Under the pieces are notes generated by a model that did no database searches, was not told the origin of the DNA, and saw only the letters and a program-made list of their open reading frames with translations. Of a DNA stretch of 64,000 bases, positions 1 to 64,000 are shown piece by piece. This DNA is from Lachnoclostridium sp. An169. GTDB lineage: Bacteria > Bacillota > Clostridia > Lachnospirales > Lachnospiraceae. Within the stretch, counting starts at the first letter, position 1. Each line of letters starts with the position of its first letter. The stretch covers positions 62,001 through 126,000 of the forward strand of contig NZ_NFKT01000004.1 in NCBI RefSeq assembly GCF_002160525.1. The letters run 5' to 3'. A program made the translations under genes and the position numbers.

Positions 1-1
1 A

Positions 2-250
2 CTGACGAAAAGAGGATTTGTGAACCGTGTAAACAACGTGATCGGCGCGGAGCTGATCGATGAGAACGGCAACCTGAACCATATGCTTAAGATTCTTGCG
101 GACGGGAAGATCAACGTAAATTATATCTATTCTTTTGTGATCCGGCAGGGAAGGGCACCGGTCATGGTGCTCCATACAGACGATTTCGACAGGGCGGAAG
201 AAGTTCTGAAAGCAGCGGGCGTAAAGCTTGTGGAAGAGGAAGAACTGTAG
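2..250 (+). CDS. ACT-domain protein, 5' end cut by the window
   Basis: The frame is open from the window edge, so the GTG at 20 is probably internal and the true start lies upstream. The visible residues match the C-terminal half of the tandem-ACT protein encoded at 1679-2122: both have an N(V/I)(N/E)Y(I/M)Y(S/A)F core, a following VMVLHTDD or AVIKTDD stretch, and the (A/V)x(E/D)(V/I)L(K/R)xxG helix. ACT domains usually bind amino acids and regulate enzymes. It lies about 80 bp before the CoA ligase gene and is probably co-transcribed with it. A role in sensing aromatic amino acids or acids is inference from the neighbour only. Confidence 0.75.
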   Translation: MTKRGFVNRVNNVIGAELIDENGNLNHMLKILADGKINVNYIYSFVIRQGRAPVMVLHTDDFDRAEEVLKAAGVKLVEEEEL

Positions 251-329
251 GAGAGAACCATATGTTCAGCGGAAGAGTCTCGCAAAGGAGAAGCTTCAGA
301 AGGAGAAACTTTTAGAAGGAGAAACAGAA

Positions 330-1661
330 ATGGCGGCAGTATCATTAGAAAACTGGGTTGAGCGGATCCGTGACCCGAAAATTGAATGCATGAGCAGGGA
401 TGAGATGAGCGCCCTGCAGAGCAGACGCCTTGTGGATGTTGTAAACAGGGTGTACAACAATGTGGAGTTCTACCACAAAAAGATGAAAGATATCGGGCTG
501 GAACCCGGAGATATCAAATCCATCGAGGATATCGAAAAACTTCCGTTTACCACAAAGGAGGACCTGAAGAACAACTATCCATTCGGACTCCTTGCAATCC
601 CCATGAAGGATGTGGTCCGTGTCCAGGGAACATCCGGAACGACGGGAAAACTGACGATCGCTCCCTATTCCCAGAAAGATGTGGATGTATGGGGAGAGTG
701 TGTCGCAAGAGGTCTCGTGATGGCGGGACTTACCAATGAGGATATCATCCATGTATGTTACGGGTACGGGCTTTTTACCGGAGGGATGGGACTTGATTTC
801 GGCGCAAAGGCGCTGGGAGCGACAGCGATCCCCATGTCTGCGGGAAACACGAAGCGCCAGATGATGTGCATGGAGGATCTGGGGGCAACCGCTTTTGCCT
901 GCACGCCGTCCTACGCCCTTTACCTGGCAGAATCCCTCCAGGAAGCGGGTGTTGTGGATCGTCTGAAACTGAAGGCGGGAATCCACGGAGCTGAGCCCTG
1001 GACGGAAGAGATGCGCAAGAAGATCGAGAGCATTCTCCATATTAACTGCTTCGACATCTACGGTCTCTGCGAAGTCACGGGACCGGGTGTTGCCCAGGAC
1101 TGCATCCACCATGCGGGACTCCATGTGCATGAGGATTATTTCTATCCGGAAGTACTCAATCCTGCGACTCAGGCAAAATGTGCAGACGGCGAGACCGGTG
1201 AGCTTGTATTCACCACTCTTGCAAAGGAGGCCATGCCGCTGATCCGCTACCGCACAAAGGATCTGACAAGCATCGACCACAGCACGTGCGAGTGCGGAAG
1301 AACTCTTCCGAGAATTTCCAAGTTTACGGGAAGAACCGACGACATGAAAGTGATCCGCGGCGTGAACGTATTCCCGACCCAGGTGGAGACTGCACTTCTG
1401 AGTATGGGCGGGGCAGTGGCGCCGCACTACATGATGATCGTCGACAGAGAGGACAACCTGGATGTCCTGACGGTCATGGTGGAAGTGGACGAGTCCATGT
1501 TCTCCGACGAGATCCGGAAACTGGATGCACTCAGAGACAAGATCGCTGCCGTACTCAAGACAGCTCTCGGCATCTCCGTACGCGTGAAACTCGTGGAGCC
1601 GAAAACGATCCAGAGAAGCGAAGGCAAGGCTGTCCGCGTGATCGATAACAGAAATCTGTAA
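330..1661 (+). CDS. paaK: phenylacetate-CoA ligase-type (aryl acid) AMP-forming enzyme
   Basis: An ANL-superfamily enzyme of 443 residues, the normal length for the PaaK family. Such enzymes adenylate an aromatic acid and transfer it to CoA in the cytoplasm. The phosphate-binding motif GTSGTTGK lies at about residues 100-107, the YGLCEVTGPG adenylate-binding segment at about 250, and the RTDDMKVIRG hinge near 350. The open frame reaches back to 228, but the ATG at 330 is preceded by AGAAGGAG at good spacing and gives the family N-terminus, so it was chosen. It is flanked by two ACT-domain genes, an arrangement common in anaerobes that ferment aromatic amino acids through aryl pyruvates. The exact acid (phenylacetate, indoleacetate or other) cannot be read from sequence. 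Confidence 0.9.
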   Translation: MAAVSLENWVERIRDPKIECMSRDEMSALQSRRLVDVVNRVYNNVEFYHKKMKDIGLEPGDIKSIEDIEKLPFTTKEDLKNNYPFGLLAIPMKDVVRVQGTSGTTGKLTIAPYSQKDVDVWGECVARGLVMAGLTNEDIIHVCYGYGLFTGGMGLDFGAKALGATAIPMSAGNTKRQMMCMEDLGATAFACTPSYALYLAESLQEAGVVDRLKLKAGIHGAEPWTEEMRKKIESILHINCFDIYGLCEVTGPGVAQDCIHHAGLHVHEDYFYPEVLNPATQAKCADGETGELVFTTLAKEAMPLIRYRTKDLTSIDHSTCECGRTLPRISKFTGRTDDMKVIRGVNVFPTQVETALLSMGGAVAPHYMMIVDREDNLDVLTVMVEVDESMFSDEIRKLDALRDKIAAVLKTALGISVRVKLVEPKTIQRSEGKAVRVIDNRNL

Positions 1662-1678
1662 AAAGGGAGGTATTTACT

Positions 1679-2122
1679 ATGGGAATCACCATTCAACAAT
1701 TATCCGTTTTCCTGGAAAACAGAGAGGGACGTCTGGATGAAGTCCTGTCCGTCCTCGCGGGAAATGACATCAACATCGTTGCCCTGAGCCTGGCTGATAC
1801 CGCAGAGTACGGGATGCTGAGGATGATTGTCTCCGATCCGAACAAGGGGAAGGCTGTCCTCAGAGAAAACGGGATTACTTCCATGCTGACAGATGTGGTT
1901 GCTCTGCGCGTACCCCACGAGACCGGATCTCTGAGCCGGGCAATGCATCAGATTGTAGAAGGCGACGTGAACATTGAGTACATGTATGCCTTTGCAAACG
2001 GCTCCGACGCATCGGCGGTCATCAAGACGGACGACCCTGCGAGAGTTGTGGACATCCTGCGGGGAAGCGGATTTGATGTCTGGGAGGCATCGGAAGCTTA
2101 CGTGGCGAACATAAAGGGCTGA
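1679..2122 (+). CDS. tandem ACT-domain protein
   Basis: 147 residues made of two ACT modules, about 1-70 and 72-145, with no catalytic domain. It starts 17 bp after paaK behind GGGAGG and is followed by a strong terminator, so it closes the operon. Stand-alone double ACT proteins next to aryl-acid CoA ligases or indolepyruvate oxidoreductases are common in Clostridia and Archaea and are thought to be ligand-binding regulatory subunits. It resembles the truncated gene at the window start, so the ligase sits between two paralogues. The ligand is unknown. Confidence 0.85.
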   Translation: MGITIQQLSVFLENREGRLDEVLSVLAGNDINIVALSLADTAEYGMLRMIVSDPNKGKAVLRENGITSMLTDVVALRVPHETGSLSRAMHQIVEGDVNIEYMYAFANGSDASAVIKTDDPARVVDILRGSGFDVWEASEAYVANIKG

Positions 2123-2138
2123 GAAAGAAATCAGGAGA

Positions 2139-2187
2139 AAAAGAACTGCCGGACGACCTGGGAAGAGTTGTCCGGCAGTTCTTTTTA
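2139..2187 (+). terminator. Rho-independent terminator of the paaK/ACT operon
   Basis: A long, nearly perfect stem (AAGAACTGCCGGACGAC at 2141-2157 with its complement at 2167-2183) is followed by a T run. It ends the ACT gene transcript. Confidence 0.9.
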
Positions 2188-2266
2188 ATCTCGTTTTTCT
2201 GTATTGCTTTTAAATATTAAATGCCATTCTGGTTTATATAATTAAAAGGTACATTAAAAATTCTGA

Positions 2267-2464
2267 TTAAAGTTTTACTACATTGGTTGCCTGAGGTCCT
2301 TTTGCGCCTTCTGTCACGTCAAACTCGACAGCCTGGCCTTCTTCTAAGGATTTGAATCCATCCATAACAAGCCCTGAGTAGTGAACGAAGATATCGTTTC
2401 CCTCAGAATCGGAGATGAATCCGTAACCCTTCTGGTTGTTAAACCATTTCACTGTACCTGTCAT
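2267..2464 (-). CDS. cold-shock protein (CspA family)
   Basis: A 65-residue single cold-shock domain. RNP1 (KGYGFI) lies at about 12-17 and RNP2 (DIFVHYS) at about 24-30, both with their aromatic RNA-binding residues. The family acts as single-strand nucleic-acid chaperones in the cytoplasm. The frame extends upstream to 2548, but that part overlaps the promoter; the ATG at 2464 has GGAGGG seven bases before it and gives the canonical MTGTVKWFN start. Monocistronic, with an untranslated leader of about 60 bases. Confidence 0.95.
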
Positions 2465-2529
2465 TGTGTAGCCCTCCATAAAGAAAATAATAAGTTTCTG
2501 TACCGGCTCTGCTAAACCGATACTGTGAC

Positions 2530-2558
2530 AGTGTAGCATGTTTAACAATAAAAGTCAA
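2530..2558 (-). promoter_or_regulatory. sigma-A promoter of the cold-shock gene
   Basis: Read on the minus strand: TTGACT (2558-2553), 17 bp, TACACT (2535-2530). It lies inside the upstream extension of the cold-shock reading frame, which supports the shorter start. Confidence 0.75.
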
Positions 2559-2612
2559 CGGATGAAAGATCTGTTTTGTAAAAATATACAAAACATTAAC
2601 ATGGAAGAAACG

Positions 2613-2641
2613 TTGTAATTCCCGGCAGGAACGGGTAAAAT
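2613..2641 (+). promoter_or_regulatory. putative cysK promoter
   Basis: TTGTAA (2613-2618), 17 bp, TAAAAT (2636-2641), about 30 bp before the cysK start. A short inverted repeat, TTTTGTA-N6-TACAAAA (2574-2593), lies upstream and could be an operator. Confidence 0.6.
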
Positions 2642-2671
2642 AGGAGTATAGCGCAAAAGGAGGATAACACC

Positions 2672-3601
2672 ATGAAAGTATACAGAAGCATTACGGAACT
2701 TGTGGGAAGAACGCCGCTTTTTGAGGCGGCAAATATTGAAAAAGAGCTCGGGCTCCATGCAAGGCTCCTGGTCAAGCTGGAATATTTCAATCCGGCAGGC
2801 AGCGTGAAGGACCGGGCTGCCCTGAATATGATTGAGGATGCAGAGAAGAGCGGGAAGATCCGTCCGGGCGCAACCATCATCGAACCGACCAGCGGGAATA
2901 CAGGGATCGGTCTGGCGGCCATCGCAGCGTCGCGGGGGTACAAAGCGGTGTTTGTGATGCCGGAGACCATGAGCATAGAAAGAAGGAAACTTCTTCTCGG
3001 CTACGGGGCGCAGATCGTCCTTACCGATGGTGCAAAAGGAATGGCGGGCGCCATCGAGAAGGCGGATGAACTGGCAGAAGAGACCGAGAATGCAATTGTT
3101 CTCGGACAGTTTGTAAATCCTGCCAATGCCATGGCGCATTATAAGACCACCGGCCCGGAGATCTGGGAAGACACAGACGGGGAGATCGACCTGTTTGTGG
3201 CAGGAGTGGGAACCGGCGGAACCATAACCGGCGTCGGAAAATATCTGAAGGAGAAGAAACCGGCAGTGGAGATTGTCGCCGTTGAACCTGCAGGTTCGCC
3301 TGTCCTCTCCGGCGGAAAGACAGGTCCCCACGGACTTCAGGGGATCGGTGCCGGGTTTGTGCCGGAAGTGCTGGATACATCTGTGTACGACAGAATCTGT
3401 CCGGTCACGGAGGAAGAGGCGTATGAGGCGTCCAGACTGCTTGCGCACCAGGAGGGAATCCTCACCGGCATCACTTCGGGGGCTGCCCTTCACGCGGCAA
3501 TCCTGGAAGCACAAAAACCGGAAAACGAAGGAAAAGTGATTGCAGCTCTTCTGCCGGATACAGGAGAGCGGTATCTGTCAACGCCATTGTTTGATTTGTA
3601 G
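2672..3601 (+). CDS. cysK: cysteine synthase (O-acetylserine sulfhydrylase)
   Basis: A PLP enzyme of 309 residues that makes cysteine from O-acetylserine and sulfide. The PLP lysine is Lys46 in the GSVKDRAA motif, the substrate loop TSGNTG is at about 73-78, and the phosphate-binding GTGGT loop is near 176-180. AAAGGAGG precedes the ATG. It stands alone here; the O-acetylserine producer cysE is about 44 kb away under a cysteine T-box. Length and motifs fit CysK; cystathionine-beta-synthase-type relatives are the alternative but are usually longer. Confidence 0.93.
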
Positions 3602-3628
3602 AAATATTTGCAAATAAAGCAAATATTT
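3602..3628. repeat. AT-rich inverted repeat after cysK
   Basis: AAATATTTGC (3602-3611) and GCAAATATTT (3619-3628) form a perfect 10-bp stem with a 7-base loop directly after the cysK stop codon. There is no clean T tract, so it is a weak terminator or an operator for the ptsH promoter. Confidence 0.55.
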
Positions 3629-3653
3629 AAGAAATTATTTTGTGAATCTTTCA

Positions 3654-3682
3654 TTGAAAAAAATCAGGGCGTGTTATATACT
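3654..3682 (+). promoter_or_regulatory. ptsHI promoter
   Basis: TTGAAA (3654-3659), 17 bp, TATACT (3677-3682). Close to consensus and about 40 bp before the ptsH start, which itself follows a GGAGG site. Confidence 0.85.
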
Positions 3683-3723
3683 TATTACAAAATTACATTG
3701 AACCAATAAGGAGGTACCATGTT

Positions 3724-3981
3724 ATGAAAGAATTCAAATACGTGATTACAGACCCGGAGGGAATCCATGCAAGACCGGCAGGAATCCTTGTAAAACAGGC
3801 GGCATCCTATCAGTCCGCAGTTAAGATTGCCAAAGGCGAGAAGAGCGCGGATGCGAAGAGAATTTTCGGAGTTATGGGCCTTGGAGTTAAGACCGGGGAA
3901 GAGATTACGGTTACAGTTGACGGAGCAGACGAGGAGAAAGCAGCTGCCGAACTTGAGACATTCTTCAAGGAGAACTTATAA
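3724..3981 (+). CDS. ptsH: HPr, phosphocarrier protein of the PTS
   Basis: An 85-residue HPr that relays phosphate from Enzyme I to sugar-specific EIIA proteins. The active-site His15 is in GIHARPAG. Aligned without gaps to Bacillus HPr in this part, position 46, the serine that HPr kinase phosphorylates in most Firmicutes, is Arg46 here (AKRIFGVMG, codon AGA). Phosphotransfer should be normal, but the Ser46-P signal for CcpA cannot form on this protein. It starts the ptsHI operon; the stop lies 3 bp before ptsI. Confidence 0.95.
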   Translation: MKEFKYVITDPEGIHARPAGILVKQAASYQSAVKIAKGEKSADAKRIFGVMGLGVKTGEEITVTVDGADEEKAAAELETFFKENL

Positions 3982-3984
3982 GAT

Positions 3985-5607
3985 ATGTTTACAATTAGCG
4001 GAAAAAGTGTTTTTGGAGGCGTGGCGATCGGCAGAATTACCTTTTATAAAAGAAACCAGAAGGTGATCAAGAGGAGCCATGTCGATGATATAGACGCCGA
4101 ACTGAAGAGATTTCACGAGGCGAAGGACAAAGCGGTATCCCAGCTTAAGGAGCTCCATGACAAGGCTCTTGACGATGTGGGAGAGGCGAATGCGATGATC
4201 TTTGAGATCCATCAGATGATGCTTGAGGATCTGGATTATCTTGAATCAATCGAGAACATTATCCGCTCACAGCAGGTGAACGCTGAGTTTGCAGTCGCAA
4301 CGACAGCGGATAATTTTGCACAGATGTTCGCTTCCATGGATGATGCTTACATGCAGGGGAGGGCAGCCGATGTAAAGGATGTCTCCGAGCGTGTTCTCGA
4401 TATTCTCTGCGGTGTGGATGAAGGAGTGCATGAGATGACAGAGCCGTGTATTGTGGCGGCGGACGATCTGGCACCCAGCGAGACAGTGCAGCTTGACAAG
4501 AGCAAGGTCCTGGGGTTTGCGACCATGCACGGATCTTCCAACTCCCACACGGCGATTCTGGCGCGGACCATGAATATTCCGGCTGTCATCGGCCTGGGAG
4601 AGGATCTTCAGCCTTCCTTTGACGGAAAGATGGCGGTTCTCGACGGATTTACGGGAACACTCTATGTGGATCCGGATGAGGAGACCCTGGCGCAGATGCA
4701 GGAGAAACGTCAGAAGGATCTGGACCAGAAGGCGCTTCTCGAACAGCTCAAAGGCAAGGACAATGTCACAAAGAGCGGTCAGAGAATCAATGTATATGCC
4801 AATATCGGCAACGTCTCCGATGTAGGAGCCGTGCTGAAAAATGATGCAGGCGGCATCGGGCTTTTCCGGAGTGAATTCCTGTATCTTGAGAACAGTACAT
4901 TCCCCACGGAGGATCAGCAGTTCTCTGTATACAAGCAGGTGGCCGAGAACATGGCGGGCAAGAAGGTTATCATCCGTACTCTGGATATCGGAGCGGACAA
5001 GCAGGTGGATTATTTCGGACTGGATAAGGAAGAAAATCCGGCCCTCGGATACCGTGCGATCCGCATCTGCCTGACGCGCCCGGAGATCTTCAAGACCCAG
5101 CTTCGCGCTCTGTACCGTGCGGCCATGTACGGCAACATCTCCATCATGTTCCCGATGATCATCTCTGTGGATGAGATCCACCGGATCAAGGCGATTATCG
5201 CGGAAGTAAAGGCGGAGCTGAAAGAGGAAGGAATTCCTTTCCGGGACGAGGTGGAGCTCGGAGTCATGATCGAGACACCGGCGTCAGTGATGATCAGCCG
5301 GGATCTTGCGAAGGAAGTGGATTTCTTCAGTGTGGGAACCAACGACCTCACCCAGTATACGCTGGCGATTGACCGTCAGAATTCCAAGCTGGATGAGTTC
5401 TATGATCCCCATCACCCGGCCGTTCTGGCTATGATCCGCATGGCGGCGGAGAATGCGCACGCCGAGGGCAAATGGATCGGTATCTGCGGCGAGCTCGGGG
5501 CAGACCTGGAGCTGACGGAGGAATTCCTGAAGATGGGGCTGGACGAACTGTCCGTGTCACCGTCCATGGTTCTTCCGCTGAGAAAGCGTATCCGGGAGTG
5601 CGAATAA
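3985..5607 (+). CDS. ptsI: PTS Enzyme I (phosphoenolpyruvate-protein phosphotransferase)
   Basis: A 540-residue Enzyme I that takes phosphate from PEP and passes it to HPr. The HPr-binding N-domain covers about 1-145. The phosphohistidine domain holds His188 in GSSNSHTAILAR. The PEP/Mg barrel shows GIGLFRSEFLY, DIGADKQ and VGTNDLTQYTLA, with the active cysteine in IGICGEL near residue 500. AAGGAGAA at the end of ptsH serves as its ribosome site. Co-transcribed with ptsH and ended by a strong terminator. Confidence 0.97.
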   Translation: MFTISGKSVFGGVAIGRITFYKRNQKVIKRSHVDDIDAELKRFHEAKDKAVSQLKELHDKALDDVGEANAMIFEIHQMMLEDLDYLESIENIIRSQQVNAEFAVATTADNFAQMFASMDDAYMQGRAADVKDVSERVLDILCGVDEGVHEMTEPCIVAADDLAPSETVQLDKSKVLGFATMHGSSNSHTAILARTMNIPAVIGLGEDLQPSFDGKMAVLDGFTGTLYVDPDEETLAQMQEKRQKDLDQKALLEQLKGKDNVTKSGQRINVYANIGNVSDVGAVLKNDAGGIGLFRSEFLYLENSTFPTEDQQFSVYKQVAENMAGKKVIIRTLDIGADKQVDYFGLDKEENPALGYRAIRICLTRPEIFKTQLRALYRAAMYGNISIMFPMIISVDEIHRIKAIIAEVKAELKEEGIPFRDEVELGVMIETPASVMISRDLAKEVDFFSVGTNDLTQYTLAIDRQNSKLDEFYDPHHPAVLAMIRMAAENAHAEGKWIGICGELGADLELTEEFLKMGLDELSVSPSMVLPLRKRIRECE

Positions 5608-5628
5608 AAAACAGAATATAAGAGACCT

Positions 5629-5664
5629 GGCGGCGGGAAATTCAATATTTCCCGCCGCTTTTTC
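5629..5664 (+). terminator. terminator after ptsI
   Basis: GCGGCGGGAAAT and ATTTCCCGCCGC form a 12-bp stem with a short loop, followed by TTTTT. Confidence 0.9.
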
Positions 5665-5696
5665 TGTGCGGACTTTCCGCCATCTTTCATTTTCCC

Positions 5697-5725
5697 TTGA
5701 AAAGGACAGGACCCTGTGATAATAT
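5697..5725 (+). promoter_or_regulatory. promoter of the radical SAM/DUF4130 operon
   Basis: TTGAAA (5697-5702), 17 bp, TAATAT (5720-5725). The LexA-like box starts 7 bp downstream of the -10, over the expected transcription start. Confidence 0.75.
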
Positions 5726-5731
5726 GAGAAC

Positions 5732-5745
5732 AGAACATATGTTCG
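5732..5745. promoter_or_regulatory. LexA/DinR (SOS) box
   Basis: AGAACATATGTTCG contains the perfect palindrome GAACATATGTTC (5733-5744). This matches the Gram-positive LexA site pattern CGAAC-N4-GTTCG in all core positions. It sits just after the -10, where a bound repressor would block initiation, and about 20 bp before the start codon of the predicted DNA-repair pair. I saw no second such site in front of a gene in this window. Confidence 0.8.
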
Positions 5746-5763
5746 AATTGAGAGGTGAGAGAT

Positions 5764-7218
5764 ATGTCTGATGAGATTATGCAGAGGGTTCAGAGCCGGG
5801 CGATGGATACCATGAAGAACATAAAGGACAGCATACAGTGTGGAACGAAGCATATTGTACAGACGGGATCGGCGGGGCGGAAGAATGTGTATGAGAAGCT
5901 GCGCATCCTGTCTGATGCGGCAAAGTATGATGTGGCGTGTACGTCAAGCGGCGTGGACAGGAAGGGGGACGGCACCGGTATGGGAAACTGCAGCAGCGCC
6001 GGGATCTGCCATAGTTTTTCCGCTGACGGGAGATGTATCTCGCTGCTCAAGATCCTTTATACGAATGAGTGTATATTTGACTGCAAATATTGTGTCAACC
6101 GTTCGTCCAATGATGTGGAGCGTACTTCCTTCACACCGGAGGAAGTGTGCAGCCTGACCATGGAATTTTACCGGAGAAATTACATCGAAGGACTTTTTCT
6201 GAGCTCCGGTATCCTGAAAAGCCCGGACTATACGATGGAACAGATCTATGCGACTCTGTACCGGCTTCGTCATGTCTGTAATTTCCAGGGATACATCCAT
6301 GTCAAGGCAATTCCGGGCGCGGATCCCCGGCTGATTCAGATGACCGGCTATCTTGCGGACAGGATGAGCGTAAATATGGAGCTTCCCACGGCTGAGAGCC
6401 TGCGTCTTTTGGCGCCCCACAAGTCACGGAAGAATATCCTGGCTCCCATGAGGATGGTGCAGGAAAAGACGAAGGAAAACCGGCAGGAGATCACGGTTTA
6501 CCGGAATGCACCCCGTTTTGTCCCGGCGGGGCAGAGCACACAGATGATTATCGGAGCTACACCCGAGACAGACTATCAGATTCTGAATGTTGCGGAAGCA
6601 CTTTATAAGAAGTTTGAGTTAAAGAGGGTGTTCTATTCGGCATTTGTCCCGGTCAATGAGGATAAGGCGCTCCCTGCCCTGAAAGAGAGCGGTCCGCCGC
6701 TTCTGCGGGAGCACCGTCTGTACCAGGCGGACTGGCTGCTCCGTTTCTATCATTTTGAAGCGGAGGAACTGCTGGACGAGGAGAATCCCAATTTCAATAT
6801 TTTTCTCGACCCGAAGTGCTGCTGGGCGCTGAAACACCTGGATCAGTTTCCGGTGGAGGTGAACCGGGCGGATCACCGGATGCTCCTGAGAGTTCCGGGA
6901 ATCGGGTACAAGTCGGCGTCGAGGATAGTGAAGGCAAGGAGAATGGGAAATCTTCGGTTTGAGGATCTGAAGAAGATGGGAGTTGTTCTCAAAAGAGCGC
7001 TGTATTTTCTTACCTGCCAGGGAAAGATGATGTATCCGACAAGGATGGATGAGGACTATATCACAAGAAATCTTCTCAATACAAAGGAACGCCTGCCGGA
7101 GGGAGCGGACGGAATGACATACCGTCAGATGTCGCTGTTTGATGACATGAATTTTACGATGCAGGCGGGAAATTCCCCGGCGAAAGGGCCGGGGCTTCAT
7201 GTGGAAAGGATGGGATAA
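5764..7218 (+). CDS. radical SAM protein, putative DNA modification/repair (TIGR03916 type)
   Basis: A 484-residue radical SAM enzyme. The [4Fe-4S] motif is Cys103-x3-Cys107-x2-Cys110 (CIFDCKYC). A helix-hairpin-helix DNA-binding motif (LLRVPGIGYKSASRIV) lies in the C-terminal third at about residues 376-391. This combination, together with the downstream DUF4130 gene, identifies the family annotated as a putative DNA modification/repair radical SAM protein linked to uracil-DNA glycosylase-like proteins; its reaction is not established. The ATG at 5764 follows AGAGGTGAG; the GTG at 5755 lies within that site. About 45 residues precede the usual start of the conserved region. The promoter carries a LexA box. 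Confidence 0.88.
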   Translation: MSDEIMQRVQSRAMDTMKNIKDSIQCGTKHIVQTGSAGRKNVYEKLRILSDAAKYDVACTSSGVDRKGDGTGMGNCSSAGICHSFSADGRCISLLKILYTNECIFDCKYCVNRSSNDVERTSFTPEEVCSLTMEFYRRNYIEGLFLSSGILKSPDYTMEQIYATLYRLRHVCNFQGYIHVKAIPGADPRLIQMTGYLADRMSVNMELPTAESLRLLAPHKSRKNILAPMRMVQEKTKENRQEITVYRNAPRFVPAGQSTQMIIGATPETDYQILNVAEALYKKFELKRVFYSAFVPVNEDKALPALKESGPPLLREHRLYQADWLLRFYHFEAEELLDEENPNFNIFLDPKCCWALKHLDQFPVEVNRADHRMLLRVPGIGYKSASRIVKARRMGNLRFEDLKKMGVVLKRALYFLTCQGKMMYPTRMDEDYITRNLLNTKERLPEGADGMTYRQMSLFDDMNFTMQAGNSPAKGPGLHVERMG

Positions 7219-7222
7219 GGCG

Positions 7223-8002
7223 ATGAAGCAGGTCTATATCTGTACGGATACGATGACGGGGCTCGGCTCCGCGCTCTATGACGCCTGGAAGGAGAGCCGG
7301 GATAAAGAAGCGGGAATCGAACTGCGGGGAAAAGTACAGCAGCAGCTTTTCTGTGAATATAAGACTGTGGTGGAATGTGAGGACAAAGCGGTTAAGATTG
7401 CAGGAATGATCAAACGGCATCTGGGTTACAATGCATACTGGGATATCTGCAATGCACTTCTTTCGGATGACAGTGCCAAGGGAGAGGCGGTGTTTCATGC
7501 CATGCAGGAAGCAAGACGGATCCCGGACAGCAGAAAGATCATGGAGCATCTGGGCCATCCGGATGTGGCGAAAGTGTTTGAACTGAGCAGGAGAGTGTCC
7601 AACGAGGCGCACAGATACAAAGAATTCATCCGTTTCCGTGAACTGAAAAACGGCGTCCTGTTTTCCGAAATCTCGCCCAGGACCCAGATTCTGACCTGCA
7701 TTGCAGAGCATTTTTCCAACCGTTTTCCGTTGGAGAACTGGATGATCTGCGATAAGACCCACGGGATCTCTCTTGTCCATCCTGCCCGGGATAAGTGCCG
7801 GCTGGTGTGGGGAGTGGAACTGAATCCGGAAGCGGCAGGTGCGGTTTCCGACGCGGAAGAGGCATATGAGACGCTCTGGCGGGTGTTCTTTGAATCCATC
7901 TCCATCAAAGAGCGGGAGAATCCCGGGCTGCAGCGGAATATGCTTCCCCTGCGGTACCGGGGAGACATGCCGGAATTTTGGACGGACAGGAGCGAAAGTT
8001 AA
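7223..8002 (+). CDS. DUF4130 protein (TIGR03915), partner of the radical SAM protein
   Basis: 259 residues, beginning MKQVYICTDT and ending with the family signature NMLPLRYRGDMPEF. In other bacteria this family occurs beside, or fused to, uracil-DNA glycosylase-type domains and next to the TIGR03916 radical SAM enzyme, hence the database name probable DNA metabolism protein. No catalytic residues are established. The start at 7223 lies 4 bp after the radical SAM stop codon; a start at 7199 overlapping it is possible but gives an atypical N-terminus. Translational coupling and joint control by the LexA-box promoter are likely. Confidence 0.87.
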   Translation: MKQVYICTDTMTGLGSALYDAWKESRDKEAGIELRGKVQQQLFCEYKTVVECEDKAVKIAGMIKRHLGYNAYWDICNALLSDDSAKGEAVFHAMQEARRIPDSRKIMEHLGHPDVAKVFELSRRVSNEAHRYKEFIRFRELKNGVLFSEISPRTQILTCIAEHFSNRFPLENWMICDKTHGISLVHPARDKCRLVWGVELNPEAAGAVSDAEEAYETLWRVFFESISIKERENPGLQRNMLPLRYRGDMPEFWTDRSES

Positions 8003-8099
8003 AAAATTCTGGTTGTATAAAACGTCCGGAGAGATTATGATAGTAATGACACCAGATAAAGCAGTTCAGGATATTCCTGACGGAAAAGAGAGGAGACAT

Positions 8100-8549
8100 A
8101 TGGAGACAGAAGTATTTGTATGGCTTGGCCTGCTTGTCCTGTTCGTGGCTGTGGAAGTGGCCACCGTAGGGCTTACGTCGATCTGGTTTGCAGGAGGGGC
8201 TCTGACGGCGCTGATTATCTCGCTGGCAGGGGCGGGACTGGTCTGGCAGATCGCGGGCTTTTTCATCGTATCATTTCTTCTTCTGGCGTTTACGCGGCCA
8301 TTTGCGCTGAAGTACATAAATTTCCGCCATGAGAGGACAAACAGCGATGAACTGATCGGCAGGATGGTTAAGGTGACGGAGACTGTGGACAATTATGCAC
8401 AGACCGGCACAGCCCTGGCAAAGGGACTGGAGTGGACTGCCAGGACGGAGAAGGACGGGGAGAAGATCGAGGCCGGGAGCATGGCTGAGGTCGTCAGAAT
8501 CTCCGGAGTGAAACTGATTTTGAAGAAGCGTGAGGAGGGAAAGGCATGA
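8100..8549 (+). CDS. NfeD-family membrane protein
   Basis: 149 residues: two or three N-terminal membrane segments (about 5-25, 30-50, 52-70) followed by a soluble OB-fold domain (GRMVKVTETVDN onward), the architecture of short NfeD (NfeD1b). These proteins work with SPFH partners in membrane microdomains. The reading frame extends upstream, but the ATG at 8100 has GAGAGGAG just before it. The stop overlaps the start of the SPFH gene by 4 bp, the classic nfeD-SPFH pair. Confidence 0.88.
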   Translation: METEVFVWLGLLVLFVAVEVATVGLTSIWFAGGALTALIISLAGAGLVWQIAGFFIVSFLLLAFTRPFALKYINFRHERTNSDELIGRMVKVTETVDNYAQTGTALAKGLEWTARTEKDGEKIEAGSMAEVVRISGVKLILKKREEGKA

Positions 8550-9667
8550 CATTGGGAATTTTTGTACTGATTGTAATTCTGATTATTATTTTACTGCTGA
8601 TTGCAAGCAGCATCCGGATTGTTCCCCAGGCGAACGCATTTGTCGTGGAGCGTCTCGGCGGATATCTGGCAACCTGGAATGTGGGGATTCATTTTAAGAT
8701 CCCGATTCTCGACCGGGTGGCGAGAAGAGTATCCTTGAAAGAGCAGGTTGTGGATTTTGAACCTCAGGCCGTTATCACAAAGGACAATGTTACGATGCAG
8801 ATTGATACGGTTGTGTTCTATCAGATTACAGATCCGAAGAAGTATGCATACGGAGTGGAGAATCCGATCTCGGCGATAGAGAACCTGACAGCCACAACGC
8901 TGCGTAATATCATCGGCGATCTGGAGTTGGATGAGACGCTTACCTCCCGCGAGACTATCAATACCAAGATGCGGACGACACTGGATACTGCCACAGACGA
9001 ATGGGGAATCAAAGTGAACCGTGTGGAGCTGAAAAATATTATGCCGCCCAAGGCGATCCAGGATGCCATGGAGAAGCAGATGAAAGCGGAGCGTGAGCGA
9101 AGAGAAGCGATCCTGCGCGCAGAAGGTGAGAAGAAGTCTACCATTCTTGTCGCAGAAGGAGAGAAACAGTCTGTGATCCTTGAAGCTGAGGCGGAGAAAC
9201 AGGCGGCGATTCTCCGGGCGGAAGCCGAGAAAGAGAAGCGGATCAAGGAAGCGGAAGGACAGGCAGAGGCAATCCGCACCGTACAGCAGGCAACTGCAGA
9301 CGGAATCCGGTATATCAAGAATGCAGGTGCAGACAACGCGGTTCTCACTATCAAGAGTCTTGAGGCGTTTGCCAAAGCTGCGGACGGAAGGGCGACAAAG
9401 ATTATCATTCCTTCCGAGCTGCAGGGCATCGCCGGGCTGACGAAGACCATCGCCGAAGTCGCCCGAATGGATGATTTCGGACCTGAGGCGGAAGAGTGGA
9501 GCAGAACAGCCGGCGCAGTGCAGAGGTCCACGGATTCCGGTGTGGGTGAAGGCGCAGAAAAATCCGCTGCAGGTCATTTCGCCGGGGAAAATGTGTCCGG
9601 GGACGGTTGGACGGAAGAAACCCGCTTCCGCTTTGAGTCCGGAGAAAAGGACGGGGCTGAGCATTGA
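8546..9667 (+). CDS. SPFH/band 7 protein (stomatin/QmcA-like)
   Basis: 373 residues. An N-terminal membrane anchor (about 3-23) precedes the SPFH domain (RIVPQANAFVVERLG to about 180). A long Ala/Glu-rich coiled coil with repeats of the type AEGEKxSxIL(V/E)AE(G/A)EK follows at about 180-250, then a glycine-rich, variable tail. Such proteins form oligomeric membrane scaffolds. The ATG overlaps the NfeD stop (ATGA), and its own stop overlaps the TTG start of the helicase gene, so three genes are tightly coupled. Confidence 0.92.
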   Translation: MTLGIFVLIVILIIILLLIASSIRIVPQANAFVVERLGGYLATWNVGIHFKIPILDRVARRVSLKEQVVDFEPQAVITKDNVTMQIDTVVFYQITDPKKYAYGVENPISAIENLTATTLRNIIGDLELDETLTSRETINTKMRTTLDTATDEWGIKVNRVELKNIMPPKAIQDAMEKQMKAERERREAILRAEGEKKSTILVAEGEKQSVILEAEAEKQAAILRAEAEKEKRIKEAEGQAEAIRTVQQATADGIRYIKNAGADNAVLTIKSLEAFAKAADGRATKIIIPSELQGIAGLTKTIAEVARMDDFGPEAEEWSRTAGAVQRSTDSGVGEGAEKSAAGHFAGENVSGDGWTEETRFRFESGEKDGAEH

Positions 9668-12027
9668 CAGAGTCTGAGCAGAACAGGACCGTCCGTATCT
9701 CCGTGCGGAATCTGGTCGAATTCATCCTCCGGGAAGGGAATATCGACAACCGCATTTCCGGGAGTATGGAGAAGGATGCCATGCAGATGGGCGGCCGGCT
9801 GCACCGGAAGATCCAGAGAAGCATGGGATCGGAATATCACGCGGAGGTGCCGCTGAAGATCCAGGTCCCGTGCGGTGATATTACCATACAGCTTGAGGGC
9901 AGGGCGGACGGGATCATTATACCGGAACATCTGGCAGAGCCGGATGTGGTGATCGATGAGATCAAGGGTGTTCTGAGAGATCTGGAGCTGATCACTGAAC
10001 CGGTTGGCGTCCATCTTGCCCAGGCCAAGTGTTATGCGTATATCTATGCACAGCAGCATGATCTGAAGAAAATCGGTGTCCAGATGACTTACTGTAATCT
10101 GGACACCGAAGATATTAAGCGGTTCCGTCAGGAATTCACGTTTGATGAGCTGGAAGCATGGTTCGGGGATCTTATCCGCAGATATGAGAAGTGGGCCCGG
10201 TTCCAGATCGAATGGCGGGAGATTCGAAATGAGTCGATCCGGGAAACCGTATTTCCCTTTCCGTACCGGGAAGGTCAGAAGGATCTGGCTGCGTCTGTTT
10301 ACCGCACGATCCTGCGGAAGAAAAAGCTCTTTATCCAGGCGCCGACGGGAGTGGGAAAGACCATTGCCACAGTATTCCCTGCCGTGAAGGCAGTGGGAGA
10401 AGGACTGGGGGAAAAGATCTTCTATCTCACAGCCAGGACCATTACCCGTACTGTGGCAGAGCAGGCGTTCCGCGCTATGGCCGGACAGGGGCTTCGGTTT
10501 AAGACGGTTACATTGACTGCCAGGGAAAAGATCTGTTTCTGCGAGGAGGCGGACTGCAATCCGGAGGCATGTCCCTATGCGGAAGGACACTATGACCGGG
10601 TCAACGATGCGGTGTACGAGATGATTACACAGGGCTTTGAGATCAGCCGGAGCGCCGTGGAGGCGGCGGCAAAGAAGTATCGTGTATGTCCCTTTGAGAT
10701 GTCCCTTGATATTTCCACATGGGTGGATGCCGTGATCTGTGATTACAACTATGTTTTTGACCCCAATGCACATCTGCGGCGGTTCTTCGGGGAGGGTACT
10801 TCCGGTGGATATCTCTTCCTGATTGACGAGGCGCACAACCTGGTGGAACGGGGAAGGGAAATGTACAGTGCAGCTCTCTATAAAGAGGACTTCCTGGAAG
10901 TAAAGCGGCTTGTAAAGCCGATGGACGGCAGGCTCGCCAGGAGACTGGATGAGGTGAACCGGCTGTTCCTGGAACTGAAGCGGGAGTGTGAGAACTATCA
11001 GATCCTTAACAGTGTCTCCCACATTGCTCTGAAGCTCATGAGTCTCTTTACAGAGATGGAAACTTTTCTGGAGGAATGTACGGATCAGGAAAAGCGGGAG
11101 CGGGTACTGGAGCTCTACTTTCAGGTCCGTTCTTTTCTGAGCATCTATGATATACTGGATGAAAATTATGTCATATACAGCGAGATGGAACCGGACGGCA
11201 GATTTATGGTGAAGCTGTTCTGTGTGAATCCGGCGGTTAATCTGCAGGCTTACCTGGAACAGGGAAACAGTACGGTATTCTTCTCCGCCACAATGCTGCC
11301 GATCCGCTATTATAAGAAACTGCTTTCTGTGGAAGAAGATGACTATGCAGTCTATGCACATTCCTGTTTCCCGAATGACAACCGCTTACTGCTGATCGGA
11401 ACGGATGTGAGCACCCGCTATACCATGCGGGGACCGGACATGTATGAAAAGATCGCCGTCTATATCCGCAAAACGGCAGAGGCGAGACAGGGAAACTACA
11501 TCGCCTTCTTTCCATCCTACCGCTTTATGGACGAAGTATGTGAACGCTTTGAACAGATGGGAAATGACGTTGATATGCTCATACAGGGACAGTATATGAC
11601 AGAGCAGGAGAGAGAGGAGTTCCTGGAGGAGTTTGAGCAGAAAAGGGACAGGAGCCTGGTGGGCTTCTGCGTGATGGGAGGAATCTTCTCCGAGGGGATT
11701 GACCTGGCGGACGACAGGCTGATCGGTGCCATTATCGTGGGAACCGGACTGCCCCAGGTCTGCAACGAGCGTGAGATTGTCAAACAGTATTTCGACGGCA
11801 GAGGGATGCAGGGATTTGAGTATTCCTATCTCTATCCGGGGATGAATAAGGTGCTCCAGTCAGCAGGACGCGTCATCCGTACGGAAAGCGACAGAGGTGT
11901 GATCCTGCTGCTGGACGACCGGTTCCGGCAGCGGCAGTACAGAGAGACATTCCCGCGTGAGTGGGACCGGTGTCAGTACTGTACTGTGCGGACGGTCGGA
12001 AGCTATATCGAAGAGTTCTGGAAATAA
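9664..12027 (+). CDS. PD-(D/E)XK nuclease fused to an XPD/DinG-type DNA helicase
   Basis: 787 residues. Residues about 70-130 carry a nuclease-like signature: GRADG (Asp82), IDEIKG (Glu99, Lys101) and QAKCYAYIYA (Gln120), resembling Cas4/RecB folds. The superfamily 2 helicase follows: Walker A APTGVGKT at about 226-233, DEAH at 388-391, and the C-terminal motif VIRTESDRGVILLLDDRF. Cysteines at about 291, 293, 298 and 303 (with Cys342) fit the iron-sulfur domain of XPD/DinG helicases. A role in DNA repair is likely. The start is a TTG overlapping the SPFH stop codon; the next possible starts would remove part of the nuclease-like domain. The 3' end overlaps the convergent LysR gene by 25 bp. 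Confidence 0.85.
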   Translation: MTESEQNRTVRISVRNLVEFILREGNIDNRISGSMEKDAMQMGGRLHRKIQRSMGSEYHAEVPLKIQVPCGDITIQLEGRADGIIIPEHLAEPDVVIDEIKGVLRDLELITEPVGVHLAQAKCYAYIYAQQHDLKKIGVQMTYCNLDTEDIKRFRQEFTFDELEAWFGDLIRRYEKWARFQIEWREIRNESIRETVFPFPYREGQKDLAASVYRTILRKKKLFIQAPTGVGKTIATVFPAVKAVGEGLGEKIFYLTARTITRTVAEQAFRAMAGQGLRFKTVTLTAREKICFCEEADCNPEACPYAEGHYDRVNDAVYEMITQGFEISRSAVEAAAKKYRVCPFEMSLDISTWVDAVICDYNYVFDPNAHLRRFFGEGTSGGYLFLIDEAHNLVERGREMYSAALYKEDFLEVKRLVKPMDGRLARRLDEVNRLFLELKRECENYQILNSVSHIALKLMSLFTEMETFLEECTDQEKRERVLELYFQVRSFLSIYDILDENYVIYSEMEPDGRFMVKLFCVNPAVNLQAYLEQGNSTVFFSATMLPIRYYKKLLSVEEDDYAVYAHSCFPNDNRLLLIGTDVSTRYTMRGPDMYEKIAVYIRKTAEARQGNYIAFFPSYRFMDEVCERFEQMGNDVDMLIQGQYMTEQEREEFLEEFEQKRDRSLVGFCVMGGIFSEGIDLADDRLIGAIIVGTGLPQVCNEREIVKQYFDGRGMQGFEYSYLYPGMNKVLQSAGRVIRTESDRGVILLLDDRFRQRQYRETFPREWDRCQYCTVRTVGSYIEEFWK

Positions 12028-12893
12028 CTCAGGAACTCCTGGGATGCGCGGGAGAGGGGAAGGTGTCCGTTGAAAGCGATGGCAAGCTCCCGTTCCGGGA
12101 GGTCCTCCTCTGTTTCCAGGACAAAGATCCCGTCAGTTCTGCCGGCGATGCAGTAATCCGGCACAAAGGCAATGCCAAGGCCGATCCGGGCAAGATCTAC
12201 CAGAAGGTCATTGCTCGTCAGTTCGATTTCCGGCACAAGATCCAGCTGATGCTGCTGGAACAGGCTGTGGAGAAACTCGTTTGTCGTGCTGTTCCGGTCA
12301 AGCATCAGGATCGGATAGCGGACCAGATCTGTAAAAGAAAGCTTCCTGCCCTTCAGTTCGGAGAAAGGCTCTCCGGCGATGAACACGTCCCGGAATTTCC
12401 GGATGCGCGTTACGGAGGCGGCGGTTCCAAGGTAATTGTTGGGGTAATTGACGACAACCAGGTCCACCATTCCATTCCGGAGAAGTTCTGCACATTTGAC
12501 AGAGGTCTGGTTGATGACCTTTATGTGCGCGTTGGGGAACGTCTTGTGGAAACGTTCCAGATAGGGAATCAGAAAATAGCGGCAGATCGTATCACTGGCA
12601 CCGATGCGGATCTGACCGCCTGTGGAGGCCGCTTCAAGGAGCTGGGCTTCCCCTTTGCGGATCAGGTTCATGGCGGGTTCGATGTGACGCATCAGGATCT
12701 CGCCTTCCGGAGTGAGCCGGACCTTCTTTGTACTGCGGATAAAGAGAACCTGATCCAGTTTCTTTTCCAGTGTCTTGATGGACTGGCTGACTGCGGACTG
12801 TGAGATGAAAAGCTGTTTGGAGGCTTCCGAGAAATTAAGAGTGGAAGCCACATGATAGAATACTTTGTATAATTCATAATTGATATCAATCAT
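12003..12893 (-). CDS. LysR-family transcriptional regulator
   Basis: 296 residues. The N-terminal winged helix-turn-helix (about 1-60: FSEASKQLFISQSAVSQSIKTLE) is followed by a periplasmic-binding-like effector domain (about 90-290). The length is standard. It is divergent from the Lit-like gene with only 62 bp between starts, so it may control that gene as well as itself. The effector is unknown. Its tail overlaps the helicase gene on the other strand. Confidence 0.92.
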   Translation of the reverse strand: MIDINYELYKVFYHVASTLNFSEASKQLFISQSAVSQSIKTLEKKLDQVLFIRSTKKVRLTPEGEILMRHIEPAMNLIRKGEAQLLEAASTGGQIRIGASDTICRYFLIPYLERFHKTFPNAHIKVINQTSVKCAELLRNGMVDLVVVNYPNNYLGTAASVTRIRKFRDVFIAGEPFSELKGRKLSFTDLVRYPILMLDRNSTTNEFLHSLFQQHQLDLVPEIELTSNDLLVDLARIGLGIAFVPDYCIAGRTDGIFVLETEEDLPERELAIAFNGHLPLSRASQEFLSYFQNSSI

Positions 12894-12955
12894 AATTATT
12901 AGTCCTCCTGATAAATACTGGTTGTATTATAACATGATGAAAGGGTTGACACAAT

Positions 12956-13675
12956 ATGAACAAGCTACACTGGGCGGCGGGAATTGTTTTTTCTGTTGCC
13001 CTCATGATTATTCTGCTGATTTCAAGTTTTGAGATTGCCATGTATGCAGACTTTAATGTATATCAGAAGGAATACGAGAAATATGACGTGCTCTCTGACC
13101 TCGACATGACGATGGATGATGTGATGCACGTGACCAGAGAGATGATGGCGTACCTGAGAGGCGACAGAGAGGCGCTCTCTGTTACGACCACTGTGGAAGG
13201 CGTGGAACAGGACTTCTTTAACGAACAGGACCGCTTTCATATGGGAGAGGTCCGGGATCTGTTTATCGGAGGGCTGAATCTCAGGTGGGGTGCCTGCGCC
13301 GCCGCGGTGATCTGTCTTGTCTTTCTGCTTGCGGTGAGGGCGGACTGGAAGCGGATTCTGGCGCGGTCCTGGCAGATTGTGCTGGCTGTTACCGGAGCGT
13401 TGGTCGTGCTTCTGGGAATTGCGGTTGCCGTGGACTTCAATGCAGTGTTTGTGGAGTTTCACCATATCTTTTTTGACAATGATCTCTGGCTGTTTGATCC
13501 GGCGGAGGACTATATGATCCGTATGCTGCCGGAAGGTCTGTTTGCAGATATGGTAATCCGCATCGGTGTGATCTTCATTATCGGGCTGGCAGTGTGCTTC
13601 GCATTAAGTCTTATCCCGGGAAGGCTCTCCGCCGGAAAGAAGAAGAACGGTTCCGGACAGCATACCGGGAACTGA
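12956..13675 (+). CDS. DUF1461/TIGR01906 membrane protein, Lit-like lipoprotein transacylase
   Basis: 239 residues with four predicted membrane helices (about 6-28, 112-130, 138-160, 200-222) and a large extracytoplasmic loop between the first two. The family includes Lit, which moves an acyl chain within lipoproteins from the glyceryl group to the N-terminal cysteine to make lyso-form lipoproteins. Two conserved histidine regions are present: RFHMGEVRDLF (His95) and EFHHIFFDNDLWLFDP (His169/170), in the places expected for Lit's essential histidines. The family assignment is firm; equivalence to Lit is inference. AAAGGG precedes the ATG. Confidence 0.75.
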   Translation: MNKLHWAAGIVFSVALMIILLISSFEIAMYADFNVYQKEYEKYDVLSDLDMTMDDVMHVTREMMAYLRGDREALSVTTTVEGVEQDFFNEQDRFHMGEVRDLFIGGLNLRWGACAAAVICLVFLLAVRADWKRILARSWQIVLAVTGALVVLLGIAVAVDFNAVFVEFHHIFFDNDLWLFDPAEDYMIRMLPEGLFADMVIRIGVIFIIGLAVCFALSLIPGRLSAGKKKNGSGQHTGN

Positions 13676-13808
13676 GGGGGAGGTCAGGCGGGAATGCCTG
13701 CCAGGAAGATTAGGCATTCTTATCATAAACTTTAATTATATTAATTACACTTATGAGGAAAAGTGTGGTACGATACTCTTAGGAAATTTTGAGCAAAGGA
13801 GACAAAAT

Positions 13809-16800
13809 ATGAGTAATGTAAAGCGCGTGTACGTGGAGAAGAAGCCCGAGTTTGCCGTTGCTGCGAAGGAACTGCGGCATGAGATCAGACGCTATCTGGG
13901 AATCATGGACGTGACCGGTGTCAGAGAACTGATCCGCTATGATGTGGAGAATGTCTCGGACGAGACATTCGAGAAGGCGTGCCGGGGTGTGTTTGCCGAG
14001 CCGCCGGTAGATATTCTCTACAGAGAAGAAGTTCCGGCAGGTGAAAATGACCGGGTATTCTCTGTGGAATTCCTTCCGGGACAGTTTGACCAGCGTGCCG
14101 ATTCTGCAGAACAGTGCATCCGGTTCATAAAGGAAGACGAGGAGCCGGTGATCCGCACCGCCACCACTTATGTTATCGAAGGAAATATATCAGACAGCGA
14201 ACTTGAGGCGATCAAGGAACACTGCATCAACCCGGTAGATTCCCGGGAGGCTGCGAAAGAGAAGCCGGATACTCTGGTAACGGTTTTTGACGAACCGGAG
14301 GATATCAAAGTGTTCGACGGTTTCCAGAACATGGAGGAGCAGCCTCTGAAGGAGCTCTATGATTCTCTGGGCCTTGCCATGACGTTTAAGGATTTCCTCC
14401 ATATTCAGAATTATTACCGCGGAGAGGAACACAGAGATCCTACCATGACAGAGATCCGGGTTCTGGATACGTACTGGTCCGATCACTGCCGTCATACGAC
14501 TTTCTCTACGGAGCTTAAGGATGTGAAGTTCGACGAGGGAGATTACAGAGAGCCCATCGAGAACACATACAAAGAGTATCTGAAGGATCACAGTGAGATC
14601 TTTGCCGGCAGGGAGGACAAGTTTGTCTGCCTGATGGACCTGGCACTGATGGCAATGCGCAGGCTGAAAAGAGAAGGAAAACTTGCAGATCAGGAAGAGT
14701 CTGACGAGATCAATGCCTGCAGTATCGTCGTGCCGATCAAAGTAGACGGAGTGGAAGAGGAGTGGCTGATCAACTTTAAGAATGAGACGCACAACCATCC
14801 CACGGAGATCGAGCCGTTTGGAGGCGCGGCAACCTGCCTGGGAGGAGCGATCCGGGATCCGCTCTCCGGGCGTACCTATGTCTACCAGGCCATGCGTGTA
14901 ACCGGAGCTGCTGACCCGACAGTTTCCGTCAAAGAGACACTGAAAGGAAAACTGCCCCAGAAGAAGCTGGTGCGCGGAGCTGCAAAGGGATACAGCTCCT
15001 ACGGAAACCAGATCGGTCTGGCTACCGGTCTGGTAAAAGAGATCTACCATCCGGACTATGTAGCGAAGCGTATGGAGATCGGCGCCGTGCTGGGTGCTGC
15101 TCCGAGACGCGCGGTGATCCGCGAAAATTCAGATCCGGGAGATATCATCATCCTGCTCGGCGGACGGACCGGGCGTGACGGCTGCGGCGGCGCAACAGGT
15201 TCCTCCAAAGTACACACCGAGGAATCTATCGAGACATGCGGTGCAGAGGTGCAGAAAGGAAATCCGCCTACCGAGAGAAAGATCCAGAGGCTGTTCCGCA
15301 GAGAGGAAGTCAGCCGTCTGATCAAGAAGTGCAACGACTTCGGAGCGGGCGGTGTGTCCGTGGCTATCGGAGAGCTTGCGCCGGGACTGCGTGTAGAGCT
15401 GGACAAAGTGCCGAAGAAGTACGCAGGCCTTGACGGAACGGAGATTGCAATTTCCGAGTCCCAGGAGAGAATGGCAGTTGTCGTTGATCCGAAAGATGCT
15501 GCGCAGTTCATGGCATATGCAAAAGAAGAAAACCTTGAGGCGACAGAGGTGGCGGTTGTCACAGAGTCCCCGAGACTGGTTCTCGTATGGAGAGGAAAAG
15601 AGATCGTCAATCTTTCACGCGCCTTCCTTGATACAAACGGAGCCCACCAGGAGACCAGCGTGGAAGTGGAGATGCCGGACAGAAAAGACAGTCTGTTCTG
15701 CAGAAAAGAAGTGGGCGATGTGAAAGAAAAATGGCTCGATATGCTCAGAGATCTCAATGTATGCTCCCAGAAGGGACTTGTGGAGATGTTCGACGGTTCC
15801 ATCGGGGCAGGCTCTGTATTCATGCCTCACGGCGGAAAATATCAGATGACAGAGACACAGACCATGGTGGCAAAAGTGCCGGTGCTAAACGGCTCCACGG
15901 ACAGCGTGTCCATGATGAGCTATGGATTTGACCCGTATCTCTCAAGCTGGAGCCCGTACCACGGAGCTGTATACGCAGTGACCGAGTCTGTGGCAAAGAT
16001 CGTTGCAGCGGGCGGAGACTATCGGAAGATCCGCTTTACCTTCCAGGAATACTTCCGCCGGATGTCCGAGGATCCGAAGAGATGGAGCCAGCCTTTTGCA
16101 GCCCTTCTCGGTGCATATGCGGCACAGATCGGGTTCGGTCTGCCGTCCATCGGCGGAAAGGACAGTATGTCCGGAACTTTCCAGGACATTGACGTACCGC
16201 CTACCCTGGTTTCTTTCGCCGTTGACATGGCGCTTGACAAAGACATTATTACGCCGGAGTTCAAGAAAGCGGGAAGCAGGATCGTGTGGCTCCGGATTGA
16301 AAGAGATTCCAATGATCTTCCGGTTTATTCCCAGGTTATGGATCAGTACGGAAAGTTTACGGAGGATATCCGCAATGGACGTATTATCTCTGCCTATGCC
16401 CTTGACCGCCATGGTGTGATGGCTGCAGTAAGCAAGATGGCATTCGGCAACCGGATGGGAGTAAAGATCGAGCACAGTATGGATCCGAGAGATCTGTTTG
16501 CTCCTGCATTCGGCGATATCATTGCCGAGGTGCCGGACGGACAGGTGGGGAATCTTGCCATCAGTTATACGGTCATCGGTGAAGTGACGGATAAGGATGT
16601 GTTTGAATACGGTAATACGGTGCTTTCCATTGACGAGGCAGAAAAAGCATGGACATCAACTCTGGAGAGCGTGTTTGCCACGAAATCCGCGGCAGATTCG
16701 AAGGAGCCGGTGGAGGAGAAGATTTACCGGACTTCAGATATTCATATCTGCAGCCATAAGATCGGACAGCCTACCGTATTTATCCCGGTATTCCCGGGCA

Positions 16801-17564
16801 CGAACTGCGAGTATGACAGCGCGAAAGCTTTCGAGAGAGCAGGCGCGAAAGTGGTTACAAAGGTATTCCGGAACCTGAATGCAGAAGATATCCGGGAATC
16901 TGTGGAGGAGTTTGAGAAAGCCATATCCGGGGCACAGATGATCATGTTCCCGGGCGGATTCAGCGCCGGCGACGAGCCGGACGGATCGGCAAAATTCTTC
17001 GCTACTGCATTCCAGAATGCAAAGATCAAAGAGGCAGTGGAGAAGCTCCTGAATGAGCGCGACGGACTTGCACTCGGTATCTGCAACGGATTCCAGGCAC
17101 TGATCAAACTGGGGCTTGTGCCGTACGGAGAGATTGTGGGACAGAAGGATGATTCTCCGACACTGACCTACAACACCATCGGACGTCATATTTCAAAGAT
17201 GGTCTATACAAAGGTTGTAACGAACAAATCGCCATGGCTTCAGGAGGCGCAGCCCGGCGGAGTATATACAAATCCGGCTTCCCACGGAGAGGGACGTTTT
17301 GTCGCAAGTGAGGAATGGCTGGACAGACTCTTTGCCAACGGGCAGGTTGCGACTCAGTACTGTGATCCGGAAGGTAATATTTCCATGGATGAAGAGTGGA
17401 ATATCAACGGTTCCTACCGCGCAATCGAGGGAATCACAAGCCCGGACGGAAGAGTGCTGGGCAAGATGGCACACTCCGAGCGCCGGGGAGATTCTGTTGC
17501 GATTAATATTTACGGCGAGCAGGATATGAAGATATTCGAGTCCGGAGTGAAGTATTTCAGATAG
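13809..17564 (+). CDS. purL: phosphoribosylformylglycinamidine synthase (large, single-chain PurL)
   Basis: 1251 residues, the large form that joins the synthase and glutaminase parts for the fourth step of purine synthesis. The ATP-binding segment HNHPTEIEPFGGAATCLGG is near residue 330, the second AIRS-like half covers about 600-950, and the C-terminal glutaminase starts at about 990 with FPGTNCEYDSA. The nucleophile is the cysteine in LALGICNGFQ, and the His/Glu region is SHGEGRF. AAAGGAG precedes the ATG. It is followed 20 bp later by a small unknown gene. Other pur genes are absent here except purA, 42 kb away. Confidence 0.97.
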   Translation: MSNVKRVYVEKKPEFAVAAKELRHEIRRYLGIMDVTGVRELIRYDVENVSDETFEKACRGVFAEPPVDILYREEVPAGENDRVFSVEFLPGQFDQRADSAEQCIRFIKEDEEPVIRTATTYVIEGNISDSELEAIKEHCINPVDSREAAKEKPDTLVTVFDEPEDIKVFDGFQNMEEQPLKELYDSLGLAMTFKDFLHIQNYYRGEEHRDPTMTEIRVLDTYWSDHCRHTTFSTELKDVKFDEGDYREPIENTYKEYLKDHSEIFAGREDKFVCLMDLALMAMRRLKREGKLADQEESDEINACSIVVPIKVDGVEEEWLINFKNETHNHPTEIEPFGGAATCLGGAIRDPLSGRTYVYQAMRVTGAADPTVSVKETLKGKLPQKKLVRGAAKGYSSYGNQIGLATGLVKEIYHPDYVAKRMEIGAVLGAAPRRAVIRENSDPGDIIILLGGRTGRDGCGGATGSSKVHTEESIETCGAEVQKGNPPTERKIQRLFRREEVSRLIKKCNDFGAGGVSVAIGELAPGLRVELDKVPKKYAGLDGTEIAISESQERMAVVVDPKDAAQFMAYAKEENLEATEVAVVTESPRLVLVWRGKEIVNLSRAFLDTNGAHQETSVEVEMPDRKDSLFCRKEVGDVKEKWLDMLRDLNVCSQKGLVEMFDGSIGAGSVFMPHGGKYQMTETQTMVAKVPVLNGSTDSVSMMSYGFDPYLSSWSPYHGAVYAVTESVAKIVAAGGDYRKIRFTFQEYFRRMSEDPKRWSQPFAALLGAYAAQIGFGLPSIGGKDSMSGTFQDIDVPPTLVSFAVDMALDKDIITPEFKKAGSRIVWLRIERDSNDLPVYSQVMDQYGKFTEDIRNGRIISAYALDRHGVMAAVSKMAFGNRMGVKIEHSMDPRDLFAPAFGDIIAEVPDGQVGNLAISYTVIGEVTDKDVFEYGNTVLSIDEAEKAWTSTLESVFATKSAADSKEPVEEKIYRTSDIHICSHKIGQPTVFIPVFPGTNCEYDSAKAFERAGAKVVTKVFRNLNAEDIRESVEEFEKAISGAQMIMFPGGFSAGDEPDGSAKFFATAFQNAKIKEAVEKLLNERDGLALGICNGFQALIKLGLVPYGEIVGQKDDSPTLTYNTIGRHISKMVYTKVVTNKSPWLQEAQPGGVYTNPASHGEGRFVASEEWLDRLFANGQVATQYCDPEGNISMDEEWNINGSYRAIEGITSPDGRVLGKMAHSERRGDSVAINIYGEQDMKIFESGVKYFR

Positions 17565-17584
17565 GAGACAACAGGAGCATCGAT

Positions 17585-17830
17585 ATGGCAAGGTTAATGG
17601 ATTTTACGACAGAGACACCGGACTGCTGCGAGGAAGGCGATTATCTGGAGGTGGAGGAATACGTTCTGCCTACATCATACTGGTATATGATCGAACATGC
17701 ATACGGGGCGAGCGGAAACTTCAAAAACAGGGAACGCCTGCAGACAAGACGGGGAAAAGTCGTGAAGAAGTGGCATGATGACCGCTTCAAATATATTACT
17801 CTGGAATTTGATGAGCCGGAGATCGGATGA
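17585..17830 (+). CDS. small conserved-type protein of unknown function
   Basis: 81 residues, acidic at the N-terminus (ETPDCCEEGDYLEVEEY) and aromatic-rich in the middle (SYWYMIEHAYG). It shows no membrane segment and I do not recognise a domain. Two ribosome-site-like stretches (AGGAGA, AGGAGC) lie upstream of the ATG, and it is 20 bp after purL, so it is probably translated from the purL transcript. Its last codons (DEPEIG) and stop lie inside a 16-bp tandem repeat, so the C-terminus may vary between strains. Confidence 0.7.
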   Translation: MARLMDFTTETPDCCEEGDYLEVEEYVLPTSYWYMIEHAYGASGNFKNRERLQTRRGKVVKKWHDDRFKYITLEFDEPEIG

Positions 17831-17883
17831 GTCGGAGATCGGATGAGTCGGAGATCGGATGAGATGGAGGTCGGATGAGCCGG
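17810..17883. repeat. 16-bp tandem repeat, about 4.6 copies
   Basis: Units of GATGAG(C/T)CGGAGATCG start at 17810, 17826, 17842 and 17858 (the last diverged to GATGAGATGGAGGTCG), with a partial fifth unit at 17874. The first copy and part of the second code for the end of the preceding gene and supply its stop. Because 16 is not a multiple of 3, gain or loss of copies before the stop would change the C-terminal frame. Confidence 0.9.
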
Positions 17884-17910
17884 TATATGAGATGATCCGG
17901 AGATTCAGAT

Positions 17911-17934
17911 GGAGCGGATGAATGAATCCGCTCC
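17911..17934. terminator. hairpin after the purL transcript
   Basis: GGAGCGGAT (17911-17919) and ATCCGCTCC (17926-17934) form a perfect 9-bp stem with a 6-base loop. There is no T run, so termination would be partial; the surrounding 17884-18070 is otherwise non-coding and A-rich. Confidence 0.5.
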
Positions 17935-18070
17935 ATAATAATGTGTATTATAATTAATTATACCGGGTAGTTCGATTAGTACTAAATGCTGATAAATCCC
18001 GGGAATAAGAGGCTGAAAAAGGGCGAGAGAAAAAAAGAAAGAAAAAATGTAAAAAAATGAAAAAAAGGTG

Positions 18071-18099
18071 TTGACATTTTTCGCCTCTGATAGTATACT
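18071..18099 (+). promoter_or_regulatory. strong tRNA operon promoter
   Basis: TTGACA (18071-18076), 17 bp, TATACT (18094-18099). It is one base from full consensus and lies about 50 bp before tRNA-Val. Confidence 0.92.
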
Positions 18100-18146
18100 T
18101 AACAAGTCGGCTGCGGAAGACAAACTTCCGAGAGACAAAAAGATAT

Positions 18147-18219
18147 GGGGTCTTAGCTCAGCTGGGAGAGCATCTGCCTTACAAGCAGAGGGTCATAGGT
18201 TCGAGCCCTATAGGCCCCA
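18147..18219 (+). tRNA. tRNA-Val (anticodon TAC)
   Basis: A full cloverleaf. Acceptor GGGGTCT pairs with AGGCCCC, the anticodon stem is CTGCC/AG-side GCAG with loop CTTACAA, and the T arm is ATAGG-TTCGAGC-CCTAT. Discriminator A; CCA is not encoded. First gene of a two-tRNA transcript. Confidence 0.96.
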
Positions 18220-18237
18220 TATATACCAAATGAATAT

Positions 18238-18311
18238 GGCGGAATAGCTCAGTTGGCTAGAGCACACGGTTCATACCCGTGGTGTCGCTGGTTCAAATCC
18301 AGTTTCCGCTA
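18238..18311 (+). tRNA. tRNA-Met (elongator, anticodon CAT)
   Basis: Acceptor GGCGGAA pairs with TTCCGCT (a G-U first pair), the anticodon arm is CACGG-TTCATAC-CCGTG, and the T arm is GCTGG-TTCAAAT-CCAGT. It lacks the three G-C pairs of initiator tRNA and resembles elongator tRNA-Met of Bacillus. A tRNA-Ile2 carrying lysidine is the alternative but less likely. CCA is not encoded. Confidence 0.92.
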
Positions 18312-18314
18312 CTC

Positions 18315-18342
18315 AAAAAAGTCCATGATTATGGACTTTTTT
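18315..18342 (+). terminator. terminator of the tRNA operon
   Basis: AAAAAAGTCCAT and ATGGACTTTTTT form a stem with a very short loop and a built-in T tract. Confidence 0.92.
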
Positions 18343-18416
18343 CTGTATATAATCCCGTATATATTAGAAATTTATCTAATTATCTATTAGTCACCTCCCT
18401 TTCACTGAAAAAAACA

Positions 18417-19079
18417 CTATTTCTCATCTTCATTTGTAATGTTGCGCAGATGCATATAAACAGTATTTTTCGAAATTCCCAGGGCATCGGCAACCTGCGG
18501 AATGGCATTCTTGATTTGAAAAACCCCGCGCTCATGGAGCAGGCGGATCAGCTCCTTATTTTTATTTACCGGGGCGATACTGTTATTGTACATGATCTGA
18601 TTGCGGGCATCATTAATCAATCGATGGATGCTGTCTGACGTATCTTTGGCAAAATATTCCTGCTGAGGTTCCCCTCCGTTTGTATCTGTGAGTGTTTCCA
18701 GGATTTCCGAAAGCGGAGAATCCAGATACATATTAATGCATAAAATTCCTATAATGCGCCGGTTTTCCCCGAAAATCGGGATTGTGGAAGACTTCAGACG
18801 CTCTCCCATAGAGTTGACGGCATTGTAAGAAATATAAGTGTTTGCAGAGGAAAGGCCCTGATCGCTAATCCTTTTCAGCATGTTTAAGGCAAGATCTGTA
18901 AGGGGAGCTCCCGCAGTACGTCCGGAGTGATATCCGTTCATTATTTTGATGACAGAATGATCAAGATCTTCCAGACTGTGCAGACTGATTTCATAGACAG
19001 TGCCGAGGTAGGCGGAGAGATATTCCACCATCTGTGAGTATGAATCAAGAATTAATCTGTCGGTTTTCGTTAATTTCAT
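18417..19079 (-). CDS. YheO/DauR-like transcriptional regulator (PAS-like + HTH)
   Basis: 220 residues. The N-terminal YheO PAS-like sensor domain (about 15-125: YLGTVYEISLHSLEDL, SVIKIMNGYHSGR) is joined to a C-terminal helix-turn-helix (about 180-215: IPQVADALGISKNTVYMHLRN). DauR of Pseudomonas, in the same family, controls D-arginine catabolism. The second ATG (19079) was chosen because GGAGG lies in front of it and overlaps the first ATG (19091). It is divergent from the C-S lyase/antiporter operon and probably controls it. The ligand is unknown. Confidence 0.85.
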   Translation of the reverse strand: MKLTKTDRLILDSYSQMVEYLSAYLGTVYEISLHSLEDLDHSVIKIMNGYHSGRTAGAPLTDLALNMLKRISDQGLSSANTYISYNAVNSMGERLKSSTIPIFGENRRIIGILCINMYLDSPLSEILETLTDTNGGEPQQEYFAKDTSDSIHRLINDARNQIMYNNSIAPVNKNKELIRLLHERGVFQIKNAIPQVADALGISKNTVYMHLRNITNEDEK

Positions 19080-19136
19080 ATTGTCCTCCATCCAATTAAA
19101 CTATCTGTATCTTAGCATAGCAAAATGACTTTTACA

Positions 19137-19173
19137 ATGAAATAAACAGGGGATTTCGAATGAATTATTTCAT
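19137..19173. promoter_or_regulatory. inverted repeat, candidate operator
   Basis: ATGAAATAA (19137-19145) and TTATTTCAT (19165-19173) are perfect inverted 9-mers 19 bp apart, about three helical turns between centres. The right arm ends 1 bp before the -35 of the operon promoter; the left arm is near the regulator's own promoter. A likely binding site for the YheO-type regulator. Confidence 0.55.
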
Positions 19174-19174
19174 A

Positions 19175-19204
19175 TTGACATTAATATATTTCAGTTTATA
19201 TAAT
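19175..19204 (+). promoter_or_regulatory. promoter of the C-S lyase operon
   Basis: TTGACA (19175-19180), 18 bp, TATAAT (19199-19204): both hexamers are full consensus. The strength suggests control by repression or anti-repression. Confidence 0.85.
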
Positions 19205-19267
19205 GTTTACAAAAGTGCACAGGGAGCAGGGGGAAGAAGAGCAGGAAAACGAAAAAAGGAGGCAGCT

Positions 19268-20461
19268 ATGGTGGATCAGAGATTGGAAATTGCGGATGAT
19301 AAGGGCCTGTTTCGTCTGAAATGGGAATACGAAAAAGAGCAGAAACCATGGGATGACCTTCTTTGTTTCGGAACCGCCGATATGGATTACCGTTCTCCCC
19401 AGCCGATTCTGGATGCTCTCGAAAGGGTAATTCAGAGGGGGCATCTGGGCTATCCGATGATTCCGGATGCTTATTATGAAGCAATTCAGAACTGGCTGTT
19501 AAGGACAAACGCATGGGAGATTGATGCACGCAGCAGTGTACTGCAGAATGCAGGAATCTATATGGCCGCCTGGACAGCGCTCAATATTCTGACAGCACCG
19601 GGAGATGCAGTGGCGATCTTAACCCCGGTCCATTTTTGTTTCAGAGAAATACTGACGTTGAACAGACGCAGGGTTATGGAGTGCCCTCTGATTCTGGAGG
19701 AAGACGGTTACAGAATCGATTTTGGTGCTCTGGAAGCGTGTCTGGCAGCCGGGTCAAAAGTTCTCTGGATATGCAACCCGCATAATCCGGTAGGAAGAGC
19801 ATGGAAGAAAGAGGAGCTGCAGAAAATCGCAGATCTCTGTCTCAGATACCAGGCGTGGATCCTCTCAGATGATGTGTACTGCGGGCTGATCTTTCCGGAG
19901 GGCAGGTACACGGCGATTGCATCATTATCCAGGGAAATATCATATCGGACAATTACATTGTACTCGACAAGTAAAACTTATAATACTGCAGCTTTACGCC
20001 ATGCTTTTATCGTTGCCGAAAATCCGGAAATCTACAAACAGTACCGGGAAGCGCTGAATGCGATGAGCATGGAATACGGACAGAATCTGATGGGAATTGT
20101 GGCAACAATCGCGGCTTTTAATGAATGTGATGCCTGGCTTGACAGGCTGAGAAAAGAAATCGCGGAAAATCACAGATTCCTGACACAGTATTTTGAGTCA
20201 CAGATCCCGGGGAGATGCAGAGTGATGAAAAGTGATGCGTCCTATTTTGCCTGGATCGACCTGAGAAAACTGAGAATCCGTCCTCAGACGCTCAGTTATC
20301 AGATCGAACAGGAGGCACACATGATTGTGGAAAACGGATATCCGCTGGGCAGAGGCGGCGCAGGATTTATACGGATGAATCTGGCGACGTCCCGGGCAAA
20401 TATAGAAGAGGGGGCAAAAAGACTTAAAAAGTTCTGTGAAAGGAGGGATTCGAGAATATAG
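19268..20461 (+). CDS. MalY/PatB-type PLP aminotransferase / C-S beta-lyase (first copy)
   Basis: 397 residues, fold type I. The PLP lysine is in STSKTYNTAALRHAF, the Asn/Pro motif is NPHNPVGR, and the Asp pairing with the PLP nitrogen is in LSDDVYCG. The N-terminus with GTADMDYRSPQPI is typical of MalY/PatB cystathionine beta-lyases, which release a thiol, pyruvate and ammonia from S-substituted cysteines. The open frame starts at 19160 in the promoter region; the ATG at 19268 follows GGAGG and was chosen. A similar second gene follows, so the two may differ in substrate. Confidence 0.88.
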   Translation: MVDQRLEIADDKGLFRLKWEYEKEQKPWDDLLCFGTADMDYRSPQPILDALERVIQRGHLGYPMIPDAYYEAIQNWLLRTNAWEIDARSSVLQNAGIYMAAWTALNILTAPGDAVAILTPVHFCFREILTLNRRRVMECPLILEEDGYRIDFGALEACLAAGSKVLWICNPHNPVGRAWKKEELQKIADLCLRYQAWILSDDVYCGLIFPEGRYTAIASLSREISYRTITLYSTSKTYNTAALRHAFIVAENPEIYKQYREALNAMSMEYGQNLMGIVATIAAFNECDAWLDRLRKEIAENHRFLTQYFESQIPGRCRVMKSDASYFAWIDLRKLRIRPQTLSYQIEQEAHMIVENGYPLGRGGAGFIRMNLATSRANIEEGAKRLKKFCERRDSRI

Positions 20462-20536
20462 AGTAAGTTTTATCAGAAGGAAAAATTGTGACAGAATGAG
20501 AAAAAGGAGAAGATCCGGAAAAGGAGAAGCAATGGA

Positions 20537-21712
20537 ATGAAGTATGAATTTGACAGGACCTTAGATCATCGGAAAAATTATTCTTATCGATGGGGAATGC
20601 CGGGAATGCCGGAAGATGTAATCGGGATGGGAACGGCAGATCTTGACTTTACGTGTGCGCCGTGTATCCGCGAAGCGCTGGTTCCCATAGCCACGGAGAA
20701 CTGTTATAACTACAGGCAGCATACACCGGAGTACTATGATGCAGTTGTAGGCTGGTATAAGAAAAATTATAACCTTCAGATTGAACCCGAGTGGCTGAGC
20801 AATGTTCCGAGTACGATAGGAGCGGTCAGGATGGCGTTGGGAATTTATGCAAAGCCTGGCGATGCAGTCATCGTGCAGACACCGGTTTTCAGTCCCCTTC
20901 GCTGGGCGGTTGAGGGAGCGGATCAGACATTGATCAGCAATCCTATGAAACCGGTCAATGGACACTATGAGATTGATTTCGATGATTTTGAAGAGAAAAT
21001 CAGGAAGTATCATCCGTCTTTATATCTGCTTGTAAATCCGCACAATCCGACCGGACGCGTGTTTACAAAAGAAGAATTAGAACGTTTGGTAGAGATTTGT
21101 TATCGATATAATGTCAGGATTGTTTCCGATGAGGTACATTGCCTGATTTTATATGGAGACAACAGACATATCCCCATCCTTGCCGTAAATCAGAAGGCAC
21201 AGGAGATCAGTGTTCAGATTGTAAGTCTCAGCAAAGGCTATAATATCATGAGCCTTCCGCATGCGATCATCACGGTGGCGGATCCGCAGATGCGCCAGGC
21301 GTGGATGCGTCAGATCCAGGCCTATTCGTTTGGATATGCGGTGAACAGTTTTGCGATTGCTGCCGTTACCTCTATTATGAAAGGGGAAGCCGATGAGTGG
21401 ATGCAGGAACTGACCGGTTATCTTTACAACAACCTGCAGGAGATTCTGAAGTACATCAGGGATAATAATCTCCCTCTGGTTCCGTATGTTCCTGAGGGAA
21501 GTTTTCTGTTGTGGCTGGACTGCAGCAAAGCCGGAATAGGAACGGAGAATCTGGGACGGTTTTTTATGGAAAAGGCGCATATCGATCTGGATGACGGAGA
21601 AGAGAACTTCGGGTCTGAAGGCAAAGGCTATATCCGGATAAATTTCGCTGTTACGAATAAAGTTCTGAAGGAGGCACTGGAAAGGATACGTGCTGCTCTC
21701 AGTGAAGTTTAG
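20537..21712 (+). CDS. MalY/PatB-type PLP aminotransferase / C-S beta-lyase (second copy)
   Basis: 391 residues, the same family as its upstream neighbour: GTADLDFTCAPCIREAL near the N-terminus, NPHNPTGRVF, SDEVHCLIL, and the PLP lysine in SLSKGYNIMSLPHAI. The last motif, with SKGYN, is closer to the classical MalY/PatB form than the first copy. It is 75 bp downstream and in the same transcription unit. Both lack signal peptides, so the substrate must be imported; the following NhaC-type gene may do that. Confidence 0.9.
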   Translation: MKYEFDRTLDHRKNYSYRWGMPGMPEDVIGMGTADLDFTCAPCIREALVPIATENCYNYRQHTPEYYDAVVGWYKKNYNLQIEPEWLSNVPSTIGAVRMALGIYAKPGDAVIVQTPVFSPLRWAVEGADQTLISNPMKPVNGHYEIDFDDFEEKIRKYHPSLYLLVNPHNPTGRVFTKEELERLVEICYRYNVRIVSDEVHCLILYGDNRHIPILAVNQKAQEISVQIVSLSKGYNIMSLPHAIITVADPQMRQAWMRQIQAYSFGYAVNSFAIAAVTSIMKGEADEWMQELTGYLYNNLQEILKYIRDNNLPLVPYVPEGSFLLWLDCSKAGIGTENLGRFFMEKAHIDLDDGEENFGSEGKGYIRINFAVTNKVLKEALERIRAALSEV

Positions 21713-21756
21713 ACATTGTTGATTGAGTCAGAGGTTGAATCAGAGGAGGACTAAAG

Positions 21757-23178
21757 ATGACCGAAAACAAGAAAATGACACTGAAGGAAATGACAGTTGG
21801 GCGTGCTTTGGTTGGTTTTTTTGCACCCATCCTGTTACTTATCATATTGATTGCGTTGGGTGCTGACGTTACGATAGGAGCACTGGGCGCGCTGTTTCTG
21901 ATGCTTATATTCTGTTACTATATGGGATACAAGTGGGATGTTATAGATTCGGCAATGGCCGAAGGTGTCCGCCAGATCGCGACGGCTACGATGATTATGC
22001 TTCTCGTGGGCTGTCTGGTGGCAGTGTGGATGGCTTCCGGTACGATACCGTCTCTGCTTTATTACGGAATGAAGATTATTACCCCGAACCTTTTCCTGCC
22101 GATCTGTCTGATCCTTCCTGCGTTTATGGCAGTATGTACGGGTACAAGCTGGGGATCGATCAGTACGATCGGTGTAGTTCTCTGCGGGATGGCAGAAGGA
22201 CTGGGTATCCCGGTTCCTCTGGCAGCAGGCGCTGTGATATCCGGCGCATTTTTCGGAGACAAGATGAGCCCTCTGTCAGATACAACTCTGCTGGCTTCAT
22301 CATCCTGTGAAGTACCCCTTTTTACTCATATCAGATCCATGTGGTACACAACGGTTCCGGCTACTGTGATATGTCTTGTCATCTACACGGTACTCGGCCT
22401 GAATGCCTCGGGAAATATTGATTCGTCTGCAGTCAATGAGATTTCAAACGGACTTACAGCGAATTTTAACATCAGTCCGGTTCATATTATTCCGGTACTG
22501 ATTGTACTTGTCCTCTCGGTAATGCAGGTGCCGGCTTTCCTGACATTTGGTATCGGAATCGGAACCGGTATTATCTGGTCCATGATTTTCCAGGGAAGGG
22601 GATTTATGGAGGATCTCGACTATGTTCTGAATGGTTTCTCTATTGACAGCGGTGTGGAGGCAGTAGATACTCTTGTAAACAGAGGCGGCTTTTCCAGTAT
22701 GCTTTCTCTGGTGGGAATCCTGCTTGTCCTGGGAATGCTCAGTGGTCTGTTCTCCGAGACAAATGTGTTAAATGTTCTTGTGAACAGACTTTCCCAGAAG
22801 TTAAATACACCAAGAACTATTTTATTTGGTGTCTGGATTTCAAGTTTAATTATCTGTCTTATTGGCGGACAGTATCCTGCAATTGCGATCCCGGCAGTTG
22901 CTTTTAAGGATGTCTGCGATGATATGGATATCAACCGTGCTGTTCTATCACGTACACTGGAAGATGTGGGAACCATGGTTGCAGCGATTGTTCCGTGGAG
23001 CGCATGGGTTATCGGATATGGAGTGGTTCTCGGAGGAATCAGTGTGATGGATTTTATCCCGTTTACTTTTCTCCCCATGCTCTGTCCGATTATCGGGCTG
23101 ATCAACAACTCGGTTGGTATCGGGCTCTATCATTCGAAGGATGAGGTGAGATACCGCCCCCTCTGGCGCAGAAAATAA
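21757..23178 (+). CDS. nhaC: NhaC-family antiporter
   Basis: 473 residues with about 11-12 membrane helices. Conserved family segments are visible: CTGTSWGSISTIG (about 127-140), GDKMSPLSDTT (about 168-178) and GGQYPAIAIP in the C-terminal half. Characterised members exchange Na+/H+ or malate/lactate, and related transporters may carry amino acids. Its place after two C-S lyases suggests transport of the substrate, or export of a product, rather than salt homeostasis. GAGGA precedes the ATG. Confidence 0.85.
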   Translation: MTENKKMTLKEMTVGRALVGFFAPILLLIILIALGADVTIGALGALFLMLIFCYYMGYKWDVIDSAMAEGVRQIATATMIMLLVGCLVAVWMASGTIPSLLYYGMKIITPNLFLPICLILPAFMAVCTGTSWGSISTIGVVLCGMAEGLGIPVPLAAGAVISGAFFGDKMSPLSDTTLLASSSCEVPLFTHIRSMWYTTVPATVICLVIYTVLGLNASGNIDSSAVNEISNGLTANFNISPVHIIPVLIVLVLSVMQVPAFLTFGIGIGTGIIWSMIFQGRGFMEDLDYVLNGFSIDSGVEAVDTLVNRGGFSSMLSLVGILLVLGMLSGLFSETNVLNVLVNRLSQKLNTPRTILFGVWISSLIICLIGGQYPAIAIPAVAFKDVCDDMDINRAVLSRTLEDVGTMVAAIVPWSAWVIGYGVVLGGISVMDFIPFTFLPMLCPIIGLINNSVGIGLYHSKDEVRYRPLWRRK

Positions 23179-23258
23179 GTTTATCAAATATTTTTTGTTT
23201 ACTCGGATAAAAATTATATGGACAATGCCGGGAGTTTCCTATATGCTTTAATTGCAGA

Positions 23259-23292
23259 GGCTCACCGGAGTCTTACCAGGCTCCGGTGAGCC
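23259..23292. terminator. strong hairpin ending the C-S lyase operon
   Basis: GGCTCACCGGAG and CTCCGGTGAGCC form a perfect 12-bp stem with a 10-base loop. No T run follows, so the call as a terminator rests on position and stability. Confidence 0.6.
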
Positions 23293-23380
23293 GCGATATG
23301 TTTATCAGACAGGACTGTTACAATACAGGAATAAACAAATAGCTCTCCTCTGTGGGTGAGAGTTTCGGGAGATGACACGA

Positions 23381-24226
23381 ATGCATAAAGGACTGCTTTC
23401 CATAGGGAAAATGGCTGCGCTGAACCGGATTTCCGTTTCAACCCTGAGGCTCTATGATGAAAAGGGACTGCTTAAACCATGTTATACTGATCCGCAGACC
23501 GGCTACCGGTATTATGACATCAATCAGAATGCGCGTCTGGACATGATTGTATATATGAAAGAGCTGGGAATGAGTCTGGCGGAGATCGCCGAGATACTGC
23601 AAAAGGAGGACATTTCTCTGATTGAGGAAATTCTTTCAAGGAAGAATGAACAGCTCCATCAGCAGCTGCGTCAGCTGAAAGACAGACACGATGCGGTAGA
23701 ACGGGCGATTATGTCCATTGAGAGATACCGGAAGTCGCCGGATACAGGGACATTTTCTCTGGAATATATTGACCGCCGCTATATATGGGGTGTCCCCTGC
23801 CGGCATAACTTTTATCAGGACGATATTCACAGCTATGAAGACCTGCTCCGGGATCTGAGAAGAAAGCTTGAAAGGGAGGGGGTTACCCAGATTCATTCAT
23901 ACAATATCGGCACCTCCATCACACAGGAAGACTTTGAAAAGGAACAGTTCAGGGCAGGGAGGATCTTTATCTTTACCGGCCGCAGAGAACTGTCCGGCGG
24001 AGAAAACGCGGATGTGGTGGAGAGCGGGATGTATGCCTGCGTCTATCTGGACAACTATGATGATGAAATCACTTTCGCGCGCCGTCTTCTGAACTTCTGC
24101 CGGGACAACGGCTATACGGTATCCGGAGATTATATCTGTGAGGTCATGACAGGTTTTCAGGTATTTGACAATGATCCGCGCAGCATGTTTCTGCGCCTGC
24201 AGGTTCCTGTAAGTTTCCGGAAATAG
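23381..24226 (+). CDS. MerR-family regulator with GyrI-like effector domain
   Basis: 281 residues. The winged HTH at about 6-75 reads ISVSTLRLYDEKGLLKPCYTDPQTGYRYYD, a dimer coiled coil follows at about 80-115, and the C-terminal domain (about 125-280) resembles BmrR/GyrI small-molecule-binding domains. The ATG at 23381 was preferred over 23372 because GGGAG lies 9 bases before it. The next gene's promoter has the 19-bp spacer typical of MerR control, so this regulator very probably activates it. Confidence 0.88.
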   Translation: MHKGLLSIGKMAALNRISVSTLRLYDEKGLLKPCYTDPQTGYRYYDINQNARLDMIVYMKELGMSLAEIAEILQKEDISLIEEILSRKNEQLHQQLRQLKDRHDAVERAIMSIERYRKSPDTGTFSLEYIDRRYIWGVPCRHNFYQDDIHSYEDLLRDLRRKLEREGVTQIHSYNIGTSITQEDFEKEQFRAGRIFIFTGRRELSGGENADVVESGMYACVYLDNYDDEITFARRLLNFCRDNGYTVSGDYICEVMTGFQVFDNDPRSMFLRLQVPVSFRK

Positions 24227-24251
24227 AATGACAGAAATTTCACAAAATCTC

Positions 24252-24282
24252 TTGACTCTCAAGCGGCATGAGGGTTTAAGGT
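24252..24282 (+). promoter_or_regulatory. MerR-type promoter with 19-bp spacer
   Basis: TTGACT (24252-24257), 19 bp, TAAGGT (24277-24282). The spacer region holds an imperfect dyad ACTCTCA ... TGAGGGT. A long spacer with a central dyad is the hallmark of promoters twisted open by MerR-family activators. Confidence 0.75.
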
Positions 24283-24327
24283 TTATTCAGAAACAATAAT
24301 CATCAATAACAGTCAGGAGGTTTTGTG

Positions 24328-25356
24328 ATGGAAAAGATCAAAGTTGTTCAGTATGGATGCGGGAAAATGGCGAAATATACGCTGCGTTACCTGCATGAGC
24401 ACGGCGCGCAGATCGTAGGAGCGATTGATGTGAATCCCGATGTTGTCGGAATGGATGTGGGGGATTACGCCGGACTGGGGATCAAAACCGGAGTATGTAT
24501 TTCCAGTGATGCCGACAAGGTTCTTGACGAGTGTGATGCCGATGTGGCAGTGGTAACTCTGTTCAGTTTTATCGGGGATATTTACGAGCATGTAGAGAAA
24601 TGTGTTTCCCGCGGAATCAATGTGATAACTACCTGTGAGGAAGCGATCTATCCCTGGACGACTGCTGCGGCTGAGATCAACCGTCTGGACGCTCTTGCGA
24701 AAGAGCACGGCTGTACAATAACAGGCTCCGGTATGCAGGATATTTTCTGGATCAACATGGTAGCCATGGTGGCGTCCGGATGCAACCAGATCAAAAAGAT
24801 CAAAGGGGCATACAGCTATAATGTGGAGGACTACGGACTGGCTCTGGCAGAAGCCCACGGCTGTGACCTGACAGCAGAGGAATTTGAAGCCCAGATCGCC
24901 CATCCGGCTGAGTTCGAGCCGTCCTACGCATGGAATGCAAGTGAGGCGATCTGCAGTAAGCTGGGTCTCACTGTCAAGTCTATTACACAGAGACATGTGC
25001 CGTATATAGTAGATCACGACGTCTACAGTGCTACACTGGGAAAGACCATTGAGGCGGGCAGATGCATCGGTATGTCGGCGGTAGTGACTATTGAGACTCT
25101 GCAGGGGATTACCATCGAGGAGGAAACAATCGGCAAGGTTTACGGACCGGAAGATGGAGATCAGTGCGACTGGTGGATCACCGGTGAACCCGATACGGAA
25201 TTCCATGTAGTGAAACCTGCAACAGTAGAGCATACCTGTGCAACGATTGTCAACAGGATTCCGTCCCTGCTGATCGCTCAGCCCGGTTATGTAACCTGTG
25301 ACCAGCTGGAGCCTCACAGCTATCTCACTTATCCGATGGAATACTATGTAGTCTGA
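24328..25356 (+). CDS. DapB-like NAD(P) dehydrogenase (2,4-diaminopentanoate dehydrogenase family)
   Basis: 342 residues. A Rossmann fold begins at residue 5 ([17 protein letters not shown]) and a DapB-like C-terminal domain follows ([22 protein letters not shown]). Length and layout match the 2,4-diaminopentanoate dehydrogenases of clostridial ornithine fermentation, but none of the other ornithine-pathway genes is nearby, so the substrate may be another amino acid or amine. The ATG at 24328 follows AGGAGG by seven bases. It is transcribed from a MerR-type promoter and ended by its own terminator, forming a two-gene regulator-enzyme unit. Confidence 0.8.
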
Positions 25357-25417
25357 GACAGCCGGCTGAATAAAACAGAACCCCGGCAGAATCTGATAAA
25401 AACGGAATCAGACAGCA

Positions 25418-25460
25418 GGAGAAGGACCGCGGCTTATTGAAGCCGGAGGTCCTTCTTTTA
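25418..25460 (+). terminator. terminator after the DapB-like gene
   Basis: GAAGGACCGCGGCTT and AAGCCGGAGGTCCTTC form a long stem followed by TTTT. The 260 bp beyond it, up to 25720, hold no convincing gene. Confidence 0.85.
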
Positions 25461-25719
25461 CTGTCTGGTTTTAATTCTGGTATTGCGAATGCAGTGATGG
25501 AGGCAGCGAGTGAGGTCATGAATGTGACTGCCCGGGCGCTTATAATTCCAGGGGCTGCGCCTGGTACAGAAGGGAATACGGGTCCTGTTTTAACGAATAC
25601 AGTTGGAAATACGGTCCGGGAGAGTTGCGCCGGTCATGCAGAAAGTATGGAGCCGGAGAAAGTCGTGCCGGGAGGGATAAGGCACCTTTGCGCCTTGGGC
25701 GGAATCTCTGCCGGCAGCG

Positions 25720-26739
25720 TCACAGCGTTTTCAAAAATTCCCGGATCTGTTCCGGGGTAAGCATAGAATAAACGCTGTGCTGAAATGAAGCAGCTATTTC
25801 AAGTTCACCATAGCTGCTTGATTCAAAATCATACGCTCCGGCAAAAGCATCAGCGATCCGGTCCAGGAGGCATTCTTCTTTCAGCTTTTCTTTTAACATC
25901 ATACAGCAGGCATGGATGTTGTTGTAATAGCGCTGGTAGTCGGGATGAAATTCGGTCATCCAGTGGCTTGCGCTGTAGGCAAATGTGGTGGAAGGACGGA
26001 TGACCGGGCAGTACAGAAGCTTCCACTGTTCCTGCTGGACGGGATCTGAGCAGAAGCGTTCCAGAGACTGTTCCATTTCTTCCACAAATCTGGAATAGCC
26101 GCAGGGTTCCAGTGCGATAATCTCTCTGGCGCGGATAAACTGTGTTACGCTTGCCTCATCCAGCTGTTCCGGAGGAAGAAACTGGAGATAACGCGCCATT
26201 GCTTTCAGGTCAGTGTGGATGTGCGCCGCGGTATCCTGCATAATCTTCTGCCAGAGAAACTGGCGGTAGTCTGTCATGGGGCCGTCCAGATATGCCTGCC
26301 ACAGATAACGCGCGATCAGACGGGCATCCCGGGATTCAAACTGCGGCTGGCAGCGGGAAAGATCGGGCTGGAATCTGGCGGAGGAAAGCCGGTCCGCAAT
26401 TTCACTTAATGAGCGGCAGACCGGAAGATCCGCAGTGATCCGGTCCAGTTCTTCCATAACCGTCTCTGCCGAAAGAAGTTCTGTCTGAAGCCGGTTCAGC
26501 CGTTTGTGCAGATAATAGGGAGCTGTGCGGGGGTTTGTAAGGATGGCGCGGATATCCGCAAGTGGAACCCCGCATTCTCTCAGACACCGGATGATATTCA
26601 GACGTGTGATGTCCTCTTCTGAAAAAATATGATAGCCGTTGTCGGGATTGACCGGAGGGGAGAGCAGTTGGCGGCTGATATAGAAATAGATAGTTCGTTT
26701 CTGGAGTCCGGTTTTTCTGACAGCATCACGGATAGTCAT
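25720..26739 (-). CDS. MerR-family regulator of the reductase fusion
   Basis: 339 residues. The N-terminal MerR HTH (RKTGLQKRTIYFYISRQLLSPPV..NGYHIFSEEDITRLNIIRCLRECGVPLADI) is joined to a long alpha-helical C-terminal region of about 220 residues with no domain I recognise. GGAGGG lies before the ATG. It is divergent from the large reductase fusion, whose promoter has a 19-bp spacer, so it is the likely activator of that gene. The unusual effector region suggests a specific ligand, perhaps a substrate of the fusion enzyme. Confidence 0.87.
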   Translation of the reverse strand: MTIRDAVRKTGLQKRTIYFYISRQLLSPPVNPDNGYHIFSEEDITRLNIIRCLRECGVPLADIRAILTNPRTAPYYLHKRLNRLQTELLSAETVMEELDRITADLPVCRSLSEIADRLSSARFQPDLSRCQPQFESRDARLIARYLWQAYLDGPMTDYRQFLWQKIMQDTAAHIHTDLKAMARYLQFLPPEQLDEASVTQFIRAREIIALEPCGYSRFVEEMEQSLERFCSDPVQQEQWKLLYCPVIRPSTTFAYSASHWMTEFHPDYQRYYNNIHACCMMLKEKLKEECLLDRIADAFAGAYDFESSSYGELEIAASFQHSVYSMLTPEQIREFLKTL

Positions 26740-26900
26740 AGAAGGGGCCCTCCTTTTTTTCTAAGTGTTCACCTGGTGTAGGCTTTTTTTTATTATAAAC
26801 AGTCCTGTTAAAAAAATCCATAGGGAAATGTGGACTGAAGACAAAAATATCTATCAGAATTTCACAAAAACAGGCGGTCAAAATTGTGTATTATTTGTTT

Positions 26901-26931
26901 TTGACTGTCCATCGGATGTATTATGTATAGT
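26901..26931 (+). promoter_or_regulatory. MerR-type promoter of the reductase fusion
   Basis: TTGACT (26901-26906), 19 bp, TATAGT (26926-26931). A small palindrome, CATC-G-GATG (26910-26918), lies almost at the centre of the spacer. The same architecture precedes the DapB-like gene. The promoter overlaps the upstream extension of the reading frame, so translation must start downstream. Confidence 0.7.
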
Positions 26932-26994
26932 AATGACAAGGGCAGTTTTAACGGTTTTCAAAAACTGCTGCAAGAAGAAAAGGAGGCAGGTTAC

Positions 26995-29900
26995 ATGTTT
27001 AAAAAACTATTCAGTCCGGTCAGGATCAGAGGGATGGAACTGAAAAACCGTGTGATTCTTCCGGCAATGGGAACGAAATTTTCAGGACGGGACAGTTATG
27101 TGACAAAAAAGCTGGTCAGTTATCATCTGGCAAGAGTAAAGGGCGGATGCGGCCTGAACATTGTCGAGGTATGTTCGGTACACACGCCCAGTGCGCCGAG
27201 AGGATTTCTTTCCATCAGTGAGGACAAATATATCCCCGGTTTAAAATCTCTGACGGATGCCATCCATGAAGCAGGAGGAAAAGCCGGTCTTCAGCTCTGG
27301 CAGGGAAGTCTTGCGGTAGGAATGGACCAGACGGCACAGATTCTCGTGGCATCGGACATGCCGATGGGGCCGGGGCTGACGCTGCCGGGTATGACAAAGG
27401 AGCAGATAAAAGAGGTGACGGAATGTTTCGGGAAAGCGGCGGAGCGCGCCGTGAAGGCAGGCTTTGACTGTGTGGAATTTCACTGCGCCCACAATTATCT
27501 TCCGCATTCCTTCCTGTCCGGAGGCATCAACCACAGGACGGACGAGTACGGAGGAAGTTTTGAAAACCGCAGCAGATTCCCGCTGGAGTGCATCCGCGCA
27601 ATCCGCGGGAATATGCCGGACGATATGCCGCTGTTTATGAGGATCGACGCCCACGACGACTATCTGGAAGGAGGACTTACAATCGAGGAAGTAATCCGCT
27701 TCTGCACAATGGCAAAAGAAGCAGGGGTGGATGTGCTCGATATTTCCAGGGGGAATATCCTGACAGCCGGACTGAAGTATGAAGTGCCGCCGGTTGATAT
27801 TCCGAGAGCGTTCAACATTGAGAATGCAGCGCGTATCCGGAAAGAGACAGGCATGCTTACCGTCGGGGTCGGGCGTATTAATACGCCGGAACTGGCAGAG
27901 AAAATCCTGGAGGAAGACAAGGTGGATCTGGTTGTGATCGGAAGGGCGCAGCTTGCGGACCCGGATTTCTGTGTGAAAGCGCAGAACGGGGACACAGAGG
28001 ATATTGATTACTGCGTGGGATGCAACCAGGGATGCTATGACGGATTTGAAAATGTGGACTCGCCATGTATCACCTGTCTGCGGAATCCGGCACTTGGCAG
28101 GGAAGAAGAATGTGTTCTTACCCCGGCGGCAAAACCGGAGACGGTTCTCGTCGCAGGCGGCGGCATCGGAGGCCTGGAAGCGGCGATTATCCTGAAAAAA
28201 AGGGGACATAACCCGATTCTGTGCGAAGCTTCCGCTGTCCTGGGCGGCCAGTTCCTGACAGCAGGGGAGGCCCCGAGAAAAGCGGAGATGAAGCAGGCGG
28301 TTCAGAAGATGGCTGATAAGGCAAAGCGTTTGGGCGTTGACATCCGGATGAATACCGAAGTTACTCCGGACCTGATCCGTGAAATTCATCCCCATACCGT
28401 AATCAGCGCTATTGGAGCGGTGCCTGTGATTCCGTCTGTCCCGGGAATAGATAAGGCGTTTGTCGTGAATTCCCACGATGTGCTGGACGGAAGGGTTCCG
28501 GTAAGCGGAACGGCGGTTGTAATCGGCGGCGGAATGGTAGGAATGGAGACAGCGGAATATCTCGCGGAAAAAGGCGTAAAGGTAACAGTTCTTGAGATGA
28601 TGAAAGACTTCTGCGCCGATATGGGGAGCACACGGAAGATCTGTGTGACAGAGAGTATCTATGGAGCGGGCATCCGGCCGGAGACAGAAGTGAAGGTTAC
28701 AGAGATCGCCGACGGAAAAGTGATCGGAGATAAGGACGGAAACAGGGTGGAGTATCCCTGCGATTATGCTGTTGTGGCGGTCGGGGCAGTGAAACGCGAC
28801 AGTTCCGCCCTGAGAGAGATCTGTTATGATCTGGGGATCGGTTATTATGAGATCGGCGACGCGGCGATGGCGAGAAGAGCGATAAACGCCACAAGGGAAG
28901 CCTTTGACGCGGCTTTGAATTTTGACAGGGAAGAGGAGCACAATTACGCGAAGAAGCCGAAGAAGGTCGTATTTCTGACCGGAGCGACCGGAATTATGGG
29001 ACAGGAGACGATGAAACAGCTTCTTTCCAGGAACAACCGGTTCCAGGTCAGGATTCTGGCAAGACCGTCGGAAAAGAACCGGACGCTTCTTAAAAAGTAT
29101 ATGTGCCCGTCCCTGGAAATTATCTGGGGGGATATGGCGGACTATGAGACTATCAAAAAAGGCGTGGACGGAGCGGACTATGTTCTTCATATCGGGGCCA
29201 TGGTATCTCCCGCCGCGGATAAATACCCGGAGAAAACTCTGTACACAAATATAGGATCTACGCTGAATATTATCAAAGCCATCAAAGAACAGCCGGACCC
29301 GGATAAAGTACATTTCGCCTATGTGGGAACCGTAGCCATGACGGGAAGCAGACTGGAACCGGTTCAGTTCGGACGGGTGGGAGATCCGATGAATCCGTCC
29401 ATTCATGATTATTACGCAGTGTCGAAAGTATTTTCCGAGGCGGCAGTGTTTGACAGCGGTTTAAAATACTGGGTGTCTATCCGCCAGACCGGACAGCATC
29501 CGAGTGCGGAAGGGGCAGGCGAGGAGCCGATCATTTTCCACCAGCCGGCAAATAACGTGCTGGAGTGGAGCACATCTGTCGATTCCGGTATCTGTATGGC
29601 AAATCTGTGCGAGGACTGGGTTGATGAGAGCTTCTGGAGAAAGGCATACAATTTAAGCTCGGGCAGAGATTACCGTATGGCGACCTGGGAACTGGCAGGA
29701 CTTTCCCTGGAGCCTATGGGAATCCGGTATGAGGACATCTATGATCCTCATGATGTGGCACGGTTTAACTTCCATGGCCAGTACTACACAGATTCTGACA
29801 AACTGGAAGAGCAGCTTCATTTCCGTCAGATTCCGGCAGATATTTACTGGGGATCTGTAAAACAGGAGATGGAACGGATGATGGCGAATCCGCTGATTGC

Positions 29901-30459
29901 GTCTATGATGCCTGACGCCGCGGCGATGCGGGCCCACAATAAAGAGATCGCGGCAAAACCAATGGGACCGGACTGGATGGAAGAAAATAATGAAACAGAC
30001 TGGATACAGGCGTTCTTCGGCTCCCTGGAAGCAAAGAAAAACGCGAAGCCTTTCGAACTGCACCATCCGGCGGAAGAGCCGGCCGTATGTCTTGACCACG
30101 GGTACGATGAGGAAAAGGGAATAGAGAATCTTGATCCTGAGGATCTCAGGAAGGCGGCAGAGTTCCGCGGCGGAGAATATCTCGAGGAAACGGTGAAAGA
30201 TATTTATACGCCGGCAAGATGGCGCTGCGCATCGGGACATGAATTTATGATGTCGGTGAATGCTGTACTGCAGGGAGGTCACTGGTGTCCGGAATGTATG
30301 AAGAATTCCTGGGCTTATCCGAAGATTGCGCGGGAGAATCCGTTCTACGCCCAGGTCTGGAACTCGCAGCACAGCCCGGACGAGACGTATGAGATTCCGA
30401 TGCGTTACAGTGCATTTGAGATTGCAGAGGAGTTAAAGAAAAAACTGGAACTTGAATAG
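26995..30459 (+). CDS. fusion: OYE/2-enoate reductase - extended SDR - zinc ribbon
   Basis: 1154 residues in three parts. Residues 1-650 are an FMN old-yellow-enzyme barrel, a Cys340-x2-Cys343-x3-Cys347-x13-Cys361 iron-sulfur site, and FAD/NAD folds (GGGIGG at 388-393, GGGMVG at 511-516), as in 2,4-dienoyl-CoA and 2-enoate reductases and the bile-acid enzymes BaiCD/BaiH. Residues about 655-960 are an extended SDR/epimerase (GATGIMG at 663-669, active-site YAVSK at 807-811). Residues about 1075-1105 form a zinc-ribbon-like segment (Cys1078, His1082, Cys1098, Cys1101). The ATG at 26995 follows AAAGGAGG. It probably reduces an alpha,beta-unsaturated ring system and oxidises or reduces a neighbouring alcohol/ketone; the substrate is unknown, but adjacent rhamnosidases suggest a plant aglycone. 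Confidence 0.85.
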   Translation: MFKKLFSPVRIRGMELKNRVILPAMGTKFSGRDSYVTKKLVSYHLARVKGGCGLNIVEVCSVHTPSAPRGFLSISEDKYIPGLKSLTDAIHEAGGKAGLQLWQGSLAVGMDQTAQILVASDMPMGPGLTLPGMTKEQIKEVTECFGKAAERAVKAGFDCVEFHCAHNYLPHSFLSGGINHRTDEYGGSFENRSRFPLECIRAIRGNMPDDMPLFMRIDAHDDYLEGGLTIEEVIRFCTMAKEAGVDVLDISRGNILTAGLKYEVPPVDIPRAFNIENAARIRKETGMLTVGVGRINTPELAEKILEEDKVDLVVIGRAQLADPDFCVKAQNGDTEDIDYCVGCNQGCYDGFENVDSPCITCLRNPALGREEECVLTPAAKPETVLVAGGGIGGLEAAIILKKRGHNPILCEASAVLGGQFLTAGEAPRKAEMKQAVQKMADKAKRLGVDIRMNTEVTPDLIREIHPHTVISAIGAVPVIPSVPGIDKAFVVNSHDVLDGRVPVSGTAVVIGGGMVGMETAEYLAEKGVKVTVLEMMKDFCADMGSTRKICVTESIYGAGIRPETEVKVTEIADGKVIGDKDGNRVEYPCDYAVVAVGAVKRDSSALREICYDLGIGYYEIGDAAMARRAINATREAFDAALNFDREEEHNYAKKPKKVVFLTGATGIMGQETMKQLLSRNNRFQVRILARPSEKNRTLLKKYMCPSLEIIWGDMADYETIKKGVDGADYVLHIGAMVSPAADKYPEKTLYTNIGSTLNIIKAIKEQPDPDKVHFAYVGTVAMTGSRLEPVQFGRVGDPMNPSIHDYYAVSKVFSEAAVFDSGLKYWVSIRQTGQHPSAEGAGEEPIIFHQPANNVLEWSTSVDSGICMANLCEDWVDESFWRKAYNLSSGRDYRMATWELAGLSLEPMGIRYEDIYDPHDVARFNFHGQYYTDSDKLEEQLHFRQIPADIYWGSVKQEMERMMANPLIASMMPDAAAMRAHNKEIAAKPMGPDWMEENNETDWIQAFFGSLEAKKNAKPFELHHPAEEPAVCLDHGYDEEKGIENLDPEDLRKAAEFRGGEYLEETVKDIYTPARWRCASGHEFMMSVNAVLQGGHWCPECMKNSWAYPKIARENPFYAQVWNSQHSPDETYEIPMRYSAFEIAEELKKKLELE

Positions 30460-30469
30460 AAAAAGGCAG

Positions 30470-30500
30470 TCAGGACTCCGCTTTCCGGAGTCCTTCTTTC
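30470..30500. terminator. bidirectional terminator between the fusion and araC-type genes
   Basis: AGGACTCCG and CGGAGTCCT form the stem, with a T-rich tract after it and A-rich sequence before it. It overlaps the last codons of the minus-strand regulator. Confidence 0.8.
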
Positions 30501-31735
30501 TGAGCTTCTCTTCTGTACTGAAGCGGCGTGACGCCGTATTTATGTTTAAATGCAGTCTGGAAATGGCTCTGGCTTGAAAAACACAGGCAGCTGCTGATGG
30601 AACTGACCGGGCGGTCCGTATAGCGGAGCAGCTGTCTGGCCTCTTCCATCTTGCAGCGCGTGATAAAGTCTCCGATGGAGAACCCCAGTTCATTTTTAAA
30701 GTAAGAGGAAAGGTAGCTGCGGCTGAAGCCCATGTATCTGGCCACATCGGAAACGGTGATATGGCTTGCCGTATTCTTCTGGATATAGCGGACCGCCTTC
30801 ATAATGATGCTGTCGGATGTGACCGGAGTCTGGACTTCCTGAACCCGCCGGGCAAACGTGTATACGATTTTCCCCATCAGTTCGTTGAGCGCATCCGGGT
30901 CGGAGATCTGCTCGGCGGTCTGAATAAAGGTATCCGAGAGCTGGAATGCCGTATCGGAATCAAGCCCCCCTTCGATGGCGGCGCGGGTGGACAGAGTCGT
31001 TGTAATGATGATGTTGTTCTTAAGCTGGCGCAGGGAAGTGGGACCGGTAATTCCGGCATGCAGACCGGATTCATTGATCATGATATCCTGAAAGCTGTCC
31101 GGTCTCCCGGTACGCACCAGTTCCATGAGCACCGTTTCCAGTTCGTGTGAGTTATTGTGCTCTTCGGCAGATTTCTGCTCATAAAGTTTCTCCGTACTCT
31201 GCGCTGTCACTGCGACATCGTCGCTTAAGACGGCAGGCAGCACATCTTTGACGGAACGTTTTTCCTGGTTGACACAGTAATTGATAAATACAAGCTTCTG
31301 CAGAAAAGAGTTCAGGGAAAACTGGGGAACCATCCGGAAAAAAGACCGGAGGGACGACTGCGCTTCCTGGCGTACGCCGTAATCGTCAAACAGGCGGTGC
31401 AGTTCAGATTCCGAATAGGGGGTCAGGTTCACGGGACCGAAGATAAGATAATAACAGCCGCAGAAGTCTGCTCCGGACAGACTGCGGCTGTTATCCTGCG
31501 CAGAAAGAGCAGCGCGGACACAGCCGAAATATACGCCGTAAGCGGTGGAAAGATAAGAGATGTGCTCCGGGCTGTCCAGAAGGCGGCCGGTATATTTTTC
31601 CGGGATCGGGAAAGATTCCATCCAGTCCGGACAGGCGGACAGAAGACATCCGTCCGCGTCCAGGAGGCAGCAGGGCACTCCGGAGTCCGGGTACAGCATT
31701 TCCAGAAAATCTATAATGTCTGAAACTTTATCCAT
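30470..31735 (-). CDS. AraC-family transcriptional regulator
   Basis: 421 residues. A long N-terminal sensor region (about 1-310, possibly PocR-like with Cys-containing segments such as GADFCGCYYLIFGPV) precedes a double-HTH AraC domain (about 315-410: ITVSDVARYMGFSRSYLSSYFKNELG ... SISSCLCFSSQSHFQTAFKHKYGVTPLQYR). It lies in the centre of the rhamnoside block and transcribes toward the fusion gene. Direct repeats before the GPH transporter gene are candidate binding sites. Likely effector: rhamnose or a rhamnoside, by context only. Confidence 0.9.
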   Translation of the reverse strand: MDKVSDIIDFLEMLYPDSGVPCCLLDADGCLLSACPDWMESFPIPEKYTGRLLDSPEHISYLSTAYGVYFGCVRAALSAQDNSRSLSGADFCGCYYLIFGPVNLTPYSESELHRLFDDYGVRQEAQSSLRSFFRMVPQFSLNSFLQKLVFINYCVNQEKRSVKDVLPAVLSDDVAVTAQSTEKLYEQKSAEEHNNSHELETVLMELVRTGRPDSFQDIMINESGLHAGITGPTSLRQLKNNIIITTTLSTRAAIEGGLDSDTAFQLSDTFIQTAEQISDPDALNELMGKIVYTFARRVQEVQTPVTSDSIIMKAVRYIQKNTASHITVSDVARYMGFSRSYLSSYFKNELGFSIGDFITRCKMEEARQLLRYTDRPVSSISSCLCFSSQSHFQTAFKHKYGVTPLQYRREAQKEGLRKAES

Positions 31736-31765
31736 AGAACAGAATCCCTCCCGCTATTATTTATA

Positions 31766-32611
31766 TTATTCTACCTTTACTTTGCTGTTGAATCTGTCCA
31801 GTGCAAGCGCCGCGGCGATGCCGGCAATGATGCACAGGGCGTTGACGACAGCGGTACCGGGGCTTAGGAATCCGGATACCGGGATAATCATAACGGTCGC
31901 TGCGATTACGATGCCGATAATGCCGTGAAAGGCAATCGAATAAAAATGGTCGAAAAGAGCGTTTACTGCTTTGGCAAGGCAGATGACCGTAACCAGTGCG
32001 CCGATTCCCGCAGGAATGAGAATGGCAAGGTCAAAGTGTCCGATGCCGTCCACGAATGGAGTATACAGTCCGAGCGGCATCAGAAGCGTGGAGAAACTCA
32101 TCCCGGGCGCGATCAGGGACAGGGCAAGACAGAAACCGCAGAACAGGTACCAGAAAAAGTTCGGCACAACTTCTACGGAAGTCATATCAAGCCCGATCAG
32201 CAGGGCGAAGATCACACAGGCACAGACTGCCAGGGAAATCCAGGAGCCTCTGCTTCTTCCCTGTTCTCCTGCCTCACGGAACAGAGACGGGAGCATCCCT
32301 GTGATCAGACCGATAAACACACATACAGACGGATCAGGGTATTTTTCCAGGAAAAACGCAAGAATATTGGCTACTCCGAGGAATCCAACTGCTGCCCCGG
32401 CAATGTAGGGGATCAGCATGGGAACGTGCGACCTGAAATTTTTAAAGGGGTTGGAAAGCAGCTCCATGACCGGTTTGTACACGCCGAAGATCACGCTGAG
32501 CACACCTCCTGATATGCCGGGCAGTACGGCGCCGAGACCGATCAGCGCCCCCTGAAGGAGGTGGAGTGCGATGATAAGAGGATTCTTGTTTTTGCGCTGT
32601 TTTTGATTCAT
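31766..32611 (-). CDS. DUF368 membrane protein (PopT-type undecaprenyl-phosphate translocase)
   Basis: 281 residues with about 8-9 membrane helices and both family repeats: GLGAVLPGISGGVLSVIFGVY near the N-terminus and LIAPGMSFSTLLMPLG near the middle. DUF368 proteins (PopT) are reported to recycle undecaprenyl phosphate across the membrane. The ATG at 32611 was chosen (AAAGGA 12 bases upstream); a GTG at 32650 would add 13 residues. It lies 30 bp upstream of the AraC gene on the same strand. Why a cell-wall lipid-carrier protein sits in a glycoside block is unclear. Confidence 0.85.
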   Translation of the reverse strand: MNQKQRKNKNPLIIALHLLQGALIGLGAVLPGISGGVLSVIFGVYKPVMELLSNPFKNFRSHVPMLIPYIAGAAVGFLGVANILAFFLEKYPDPSVCVFIGLITGMLPSLFREAGEQGRSRGSWISLAVCACVIFALLIGLDMTSVEVVPNFFWYLFCGFCLALSLIAPGMSFSTLLMPLGLYTPFVDGIGHFDLAILIPAGIGALVTVICLAKAVNALFDHFYSIAFHGIIGIVIAATVMIIPVSGFLSPGTAVVNALCIIAGIAAALALDRFNSKVKVE

Positions 32612-32701
32612 TAATTTTAATGTTCCTTTCTTGATCTGTTTATTTATCACATCTTTATATTTATATCATTTATTCTCCGGTTTGTGAAGTAAAAAAGAGA
32701 C

Positions 32702-32760
32702 AAAAGACAGAACAGAAATATAATTAAAAGACAGAACAAATATATAATATAAAAGACGAA
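32702..32760. repeat. direct repeats before the GPH transporter, candidate AraC sites
   Basis: AAAAGACAGAACA occurs at 32702-32714 and 32726-32738, and AAAAGACGAA at 32751-32760: spacing 24 and 25 bp, about two helical turns plus. A TATAAT (32743-32748) lies among them without a good -35, as expected for an activator-dependent promoter. AraC-family proteins typically bind spaced direct repeats. Confidence 0.5.
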
Positions 32761-32833
32761 TATGAAATACAAAATATGAGGTTTGAAATAGAATAAGCTC
32801 ATAAAACAAAAGGACAAAGAAAGGATGAGAAAA

Positions 32834-34231
32834 ATGGCAAAGAAACCACTTGGGAAAGACAAAGACGGAATCCAGAAGGTTATGCGCGCAGGCGATTATT
32901 TCGGCGACGCCCTTGGGCAGTTTTCCCTAAACGCGATCTCCGGACTGGTCGGACAGCTTACCTATTTCTATACGGATAAGGTCGGGCTGGCAGCGGGCGC
33001 CGTGGGAACGGCATTCCTGATTGTAAAAATTCTGGATGCGTTTACCGATCTGATTATGGGAAATATTGTAGACCACACTCCGGCAGGAAAGGAACGCTAC
33101 CGTCCGTGGCTGCTCAGGATGGCGGTCCCGGCGGCGGTCATGATCGTTCTGCTCTTTACGGTTCCCACGAGCATCAGTTCGACGGCACAGCTGGTATACA
33201 TGTTTGTTACGAACTTTCTGCTGACTGCAGTGATCTATACGGCAATCTGCATTCCCTACGGTTCCCTGATGGTTGTCCGTACGGCAAGCCAGCAGGAGAG
33301 GGGATATATGGGAACCTGGAGAGCGGGAGCCGGATATGTGGCAGGTATGATTATCGCAGTGGCGATCATTCCGATTACCAATATGCTCGGCGGCGACCAG
33401 ATGGCATGGATCAAATTCAGCGTGGTACTGGCGGTGCTTACCCTGATTTTCCTGCTGATCTGCTACAAGACCGGCAGAGAGACCAATCCCGCCGAAGAAG
33501 CGGGAACTGTACCGCCGGATGCGGAGGAAGCGATCCCCTTCTTCAAGGCGATCGTCAATCTCTTCCACAACAGATACTGGGTGATCGTTCTGGTGCTCGG
33601 ACTGGCTGCAAACATTACATACGGTCTTGCGAACTCAGCCGGAACCTATTATGCGAAATGGATCTATGGAAACGATAATCTGGTAGGCATCCAGGGAGCG
33701 GTCGGTCTGATTCCGACAGTCCTCGGATTTGCTCTTGTGGGACCGCTGACAAAATTCCTCGGTGTGACGAAGACGCTGCGGGTGTCTTTCTTTATAGGAA
33801 TGGCTGCGAATGTTCTGCGTCTTATTAATCCGTACGATTTTGTATACAATACCGTACTCGGATGTTTCAGTTCCTTTGCGAATATTCCGATGATGTGCCT
33901 GCTCGGCGTTCTGACGGCTATGGCGATCGACTACAATGAATATAAGTTCAGCAACCGGATGCTGGCGACATCCCAGAGTGCTTCCGGTTTCGGAAGCAAG
34001 GTCGGAAGCGGCCTGGGTACGTCCATGGTTGCGTGGTGCCTGGCGATCGCAGCGTACAATCCGGACGCGGCGACGGCTTCACCGGCGACCGTGCAGGCGA
34101 TCTTTACTTTTAATATCTATGTACCGCTTGCCCTGTTTGCGCTGATGTTCGTGCTCTCTATCCTGTTTGACCTGGAGAAGAGACTCCCGGCTATCCATGA
34201 GGAGATCGCAAAAAGGAAAAGCGCGAGATAA
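32834..34231 (+). CDS. GPH-family glycoside/cation symporter
   Basis: 465 residues with 12 predicted membrane helices. The N-terminal GDYFGDALGQFSLNAISGL and the DxxxDxxxGxxxDxT-like LDAFTDLIMGNIVDHTPAGKERYRPWLL segment are the MFS/GPH (MelB-like) signature with the cation-site aspartates. Such symporters import sugars and glycosides intact. The ATG at 32834 was preferred over 32825 because AAAGGA then has normal spacing. Together with cytoplasmic rhamnosidases this is the likely rhamnoside importer. Confidence 0.88.
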   Translation: MAKKPLGKDKDGIQKVMRAGDYFGDALGQFSLNAISGLVGQLTYFYTDKVGLAAGAVGTAFLIVKILDAFTDLIMGNIVDHTPAGKERYRPWLLRMAVPAAVMIVLLFTVPTSISSTAQLVYMFVTNFLLTAVIYTAICIPYGSLMVVRTASQQERGYMGTWRAGAGYVAGMIIAVAIIPITNMLGGDQMAWIKFSVVLAVLTLIFLLICYKTGRETNPAEEAGTVPPDAEEAIPFFKAIVNLFHNRYWVIVLVLGLAANITYGLANSAGTYYAKWIYGNDNLVGIQGAVGLIPTVLGFALVGPLTKFLGVTKTLRVSFFIGMAANVLRLINPYDFVYNTVLGCFSSFANIPMMCLLGVLTAMAIDYNEYKFSNRMLATSQSASGFGSKVGSGLGTSMVAWCLAIAAYNPDAATASPATVQAIFTFNIYVPLALFALMFVLSILFDLEKRLPAIHEEIAKRKSAR

Positions 34232-34567
34232 AGAATCAGGACCATAATACGAATGACAGGGAATGTCCTGTGCCTGGGCGGAGAGGACTCCATTCCGGCA
34301 CGAGACGTTTTTATAAGCAGGAACAGCGGAAAATTCCCGTATCCTGCGGAAGAAAAGCCGGAGGAATGTATGACGGAACATCAGGAGCAGACAGAAGAGC
34401 AGGAACTGCTGCTCTTTGCGCCGGATTGCGGACGGTGTCCAGGAGAACAGCCGGATCAGCGCCCCTCCGGGAAAATATGAAGCAGTTCTGAGGTTCCGGG
34501 ACACAGAAGAACTTAAAATCCGGAGCTGGACGATGTTTTCCGGCAGATGACAGGGAAGGAGGATAAA
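34232..34567. other. gap without a firm gene
   Basis: 336 bp between the GPH and esterase genes. One short frame, 34370-34480 (36 residues, beginning MTEHQEQTEEQELL), has GGAGGA four bases before its ATG, but nothing else supports it. No clear terminator or promoter was seen. Confidence 0.4.
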
Positions 34568-35470
34568 ATGAGTGAGATCCACACGATGATATTTGATATG
34601 ATAATGAAAGGGAGAAGCGTATACGATCCGGATAACCGGCCTGATTACACGGCGAGAAGAAAGCAGGAGGAGGAAATGTCCGCCCAAAGCCCTCTTCCGG
34701 AAGGCACAGAATTCAGCGTCGGGGAGCTTGGAAACGTGCCTGTGGAATATATCTCATGCGGCAAAAACCGTACGGACCGGATTGTTTTCTACATTCATGG
34801 CGGCGGATTTGTGAGCGGAAGTTCCAGACAGAGCAGGAACATTACCGGATATGTGGCTGCGGAGCTTGGATTTAACGTAATATCCGCAGACTACCGGCTG
34901 GCGCCCGAACATCCGTTCCCGGCGGGGGCAGAAGACTGTTTTGCCGTCTACCGTGCTCTTCTGGAGGAGTATCCTGCGGAGAAGATAGCTTTTATGGGAG
35001 GAAGCGCCGGGGGAAATCTGGTTCTTTCTGCCGCCCTGATGGCGAAAGACAGGGGGCTTCCCCTTCCGGCGTGTATTGTAACGGCATCCCCTACTCTGCA
35101 GTATACAAAGGACCTTGAAAGTTATAAGAAAAATGCCGGGACAGACTGTATGATTACAAATCTGGCGCAAGAAGTAAAGGCAGAATACTTTCAGAGCAGT
35201 GAGAGCAATGTATTGGAGAATCCCTACGGCGCTCCGCTGTCCGGTGATTTTCACGGATTCCCGCCAGTACTGGTTAATGTTTCCGGGTCTGAGGTGCTGT
35301 ATGACGATGCGGTTCTTCTTGACCGCAGACTTAAGGAACAGGGCGTCAGGACAGTATTTCTTCCCCGCAGCGGCATGATGCACGGATACATCTTCCTTCC
35401 GGTACTGCCGGAAGCGCAGGAAGACCTGAAAGCAGTACAGAGTTTTATCAGTGAGTGTTTTGGAGAATAA
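34568..35470 (+). CDS. alpha/beta-hydrolase, HSL-type esterase
   Basis: 300 residues. The oxyanion-hole motif HGGG is in YIHGGGFVSG (near residue 78), the nucleophile serine in GGSAGGNL, and the likely Asp and His in SEVLYDDA and MMHGYIF. No signal peptide, so it is cytoplasmic. HSL/AraC-island esterases next to glycosidases commonly remove acetyl or other acyl groups from sugars. AAGGAGG precedes the ATG; the rhamnosidase genes follow at 42 bp, indicating an operon. Confidence 0.88.
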   Translation: MSEIHTMIFDMIMKGRSVYDPDNRPDYTARRKQEEEMSAQSPLPEGTEFSVGELGNVPVEYISCGKNRTDRIVFYIHGGGFVSGSSRQSRNITGYVAAELGFNVISADYRLAPEHPFPAGAEDCFAVYRALLEEYPAEKIAFMGGSAGGNLVLSAALMAKDRGLPLPACIVTASPTLQYTKDLESYKKNAGTDCMITNLAQEVKAEYFQSSESNVLENPYGAPLSGDFHGFPPVLVNVSGSEVLYDDAVLLDRRLKEQGVRTVFLPRSGMMHGYIFLPVLPEAQEDLKAVQSFISECFGE

Positions 35471-35512
35471 AAAAACAAAAAACAGTTTGTAAGAAAGGAC
35501 AGGATTGCGAAA

Positions 35513-38266
35513 ATGAAACTTTATGATCTCAGAACAGAATACAGAAAGAATCCTATTGGCCTGGATGTGGCTGTACCGAGATTTTCCTGGAAAATTGAAT
35601 CAGAGGAAAAGAATACCGTTCAGGAGAAATACCGGATTGAGGTGACGGCGGGAGACAAAAAGGTATGGGATACACAGGAAGTAAAGAGCGCGGACTCCGT
35701 GCTGATTCCCTACGGCGGCGAAGCCCTGACGGATGAGACGGATTATCTTGTAAAGGTGAATGTGTGGGATAATCACGGAAAATCGGACTGTGCGGAGATG
35801 TCCTTCGCAACAGGAATCTTTGACCCGGCTTCCTTCCAGGCGCAGATGATCACACATGATTTCCCGGCGGATGAGACGGCATGCCCGGTGTTCGGAAAAG
35901 AATTTTCTGTCAGGAAACCTCTGCAAAAGGCTGTGGTCTATGCCACGGCGCTGGGGGTATATGAGATGACGCTGAACGGGAAACGTGTGGGGGAGGACCA
36001 TATGACGCCGGGGTGGACAAGCTACCATAAACGCCTTTTGTACCAGGTGTACAACATTACAGGGCAGCTGAATTCGGGCAACGGAGAAGAGGGGGATAAC
36101 CGGATTGAGATCACGGTGGGAAACGGATGGTATAAAGGTATGTTCGGTTTCGATCTAAGACCGGACCGCTATGGGGACCGGACCGCTGCGTTCGCCGAGC
36201 TCCATCTCACTTACAAAGACGGAAGCACGGATGTAATTGCCACCGATGACACATGGTATGTGCGCACCGGAGAGATCCGCAGCAGCGAGATCTACATGGG
36301 TGAGACGATCGATACGACATACGTTCCCGGCGAGGCTTCCGGAAAAGTCCGGATCATGGAATTTGACCGCACAATCCTTCACGCGCAGGAAAACGAGCCT
36401 GTGCGGATTACGCAGCGTATCCCTGCCCAGAAGATATTCGTTACCCCGAAGGGAGAGAAAGTGGTGGACTTCGGTCAGAATCTTGCCGGGGCGGCGGAGA
36501 TCCGGATCCATGGGACGAAAGGACAGAAAATAACAGTCCGGCATGCGGAAACCCTGGATAAAGACGGCAATTTCTATACAGAAAACCTGCGTCAGGCGCG
36601 GTCTGAGGATACCTATATCTGCAACGGAGAGGAACAGGTGTTTTTCCCGCATTTTACCTTCCACGGGTTCCGGTATATCTGTGTGGAGGGAATCGAAGAA
36701 AAGCATATGCGTCCGGAGATGTTTACCGCCTGTGTGATGCACTCTGATATGGAGGAAACCGGAAGCTTCCATACCTCGAACCGGAAGATCAACCAGCTGC
36801 AGAGCAATATTTCCTGGGGAATGCGCGGAAATTTCCTCGATATTCCTACCGACTGCCCGCAGCGGGACGAGCGTCTGGGATGGACCGGGGACGCCCAGGT
36901 GTTCTCCTGGACCGCCTCATATCTGCGGAACACGGCGCTGTTTTTCAGCAAATGGATGAGAGATGTATCTGCGGATTCTTCCCTGGAGAAGGGCGTCCCC
37001 CATGTGGTTCCTGATATTCTCGGGCAATACAGTTCTTCGGCGTGGAGCGACGCGGCGGTAATCGTTCCCTGGGTTGTATACCAGACATACGGAGATACAC
37101 GGATTCTGGAAGAAAACTGGAAATGTATGCATGAATGGGTGGATTATATTACAGACCACCGTGAGAGCAACGGACTGTGGATGAGCGGCTTCCAGTACGG
37201 AGACTGGCTAGCGCTCGACAAGGAGGAAAGCGCGGACCGCACCGGGGCGACAGACAAATATCTGATCGCCAATGCTTATTACCTTTACGTGACGGACCTT
37301 GTAAAGCAGACAGCAGAGGTACTGGGAAAGAAAGAGGAAGCTGAGAAATACGGAGAACTCTACGGAAAGACACTGGAAGCATTCCGCAGGGAGTACTATA
37401 CGCCCATGGGCCGGATCGTCAGCGAGACACAGACAGGCTGCGTGCTTTCCCTGTACTTTAACCTGGCGAGGCCGGAGGACCGGGAGCGGATCCTTCAGAC
37501 ACTGGTTGTCAACATTGAAAACCATAAAAACCATCTGGCGACCGGATTTGTCGGTACGCCGTACCTCTGCCATGTTCTCTCGGAAAACGGCGCGCACGGC
37601 ATGGCGTCCACGCTGCTGATGCGTGAGGATTACCCGTCCTGGCTCTATGCAGTGAACATGGGGGCGACCACCATATGGGAACGCTGGAATTCCATCAAAC
37701 CGGACGGAACCTTTGACGAGTCCGGAATGAATTCCCTGAACCATTATTCCTACGGCTCCATCGGGGACTGGATGTACCGGAAGGCGGCAGGAATCAGCCA
37801 GCTGGAGCCCGGATACAAAAAGATACTGATCCGTCCGATGCTCGTGAAAGGTCTGGAGGAAGTCCACGCGAAACTTCAGTGTCCATACGGACAGATCGCA
37901 TCCGGATATGTCTGCCGGGACGGAAAATTGAAAATTCACGCCGAGATTCCGGCGAATACAACGGCGGTGATTGTCCTTCCGGAGAAAGAAGAGCAGATTG
38001 AAGCCGGTTCCGGTGTGTACGAATATGAGTATGACACCGCCACCAGTCTGAAACGGGATCGTTTTACCATGGAGAGCACCTTCGGGGAGATTCTGTCACA
38101 GCCGCTTGCAGTACAGATGTTTGAGCAGATGGTTCCGGGGATGATGGACAATCCCATGATTAAGATGGCCTATGAGATGACCGTATCGGAACTTGCCGGT
38201 ATGGTGCCGGAGGCAAAACCGCTGTATGAAGCTGTGATCCGGGCGCTGAACGAGCAGGAAGGATGA
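35513..38266 (+). CDS. alpha-L-rhamnosidase GH78 (first copy)
   Basis: 917 residues with the usual GH78 order: beta domains (about 1-330), the (alpha/alpha)6 catalytic barrel (about 400-750) and a C-terminal beta domain. The catalytic-acid region TDCPQRDERLGWTGD is at about 444-458, the second acidic region ERWNSIKPDG at about 722, and NHYSYGSIGDW near 743. No signal peptide, so hydrolysis is intracellular. About 70 extra C-terminal residues (GEILSQPLAVQMFEQMVPGM onward) form a small helical appendage seen in some clostridial glycosidases. It releases terminal L-rhamnose from glycosides; the aglycone is not predictable. Confidence 0.93.
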   Translation: MKLYDLRTEYRKNPIGLDVAVPRFSWKIESEEKNTVQEKYRIEVTAGDKKVWDTQEVKSADSVLIPYGGEALTDETDYLVKVNVWDNHGKSDCAEMSFATGIFDPASFQAQMITHDFPADETACPVFGKEFSVRKPLQKAVVYATALGVYEMTLNGKRVGEDHMTPGWTSYHKRLLYQVYNITGQLNSGNGEEGDNRIEITVGNGWYKGMFGFDLRPDRYGDRTAAFAELHLTYKDGSTDVIATDDTWYVRTGEIRSSEIYMGETIDTTYVPGEASGKVRIMEFDRTILHAQENEPVRITQRIPAQKIFVTPKGEKVVDFGQNLAGAAEIRIHGTKGQKITVRHAETLDKDGNFYTENLRQARSEDTYICNGEEQVFFPHFTFHGFRYICVEGIEEKHMRPEMFTACVMHSDMEETGSFHTSNRKINQLQSNISWGMRGNFLDIPTDCPQRDERLGWTGDAQVFSWTASYLRNTALFFSKWMRDVSADSSLEKGVPHVVPDILGQYSSSAWSDAAVIVPWVVYQTYGDTRILEENWKCMHEWVDYITDHRESNGLWMSGFQYGDWLALDKEESADRTGATDKYLIANAYYLYVTDLVKQTAEVLGKKEEAEKYGELYGKTLEAFRREYYTPMGRIVSETQTGCVLSLYFNLARPEDRERILQTLVVNIENHKNHLATGFVGTPYLCHVLSENGAHGMASTLLMREDYPSWLYAVNMGATTIWERWNSIKPDGTFDESGMNSLNHYSYGSIGDWMYRKAAGISQLEPGYKKILIRPMLVKGLEEVHAKLQCPYGQIASGYVCRDGKLKIHAEIPANTTAVIVLPEKEEQIEAGSGVYEYEYDTATSLKRDRFTMESTFGEILSQPLAVQMFEQMVPGMMDNPMIKMAYEMTVSELAGMVPEAKPLYEAVIRALNEQEG

Positions 38267-38299
38267 TGTTCCGGCAGAAAAACCAAGGAGGAAAGCAGT

Positions 38300-41125
38300 A
38301 TGATACATATAACAGATTTAAAATGTGAACATATGGTACATCCGATGGCGGTGGAGACACAGTCTCCGCGCTTTTCCTGGAAACTGGAGAGCGGTGAAAG
38401 GAATGTATACCAGGAGTCGTACCGCATCTGCGTGGAAAAACGGTCCGGCAGGGAGGTCTGGGACAGCGGAAGGGTAAAATCCGCTGCCCAGTCAGAGATC
38501 GAATATGCAGGAGAGGCACTTGAATCCGCCTGCGGCTACCGGTTCCGTGTGACTGTGTGGACAGAATCCGGGATGGAGGCAGAGAGTGCAGACGCAGAGT
38601 TTGAAACCGGATTTTTCCATGCCGCAGACTGGAAGGCGGTCTGGATCGAGCCGGATCCGCTGCCGCAGCTTCCGGTCAATCCGCTGACCGGAGCGCAGAA
38701 GAAGTGGGGGGAGTTTGTACAGGCGATGATGAGAGGAGAGCAGGTGGATATGCTTTCGGATGAGGCAAATCTCCGGTCAAACGGACTGGAACCCTATGAT
38801 CCTCCCGTGCGGATGCGAAGGCTGTTCCCGGTAAAGGACGGTGTGAAACGTGCGCGGCTTTACATTACCGCGCATGGGATCTATGATGTCAGGATTAACG
38901 GGAAGGCAGTGACAGATACACTGCTGAACCCGGGATTTACCACATATGACAAACGAATCCGTTATCAGGCATATCCGGCGGAAACGCTGCTAAAAGAAGG
39001 AGAAAACGCAATCGCCGTCACAGTTGCAGACGGCTGGTACAAGGGAAAGATCGCGCTTGGCAGAGGGTGTGAATACGGAGAGACGCCGGGGCTTCTCGCA
39101 CAGCTCGAAATAGAGTATGCAGACGGGACAGAAGAAACCGTCTGCACCGACGGGGAATGGAAATATTCCTTTGACGGTCCGGTGCGCATGGCAGACCTGT
39201 TTCTCGGAGAGACGGTGGACGCCAGGAGGGATATGCAGGATCCTTCGGACATAGATTATCCTGCCGCGCAGGAAGATGCCGCATTCTGGAAGCCGGTCCG
39301 CACAAAGGGCGGAATCGGAGAAAGGTATGTGAAACAGGGAGAGAAAGATTCTGGCAGCGCACCCTATGCGTTTCCAATTCCGGAGGGACAGAATTTCCCG
39401 CCTGCAAAAGTCCTGGAAGAGTTTCCGGCAAAAAAAGTCTGGACCGCGCCGAACGGTGACATTCTTGCGGACTTCGGACAGAACCTGGCAGGCGTAATCC
39501 GCGCCGTCATCCGTGGAGAAGCAGGGGAAACCGTCACCTTTGAGCATGGAGAAGTCCTGGACCCGGACGGGAACTTTACCTATGCGTTTGAAGGGGATGA
39601 GACACGCGCCCAGAGAGATACCTATATCTGCGCAGGCAGCGGGGAAGAGGTGTTTTCTCCCCGTTTTACTTATCACGGATTCCGCTATGTGCGGATGAAA
39701 GGCGGAAGTGACTGGAAAGCGGAACGCCTTACTGCCCTTGCCATCGGAACCGACAATAAAGTGACCGGCTCCTTCTCATGTTCGGACGGAGAATTAAATC
39801 AGCTGCAGCACAATATTTTCCAGAGCCAGCGTTCCAATAACATTACGATTCCTACAGACTGTCCTACAAGAGAAAAAGCAGGATGGACGGGAGACGTGGT
39901 TGTATATGGAGCCACAGCGATGTATAATCAGGATATGACCGCTTTCTATGAAGACTGGCTTAAGAGTATCCGCGCAGAACAGAACGGGAACGGACATGTG
40001 CTCAATACGGTACCTCTGATTAAAAATTATGTACAGCAGACTGCGGCAGGTTCCCTCGGGTGGGGAGATGTGATCCTGACGCTTCCCATGCAGCTCTATC
40101 GTCTTATGGGGGATAAAAAGGTATTAACAGACAACTATGAAGCGATGGGGAAGTGGATGGATGCGATGCGCCTTGCCGCCGCAGAACTCCCGGTAAATTC
40201 GCCGTTCGGGGGAATGACCCGGGAGGAGTTTGATTCTCTTTCAGAGAGGAGGAAAGAGAACCAGAAGTATGTGATCAATACAGGATTCCATTTCGGCGAC
40301 TGGCTTGTGCCGAGTGTGCGGGATGCGAACGGATTCTCCGATGGCCCGGCGTCCTCATTCCTGACTATGAATTGCGTAGATACGGCACTCCTTGCGGCGG
40401 ATGCAGATATGTACGCGGATGTTTCCGAACTGCTGGGGCATAAGGATACGGCAGAGGAATACCGGACGTATGCGGGCCGTGTAAGACAGGCATTTTACGA
40501 GGAGTTTGTCTGCGAAGGAAAGCTTACGCAGGAGATGCAGGGAAATTATATTCTTGCACTTAAGTACAATATGATTCCGGAGGAGGAGCGCCCGGCGTTT
40601 GCAGCAAGGCTGGACCAGATGATCCATGAGAACAATGACCGCCTGGACACAGGGTTTATGTCGGTGGCGCATATTCTGGATGTACTCTGTGACAGCGGAT
40701 GCCGGGACACTGCCTGGAAGGTCCTCTGGCAGAAGCGCTGCCCGTCCTGGCTCTATGAGGTGGAGCACGGCGCCACTACCATGTGGGAGAACTGGGACGC
40801 CATCCGGGAGGACGGCGCTGTGTGCGGATGCTCCTTCAACCACTATGCTTTCGGCTGTGTGGGTGATTTTCTGTACCGGAGAATACTCGGTATTCAGAAT
40901 GAAGGAACCGGCTATGACAGAATCCGCATTGCCCCGCTTTATGACTGTGGTCTGAAATTTGCAGAAGGGAGCCTGGATACGCCCTGCGGCATAGTCCATG
41001 TCCGCTGGGAGAAATGCGGGGAAAAGGTATCCTTACAGGGCGAAATCCCCGCAAACGCCGATGCGGTGGTTGTTCTGCCGGACGGAAACGAAAGAAGAGC
41101 CGGGAACGGAAGATTCGCGTTCTGA
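38300..41125 (+). CDS. alpha-L-rhamnosidase GH78 (second copy)
   Basis: 941 residues, same family but clearly diverged from the first copy. The catalytic region is TDCPTREKAGWTGD (about 517-530), the later acidic site WENWDAIREDG (about 830), with NHYAFGCVGDF following. An insertion of roughly 45 residues (NPLTGAQKKWGEF ... MLSDEANLRSNG) lies in the N-terminal beta region. No signal peptide. It starts 33 bp after the first rhamnosidase with its own GGAGG site, so two isoenzymes are made together, probably for different linkages or aglycones. Confidence 0.93.
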   Translation: MIHITDLKCEHMVHPMAVETQSPRFSWKLESGERNVYQESYRICVEKRSGREVWDSGRVKSAAQSEIEYAGEALESACGYRFRVTVWTESGMEAESADAEFETGFFHAADWKAVWIEPDPLPQLPVNPLTGAQKKWGEFVQAMMRGEQVDMLSDEANLRSNGLEPYDPPVRMRRLFPVKDGVKRARLYITAHGIYDVRINGKAVTDTLLNPGFTTYDKRIRYQAYPAETLLKEGENAIAVTVADGWYKGKIALGRGCEYGETPGLLAQLEIEYADGTEETVCTDGEWKYSFDGPVRMADLFLGETVDARRDMQDPSDIDYPAAQEDAAFWKPVRTKGGIGERYVKQGEKDSGSAPYAFPIPEGQNFPPAKVLEEFPAKKVWTAPNGDILADFGQNLAGVIRAVIRGEAGETVTFEHGEVLDPDGNFTYAFEGDETRAQRDTYICAGSGEEVFSPRFTYHGFRYVRMKGGSDWKAERLTALAIGTDNKVTGSFSCSDGELNQLQHNIFQSQRSNNITIPTDCPTREKAGWTGDVVVYGATAMYNQDMTAFYEDWLKSIRAEQNGNGHVLNTVPLIKNYVQQTAAGSLGWGDVILTLPMQLYRLMGDKKVLTDNYEAMGKWMDAMRLAAAELPVNSPFGGMTREEFDSLSERRKENQKYVINTGFHFGDWLVPSVRDANGFSDGPASSFLTMNCVDTALLAADADMYADVSELLGHKDTAEEYRTYAGRVRQAFYEEFVCEGKLTQEMQGNYILALKYNMIPEEERPAFAARLDQMIHENNDRLDTGFMSVAHILDVLCDSGCRDTAWKVLWQKRCPSWLYEVEHGATTMWENWDAIREDGAVCGCSFNHYAFGCVGDFLYRRILGIQNEGTGYDRIRIAPLYDCGLKFAEGSLDTPCGIVHVRWEKCGEKVSLQGEIPANADAVVVLPDGNERRAGNGRFAF

Positions 41126-41208
41126 TCAGAAAAACCCGGTCCGTTTTGCAGCGGTATCCGGGTCTGCGCCGGGATGCCCTGAAAAGCAGGAAGAACAGGA
41201 GGATAACT

Positions 41209-42078
41209 ATGTCATTACAATCCGTATTATTTCGAACAATTTGTACATTTGCTGATGCGGCAAGAGATAAAGGATTAAGAACTCCGCCGGATATTCGGCG
41301 CATTGACAATATTCCCTATGGTCCGGAAGGAGCGTGGAATACACTTGATATATACAGACCAAAGTCCGTGCCGGGAAAACTGCCGGTTCTTGTCAGCGTA
41401 CACGGCGGCGGATATGTTTATGGGAGCACAAAGCAGTATCAGTTTTACTGCATGAACCTGGCGCAGAAGGGATTTGCGGTGGTAAGCTTCAATTACCGTC
41501 TTGCTCCGGAGTATAAATTTCCCGCGCCGCTGGAGGATCTGAATCAGGTGATGTGGTGGATTGCGGATAAGGCAGGAATCTATGGGCTTGATACGGAGAG
41601 AGCCGCTCTGGTGGGAGATTCTGCCGGCGCCCAGATCGCAAGCCAGTATGCGGCCGTTTGCACGAATCCCGAGTATGCTGAGGTGATGGGAATTTTCCCG
41701 CCGTCTGTCAAAATCTGCGCGCTTGGACTCAACTGCGGAATGTACGATCTGAAGGCGCAGGCGCTGCACGAAGAAATGAACGGTCTGAAGAAGTCAGATT
41801 ATTTCGGTACAGATCCGCAGCAGTTCGGGGAAAAACTGAATGTGCTGGATGCTGTTACGCCGGTTTATCCGCCGGCATACCTTCTGAGTTCGGGCGGTGA
41901 TTTCCTGAGGGATAAGTGTGAGCCTATGGCTGAGTTTCTGAGGAAGAAAGGGATTCCCTGTGAGTATAAGATCTACGGGGATGAAAACACAGGACATGTA
42001 TTCCATCTGAATATTCGGTCGGAACTGGCTGAAAGGGCAAATGATGATGAGATCAGATTTATAAAAAAATATCTGTAA
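41209..42078 (+). CDS. alpha/beta-hydrolase, second HSL-type esterase
   Basis: 289 residues. HGGG is in VHGGGYVYGS, the nucleophile in GDSAGAQIAS, the aspartate region in DFLRDKCEPM, and the histidine in NTGHVFHL. It resembles the esterase at 34568 in family but not closely in sequence. The frame extends back to 41014 inside the rhamnosidase gene; the ATG at 41209, after AGGAGG, was chosen. Cytoplasmic. Likely deacylates the same class of acylated glycosides. Confidence 0.88.
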   Translation: MSLQSVLFRTICTFADAARDKGLRTPPDIRRIDNIPYGPEGAWNTLDIYRPKSVPGKLPVLVSVHGGGYVYGSTKQYQFYCMNLAQKGFAVVSFNYRLAPEYKFPAPLEDLNQVMWWIADKAGIYGLDTERAALVGDSAGAQIASQYAAVCTNPEYAEVMGIFPPSVKICALGLNCGMYDLKAQALHEEMNGLKKSDYFGTDPQQFGEKLNVLDAVTPVYPPAYLLSSGGDFLRDKCEPMAEFLRKKGIPCEYKIYGDENTGHVFHLNIRSELAERANDDEIRFIKKYL

Positions 42079-42617
42079 TTTTTCTGCAAAAAGAAGGGGA
42101 TATACGGGCATTTTCCGGAGACAGATACACCGGGAAAGCCTGTATATCCCAAACGCTGCGGATTCGGCGCCGAGCGGTTATGCGCTGCTGAATGTCTGCT
42201 GCGATTTTCAATAGAAGCGTTCGTTGTATTCTCTTTTTCCGTTTTACGGCACGTATAACACGCTGCCGTCCCCTTCCCATACTATAATATACTCTTGAAA
42301 ATCGGCATAGATACGATTTAGACAGAATAAAGAAGATCAGAAAAAATATGACAGGAATGTATGGACAAAAAGTGCTTCAAACCTTAAAATGTCTCTTGTA
42401 CATAAAATTCAGTCCCCAGAAAAGCCCGCAAGTAAAAAGTCAGGCCGGATTTTAAAGAACTTTGAAATTATTACCTGACATGCTGAAGGTGTATTTCTTG
42501 CGGGTGCACCGCTTCTGACAGTGGTCTGTAAAAGCGCTCAGAGACATCCTGCGGACACAATCTGGATGCCGGTAAGCGCCAATGAAATATATTGTAGCAG
42601 GAGGAAAGATATTAAAC
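42079..42617. other. 539-bp gap with a long hairpin
   Basis: The left part contains an extended hairpin (42097-42150): GGGATATACGGGC and TTTTCCGG pair with CCGGGAAA and GCCTGTATATCCC around an 11-base loop. On the minus strand it is followed by a T-rich tract (CTTCTTTTTG), so it could end a minus-strand transcript as well as the esterase operon. A TATAAT-like box faces both ways near 42285. The part 42300-42580 shows nothing I can identify. Confidence 0.5.
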
Positions 42618-43784
42618 ATGGTTCATTTATTGTTAACGATTATCTATGTCGCATTTATCAGCCTCGGGCTGCCGGATGCCATGCTCGGGTCAGCCTGGCC
42701 GACGATGTACGGGGAGTTCGGCGTGCCGGTATCTTTTGCCGGAATTATCTCCATGATTATTTCCATGGGAACGGTCGTATCCAGCCTGCAGAGCGACCGC
42801 CTGACAAAGAAACTGGGAGCAGGCATGGTTACTGCCATCAGTGTTGCGATGACTGCGGCTGCCCTGTTCGGGTTTTCGGTCAGCGGCTCTTTCGGTGCCC
42901 TGTGCCTGTGGGCGGTTCCGTACGGCCTTGGAGCGGGAAGCGTGGATGCTGCGCTGAATAACTACGTGGCGCTTCATTATTCCAGCCGGGATATGAGCTG
43001 GCTTCACTGCATGTGGGGCGTGGGGACGATCGTGGGGCCTAATGTCATGGGCTATGCGCTGACCAACGGGATGACATGGAACCGGGGGTATTTTATTATT
43101 TCTGTAATTCAGATTGTTTTAAGCGCGGGACTCTTTTTAAGCCTTCCGGTCTGGAGAAAGCAGGAAGCGGCGAAAGAAGCGGAAACAGGTGTGCCGAAAG
43201 AGAGAAGAGCACTTTCTCTGAGAGAAATTTTTGCGATTCCCGGAGCGAAGGCAACCATGACCGCCTTTTTCTGTTATACAACGGTAGAACAGACGTCCAT
43301 GCTCTGGGGGAGCAGTTATATGGTGCTGCATAATGGCATTACAGCGCAGGAGGCGGCAGCCTATGCCAGCCTTTTCTGCATCGGCATCACCGGAGGAAGG
43401 TTTGTCAGCGGTTTTCTCACCATGCGTTTCAATGACAAACAGATGATACGGGGAGGACAGGCTCTGATTACTCTGGGAATCCTGCTTCTCGTTCTGCCTT
43501 TCGGCAATATTGCCGCAGTCGCCGGACTGGTGATCATCGGCTGCGGGTGCGCCCCGGTTTATCCCTGCATCATCCATTCGACACCGGCTATTTTCGGGGC
43601 GGATAAGTCCCAGGCGGTAATCGGGGTACAGATGGCAAGCGCCTATGTGGGCTCCTGTTTTATGCCGCCCCTGTTCGGGCTGATTGCCAATCATATCTCG
43701 GTATCTCTGTTTCCGGTATACCTGATTATTTTTAACATCCTGATGATCGCGATGTATGCAAAAGTGGCGGGGAAAATACGTTGA
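42618..43784 (+). CDS. MFS transporter
   Basis: 388 residues with 11-12 predicted membrane helices. The first half contains GSAWPTMYGEFGVP and WLHCMWGVGTIVGP, similar to the MFS groups that include FucP-like sugar permeases. The frame starts at 42582, but GGAGG lies between that ATG and the one at 42618, which was chosen. It closes the glycoside block and is separated from it by 539 bp. It could export the aglycone or import a sugar; the substrate is unknown. Confidence 0.82.
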   Translation: MVHLLLTIIYVAFISLGLPDAMLGSAWPTMYGEFGVPVSFAGIISMIISMGTVVSSLQSDRLTKKLGAGMVTAISVAMTAAALFGFSVSGSFGALCLWAVPYGLGAGSVDAALNNYVALHYSSRDMSWLHCMWGVGTIVGPNVMGYALTNGMTWNRGYFIISVIQIVLSAGLFLSLPVWRKQEAAKEAETGVPKERRALSLREIFAIPGAKATMTAFFCYTTVEQTSMLWGSSYMVLHNGITAQEAAAYASLFCIGITGGRFVSGFLTMRFNDKQMIRGGQALITLGILLLVLPFGNIAAVAGLVIIGCGCAPVYPCIIHSTPAIFGADKSQAVIGVQMASAYVGSCFMPPLFGLIANHISVSLFPVYLIIFNILMIAMYAKVAGKIR

Positions 43785-43883
43785 AATCCCTGACAGCTTT
43801 GCTGACGGGAGCTTTTTTGCGGTGGAACTGCCGCGGATTCTATGTTAAAATGGGGGACAGAGAAGGTTACGGAGGATAAAAGC

Positions 43884-44429
43884 ATGAACAGTAAATACGC
43901 ATACATTTTCCGGATTGTACTGGCCGCATATCTGGCTTTTCTCGGCGGCAGGCTCCTGTATGTGATGATAGAGCAGAGACCGGCCAACATGGGGGCAATG
44001 TCTTTTATTGCCGTGGTCTATATGATCCTTGGCGTGGCTTATGCCATCTATTCCGGCAGAAAGCTGTGGAAGATTCTGAAGAATGAAAAAGCCGTACGGG
44101 ATCTGGACAAGACACAGGAACTGCCTGTAATCGATGACATGGCTGTACATGCCGCATCGCAGGCGCAGAACACGGCAGCACAGCAGCCGGCAGCGCCGGA
44201 ACGCGGTGTGGCGCCTGCCGCGGTGACAGATCTGGGGGCAGATACGCCGGATACCGGGGAACAGACCGGGACTTCCGGCGCACGGGAGAATGCGGAACAG
44301 ACCGGGACTTCCGGCACACGGGAGAATGCGGAAGAGACCGGGGCTTCCGGTGCGCGGGATAATAAAGAGCAGTCAGGGCAAACCGCACAGGCGGAATCCA
44401 CGGATGAAAAATCCGCAGAGGATAATTAG
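43884..44429 (+). CDS. membrane protein with a repetitive C-terminal tail
   Basis: 181 residues. Two membrane helices (about 7-27 and 37-57) are followed by a basic stretch and a low-complexity acidic tail. The tail holds three 12-residue repeats of the type EQTGTSGARENA encoded by 36-bp DNA repeats. No domain recognised. GGAGG precedes the chosen ATG; the frame starts 42 bp earlier without a ribosome site. It lies just upstream of ispF. Confidence 0.7.
   Translation: MNSKYAYIFRIVLAAYLAFLGGRLLYVMIEQRPANMGAMSFIAVVYMILGVAYAIYSGRKLWKILKNEKAVRDLDKTQELPVIDDMAVHAASQAQNTAAQQPAAPERGVAPAAVTDLGADTPDTGEQTGTSGARENAEQTGTSGTRENAEETGASGARDNKEQSGQTAQAESTDEKSAEDN
44259..44366. repeat. 36-bp in-frame tandem repeat, three copies
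   Basis: Units start at 44259, 44295 and 44331. Copies 1 and 2 are nearly identical; copy 3 is more diverged. Unit length is a multiple of 3, so copy-number change would lengthen or shorten the protein tail without a frameshift. Confidence 0.9.
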
Positions 44430-44487
44430 TCCGTCCGCGTTTTATATTTATTCTGCGGTTTAGAAGAAAAAGAGAGGAGAGATGCAA

Positions 44488-45054
44488 ATGCGTGTCGGTA
44501 TGGGATATGACGTTCACAAACTGACAGATAACCGGAAACTGATCCTGGGAGGCGTGGAGATTCCTTATGAGAAGGGGCTTCTGGGACATTCGGATGCAGA
44601 TGTGCTGCTGCACGCCATCATGGACGCACTCCTTGGCGCAGCGGCGCTGGGAGATATCGGAAAGCATTTTCCGGATACGGATCCGGCATATAAGGGGATT
44701 TCCAGTATCAGGCTTCTGGAGCATGTGGGAGCACTTCTGGATGAGAAGGGATATATCGTTGAAAATATCGATGCCACCATTATCGCCCAGCGTCCGAAGA
44801 TGCGCCCCTATATAGACCGGATGCGGGAGAATATTGCGGAGACGCTTCACATCGGGACAGATCAGGTGAATGTAAAGGCGACTACAGAGGAGGGACTTGG
44901 ATTTACCGGATCCGGGGAAGGGATCTCCTCCCAGGCGGTGTGCCTGCTTGAGAAGTTCACCAACTATGCAAGTGTGGATGTGACAGATTCCGGCACAATG
45001 CCGGGCTGCGGCGGGTGCTGTGCCTCCATGGCGTCCGGGGAGGAAGAGTCATGA
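44488..45054 (+). CDS. ispF: 2-C-methyl-D-erythritol 2,4-cyclodiphosphate synthase
   Basis: 188 residues; the usual length is about 157. The core has the zinc ligands of GYDVH (Asp8, His10) and HSDADV, plus [12 protein letters not shown] and [15 protein letters not shown]. It makes the cyclic diphosphate of the non-mevalonate isoprenoid pathway. After LLEKFT come about 30 extra residues ending [20 protein letters not shown], with three cysteines in five positions, not part of the catalytic fold. The ATG at 44488 was chosen for ribosome-site spacing. The stop overlaps the next start (ATGA). Confidence 0.93.
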
Positions 45055-46208
45055 AGCTGCGCCTGCTGAATACAGAGGAACATGGGAAGACAAGAGAACT
45101 GTGGGAAAAGGTTTTCCCGGAAGATACGAAAGCATTCCTGGACTACTACTATTTTATCAAGACACGCAGCAACCAGATCTATGTGATCGAGGAAGATGAG
45201 AAGATTGTCTCCATGCTGCAGCTCAATCCCTACCAGATCCGGATTGAGGGGCAGACGTTTCCGGGCAATTATATTATAGCGGTTGCGACAGAGAAGGAAT
45301 ACCGCAGCAGAGGATATATGCGGGCGCTTCTCATCCGGTCGCTGAATGACATGTTCGGACAGAAGATTCCCTTCACTTTTCTCATGCCTGCGGCGGAGGC
45401 GATTTATACGCCCTATGATTTCCGGTTCATCTACGATCAGGTGAAGGGAAACCTGCAAAGAGAGGGTGGGGGTGCTGCCGCACCCTGCGATGCGTCTTAC
45501 CAGACGGCAGATGCGGGGCTGTGGGATGCAGAGGCGATGGCACAGTTTTTCCACGATGGCTTTGAGGACAGATGGCAGGTGTATGCGGTGCGGGATGCCG
45601 GGTATTACCAGACCATGATTATGGAGCAGCAAAGTGAGAGAGGCGGCGTGCGTCTGCTGAAGAAGGATGGCAGGATCGTTGGCATGGCCGCATATGCCAG
45701 GGAAGAGGCGACAGAGATCCGGGAACCCCTCTGCCTGGACGGCTGCGGGGAGGCGATGCGGTCGGCTCTCAAAGACCTTGCGCAGGACGGTCAGGAGTCC
45801 ATTCCTGTCTACGGGGACAGCCTCTGTGATTCCGAATCTGCCGGCAGGAGGGAGACAAAGCCGGTCATTATGGCAAGGATTGTCTGTCTGCGCACATTTC
45901 TGGAAGCGCTTAAAGTGCCGGAGGGTACGGAAATGAGCTGTTCGTTTGCGGTAATTGATCCGGTTATTCCACGGAACAGCCGGGGGTGGAAGCTGGAGAG
46001 CGGCAAAGAGGAAGAAGCGGTCCATGTGCGTGAGACCGAGGATTCCGAGGGGGTTCTCCCGGTCGCTGAACTGACAGAGCTGCTGTTCGGAAGAGTCCGC
46101 CCCGGAGAATTAAAAGGAAGGGAAGGCGTGATCCTTTCCGGGAGACTGGAGGCGGAGCTGGGAAAGATCCGGAAGCTGACAAAGGTATTTTTAAACGAAG
46201 TTGTGTGA
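45051..46208 (+). CDS. GNAT-family N-acetyltransferase (Eis-like layout)
   Basis: 385 residues. The acetyl-CoA-binding motif [18 protein letters not shown] is at about 80-97, followed by a second GNAT-like part and a C-terminal region of the size seen in Eis-type enzymes with a sterol-carrier-like domain. The acceptor is unknown. It overlaps ispF by 4 bp, so the two are translationally coupled. GAGGAAGAG lies before the ATG. Confidence 0.8.
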
Positions 46209-46241
46209 TGTAAAGAAACAGCTGTGAGGAGGAAAAGGTTT

Positions 46242-46865
46242 ATGAAAGGTACTGTCAGAAAAACTGCGGCAGTTATTTTCACTGCTTTTATGACGCTTGC
46301 CATGCTGTGTGGCTGCGCCCGGGATTTTGATGCGGAGGGATATGTGAAAGCCTGTCTGGACGCTCTCTACATGAGGGAGTACGATGCCTATGCGGACATG
46401 GTCGGCATCAGTGCGGACGAGGCAAAATCGGATCTGGAAGGGGATTTTCAGTCCACGGTCGATGAGGCTTTCCTCGGGGATACCGTGACTTCCGAGGAAG
46501 ACAAACAGGCATATTCCGACGCTATTGTCAATGTATATAAACTGGCAAAATACGAGGTGACCGGAAGCGTGGAGAAGGACGGCAACTATGTGGTAACTGT
46601 GGAAGTACAGCCCTGCATGATCTTCGCCAATCTGGAAGAAGAGATGACTGCCAGGGCAGAGCAGGCGGTTGCCGACGGGACATACGACGAGACAAAATAC
46701 ATTGCCTCTCTGAACGGGTATCTCAATGACGCCGTCTCATCCTGCGAATATGGAGACACCCAGGAGGTTCAGGTCAATGTCACACGGGATGAGGACAATG
46801 TTTACACCATCTCCGAGGCGGATCTGACCTATATCGAGGGCGCCCTTTTCCCGGGAGCTGTCTGA
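46242..46865 (+). CDS. lipoprotein of unknown function
   Basis: 207 residues. A signal peptide with basic N-terminus and hydrophobic core ends at the lipobox LCGC, so Cys24 or the cysteine just before it would be lipidated and the protein anchored outside the membrane. The mature part is acidic, predicted alpha/beta, and resembles DUF5105-type clostridial lipoproteins only in general features. GGAGG precedes the ATG. It is the last gene before the T-box promoter. Confidence 0.82.
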   Translation: MKGTVRKTAAVIFTAFMTLAMLCGCARDFDAEGYVKACLDALYMREYDAYADMVGISADEAKSDLEGDFQSTVDEAFLGDTVTSEEDKQAYSDAIVNVYKLAKYEVTGSVEKDGNYVVTVEVQPCMIFANLEEEMTARAEQAVADGTYDETKYIASLNGYLNDAVSSCEYGDTQEVQVNVTRDEDNVYTISEADLTYIEGALFPGAV

Positions 46866-46949
46866 GCTTTCCGCCTCCGGGGCCGGGAAGTTCTCCGGTC
46901 AGTGGGACGTTATGGGAAAAGTCAGTGAGACAGCGGGGAAAAGTCTTTG

Positions 46950-46978
46950 TTGACAAAACGGCCAAACTTGAATAATAT
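46950..46978 (+). promoter_or_regulatory. promoter of the cysE-cysS operon
   Basis: TTGACA (46950-46955), 17 bp, TAATAT (46973-46978). Transcription from about 46985 would produce the T-box leader. Confidence 0.88.
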
Positions 46979-46984
46979 AAGTAT

Positions 46985-47265
46985 ATGTCTGAATCAGAGA
47001 AAAGGCAGTGAGCGGAAAGAGTAACTGATACGACGCACACAGAGAGGGAACGTCACCGGCTGAAAACGTTCCTGTGAACAGAGGATCAGTGAAGTGCATC
47101 CGGGAGCCGACGCTGTGAAAGGAAGAGTAGCGGCGTACGTCTGGCATACGTTACATGCATGTAAGGGAAAGAACAGCGTCTCTTTTGCGGAAAGAGAAGA
47201 GATTCTTTTATTAGAGTGGAACCGCGGAAAACTTCGTCTCTAACAGGAGGCGGAGTTTTCTTCTT
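46985..47265 (+). ncRNA. cysteine T-box leader
   Basis: A T-box riboswitch that senses uncharged tRNA-Cys. Stem I shows the AGAGTA loop-E-like bulge, an apical GGGAACG/CGTTCC arm, and a specifier context GAAG-TGC-A with the Cys codon TGC at 47095-47097. The T-box itself is AGAGTGGAACCGCG (47213-47226); its TGGA pairs with the UCCA end expected for tRNA-Cys (discriminator U). A terminator follows: GAAAACTTCGTCTC (47227-47240) with GAGGCGGAGTTTTC (47247-47260), then TTCTT. It controls serine acetyltransferase and CysRS downstream. Confidence 0.93.
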
Positions 47266-47323
47266 ATGTGCGGCATACACCCGTAATATTATTTTCCGCG
47301 ACAGATGTACAGAAGGAGGAAAA

Positions 47324-48019
47324 ATGGGCATTATATCTTATATTAAAGAAGAGATGCAGGTGATCCGTGAGCGGGATCCGGCAATCAAGTCGAATATGGA
47401 AGTATTTCTCTACCCGAGTTTTAAGGTGATACTCCGCTACCGCGTGGCGCATAAGCTGTATCTGAAAGGGCATTACTTCCTTGCACGGTGGATTTCCCAG
47501 AGGGGAGTCCGCAAAACGGGAATCGAGATCCATCCCGGAGCCACTATCGGCAAGGGACTCTTCATTGACCATGGAAGCGGCGTGATCATCGGAGAGACCG
47601 CCATCATCGGAGACAATGTGACTCTCTATCAGGGCGTGACTCTGGGAGGAACCGGGAAAGAGAAAGGGAAACGTCATCCCACCCTGGAGGACAATGTGAT
47701 GGTGAGCGCCGGCGCCAAGATTCTCGGCTCTTTTACAATCGGGGAGAACTCGAAGATCGGCGCGGGTTCGGTAGTCCTTGAGGAAGTGCCGCCCAACTGT
47801 ACTGTGGTGGGCGTGCCGGGGCGTATCGTGCGCATGAACAATAAGAAGATTCCAAGACTGGACATGGACCAGGTGCATCTGCCGGATCCAGTGCTCAACG
47901 ATATCCGGGAGCTTCAGCAGGAGAATATCCGGCTCCATGAGGAGCTGCGCGGCCTGCTTGAAAAGGTGGAATGCCTGCAGAAGAATGAAAAAGGAGGAGA
48001 AAACAGTGAAAATTTATAA
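47324..48019 (+). CDS. cysE: serine O-acetyltransferase
   Basis: 231 residues, the short bacterial form. An N-terminal helical part (about 1-60) is followed by the left-handed beta-helix of hexapeptide repeats ([35 protein letters not shown]) with the active HGSGVVIGE-like loop and [12 protein letters not shown]. The C-terminus carries a predicted coiled coil (about 200-225) in place of the usual CysK-binding tail. It makes O-acetylserine for CysK. GGAGG precedes the ATG at 47324. Controlled by the T-box; overlaps cysS by 14 bp. Confidence 0.95.
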
Positions 48020-49412
48020 TACAATGTCAAAGAAAAAAGAAGAATTCGTCCCGCTTGAGGAGGGAAAGGTCAAGATGTATGTGTGCGGGCCTACCGTATA
48101 CAACCTGATTCATATCGGTAATGCGCGTCCGATGATCGTTTTCGACACGGTCAGAAGATATTTCGAGTACAAGGGCTACGATGTGAATTTCGTATCCAAT
48201 TTTACGGATGTGGACGACAAGATCATCAAAAAGGCCAACGAGGAGGGCGTGTCCGCCGACGAGATTTCCAAGCGGTATATCGCGGAGTGCAAAAAGGATA
48301 TGGAGGGCATGAACATTGAGCCGGCTACAAAGAATCCCCTTGCTACGGAGGAGATCGGAGGCATGATCGAGATGATCAAAACGCTGATCGACAAGGGATA
48401 TGCCTATGAGAAGAACGGAACGGTCTATTACCGCACGAGGAAATTCAAAGACTACGGGAAGCTCTCGCACAAGAATCTGGACGATCTGCAGTCCGGGGGA
48501 AGGACGCTTCTTGTGACCGGTGAGGACGAGAAGGAAGATCCTCTTGACTTTGTGCTCTGGAAGCCGAAGAAGGAGGGGGAACCTGCGTGGCAGTCACCCT
48601 GGAGCGAAGGACGCCCGGGATGGCATATCGAGTGTTCGGAGATGTCCAAGAAATATCTGGGTGAGCAGATTGACATCCATGCGGGAGGAGAAGATCTGAT
48701 CTTCCCCCACCACGAGAATGAGATCGCGCAGAGCGAGGCTGCAAACGGCAAGGAGTTTGCAAAATACTGGATGCACAACGGTTTCCTCAACATTGACAAC
48801 CGGAAGATGTCCAAATCCCTCGGAAACTTCTTCACTGTAAGGGAGATCAGCGAGAAGTACGATCTCCAGGTGCTCCGTTTCTTTATGCTCAGCGCCCACT
48901 ACAGAAGCCCGCTGAATTTCAGCGCTGAGCTGATGGAAGCGGCAAAGAGCGGTCTTGAGAGAATTGTGACGGCTGCGGAAAATCTGAAATTCCTTCTGGG
49001 AAATGCCGGGACAGACAGCCTGACTGAGGAAGAGAAGGAAAATCTGGAGAAAGCGGCTGCATTTACAGGCAGCTTCGAGAAGGCGATGGAGGACGACTTC
49101 AATACAGCAGACGCCATCGCTGCGGTATTCGACCTGGTGAAGTTCATCAATACAACAGCAGGATCCGACAGTTCAAAGGGGTATCTGAATGCCCTCTATG
49201 CGCAGATGAAAAAGCTGACAGACGTGCTTGGAATCATCATCGAGCGGAAGGAAGAGATCCTGGACGCGGATATTGAGGCTCTGATCGAGGAGAGACAGGC
49301 GGCGAGAAAGGCGAAAGACTTCGCAACTGCGGACCGGATTCGTGACGAGCTGCTGGAAAAGGGGATTATCCTGGAAGATACACGGGAAGGAGTAAAATGG
49401 AAAAGAGCGTAG
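48006..49412 (+). CDS. cysS: cysteinyl-tRNA synthetase
   Basis: 468 residues, class I. The zinc and signature residues [16 protein letters not shown] are near residue 25, and KMSKSLGNF near 265. Zinc ligands further on are in the HIECSEMS and HHENE regions. The start is a GTG at 48006 after AAGGAGG, inside the end of cysE; longer frames lack a ribosome site. T-box control by tRNA-Cys charging fits this gene directly. It overlaps mrnC by 16 bp. Confidence 0.97.
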
Positions 49413-49867
49413 AATTTGGCCTGGAACATTATATAGAGAATATGCCCGGTATGGGGAAGACGGATGTAAAGACCTATTCCCCTCTGGCGCTTGCCTTTAT
49501 CGGGGACTGCGTGTTTGACCTGATTATCAAGTCTCTGGTGATAAGCCGCGGAAACCGTCAGGTACACAGGCTCCATGAGGAGACAAGCCATTACGTGCAG
49601 GCGTCTTCCCAGTCCTTTATGATGCGCGCCATTCAGGAACATCTGACGGAGGAGGAACATGTGATTTACCGCAGGGGGAGAAACACGAGAAGTGTGACTC
49701 CCGCGAAAAACCAGTCGATTACAGACTACCGGCGCGCCACAGGGTTCGAGGCGCTGATCGGCTATCTGTATCTTCGCCGGGAGTATGCCCGGCTGACGGA
49801 GCTGGTCTCCATCGGTCTGAAAAGCATGGAGGACGCGGAGAAGGAACCGGGAAAACAAGAAAAATAA
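49397..49867 (+). CDS. mrnC: mini-ribonuclease III
   Basis: 156 residues, a RNase III catalytic domain without the dsRNA-binding domain. Conserved: [15 protein letters not shown] (catalytic Asp), VQASSQS, and [32 protein letters not shown] (second acidic site). It matures 23S rRNA in Firmicutes. The cysS-mrnC-rlmB order is conserved in Bacilli and Clostridia. Confidence 0.95.
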
Positions 49868-49889
49868 GTGATACGGCAGGGAGTGGAAA

Positions 49890-50690
49890 ATGGATCAGTA
49901 TACAAAAGGAAACAGCGAAAGCAGAAGAGAGGAGGAGAACGGCCGGATGGAACACACCCTCACGATTGAGGGCAGGAACGCCGTTCTCGAAGCGTTTCGT
50001 TCCGGGCGCACCATCGACAAGCTTTTTGTGCTTGACGGCTGTCAGGACGGCCCGGTGCGGACGATTGTAAGAGAGGCGAAGAAGCATGGCACCATTCTCA
50101 ATTTCGTGGGCCGGGAACGTCTGGACCACCTTTCAGAGACGGGAAAGCACCAGGGGGTGATTGCATTTGCGGCCGCCTATGACTATGCGGATGTGGAGGA
50201 CATGCTCCGGCTGGCCGAAGAGCGGGGGGAAGATCCTTTCCTGATTCTGCTGGATAATATCGAGGATCCCCATAACCTGGGAGCCATCATCCGGACGGCA
50301 AACATAGCAGGAGCCCACGGCGTCATCATCCCGAAGCGCCGGGCGGCGGGACTTACGGCGACTGTGGCAAAGACTTCTGCCGGAGCGCTCAATTATACCC
50401 CGGTGGCCAAGGTGACAAATCTGGTAAAGACTATGGAGGACCTGAAGAAGAGAGGCATCTGGTTTGTCTGTGCGGACATGGACGGGACATCCATGTATGA
50501 CCTGAATCTGACCGGCCCGATCGGTCTGGTGATCGGAAGCGAAGGAGAGGGCGTGGGAAGGCTTGTGAAAGAAAACTGCGATTTTATCGCAGGAATCCCC
50601 ATGAAGGGCGAAATCACATCCCTGAACGCATCGGTGGCAGCAGGTGTCCTGGCATATGAGATCGTCAGACAGCGGCTCGGGAGGAAATAA
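49890..50690 (+). CDS. rlmB: 23S rRNA 2'-O-ribose methyltransferase (SpoU/RlmB type)
   Basis: 266 residues. An N-terminal substrate-binding domain (IEGRNAVLEAFRSGRTIDKLFVLDG) is joined to the SPOUT knot domain with LLDNIEDPHNLGAIIRTA (motif 1), GSEGEGVGRL (motif 2) and IPMKGEITSLNASVAAG (motif 3). It methylates a ribose in 23S rRNA. The ATG at 49890 has GGGAG; an alternative at 49947 gives the usual 247 residues and is nearly as likely. Confidence 0.93.
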   Translation: MDQYTKGNSESRREEENGRMEHTLTIEGRNAVLEAFRSGRTIDKLFVLDGCQDGPVRTIVREAKKHGTILNFVGRERLDHLSETGKHQGVIAFAAAYDYADVEDMLRLAEERGEDPFLILLDNIEDPHNLGAIIRTANIAGAHGVIIPKRRAAGLTATVAKTSAGALNYTPVAKVTNLVKTMEDLKKRGIWFVCADMDGTSMYDLNLTGPIGLVIGSEGEGVGRLVKENCDFIAGIPMKGEITSLNASVAAGVLAYEIVRQRLGRK

Positions 50691-50724
50691 ACGCCGGATG
50701 GAAGGCGATAGCAGGGAGAACCAG

Positions 50725-51348
50725 ATGGGAAAATATGAAAGACTGACAGATGAGCAACTGATCCGGAAACTGCGGGAAGGGGACCGGAATGTGATGGACT
50801 ATATTATGGTGAAATACAAGTCCATGGTGAAGAGGAAGGCGCGTGCCATGTACCTGATCGGGGGCGATAACGACGACCTGATCCAGGAGGGCATGATCGG
50901 GCTGATCAAAGCGGTGAGGGATTACGATCTTTCCCAGGGGACCTCTTTTTCCAGCTTTGCGGAACTGTGCGTCTCCAGGCAGATGTATTCGGCCATCGAG
51001 ATGTCAAAAAGGAAGAAGCATCTCCCGCTGAATTCCTACGTTTCTCTCTATGAGGAGAGCGATACCTCCGCGGACGACGGCAGGAAGACCCCGCTGATCG
51101 ATACGATCGAACCGCCCCAGGAGAATGACCCGGAGAAACTGTATTTCAGCAGAGAGTATACGGAAGCGTTTGTGGAACAGCTCAAGGACAGCTTAAGCCC
51201 TCTTGAAAATCATGTGCTTTATCTGCACCTGATGGGCACGGATTACCGGACCATTGCGGAGCTTCTGGGAAAGAGCCCGAAGTCCATAGACAACGCGCTT
51301 CAGAGGATAAGGGGCAAGGCGGAGAAGATGCTGCAAAGCCCGGATTAA
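50725..51348 (+). CDS. sigH: RNA polymerase sigma factor SigH
   Basis: 207 residues. Sigma region 2 (NVMDYIMVKYKSMVKRKAR ... DLIQEGMIGLIKAVRDYD) and region 4 HTH (SPLENHVLYLHLMGTDYRTIAELLGKSPKSIDNALQRIRGKAEKML) are arranged as in SigH, which controls the onset of sporulation and competence. The ATG at 50725 after GGGAG gives the family N-terminus. Its conserved location after rlmB supports SigH. Because it is inside the cysteine T-box transcription unit, part of its expression may follow cysteine supply. Confidence 0.92.
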   Translation: MGKYERLTDEQLIRKLREGDRNVMDYIMVKYKSMVKRKARAMYLIGGDNDDLIQEGMIGLIKAVRDYDLSQGTSFSSFAELCVSRQMYSAIEMSKRKKHLPLNSYVSLYEESDTSADDGRKTPLIDTIEPPQENDPEKLYFSREYTEAFVEQLKDSLSPLENHVLYLHLMGTDYRTIAELLGKSPKSIDNALQRIRGKAEKMLQSPD

Positions 51349-51370
51349 TACAGACCAGGAGAAATGAAAT

Positions 51371-52243
51371 ATGACACGGAAATCAACAGGAAAATTCAAC
51401 TATTTGCTGGCTTTGCTGGTATTCGGTCTTACCATGCTTTTGATGTATCTGGCTGCCGGCGTGCTTACTTTCGGAATATCACTTGCGGCTGTCCTGCTGC
51501 AGGGAATGAACGGAGCCGGGAGGGTATACAGCTATCTGATGGATAACATGAATCTGTACAGCGTGCTGGTATATCTGATCGTGCTGTCTGTATTCGGCCT
51601 GTGGTATTACTTTGCCTTTGTTCAGAAGACAGGAATGAAGAGCTATGCCCGCGGCAGTGTGGCGCAGTTCAGTCCCCTGTCCTTTGTGTGGATGCTTCTT
51701 CTTGCGTTTGCGGCACAGCATGCCACATCGCTTATCATGATGCTGGTTGCGGCGCTCGCTCCAAATGCCATGAATGAATATACGCAGATGATCGAGGTGA
51801 GCGGAATGAACAATTATTCTCTGCTCTGGTTCGTGGGAACCCTGATCCTTCCGCCGGTTACGGAAGAGATCATCTTCCGGGGGCTGATCCTCGGATATCT
51901 GAGGCGGGCAGGAGCGGGATTCATCCTGGCGAATCTGATCCAGGCAGTCTGCTTCGGCATCTATCACCAGAATCTGGTTCAGGGGATCTATGCGGTTGTT
52001 ATGGGGTTCCTTCTGGGATATCTGGCAGACCGTTACGAAAGTCTTCTCGCTCCCATGTTCCTGCACTTCCTGTTCAATCTGTTCGGGACAGTGCTCGTGG
52101 AGCTTGAGAGCACGTTTATCCCTCAGTACGGACAGGTGATGCTGATCCTCCAGAGTATTCCGCTTCTGGTGGCATCACTGTTACTGATCCAGCTGCGTGT
52201 GGGAGAAAAAGGGAAAAAGGTTCAGGAGGAAAAAAGACCATGA
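51371..52243 (+). CDS. CPBP-family intramembrane glutamic protease
   Basis: 290 residues with about eight membrane helices. The CPBP/ABI motifs are present: [11 protein letters not shown] (catalytic Glu pair and Arg), the conserved [11 protein letters not shown] (His) and MFLHFLFN (His). Family members process membrane substrates or act in self-immunity; the substrate here is unknown. It starts 22 bp after sigH and overlaps dtd by 4 bp. Confidence 0.9.
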
Positions 52244-52686
52244 GATTTGTAATACAGAGAGTGACCGAAGCTGCGGTACAGATCGGCGGGGAGACAGCAG
52301 GAGAGATCGGGAAAGGGTATCTGGTGCTGATCGGGGTGTCGGATTCTGACACGGAGGCAGTGGCCGATAAAATGGTAAAAAAGATGATCGGGCTCCGCAT
52401 TTTTGAAGATGCGGAAGGTAAGACAAACCTTTCACTTGCCGATGTGGAGGGAGGCCTGCTTCTCGTATCCCAGTTTACCCTCTATGCAAACTGCAGGAAA
52501 GGCAACCGGCCAAGCTTTATTGAAGCGGGGAAGCCGGATAAGGCGAACGCTCTCTACGAATATATCATCCGTAAGTGCCGGGAGAGTGTTCCCGTGGTGC
52601 AGACCGGGAGATTCGGGGCGGATATGAAGGTGAGTCTGGTTAACGACGGACCGTTCACAGTTCTGCTTGATTCGGATACACTGTAA
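52240..52686 (+). CDS. dtd: D-aminoacyl-tRNA deacylase
   Basis: 148 residues, normal length. The active-site motifs SQFTLYA and [11 protein letters not shown] are present, with TGRFGADM before the latter. It removes D-amino acids from tRNA. It is the last gene of the T-box operon and is followed by a bidirectional terminator. Confidence 0.96.
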
Positions 52687-52712
52687 AAGAGCAGAAATAC
52701 CGTAGAAAAACA

Positions 52713-52747
52713 AAAAACTTCTGAAATCTGCGATCTCAGAAGTTTTT
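52713..52747. terminator. bidirectional terminator between dtd and tRNA-Thr
   Basis: AAAAACTTCTGA and TCAGAAGTTTTT form a perfect 12-bp stem with A and T tracts on both sides. Confidence 0.92.
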
Positions 52748-52751
52748 AAAA

Positions 52752-52824
<73 letters not shown>

Positions 52825-52858
52825 TTATTTATCTGCGCATCATTTGTGCGCCTTGATT

Positions 52859-52888
52859 AATATACACTATTCATATAGGACTTGTCAA
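52859..52888 (-). promoter_or_regulatory. tRNA-Thr promoter
   Basis: On the minus strand TTGACA (52888-52883), 18 bp, TATATT (52864-52859), about 35 bp before the tRNA. Confidence 0.82.
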
Positions 52889-52993
52889 GAGATTTTTGCT
52901 TCAAATGCAGACATTTTCGACCCGGTATATACAAGTATGCTATACTGATAGGACTTGGTGGTATTTTCGAGGCGCGGGCAAGAGGAAAGGCCT

Positions 52994-53374
52994 ATGAAAA
53001 TCGGAAAAAAAGAATTAAGGACGATGCGCGACGACCTGGAGAAGCTGACGGAATTTATACGGGAGACAGAGAAGGGACACCTCCCATATTTTTACCGGTG
53101 CTTTGACACGATGAAGAACAATATTGAGATTTTTTTCTGTGTGGGAAATGATGAGGATGATATCGATGATTTCCTTCCGGTGCTCGAGCGGGACTGGGAG
53201 GCATCCCACATGATGCTGATCGGCGTGCAGGACTATGACCTGCGGGACAACAATCCGGATATTGATCCGCGGATGTGCGTGTACTTTGCGGCGCTGATCG
53301 CAAGTGTTGCAAAATATTTTGAAAATGACCCGTCGGCGGACTGGAGGCATGTGGAACATGCTGTTACAGGGTAG
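52994..53374 (+). CDS. small protein of unknown function
   Basis: 126 residues, soluble, acidic, with no domain I recognise. It begins MKIGKKELRTMRDDL and contains a conserved-looking centre (IEIFFCVGNDEDDIDDFLPVL). GAGGAAAGG precedes the ATG at 52994; the frame continues upstream to 52955 without a ribosome site. It lies 61 bp before the NUDIX gene and may be in its operon. Confidence 0.65.
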   Translation: MKIGKKELRTMRDDLEKLTEFIRETEKGHLPYFYRCFDTMKNNIEIFFCVGNDEDDIDDFLPVLERDWEASHMMLIGVQDYDLRDNNPDIDPRMCVYFAALIASVAKYFENDPSADWRHVEHAVTG

Positions 53375-53435
53375 CTGTACGGCGGCACAGGCTGAGCCGG
53401 GGCGGGAGATGACAGACAGAAGGAGTTAATGATTT

Positions 53436-54146
53436 ATGCCGGCATTTTTAGAAGATATTTCAAGGTTTTACGGGACAGGAGAAAAGAACAGGGAGGGACA
53501 GACTCTGGAAGAATTTCTGGAGGCGTACGATCCGTACAAATATAAGAATCCCAGCGCAACGACCGATACCGTGGTTTTCTCGTATAGGGACAGGGTGGAG
53601 AAAGACCTCAAAGGGTTAAAAGTACTTCTTGTAAAGCGGAGCAATCATCCGAGCATAGGCTTCTGGGCTCTTCCGGGAGGATTCGCCAATCTCCGGGAGA
53701 ATCTGGACGATACGGCCCGCAGGGAACTGGAGGAGGAAACCGGCGTGGAGGGGATTCCCGTGGAACAGTTTGCCTGCTATGGAGATTATGACAGAGACCC
53801 CCGTGCCCGGGTGATTACCACTGCCTATATGGCGCTGACGGATGAGAAGAACGTGAAAGTAAAGGCGGGAGATGATGCGGCAGATGCAGCCTGGTGTACC
53901 GTGACCTGTACGGAAGAAGCAGAAAAGGAGTCGCCGGAATGGGGTGTGAAGCAGTATGTTCTCCGGGTGGATAACGAAGACAGGCAGATTCACACCAGGG
54001 CTCTGGTTGAGAAAAAGGAGCGGAAAGGCCTGATCCGGGAGAGAAAGTACCGGGTAATCGATGGCGGTGTCATCGCTGTAGACCATGCCGCGATTATCGT
54101 TCAGGCTATGGAACTGCTGCGGCAGCGGGTGGAAGAAGTACAGTGA
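53436..54146 (+). CDS. NUDIX hydrolase (ADP-ribose/NrtR-like layout)
   Basis: 236 residues. The full Nudix box GGFANLRENLDDTARRELEEETGV lies at about 88-111, preceded by FWALPGG. The C-terminal 80 residues form an extra winged-helix-like part similar to NrtR-type or ADP-ribose pyrophosphatase-like proteins. The substrate (ADP-ribose, NADH or another nucleoside diphosphate derivative) is not fixed by the motif. Ended by a very strong terminator. Confidence 0.88.
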   Translation: MPAFLEDISRFYGTGEKNREGQTLEEFLEAYDPYKYKNPSATTDTVVFSYRDRVEKDLKGLKVLLVKRSNHPSIGFWALPGGFANLRENLDDTARRELEEETGVEGIPVEQFACYGDYDRDPRARVITTAYMALTDEKNVKVKAGDDAADAAWCTVTCTEEAEKESPEWGVKQYVLRVDNEDRQIHTRALVEKKERKGLIRERKYRVIDGGVIAVDHAAIIVQAMELLRQRVEEVQ

Positions 54147-54171
54147 CGGGCGCTCTTTAGCTGAACTGCAG

Positions 54172-54223
54172 AAAAAGCCCCGGGCGGAAAGTTCCTGTAA
54201 AACTTTCCGCCCGGGGCTTTTTC
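54172..54223. terminator. bidirectional terminator between NUDIX and the ECF operon
   Basis: AAAAAGCCCCGGGCGGAAAGTT pairs perfectly with the complement at about 54201-54222; a 22-bp stem with A and T ends serves both converging transcripts. Confidence 0.95.
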
Positions 54224-54240
54224 CGGCGCTTTTTTCGGAA

Positions 54241-55149
54241 TTATGGCGCAATGTCTGTATTCCCATCCGGCGTGTTCAGAAAATCAAGCGGATAATCTAC
54301 GTCTGTAACCTGGCAGTCTGTCTTTGAACCGCCGTATACGAGTTCAAGAACTGCTGCCCGTTTGCTCTCACAGCTTGCGAGGATCAGCGTATTCCCGCCG
54401 CTTTCTCCGGATGAAGAGATATCCAGTTGCAGCCTGTTCCCGAAGAAACCGCTCCCCGGAGTGACGGAGATATCCGGAAATTCTTCAAGAGCCGGCATGT
54501 AGATCAGAAACTGCACGGTAGTCTCATCGCCGTTTTTCTCCTCGTAGCGGAGTACGCCTGCCTCATCGTAATCCAGAGTCAGACTGTCAAGCCAGTCCTC
54601 CACCTGGGAGTATCCGGTCTCCTGGATATAATCGTCTGCCGGGAGCGTTGTGACGCTGGCGCCTGCACTTTCAGAGTGAAAGGATGAAAATGCAACGAAG
54701 GCAAAAATAATCAGAATGACGGGGATCAGGATCACTGCCGCCAGGATTTTCCAGAGCGTCCGGTCCTTTCTTTTCACCGGTGTGACAATATCGTTCTGAG
54801 CCTCAGGAAGAGGAGCCGCACATCTGGGGCACACCTTCCATCCGGGGGCCACCGGGAAGGAGCAGCTTGGGCAAGTGGGCTTCAACTTTGCGCCGCAGAC
54901 AGGGCAGATCACGAAATCCTCCCGGATATCAGCGCCGCAGGAGCCGCACTTTAAGTTGGAATAATTGCCCCGCACCAGAAGATAGATGATAAAGCCGATC
55001 AGCGACGGGGCGATCACCGCGATCAGCGTCCAGAGCACCGCGTTCATGCCGCGGGAGGACGCGTCCCGGAATACATAGACTCCGATGAGTACCGGGATGA
55101 CCAGGGCGATGGCAAAAATGATAAGAACAGTTATTGAAGCAAGAGCCAT
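54241..55149 (-). CDS. membrane protein with double zinc ribbon, third gene of the ECF operon
   Basis: 302 residues. Two N-terminal membrane helices (about 5-25 and 38-58) precede two zinc ribbons (CGSCGADIREDFVICPVCG and CPSCSFPVAPGWKVCPRC, about 67-110). A third helix (about 133-153) and an extracytoplasmic domain with a conserved-looking beta region follow. No known function. It overlaps the upstream small membrane gene by 19 bp and is probably the sensor or a target of the ECF sigma factor, an inference from gene order. Confidence 0.78.
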   Translation of the reverse strand: MALASITVLIIFAIALVIPVLIGVYVFRDASSRGMNAVLWTLIAVIAPSLIGFIIYLLVRGNYSNLKCGSCGADIREDFVICPVCGAKLKPTCPSCSFPVAPGWKVCPRCAAPLPEAQNDIVTPVKRKDRTLWKILAAVILIPVILIIFAFVAFSSFHSESAGASVTTLPADDYIQETGYSQVEDWLDSLTLDYDEAGVLRYEEKNGDETTVQFLIYMPALEEFPDISVTPGSGFFGNRLQLDISSSGESGGNTLILASCESKRAAVLELVYGGSKTDCQVTDVDYPLDFLNTPDGNTDIAP

Positions 55150-55421
55150 AGATCATTTCCTCCTTTTCTTGTACACAGGATTGCGAGAACCGCACTTCCG
55201 GTTATTGTCACGGTCACATAACCGAAACAGAAGACCGAGACCACAGGCATATACGGCAGTGCCAGTATGCCGAGCACCAGCATGGCAGTCTGGGAGAGAA
55301 TTCCCGCCAGTGCAGCCAGTGTGGTCTGTCTTTTCAGAGCACGTCTCTCAAGTTCTGCCCGCAGCATATTTTCATTGAGTGCCGGCGGGTCATGCTGTTC
55401 AAAATTGCAGATCTGTTTCAT
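55131..55421 (-). CDS. small membrane protein next to ECF sigma factor
   Basis: 96 residues. The N-terminal cytoplasmic part (about 1-35) is helical and charged, and two membrane helices follow (about 38-58 and 60-82). Size, topology and overlap with the sigma gene (23 bp) fit an anti-sigma-like regulator, but no ZAS zinc motif (HxxxCxxC) is present. GGAGGTG precedes the ATG. Confidence 0.7.
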   Translation of the reverse strand: MKQICNFEQHDPPALNENMLRAELERRALKRQTTLAALAGILSQTAMLVLGILALPYMPVVSVFCFGYVTVTITGSAVLAILCTRKGGNDLWLLLQ

Positions 55422-55893
55422 CTCGAAGCACCTCCTTTAATATACTGCGCGCTTTGTTCAGCCGGGATTTTACGGTCCCGGGCGGTATGCCAAGTACCTC
55501 TGCCGCCGAGCGGATATCCATGTCTTCAAAATAGAAGAGGATTACCGCCAGCTTCAGTTTTTCCGGCAGGGTGCGCACCGCCTCATAGAGCGGTTCATAA
55601 TCTTTCTGCTCCGGAGCAGGGACAGCGTGAAGGAAGGCATCCTTTTCCGCAGTGTCCCGAAAGGCGAGAAGCGGGCTCCTGGCGATGCGCCGCAGCGTGT
55701 TGCGGTATGTATTGACACAGATTTTTGTAAGCCAGGGCTCAAACTCTCTTGCCGGGTCATACCGGGACAGATTCTTCAGGGCTTTCAGCCAGGTCTCCTG
55801 ATAGAGGTCTTCCGCCTCATAAGGATCGGCACACAGCGTCAGGCACAGGCCGTAGAGCCGTTTCCCGTATTGTCTGATATACTGATCGATCAT
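55399..55893 (-). CDS. ECF-type RNA polymerase sigma factor
   Basis: 164 residues, region 2 (LCADPYEAEDLYQETWLKALKNLSRYDP) and region 4 (LPEKLKLAVILFYFEDMDIRSAAEVLGIPPGTVKSRLNKARSILK) only, as in ECF sigma factors. GGAGGG precedes the ATG. It heads a three-gene overlapping operon with two membrane proteins. The signal it answers is unknown; an envelope stress is the usual theme. Confidence 0.92.
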   Translation of the reverse strand: MIDQYIRQYGKRLYGLCLTLCADPYEAEDLYQETWLKALKNLSRYDPAREFEPWLTKICVNTYRNTLRRIARSPLLAFRDTAEKDAFLHAVPAPEQKDYEPLYEAVRTLPEKLKLAVILFYFEDMDIRSAAEVLGIPPGTVKSRLNKARSILKEVLRDETDLQF

Positions 55894-56041
55894 TCCCTGT
55901 CCCTCCTTTCACATACATATACACCCCAAAAGCAGGAAAGGTTCATTGTTTTCTTAAAAAACATTATATCCCATTGCCTTGTGGTCGGATACATTTTATG
56001 GTAAGATAAAGCCTGTGAATGAAGAAAAACGAGGTGAGAAG

Positions 56042-57709
56042 ATGGAAAACGAGAATGTTTCAAAGAATTTTATAGAGCTGGAGATTGACAAGGACCTTGC
56101 GGAGGGGGTGTATGACCATGTGTGTACACGATTCCCGCCGGAGCCCAACGGGTATCTCCACATCGGACATGCCAAGTCCATCCTTTTGAACTACGGACTG
56201 GCACAGGAGTATGGCGGAACTTTCCACATGCGTTTTGACGACACGAATCCGACCAAGGAGAAGATGGAGTTCGTGGACTCGATCAAGGAAGATATTCAGT
56301 GGCTCGGCGCAGACTGGGGAGAGCATCTGTATTTTGCATCCGACTATTTTGACCAGATGTATGAGTGTGCGGTAAAGCTTATCAGGAAAGGAAAGGCTTT
56401 CGTCTGCGACCTGACGGCGGAGCAGATGAGAGAGTACCGGGGCACACTGACAGAACCGGGAAAGGAGAGCCCTTACCGCAACCGTTCCGTGGAGGAGAAC
56501 CTGGAGCTCTTCCAGGCCATGAAGGACGGAAAGTATAAAGACGGAGAAAAAGTGCTTCGCGCAAAGATCGACATGGCTTCCCCGAATATCAATATGAGGG
56601 ACCCGATCCTCTACCGCGTGGCGCATATGACGCACCACAACACAGGTGACAAGTGGTGCATCTACCCGATGTATGATTTCGCCCACCCCATCGAGGACGC
56701 CATCGAGGGAATCACCCACTCCATCTGTACGCTGGAGTTCGAGGATCACAGACCGCTGTACGACTGGGTTGTGCGGGAGTGCGAGTTCGAGAACCCGCCA
56801 AGGCAGATCGAGTTCGCCAAGCTGTATCTCACCAATGTTGTGACCGGAAAGCGTTATATCAAGAAACTGGTGGAGGATGGCATTGTGGACGGATGGGACG
56901 ATCCGCGTCTGGTATCCATTGCGGCGCTGCGCAGAAGAGGATTCACGCCGGAGTCCATCAAGATGTTTATCGATATGTGCGGGGTCTCAAAAGCGCAGAG
57001 CTCTGTGGATTACGCCATGCTCGAGTACTGTATCCGGGAGGATCTGAAGATGAAGAAATCCCGGATGATGGCTGTCCTTGATCCGATTAAACTGGTGATT
57101 GACAACTACCCGGAGGGACAGGTGGAGTACCTGGATGCGGCGAACAATCTGGAGAACGAGGAACTGGGTACAAGGAAGATACCTTTCTGCCGCGAGCTCT
57201 ATATCGAGAGGGACGACTTCATGGAGGAGCCGCCGAAGAAGTATTTCCGCCTTTTCCCGGGAAATGAAGTGCGCCTGATGCACGCATATTTTGTGAAATG
57301 CGTAAGCTTTGTAAAAGATGAAAACGGAAAGATCACGGAAGTGCACTGTACCTACGATCCGGAGACAAAGGCGGGAAGCGGATTTACCGGAAGAAAAGTG
57401 AAGGGAACGATCCACTGGGTACCGGCGCCGTTTGCGAAGAAAGCGGAAGTAAGGCTGTACGAGAACCTGATTGACGAGGAGAAGGGCGTCTACAACAAGG
57501 AGGACGGTTCTCTGAACCTGAATCCCAACTCTCTGACCGTTATCAGAGATGCCTATGTGGAGCCGGCGCTCGAAGGGGTGAAAGCCTACGACAGTTTCCA
57601 GTTTGTACGAAACGGTTATTACTGCGTGGATGCGAAGGATTCAACCGATGAGAATCCGGTATTCAACCGGATCGTATCTCTGAAGAGCTCCTTTAAGCTT
57701 CCGAAATAA
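56042..57709 (+). CDS. glnS: glutaminyl-tRNA synthetase
   Basis: 555 residues, class I. The HIGH motif is [15 protein letters not shown] (about 31-45), and the KMSKS-equivalent region reads [11 protein letters not shown] (about 265). The C-terminal beta-barrel anticodon domain is full length (to FKLPK). GlnRS is less common in Firmicutes than the GatCAB route and marks certain Clostridia. The ATG at 56042 follows GAGGTGAG; the frame upstream to 55979 lacks a site. Confidence 0.95.
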
Positions 57710-57728
57710 CAGCAAGGAGTGTGTTGCC

Positions 57729-59141
57729 ATGCAGGAGCTGACGATCAGTCTGCAGTCCGGTTCCGGAAAACCGCTTTACGAGCAGATTTATGCTTATATC
57801 AAGAACGAGATTCTCAGCGGAATGATTCAGAGCGGGGAGCGCCTGCCTTCTACCCGGGCGCTCTGCCGGCATCTTGAGGTGAGCCGGACAACGGTGGAAC
57901 AGGCCTACGAACAGCTTTTGTCGGAGGGGTATATCGAGTCCCGGCCATACCGGGGATATTTTGTCTCGGAGATTGACGGACTTTACCGGCTTGGTCCGGC
58001 GGAGAAGCCTGAGCCCCGGAAAGAAGAGGCGGTCAGGAAGAACTACCGCTATGATTTTACTCCCAACGGAGTGGATCTGAACAGCTTTCCGTATAATACA
58101 TGGCGAAAACTGTCGAAAGAGAGTCTTGTGGATGACAGGGCGGAGCTGTTCCGCCTGGGAGATCCCCAGGGAGAGTATGGGCTGAGAAATGCTATCTGCA
58201 GCTATCTTCATCAGGCACGGGGAGTCAACTGCCGTCCGGAGCAGATTATCGTGGGTGCGGGAAATGATTACATTCTGATGCTTCTCTCCACGGTGATCGG
58301 AAACCGGCACAGGATTGCCTTCGAGAACCCCACCTACCGGCAGGCATACCGGCTTTTTGAAAATCTTTCATTTGACGTCTGCACGGTGGATATGGACCGG
58401 CGGGGAATGGATGTGGAGAAGCTCCGGGAATCGGGGGCGGACATTGCCTTTGTGATGCCTTCCCACCAGTATCCCCTCGGAGTCGTCATGCCGGTAAAGC
58501 GAAGAATGGAGATGCTGCGCTGGGCGGACGAGGCGGAAGGCAGATACATCATTGAGGATGACTACGACAGCGAGTTCCGCTATAAGGGAAAGCCGATCCC
58601 CGCACTGCAGGGCTATGACAGCAGCGGGAAAGTGATCTACACGGGGACGTTTTCCAAATCCATCGCCCCGGCGATCCGTATGAGCTATATCGTTCTGCCG
58701 GAACATATTCTCGAGGTCTACCGCAGACGCTGCAGCTTCCTGAACTCTACTGTGTCAAAGGTGGACCAGCTTATTCTGCAGAAATTTATCGAAGAGGGAT
58801 ACTTTGAGCGTCATCTGAATAAGACAAGAGCACTCTATAAGAGCAGACATGACACGCTTCTCGGGTGCCTGAAAGAGCTGGACGGAAATTTTGCAGTTTC
58901 CGGTGAGAACGCGGGCGTCCATCTGCTCCTGCATTTTCATGATTCGGGGACGGAGAGCGATCTGATCCGAAGGGCGGAGGAGAAAGGAGTACGGGTGTAC
59001 GGCCTGTCCTCCTACTATGTCAGGGATGCGCGTCCGGAGAATCCGGATCCGGTGATCCTGCTCGGGTATGCGAATATGAGTGAACAGAAGATCGCCGAGG
59101 CGGTGGCGCTGCTCGGTGAAGCGTGGAGCCGTAAGGAATAG
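57729..59141 (+). CDS. MocR-family regulator (GntR HTH + aminotransferase-like domain)
   Basis: 470 residues. A GntR winged helix (PLYEQIYAYIKNEILSGMIQSGERLPSTRALCRHLEVSRTTVEQAYEQL, about 15-65) is fused to a fold-type I PLP domain with the Schiff-base lysine in TGTFSKSIAPAIR. PdxR-type members control PLP synthesis; others control GABA or amino-acid genes. It is 19 bp downstream of glnS and may be co-transcribed. Its target is not evident in the window. Confidence 0.92.
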   Translation: MQELTISLQSGSGKPLYEQIYAYIKNEILSGMIQSGERLPSTRALCRHLEVSRTTVEQAYEQLLSEGYIESRPYRGYFVSEIDGLYRLGPAEKPEPRKEEAVRKNYRYDFTPNGVDLNSFPYNTWRKLSKESLVDDRAELFRLGDPQGEYGLRNAICSYLHQARGVNCRPEQIIVGAGNDYILMLLSTVIGNRHRIAFENPTYRQAYRLFENLSFDVCTVDMDRRGMDVEKLRESGADIAFVMPSHQYPLGVVMPVKRRMEMLRWADEAEGRYIIEDDYDSEFRYKGKPIPALQGYDSSGKVIYTGTFSKSIAPAIRMSYIVLPEHILEVYRRRCSFLNSTVSKVDQLILQKFIEEGYFERHLNKTRALYKSRHDTLLGCLKELDGNFAVSGENAGVHLLLHFHDSGTESDLIRRAEEKGVRVYGLSSYYVRDARPENPDPVILLGYANMSEQKIAEAVALLGEAWSRKE

Positions 59142-59152
59142 AGAAATGTGAT

Positions 59153-59212
59153 AAAAACAGCCGGGATCAGGGGCGAATGTCTCCCCTGATTCCGGCTGTT
59201 CCATATCTTTTC
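59153..59212. terminator. bidirectional terminator after the MocR gene
   Basis: AACAGCCGGGATCAGGGG (59156-59173) pairs with CCCCTGATTCCGGCTGTT (59183-59200) with one mismatch; T-rich sequence follows. Confidence 0.88.
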
Positions 59213-59250
59213 CGGTCTGCCCGGCGCGTAAAAGCGCCGATCTCTGCGGT

Positions 59251-59574
59251 CTATTCCGCGTTTTCTTTCCCGTCCGGCTCTTCTGTATTCTCCGCGGCCT
59301 CTTCTCCGTCGGATTCTTCTGTATTCCCTGCGTCTTCCTTATTCCCGGAGTCTTCTGTCTCTTCCGCGGCACCGGGTCTGCTGTTGAGCGAAACATACTC
59401 CCGTTCTGCGGCCGGCTGCAGGTCGGCATCGAGATCGTAGTCTTCATCTTCGGTAAGATCCGGTTCTTTTTCGGCGGAGTCCTCACTTCTGTTCTTCAGG
59501 ACATATGCGGCGACCACACCTGCAGCGGTTCCGGCAGCGGCAAGGAATCCAAACCATTTAATAAACTTTTTCAA
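59251..59574 (-). CDS. small anchored protein with acidic repetitive tail
   Basis: 107 residues. One membrane helix near the N-terminus (GFLAAAGTAAGVVAAYVL) is followed by a long, very acidic Glu/Asp/Ser/Gly tail (EETEDSGNKEDAGNTEESDG and similar). The chosen start is TTG at 59574 after AAAGGAGA; the longer frame to 59667 runs into the promoter region. Small single-pass proteins of this type occur often in Lachnospiraceae; the function is unknown. Confidence 0.65.
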   Translation of the reverse strand: MKKFIKWFGFLAAAGTAAGVVAAYVLKNRSEDSAEKEPDLTEDEDYDLDADLQPAAEREYVSLNSRPGAAEETEDSGNKEDAGNTEESDGEEAAENTEEPDGKENAE

Positions 59575-59691
59575 AGCTAATGTCTCCTTTCCGTAAAAAG
59601 ATGTCCCCGTCAGAAGAAAAGAGAACATCCCGAATTTGTTTTTTATTGTAATACTTTTTCCGCACAATTACAACAAAAAAAGAAATAACGT

Positions 59692-59720
59692 TTTACATCC
59701 CCGGAAAATTATAGTATAAT
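59692..59720 (+). promoter_or_regulatory. purA promoter
   Basis: TTTACA (59692-59697), 17 bp, TATAAT (59715-59720), with about 60 bases of leader before purA. Confidence 0.85.
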
Positions 59721-59787
59721 TCTTAAGGCGGTCATTGAAGAATGCCGCCGGTGAACTTTAGAAGCACGATACGCAGGAGGGTTTGAA

Positions 59788-61068
59788 ATGGTAAAAGCAG
59801 TAGTTGGTGCAAACTGGGGCGATGAAGGAAAGGGCAAGATCACAGACATGCTTGCAAAAGAAGCCGATATCATCGTCCGTTTTCAGGGCGGGGCAAATGC
59901 AGGCCATACGATCGTTAATGATTATGGCAAATTTGCGCTTCACACACTTCCGTCCGGAGTATTTTACGGCCATACGACCAGTGTGATCGGAAACGGAGTT
60001 GCACTGGATATTCCGAGACTCTTCAAGGAGGTTCAGTCCATTGTGGAGCGCGGAGTTCCGATGCCGAAACTTCTCGTGTCCGACAGAGCGCAGATGGTAA
60101 TGTCCTACCACAAGAATTTCGATGCATATGAGGAGGAGCGTCTGGGCGGAAAATCATTCGGTTCCACCAAGTCGGGAATCGCACCATTCTACTCGGACAA
60201 GTATGCAAAGATCGGATTCCAGGTGAGCGAACTTTTTGATGATGATCTGCTGAAGGAGAAAGTTGTAAGGGTGGCGGATCAGAAGAATGTTCTGCTTGAG
60301 CATCTCTACCACAAACCATTGATCAATCCTGATGAATTATATGAAGAACTTGTCAGCTACAGAAAAATGGTGGAGCCGTATGTATGCGACGTATCCCTGT
60401 TCCTTTACAATGCGCTGAAGGAAGGAAAGAATATCCTTCTTGAGGGACAGCTCGGTTCCCTGAAGGATCCGGATCACGGCATCTACCCGATGGTGACATC
60501 CTCGTCTACTCTGGCAGCCTACGGAGCCATCGGCGCGGGAATCCCGCCGTACGAGATCAGGCAGATCATCACCGTATGCAAGGCTTACTCCAGCGCGGTT
60601 GGAGCAGGCGCTTTCGTAAGCGAGATCTTCGGCGATGAGGCGGATGAGCTGAGAAAACGCGGAGGAGACGGCGGAGAGTACGGCGCAACGACAGGACGCC
60701 CGAGAAGAATGGGCTGGTTCGACTGTGTGGCTTCCAAGTACGGATGCAGGATGCAGGGAACCACAGACGTTGCATTTACGGTTCTTGACGTACTCGGATA
60801 TCTGGATGAGATTCCGGTCTGTGTGGGATATGAGATCGACGGAAAAGTGACAACAGATTTTCCGGTGACTCATCTTCTCGAGAAGGCAAAACCGGTTCTT
60901 AAGAAACTTCCGGGCTGGAAGTGTGATATCCGCGGTATCAGAAAGTACGAGGATCTTCCGGAAAACTGCCGGAATTATATCGAGTTCATAGAGAAGGAGA
61001 TCGGCTATCCGATCACAATGATCAGCAACGGACCGGGCAGAGATGACATTATCTACCGGAATAAATAA
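59788..61068 (+). CDS. purA: adenylosuccinate synthetase
   Basis: 426 residues. The N-terminal GTP/IMP site is GANWGDEGKGKI (about 6-17) with GANAGHT (about 36-42). Later landmarks are GSTKSGIAPFYSDK, TTGRPRRMGWFD and the C-terminal ISNGPGRDDI. First committed step from IMP to AMP. GGAGGG precedes the ATG. Monocistronic by its own promoter. Confidence 0.97.
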   Translation: MVKAVVGANWGDEGKGKITDMLAKEADIIVRFQGGANAGHTIVNDYGKFALHTLPSGVFYGHTTSVIGNGVALDIPRLFKEVQSIVERGVPMPKLLVSDRAQMVMSYHKNFDAYEEERLGGKSFGSTKSGIAPFYSDKYAKIGFQVSELFDDDLLKEKVVRVADQKNVLLEHLYHKPLINPDELYEELVSYRKMVEPYVCDVSLFLYNALKEGKNILLEGQLGSLKDPDHGIYPMVTSSSTLAAYGAIGAGIPPYEIRQIITVCKAYSSAVGAGAFVSEIFGDEADELRKRGGDGGEYGATTGRPRRMGWFDCVASKYGCRMQGTTDVAFTVLDVLGYLDEIPVCVGYEIDGKVTTDFPVTHLLEKAKPVLKKLPGWKCDIRGIRKYEDLPENCRNYIEFIEKEIGYPITMISNGPGRDDIIYRNK

Positions 61069-61210
61069 ATTACCGCATTAAGTGAACTGCTGCAATAAAT
61101 AAGACTGCCGGAACAGGAAAAAACAGGAATATTTCGCCGGGACGCATAATATACTATAGAGTCGGGATTTGGGAAAAATCCGGGCAGAGAAAAAGAAGAG
61201 GAGGTATTTT

Positions 61211-61369
61211 ATGCGTCAGAACAGCGACGGCAGGGTCAGAAATATGATTTCGATGGAAGAATACCTGAAAAGAAGACAGGCATTGAGAAAACAGGACCCG
61301 GGAAAAAGAGCAGGGCTTTCTGAGGAGGAAGCATCTGCTCTTAAGCTTGCCGGAATCCTATTTGTCTGA
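61211..61369 (+). CDS. very small basic protein, unknown
   Basis: 52 residues (MRQNSDGRVRNMISMEEYLKR at the start), soluble and positively charged. GAGGAGG lies ten bases before the ATG and a TATACT box at 61150-61155 precedes it, which is why it is listed despite its length. No homologue recognised. Its 3' end overlaps the next gene on the minus strand by 12 bp. Confidence 0.55.
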   Translation: MRQNSDGRVRNMISMEEYLKRRQALRKQDPGKRAGLSEEEASALKLAGILFV

Positions 61370-61585
61370 GTCAAAGTCCCGGGAGTCGTCCGTCCTTTTC
61401 AGGACGCGGGCGATCAGGCCGTATCCGTACAGCAGGACCGGAATCAGAACGGTAGCAGCGATGGAAGCAGTCAGAAGACGTCCCGCTGCCGGGGAATCCA
61501 TCAGTGCAAAAACAAGGGTGCTCACATAGAGGAGGACAAGAAGAACAGCTCCTCCGAGAGCAAGGACACGCTTTACATTTTTCAT
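61358..61585 (-). CDS. small two-helix membrane protein
   Basis: 75 residues: helices at about 8-27 and 40-60, a basic loop and an acidic C-terminus. The second ATG was chosen; an ATG four codons upstream (61597) is also possible because AAAGGA lies close to both. Function unknown. Confidence 0.6.
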   Translation of the reverse strand: MKNVKRVLALGGAVLLVLLYVSTLVFALMDSPAAGRLLTASIAATVLIPVLLYGYGLIARVLKRTDDSRDFDSDK

Positions 61586-61733
61586 GACATCATACATCCT
61601 TTCCAGTTACAGTATAGCGAAAAATGGTATTTACGGCAATCGGAATTTGTTATATAATAAACCGGGTACAGAACTGACCTGTTTTTTGCAGTGCAGATTG
61701 AGATTTTGAAAAAAGATAAAGGAGCAGTATACG

Positions 61734-62249
61734 ATGAGTGAGAAATGTTTATTGGACCAGTGGCGTGATATGGCCTATGACAGAAGCCTGTCCAAAGATC
61801 AGCTGGAAAGATTCTGGAACAGATATTTTCTGATCGAGAAGGAGATCTATGAGCAGCTTCTCGATGATCCCGATACAGAAGTAAAAGGTACCGTGAAAGA
61901 GCTCGCGGAGAAGTACGGCCAGGAAGTGCTTACCATGGTAGGATTTCTGGACGGGATCAACGACAGCTTAAAGGTGGCGAATCCCATCGAGACGATGACA
62001 GAGGACACGGAAGTGAGCCTTGCATTTGACAAGGAGAAGCTCTATAAAAATATGGTGGACGCCAAGGCTGACTGGCTCTATGAGCTTCCCCAGTGGGAGA
62101 AGATCTTCGATGAGGAGACGAGAAAACGGCTTTACCGTGAGCAGAAAGCTTCCGGAACTATCCGCAAGGGCAAGAAGATCGGCAGAAATGATCCCTGTCC
62201 GTGCGGCAGCGGTAAAAAGTACAAATACTGCTGCGGAAGAAATGCCTGA
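61734..62249 (+). CDS. SEC-C motif protein
   Basis: 171 residues. A helical N-terminal domain of unknown function (about 1-145) is followed by the SEC-C zinc motif [19 protein letters not shown] at the C-terminus (about 151-169), as found in SecA and in stand-alone proteins. The motif binds zinc and often mediates contact with other proteins. AAAGGAG precedes the ATG. It is followed 20 bp later by a membrane protein gene. Confidence 0.88.
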
Positions 62250-62269
62250 TTCAGGTGATAAGGAGTAAG

Positions 62270-63106
62270 ATGAGACTGTATTTTCTGATTTTTGGAATGG
62301 TCTGCATTCTCTACTATTTTATACTCAGATTATACACCGGAAGGCGGTGGCCGACATTTTCCGGCTTCTGGCTGATAACGGGCGGCGCGCATCTGGCACT
62401 CGGATGCGCGCCGTTTTCTGTGGGTATGCGGACGGTGTTTCAGTGTCTGGTTCCTGCTGTATGGACGGTTTTCCTTGTGGGGGAGATCCCCATTGTGGGC
62501 GGCATGCTGAAAAACCGGTACACGCTGATAAGGCATGCAGCGGAAAACAGGCATACGCTGAAAAAATGTCATGAAGAAGAGTATATTGCAGCACACCAGG
62601 CCGGCTGCATCATCATACTCGGCGCATTCGTCAACGGGACAACCCTCTCTTCGGCGCTGAAATCCAGGCTTGATACGGCCCTTATGTATCTGTCGTGTTT
62701 CCCTAAGACAACGGTGATCGTATCCGGCGGACAGGGAAAAGATGAGGCTGTGCCGGAGGCGGATGCCATGGCGGATTACCTGATACAAAGCGGAGTCCCG
62801 GAAGGACAGATTATCCGGGAAGACCGTTCTGTCTCCACCCGGGAGAATCTCAGATTCTCCCGGAAACTGGCAGATTCGCTGTATGATAGCAACAAGAGCA
62901 GTCCTGTCGGTGAGAGAACCGGGATTGTCACCAGTGATTTTCATATGTTCCGGACACTGATTCTTGCCAGGCAGGAGGGGTACCGCCGGGTCTGTCCGCT
63001 TCCTGCACCTTCCGATCCGGTTTTCCTGCCGAATTATCTGGTACGGGAGTTTTTTGCGGTTGCGGCTGCTGTCTTATCCGGATTTCGAAAAAAAGAAAAA
63101 GAATAA
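62270..63106 (+). CDS. YdcF/ElyC-like (DUF218) membrane protein
   Basis: 278 residues. Three N-terminal membrane helices (about 2-20, 28-50, 60-80) precede a DUF218 domain (about 110-270) with CIIILGAFVNG, VIVSGGQGKDE, SVSTRENLRFS and GIVTSDFHMFR. Relatives (SanA, ElyC, YdcF) affect the cell envelope; YdcF binds S-adenosylmethionine. The ATG at 62270 follows AAGGAG. The catalytic role is unproven. Confidence 0.85.
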   Translation: MRLYFLIFGMVCILYYFILRLYTGRRWPTFSGFWLITGGAHLALGCAPFSVGMRTVFQCLVPAVWTVFLVGEIPIVGGMLKNRYTLIRHAAENRHTLKKCHEEEYIAAHQAGCIIILGAFVNGTTLSSALKSRLDTALMYLSCFPKTTVIVSGGQGKDEAVPEADAMADYLIQSGVPEGQIIREDRSVSTRENLRFSRKLADSLYDSNKSSPVGERTGIVTSDFHMFRTLILARQEGYRRVCPLPAPSDPVFLPNYLVREFFAVAAAVLSGFRKKEKE

Positions 63107-63165
63107 AAAACGGACAGACGGGCATAATAAACCTGAATCTGTAAAGAGATAAGGAGGAAACTATT

Positions 63166-63507
63166 ATGCCAGAATTAAAATGTACGGTACAGACATGTGT
63201 ACACAACAATCAGTTTTTGTGCAGCCTGGATTCCATCAAGGTGGGCGGCGAGAATGCGAGAAATCCCCAGGAGACATGCTGCGACAGCTTCCAGGAGCGC
63301 AAAGAGGGAGGCGGCTATATGAACAGTATGCAGAATTCCATGCACAGTTCCATGCACGCTGCTTCCGACTGTGCCTGTGTGGACTGTAAGGCAACCCAGT
63401 GTATGTATAATGAGAACTGTGAATGCCACGCCGGGAAGATCAGCGTGGAGGGCGGAAGCGCAAGCGACAGCAGCGGTACAGAGTGCGCCACATTCAAATG
63501 TTCTTAA
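63166..63507 (+). CDS. double DUF1540 cysteine-rich protein
   Basis: 113 residues with two copies of the DUF1540 pattern (V..C.....CSLDSIKV ... ETCCDSF and CKATQCMYNENCECHAGKISV ... TECATF), separated by a Met/Ser/Asn linker. Conserved cysteines suggest a metal site. Found widely in Clostridia, sometimes spore-associated; function unknown. GGAGG precedes the ATG. Confidence 0.88.
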   Translation: MPELKCTVQTCVHNNQFLCSLDSIKVGGENARNPQETCCDSFQERKEGGGYMNSMQNSMHSSMHAASDCACVDCKATQCMYNENCECHAGKISVEGGSASDSSGTECATFKCS

Positions 63508-63561
63508 CACGGACTGAAAACTGTCTGCCATGAAAACGGCATGACGGCATGAACCCGGCTT

Positions 63562-63616
63562 CCGGATCCCCGTTCTGTTTGAAAGAAACGGAGTGAGGGT
63601 TCGGAAGTTTTTTTAT
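63562..63616 (+). terminator. terminator after the DUF1540 gene
   Basis: An imperfect long stem (CTTCCG ... CCCCGTT with AACGG ... TTCGGAAG) is followed by seven Ts. Confidence 0.8.
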
Positions 63617-63620
63617 TAAG

Positions 63621-63650
63621 TTGACTCATACATATCCGGCGCGTTATAAT
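63621..63650 (+). promoter_or_regulatory. metA promoter
   Basis: TTGACT (63621-63626), 18 bp, TATAAT (63645-63650), 45 bp before the metA start. No SAM riboswitch or T-box fits in this short leader. Confidence 0.82.
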
Positions 63651-63695
63651 TGATATACTATCGCAATTACAAAACAGGAAAAGAGGAAGAAAGTT

Positions 63696-64000
63696 ATGCC
63701 GATTCGAGTACAGAATGACCTGCCGGTAAAAGAAATACTGGAACAGGAGAACATATTTGTCATGGATGAGTACCGCGCCGCCCATCAGGATATCCGTCCG
63801 ATCAGTATCGGGCTGCTTAACCTGATGCCTCTCAAAGAGGATACCGAGCTGCAGATTCTGCGGTCCCTTTCCAACACACCGCTGCAGGTGGATGTGACTT
63901 TCGTGCGTGTGACAAGCCATGTGTCAAAGAACACCTCCACAAGCCATATTTATAAATTCTATGAACCTTTTGAAAATATCAGGAACCACAAGTTCGACGG
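63696..64000 (+). CDS. metA: homoserine O-acyltransferase (MetA family), 3' end beyond the window
   Basis: About 101 residues are visible, beginning MPIRVQNDLPVKEIL and containing the family segment IGLLNLMPLKEDTELQILR. MetA-family enzymes activate homoserine for methionine synthesis, with acetyl-CoA in most Firmicutes despite the succinyltransferase name. The catalytic Cys, His and Glu lie downstream of the window. GAGGAAG precedes the ATG. Confidence 0.93.
   Translation, partial: MPIRVQNDLPVKEILEQENIFVMDEYRAAHQDIRPISIGLLNLMPLKEDTELQILRSLSNTPLQVDVTFVRVTSHVSKNTSTSHIYKFYEPFENIRNHKFD

Follow-up and report, generated by a model that had tools for sequence, protein, structure and literature searches.

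The window analysed here, a 64,000-nucleotide stretch of the Lachnoclostridium sp. An169 genome, carries a two-gene operon in which a gene for a radical SAM protein is followed, four bases after its stop codon (ending at 7218), by the ATG of a DUF4130 gene at 7223. A terminator sets the operon apart from the upstream gene. The palindrome, the promoter and both genes were found at the positions given in an earlier note on this DNA, and the core of the palindrome (GAAC-N4-GTTC/T) sits downstream of the -10 element and ahead of the radical SAM start codon at 5764. The locus comprises the following features:

5629..5659, + strand: intrinsic terminator of the upstream gene, with a 13-pair stem and a T tail
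5697..5725, + strand: sigma-70-like promoter TTGAAA-17-TAATAT with TG ahead of the -10 element (9/12 matches)
5732..5745, no strand assigned: predicted LexA operator AGAACATATGTTCG, core 5733-5744, from sequence and conserved in relatives
5750..5759, + strand: probable ribosome-binding site, read from sequence
5764..7218, + strand: radical SAM protein, TIGR03916 (rSAM_link_UDG), 698.7 bits
5938..6036, + strand: three extra conserved cysteines, C59, C82 and C91 (184, 185 and 185 of 185 rows)
6070..6093, + strand: radical SAM motif C103-X3-C107-X2-C110 (185/185 rows)
6850..6978, + strand: helix-hairpin-helix (HhH) region, residues 363-405 (PF12836, 26.4 bits, just under its cut-off; structural match to Tex)
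7223..8002, + strand: TIGR03915/DUF4130 partner (234.7 and 164.4 bits)

Both proteins belong clearly to their NCBIfam families, which NCBIfam names putative DNA repair or modification proteins. The radical SAM protein scores far above the curated TIGR03916 cut-off of 343.5 bits, and the partner exceeds the cut-offs of both TIGR03915 (112.25 bits) and DUF4130 (27 bits). The Pfam radical SAM profile PF04055 reaches 25.3 bits (E 2e-5), below its 29.5-bit cut-off; despite this shortfall, radical SAM membership is supported by NCBIfam and by fold evidence. In the NCBIfam scan the DUF4130 protein matches TIGR03915 only, with no UDG-family domain, and the spore photoproduct lyase family is not listed for the window proteins in either the NCBIfam or the Pfam scan.

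The palindrome by itself is weak evidence for LexA control, because the bare form GAAC-N4-GTTC is barely commoner in the genome than its reversed control (65 versus 60). Three copies lie in the window, where 0.95 are expected; the two others, at 30680-30691 and 34907-34918, compare with about one expected by chance. A strict pattern derived from the window operator, MGAACAWAYGTTYK, is far more selective, occurring at 10 places in the 4.85-Mb genome while the reversed control gives 0 and 1. One of these places is the window operator itself. The same pattern marks the genome's own lexA, with two sites, and recA, with a site 25 bases upstream; a further site precedes a small open frame with a Y-family polymerase gene behind it, and the start of a second Y-family polymerase gene carries two. 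The other three are away from clear SOS promoters: one lies approximately 585 bases upstream of uvrB, from which a DUF1287 fragment separates it, one approximately 118 bases before a GntP-family permease gene (L265:1502-1513), and one, probably a chance match, inside a ParB-like gene. At lexA, a cluster of LexA-like sites (L001:2160-2660) is common to this gene and a divergent gene for a small protein, which we take to be LysM-like and perhaps a division inhibitor of the YneA type.

At the family scale, conservation of the box before homologous operons was scored in the 300 bases preceding the residue that matches window residue 41, in 110 loci: the window's own, the 29 other best from 299 family genomes, and the best 80 of 174 genome-collection candidates. 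GAAC-N4-GTTC is exact in 65 of these, has one mismatch in 43 and two mismatches in 2, compared with 0.7% exact and 6.7% one-mismatch matches in 2200 control windows from the same loci. Removal of identical proteins left 103 distinct Lachnospiraceae-type upstreams, of which 63 hold the exact box and 101 a box within one mismatch. By contrast, 200 rounds of dinucleotide shuffling gave means of 0.34 exact and 8.6 within one mismatch (maxima 2 and 19), six other palindromes gave 0-1 and 3-13 in the same upstreams, and changing the spacer to 3 or 5 gave 0 and 4. The arms of the box are near-invariant in these upstreams and the flanks are variable.

The class Clostridia outside the window's own family contributed 74 places, made up of 67 canonical loci and seven short divergent paralogues. 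The box is exact at 6, with one mismatch at 50, two at 13 and three at 5, whereas five control palindromes are exact at 0-1 and within one mismatch at 3-10 of the 74; judged by these controls, some of the one-mismatch boxes are chance matches. Many of the one-mismatch sites have the GTTT form, which also precedes lexA and recA of C. difficile according to the available text of PMC4234289. A box within one mismatch is found at 53 of the 67 canonical loci, and absent from the other 14, and at 3 of the 7 short paralogues; counting the paralogues, at least one box occurs in 25 of the 31 families. Enrichment of the palindrome before homologous operons, as expected if a LexA box controls the pair in the way the earlier note proposed, was therefore found both in the family (101/103, shuffles 8.6) and in the class.

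Eleven alphaproteobacterial loci, taken among the 40 listed of 158 plasmid records, carry a different motif. In the 350 bases upstream, every one of them (11/11) shows GAAC-N7-GAAC or GTTC-N7-GTTC, a direct repeat that we take to be the LexA repeat of Alphaproteobacteria. Over their full length, 57.4 kb in total, these loci contain 13 copies of the N7 form, none of the N6 form and 3 of the N8 form; two other N7 repeats occur 2 and 0 times. That the operon would be under LexA despite a changed operator argues for function over inertia. Eight further loci were read: three clostridial, one filed as phage, and one each from Spirosoma, Bacteroides finegoldii, Acinetobacter and Fusobacterium. The clostridial loci carry a site of Firmicutes type, in one case with AAAC replacing GAAC; the Spirosoma locus has such a site too, also with AAAC and perhaps by chance. 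None of the tested LexA motifs was found at the single loci from Bacteroides finegoldii, Acinetobacter and Fusobacterium, and no lexA match was found in the 2.1-Mb Fusobacterium record. The operon is thus very probably under LexA/SOS control, and the pair is, as judged from these comparisons, a long-standing SOS gene set, because the box is conserved at both scales in Clostridia and the alphaproteobacterial LexA repeat is present at every locus read.

The idea of LexA control is in part already in print. A 2013 paper predicted that LexA controls CAC3343-CAC3344 in Clostridium acetobutylicum (PMC3828012); in its available part, CAC3343 shares its NCBI family name with the window radical SAM protein, is followed by a gene of unknown function and has a predicted LexA box. 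That prediction came with stress microarray support (PMC3828012). CAC3343 and CAC3344 presumably correspond to TIGR03916 and DUF4130. In the same year DUF4130 was called mutagenesis-related and tied both to UDGs and to radical SAM proteins resembling SplB, as seen in the accessible text of PMC3765255. LexA control as proposed in the earlier note gained strong support from the palindrome enrichment and the alphaproteobacterial repeat; the novelty suggested there is overstated in view of these two papers and the NCBIfam names. Partial texts also count a radical SAM protein, not specified further, among the core SOS genes of Gram-positive bacteria (PMC7739468), list another unspecified one in a Streptomyces LexA table (PMC9380542), and describe genes of the window family name as up-regulated on desiccation in Acinetobacter (PMC13130816) and in coculture in Fusobacterium (PMC9848294). 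The pair is not named in the available portions of two C. difficile LexA papers (PMC4234289, PMC4689574), a species that may or may not hold it. New here are the breadth of the SOS control, the three near-invariant cysteines missing from a paralogue whose genomes lack DUF4130, a second DUF4130-UDG neighbourhood and a tentative RecJ/Cdc45-like fold lead.

Cysteine conservation in the radical SAM protein was counted in 185 canonical rows, with the window protein counted twice. The CX3CX2C cysteines C103, C107 and C110 are invariant. Ahead of them, C82 and C91 are present in all 185 rows and C59 in 184. Five short paralogues compared with them lack both C59 and C82; one retains C91. The short TIGR03916-like form (L179-L185, for example L183:589-1764) scores approximately 310 bits and is without the N-terminal cysteines. 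LipA, MiaB/RimO and TYW1 likewise have three cysteines ahead of the radical SAM motif; their spacing differs from that of the window protein, which is not a member of their sequence families. The structural model (pLDDT 65.2) shows a generic barrel and a Tex-like HhH, with C59 and C82 in stretches of pLDDT below 50 and C91 in a block that averages 50. From their conservation, C59, C82 and C91 probably hold a second Fe-S cluster.

The DUF4130 gene is a nearly constant companion. It was found in 108 of the 110 family loci, the other two of which stop at a contig end, and it directly follows the radical SAM gene in 62 of the 67 canonical class loci. Four of the remaining five class genomes hold it elsewhere, one approximately 4 kb downstream and one approximately 250 kb away; in the fifth (G486) there is no DUF4130 match and the radical SAM locus runs to the contig end. 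The exact box is absent before the four non-adjacent DUF4130 genes (G470, G430, G323 and G353), and the one-mismatch matches there look like chance within coding sequence. No TIGR03915 match was found in six searched genomes that hold only the short paralogue. Since that paralogue is without the cysteines and its genomes are without TIGR03915, the three cysteines and DUF4130 largely travel together.

R137, F138, F164 and R167 of the DUF4130 protein are present in 180/180 rows, and its model is confident (pLDDT 89.3). Its fold matches, at low TM-scores, are headed by chains of PAP phosphatase, RecJ, archaeal RecJ and Cdc45; NrnA and family II pyrophosphatases come further down. RecJ, NrnA, Cdc45 and the family II pyrophosphatases are presumably all proteins of the DHH-DHHA1 phosphoesterase fold. 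A sequence-profile comparison gave no support for a RecJ/Cdc45-like fold (0.2%, compared with 65% for a positive control). Conserved Asp/His metal ligands are absent from the N-terminal half: at every position of residues 1-127, Asp and His both stay below 60% across the 180 rows. If the fold is truly RecJ/Cdc45-like, DUF4130 would be an inactive, Cdc45-like DNA holder.

Two different neighbourhoods connect the system to UDGs. In Paracoccus denitrificans (L187), which shares the radical SAM family, the DUF4130 domain and an upstream LexA-type site with the window, DUF4130 and UdgX form one fused protein (TIGR03915 spans residues 12-233, TIGR03914 residues 235-467), whereas in the window DUF4130 is free. 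The fusion scan covered this species, and a UdgX-family gene follows the radical SAM gene in all nine annotated loci among the 11 alphaproteobacterial loci read. On an Azospirillum plasmid, a TnpB-family gene lies between the radical SAM and UdgX genes on the other strand (L190:4312-5454). In the second neighbourhood, the clostridial DUF4130 gene located approximately 250 kb from its radical SAM gene (G470; L272:1326-4087) stands behind Hsp33 and a UDG-O6-alkylguanine methyltransferase (UDG-MGMT) fusion. These two contexts favour deaminated or alkylated bases as substrates, a weak inference as to lesion class.

A related pairing is known under COG names, with COG4277 presumably equivalent to TIGR03916. 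The annotated alphaproteobacterial loci pair TIGR03916 with a UdgX-family protein, and the window partner differs in being without a UDG domain. Similarly, the COG1573-COG4277 operon of Bacteroidetes is a two-gene operon with predicted SOS control, and a UDG-based system under SOS control is cited for Verrucomicrobia and Alphaproteobacteria, in the part of PMC8565304 that was available. Nothing on UdgX with a radical SAM protein, or on UdgX with the SOS response, was found in open-licence full texts.

Taken together, these observations are best accounted for by a LexA-repressed, damage-released pair that applies radical chemistry to a base lesion with the help of DUF4130, a reading to which we assign a probability of about 70%. 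LexA would bind 5732-5745, an operator predicted by comparison that covers the expected transcription start, and block transcription; DNA damage would then release the operon through RecA-stimulated LexA cleavage. The two proteins would act jointly on damaged DNA. The radical SAM protein may bind DNA via its HhH and generate, at the C103/C107/C110 cluster, a 5'-deoxyadenosyl radical that attacks the lesion, while DUF4130, as a nearly obligate partner, probably hands the enzyme the DNA or an intermediate of base excision. Lesions of the deaminated or alkylated class might either be reversed directly or be tailored for later excision. Radical-based lesion repair or base modification, as also suggested in the earlier note, is a reasonable inference. 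A bolder version, which we regard as doubtful, posits a new class of SOS-induced radical DNA repair, in which a two-cluster radical SAM enzyme working only with DUF4130, as a catalytically dead RecJ/Cdc45-like holder of single-stranded DNA, undoes or tailors deaminated or alkylated bases; C59/C82/C91 and DUF4130 would then form a single functional unit, missing as a whole from a paralogue in which the radical SAM core and the HhH are retained.

Several other explanations deserve consideration. The near-chance frequency of the bare palindrome, genome-wide and in the window, would suit a fortuitous match or a binding site for some other regulator, with the operon outside SOS control. However, conservation before homologues far exceeds that of shuffles and control palindromes, the strict pattern recurs at lexA and recA, and the alphaproteobacterial LexA repeat takes the place of the palindrome in 11/11 loci; these comparisons nearly refute such a reading, leaving it a very slim chance. 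Repair in the manner of spore photoproduct lyase, by direct reversal of a pyrimidine photoproduct, would fit SOS control, the HhH and the association of DUF4130 with SplB-like proteins in the available text of PMC3765255. SplB is itself a radical SAM DNA repair enzyme, SOS-controlled in several species according to the accessible part of PMC8565304. As judged from descriptions, however, the window protein stands in a separate family with an HhH, three extra conserved cysteines and a DUF4130 partner; many holders are recorded as gut isolates or gut metagenome genomes, a setting with little UV, and the links to UDGs suggest deaminated or alkylated bases as the target. Reversal of a photoproduct is therefore unlikely.

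The pair might instead put a modified base into damaged or single-stranded DNA, possibly drawing sulfur or carbon from an auxiliary cluster, and so serve protection or tolerance and not repair. This appears about equally improbable: confidence in the radical SAM model is low (pLDDT 65.2), a modified base is not known from this system, and SOS timing suits repair better. Still less probable is a role in SOS mutagenesis or translesion synthesis instead of lesion chemistry, in which DUF4130 would bind single strands as a Cdc45/RecJ-like factor and the radical SAM protein would serve as a redox-sensitive regulator. The fold lead, the operator type shared with two Y-family polymerase genes and the label of mutagenesis-related given to DUF4130 in the available text of PMC3765255 lean in that direction, but the RecJ/Cdc45 fold is without sequence-profile support and the catalytic radical SAM cysteines are retained in 185/185 rows.

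The significance of the LexA-controlled pair lies in part in its distribution. TIGR03916 is widespread, with a match in 180 of 299 genomes drawn from the family (169 over the cut-off) and in 90 of 196 drawn from the class Clostridia (72 over the cut-off), yet no paper on its reaction chemistry was found among open-licence PMC papers. SOS membership across two different LexA motifs would indicate when to look and under which stress, and the cysteine and UDG links suggest what to assay. If true, direct radical repair of a non-UV lesion would widen the known DNA repair repertoire. Among the matches listed, TIGR03916 proteins also occur in Bacteroidota, Pseudomonadota and Fusobacteriota. The faecal record filed as phage (L205), which may be bacterial DNA, carries the pair with a LexA-like site that has one mismatch (AAAC for GAAC).
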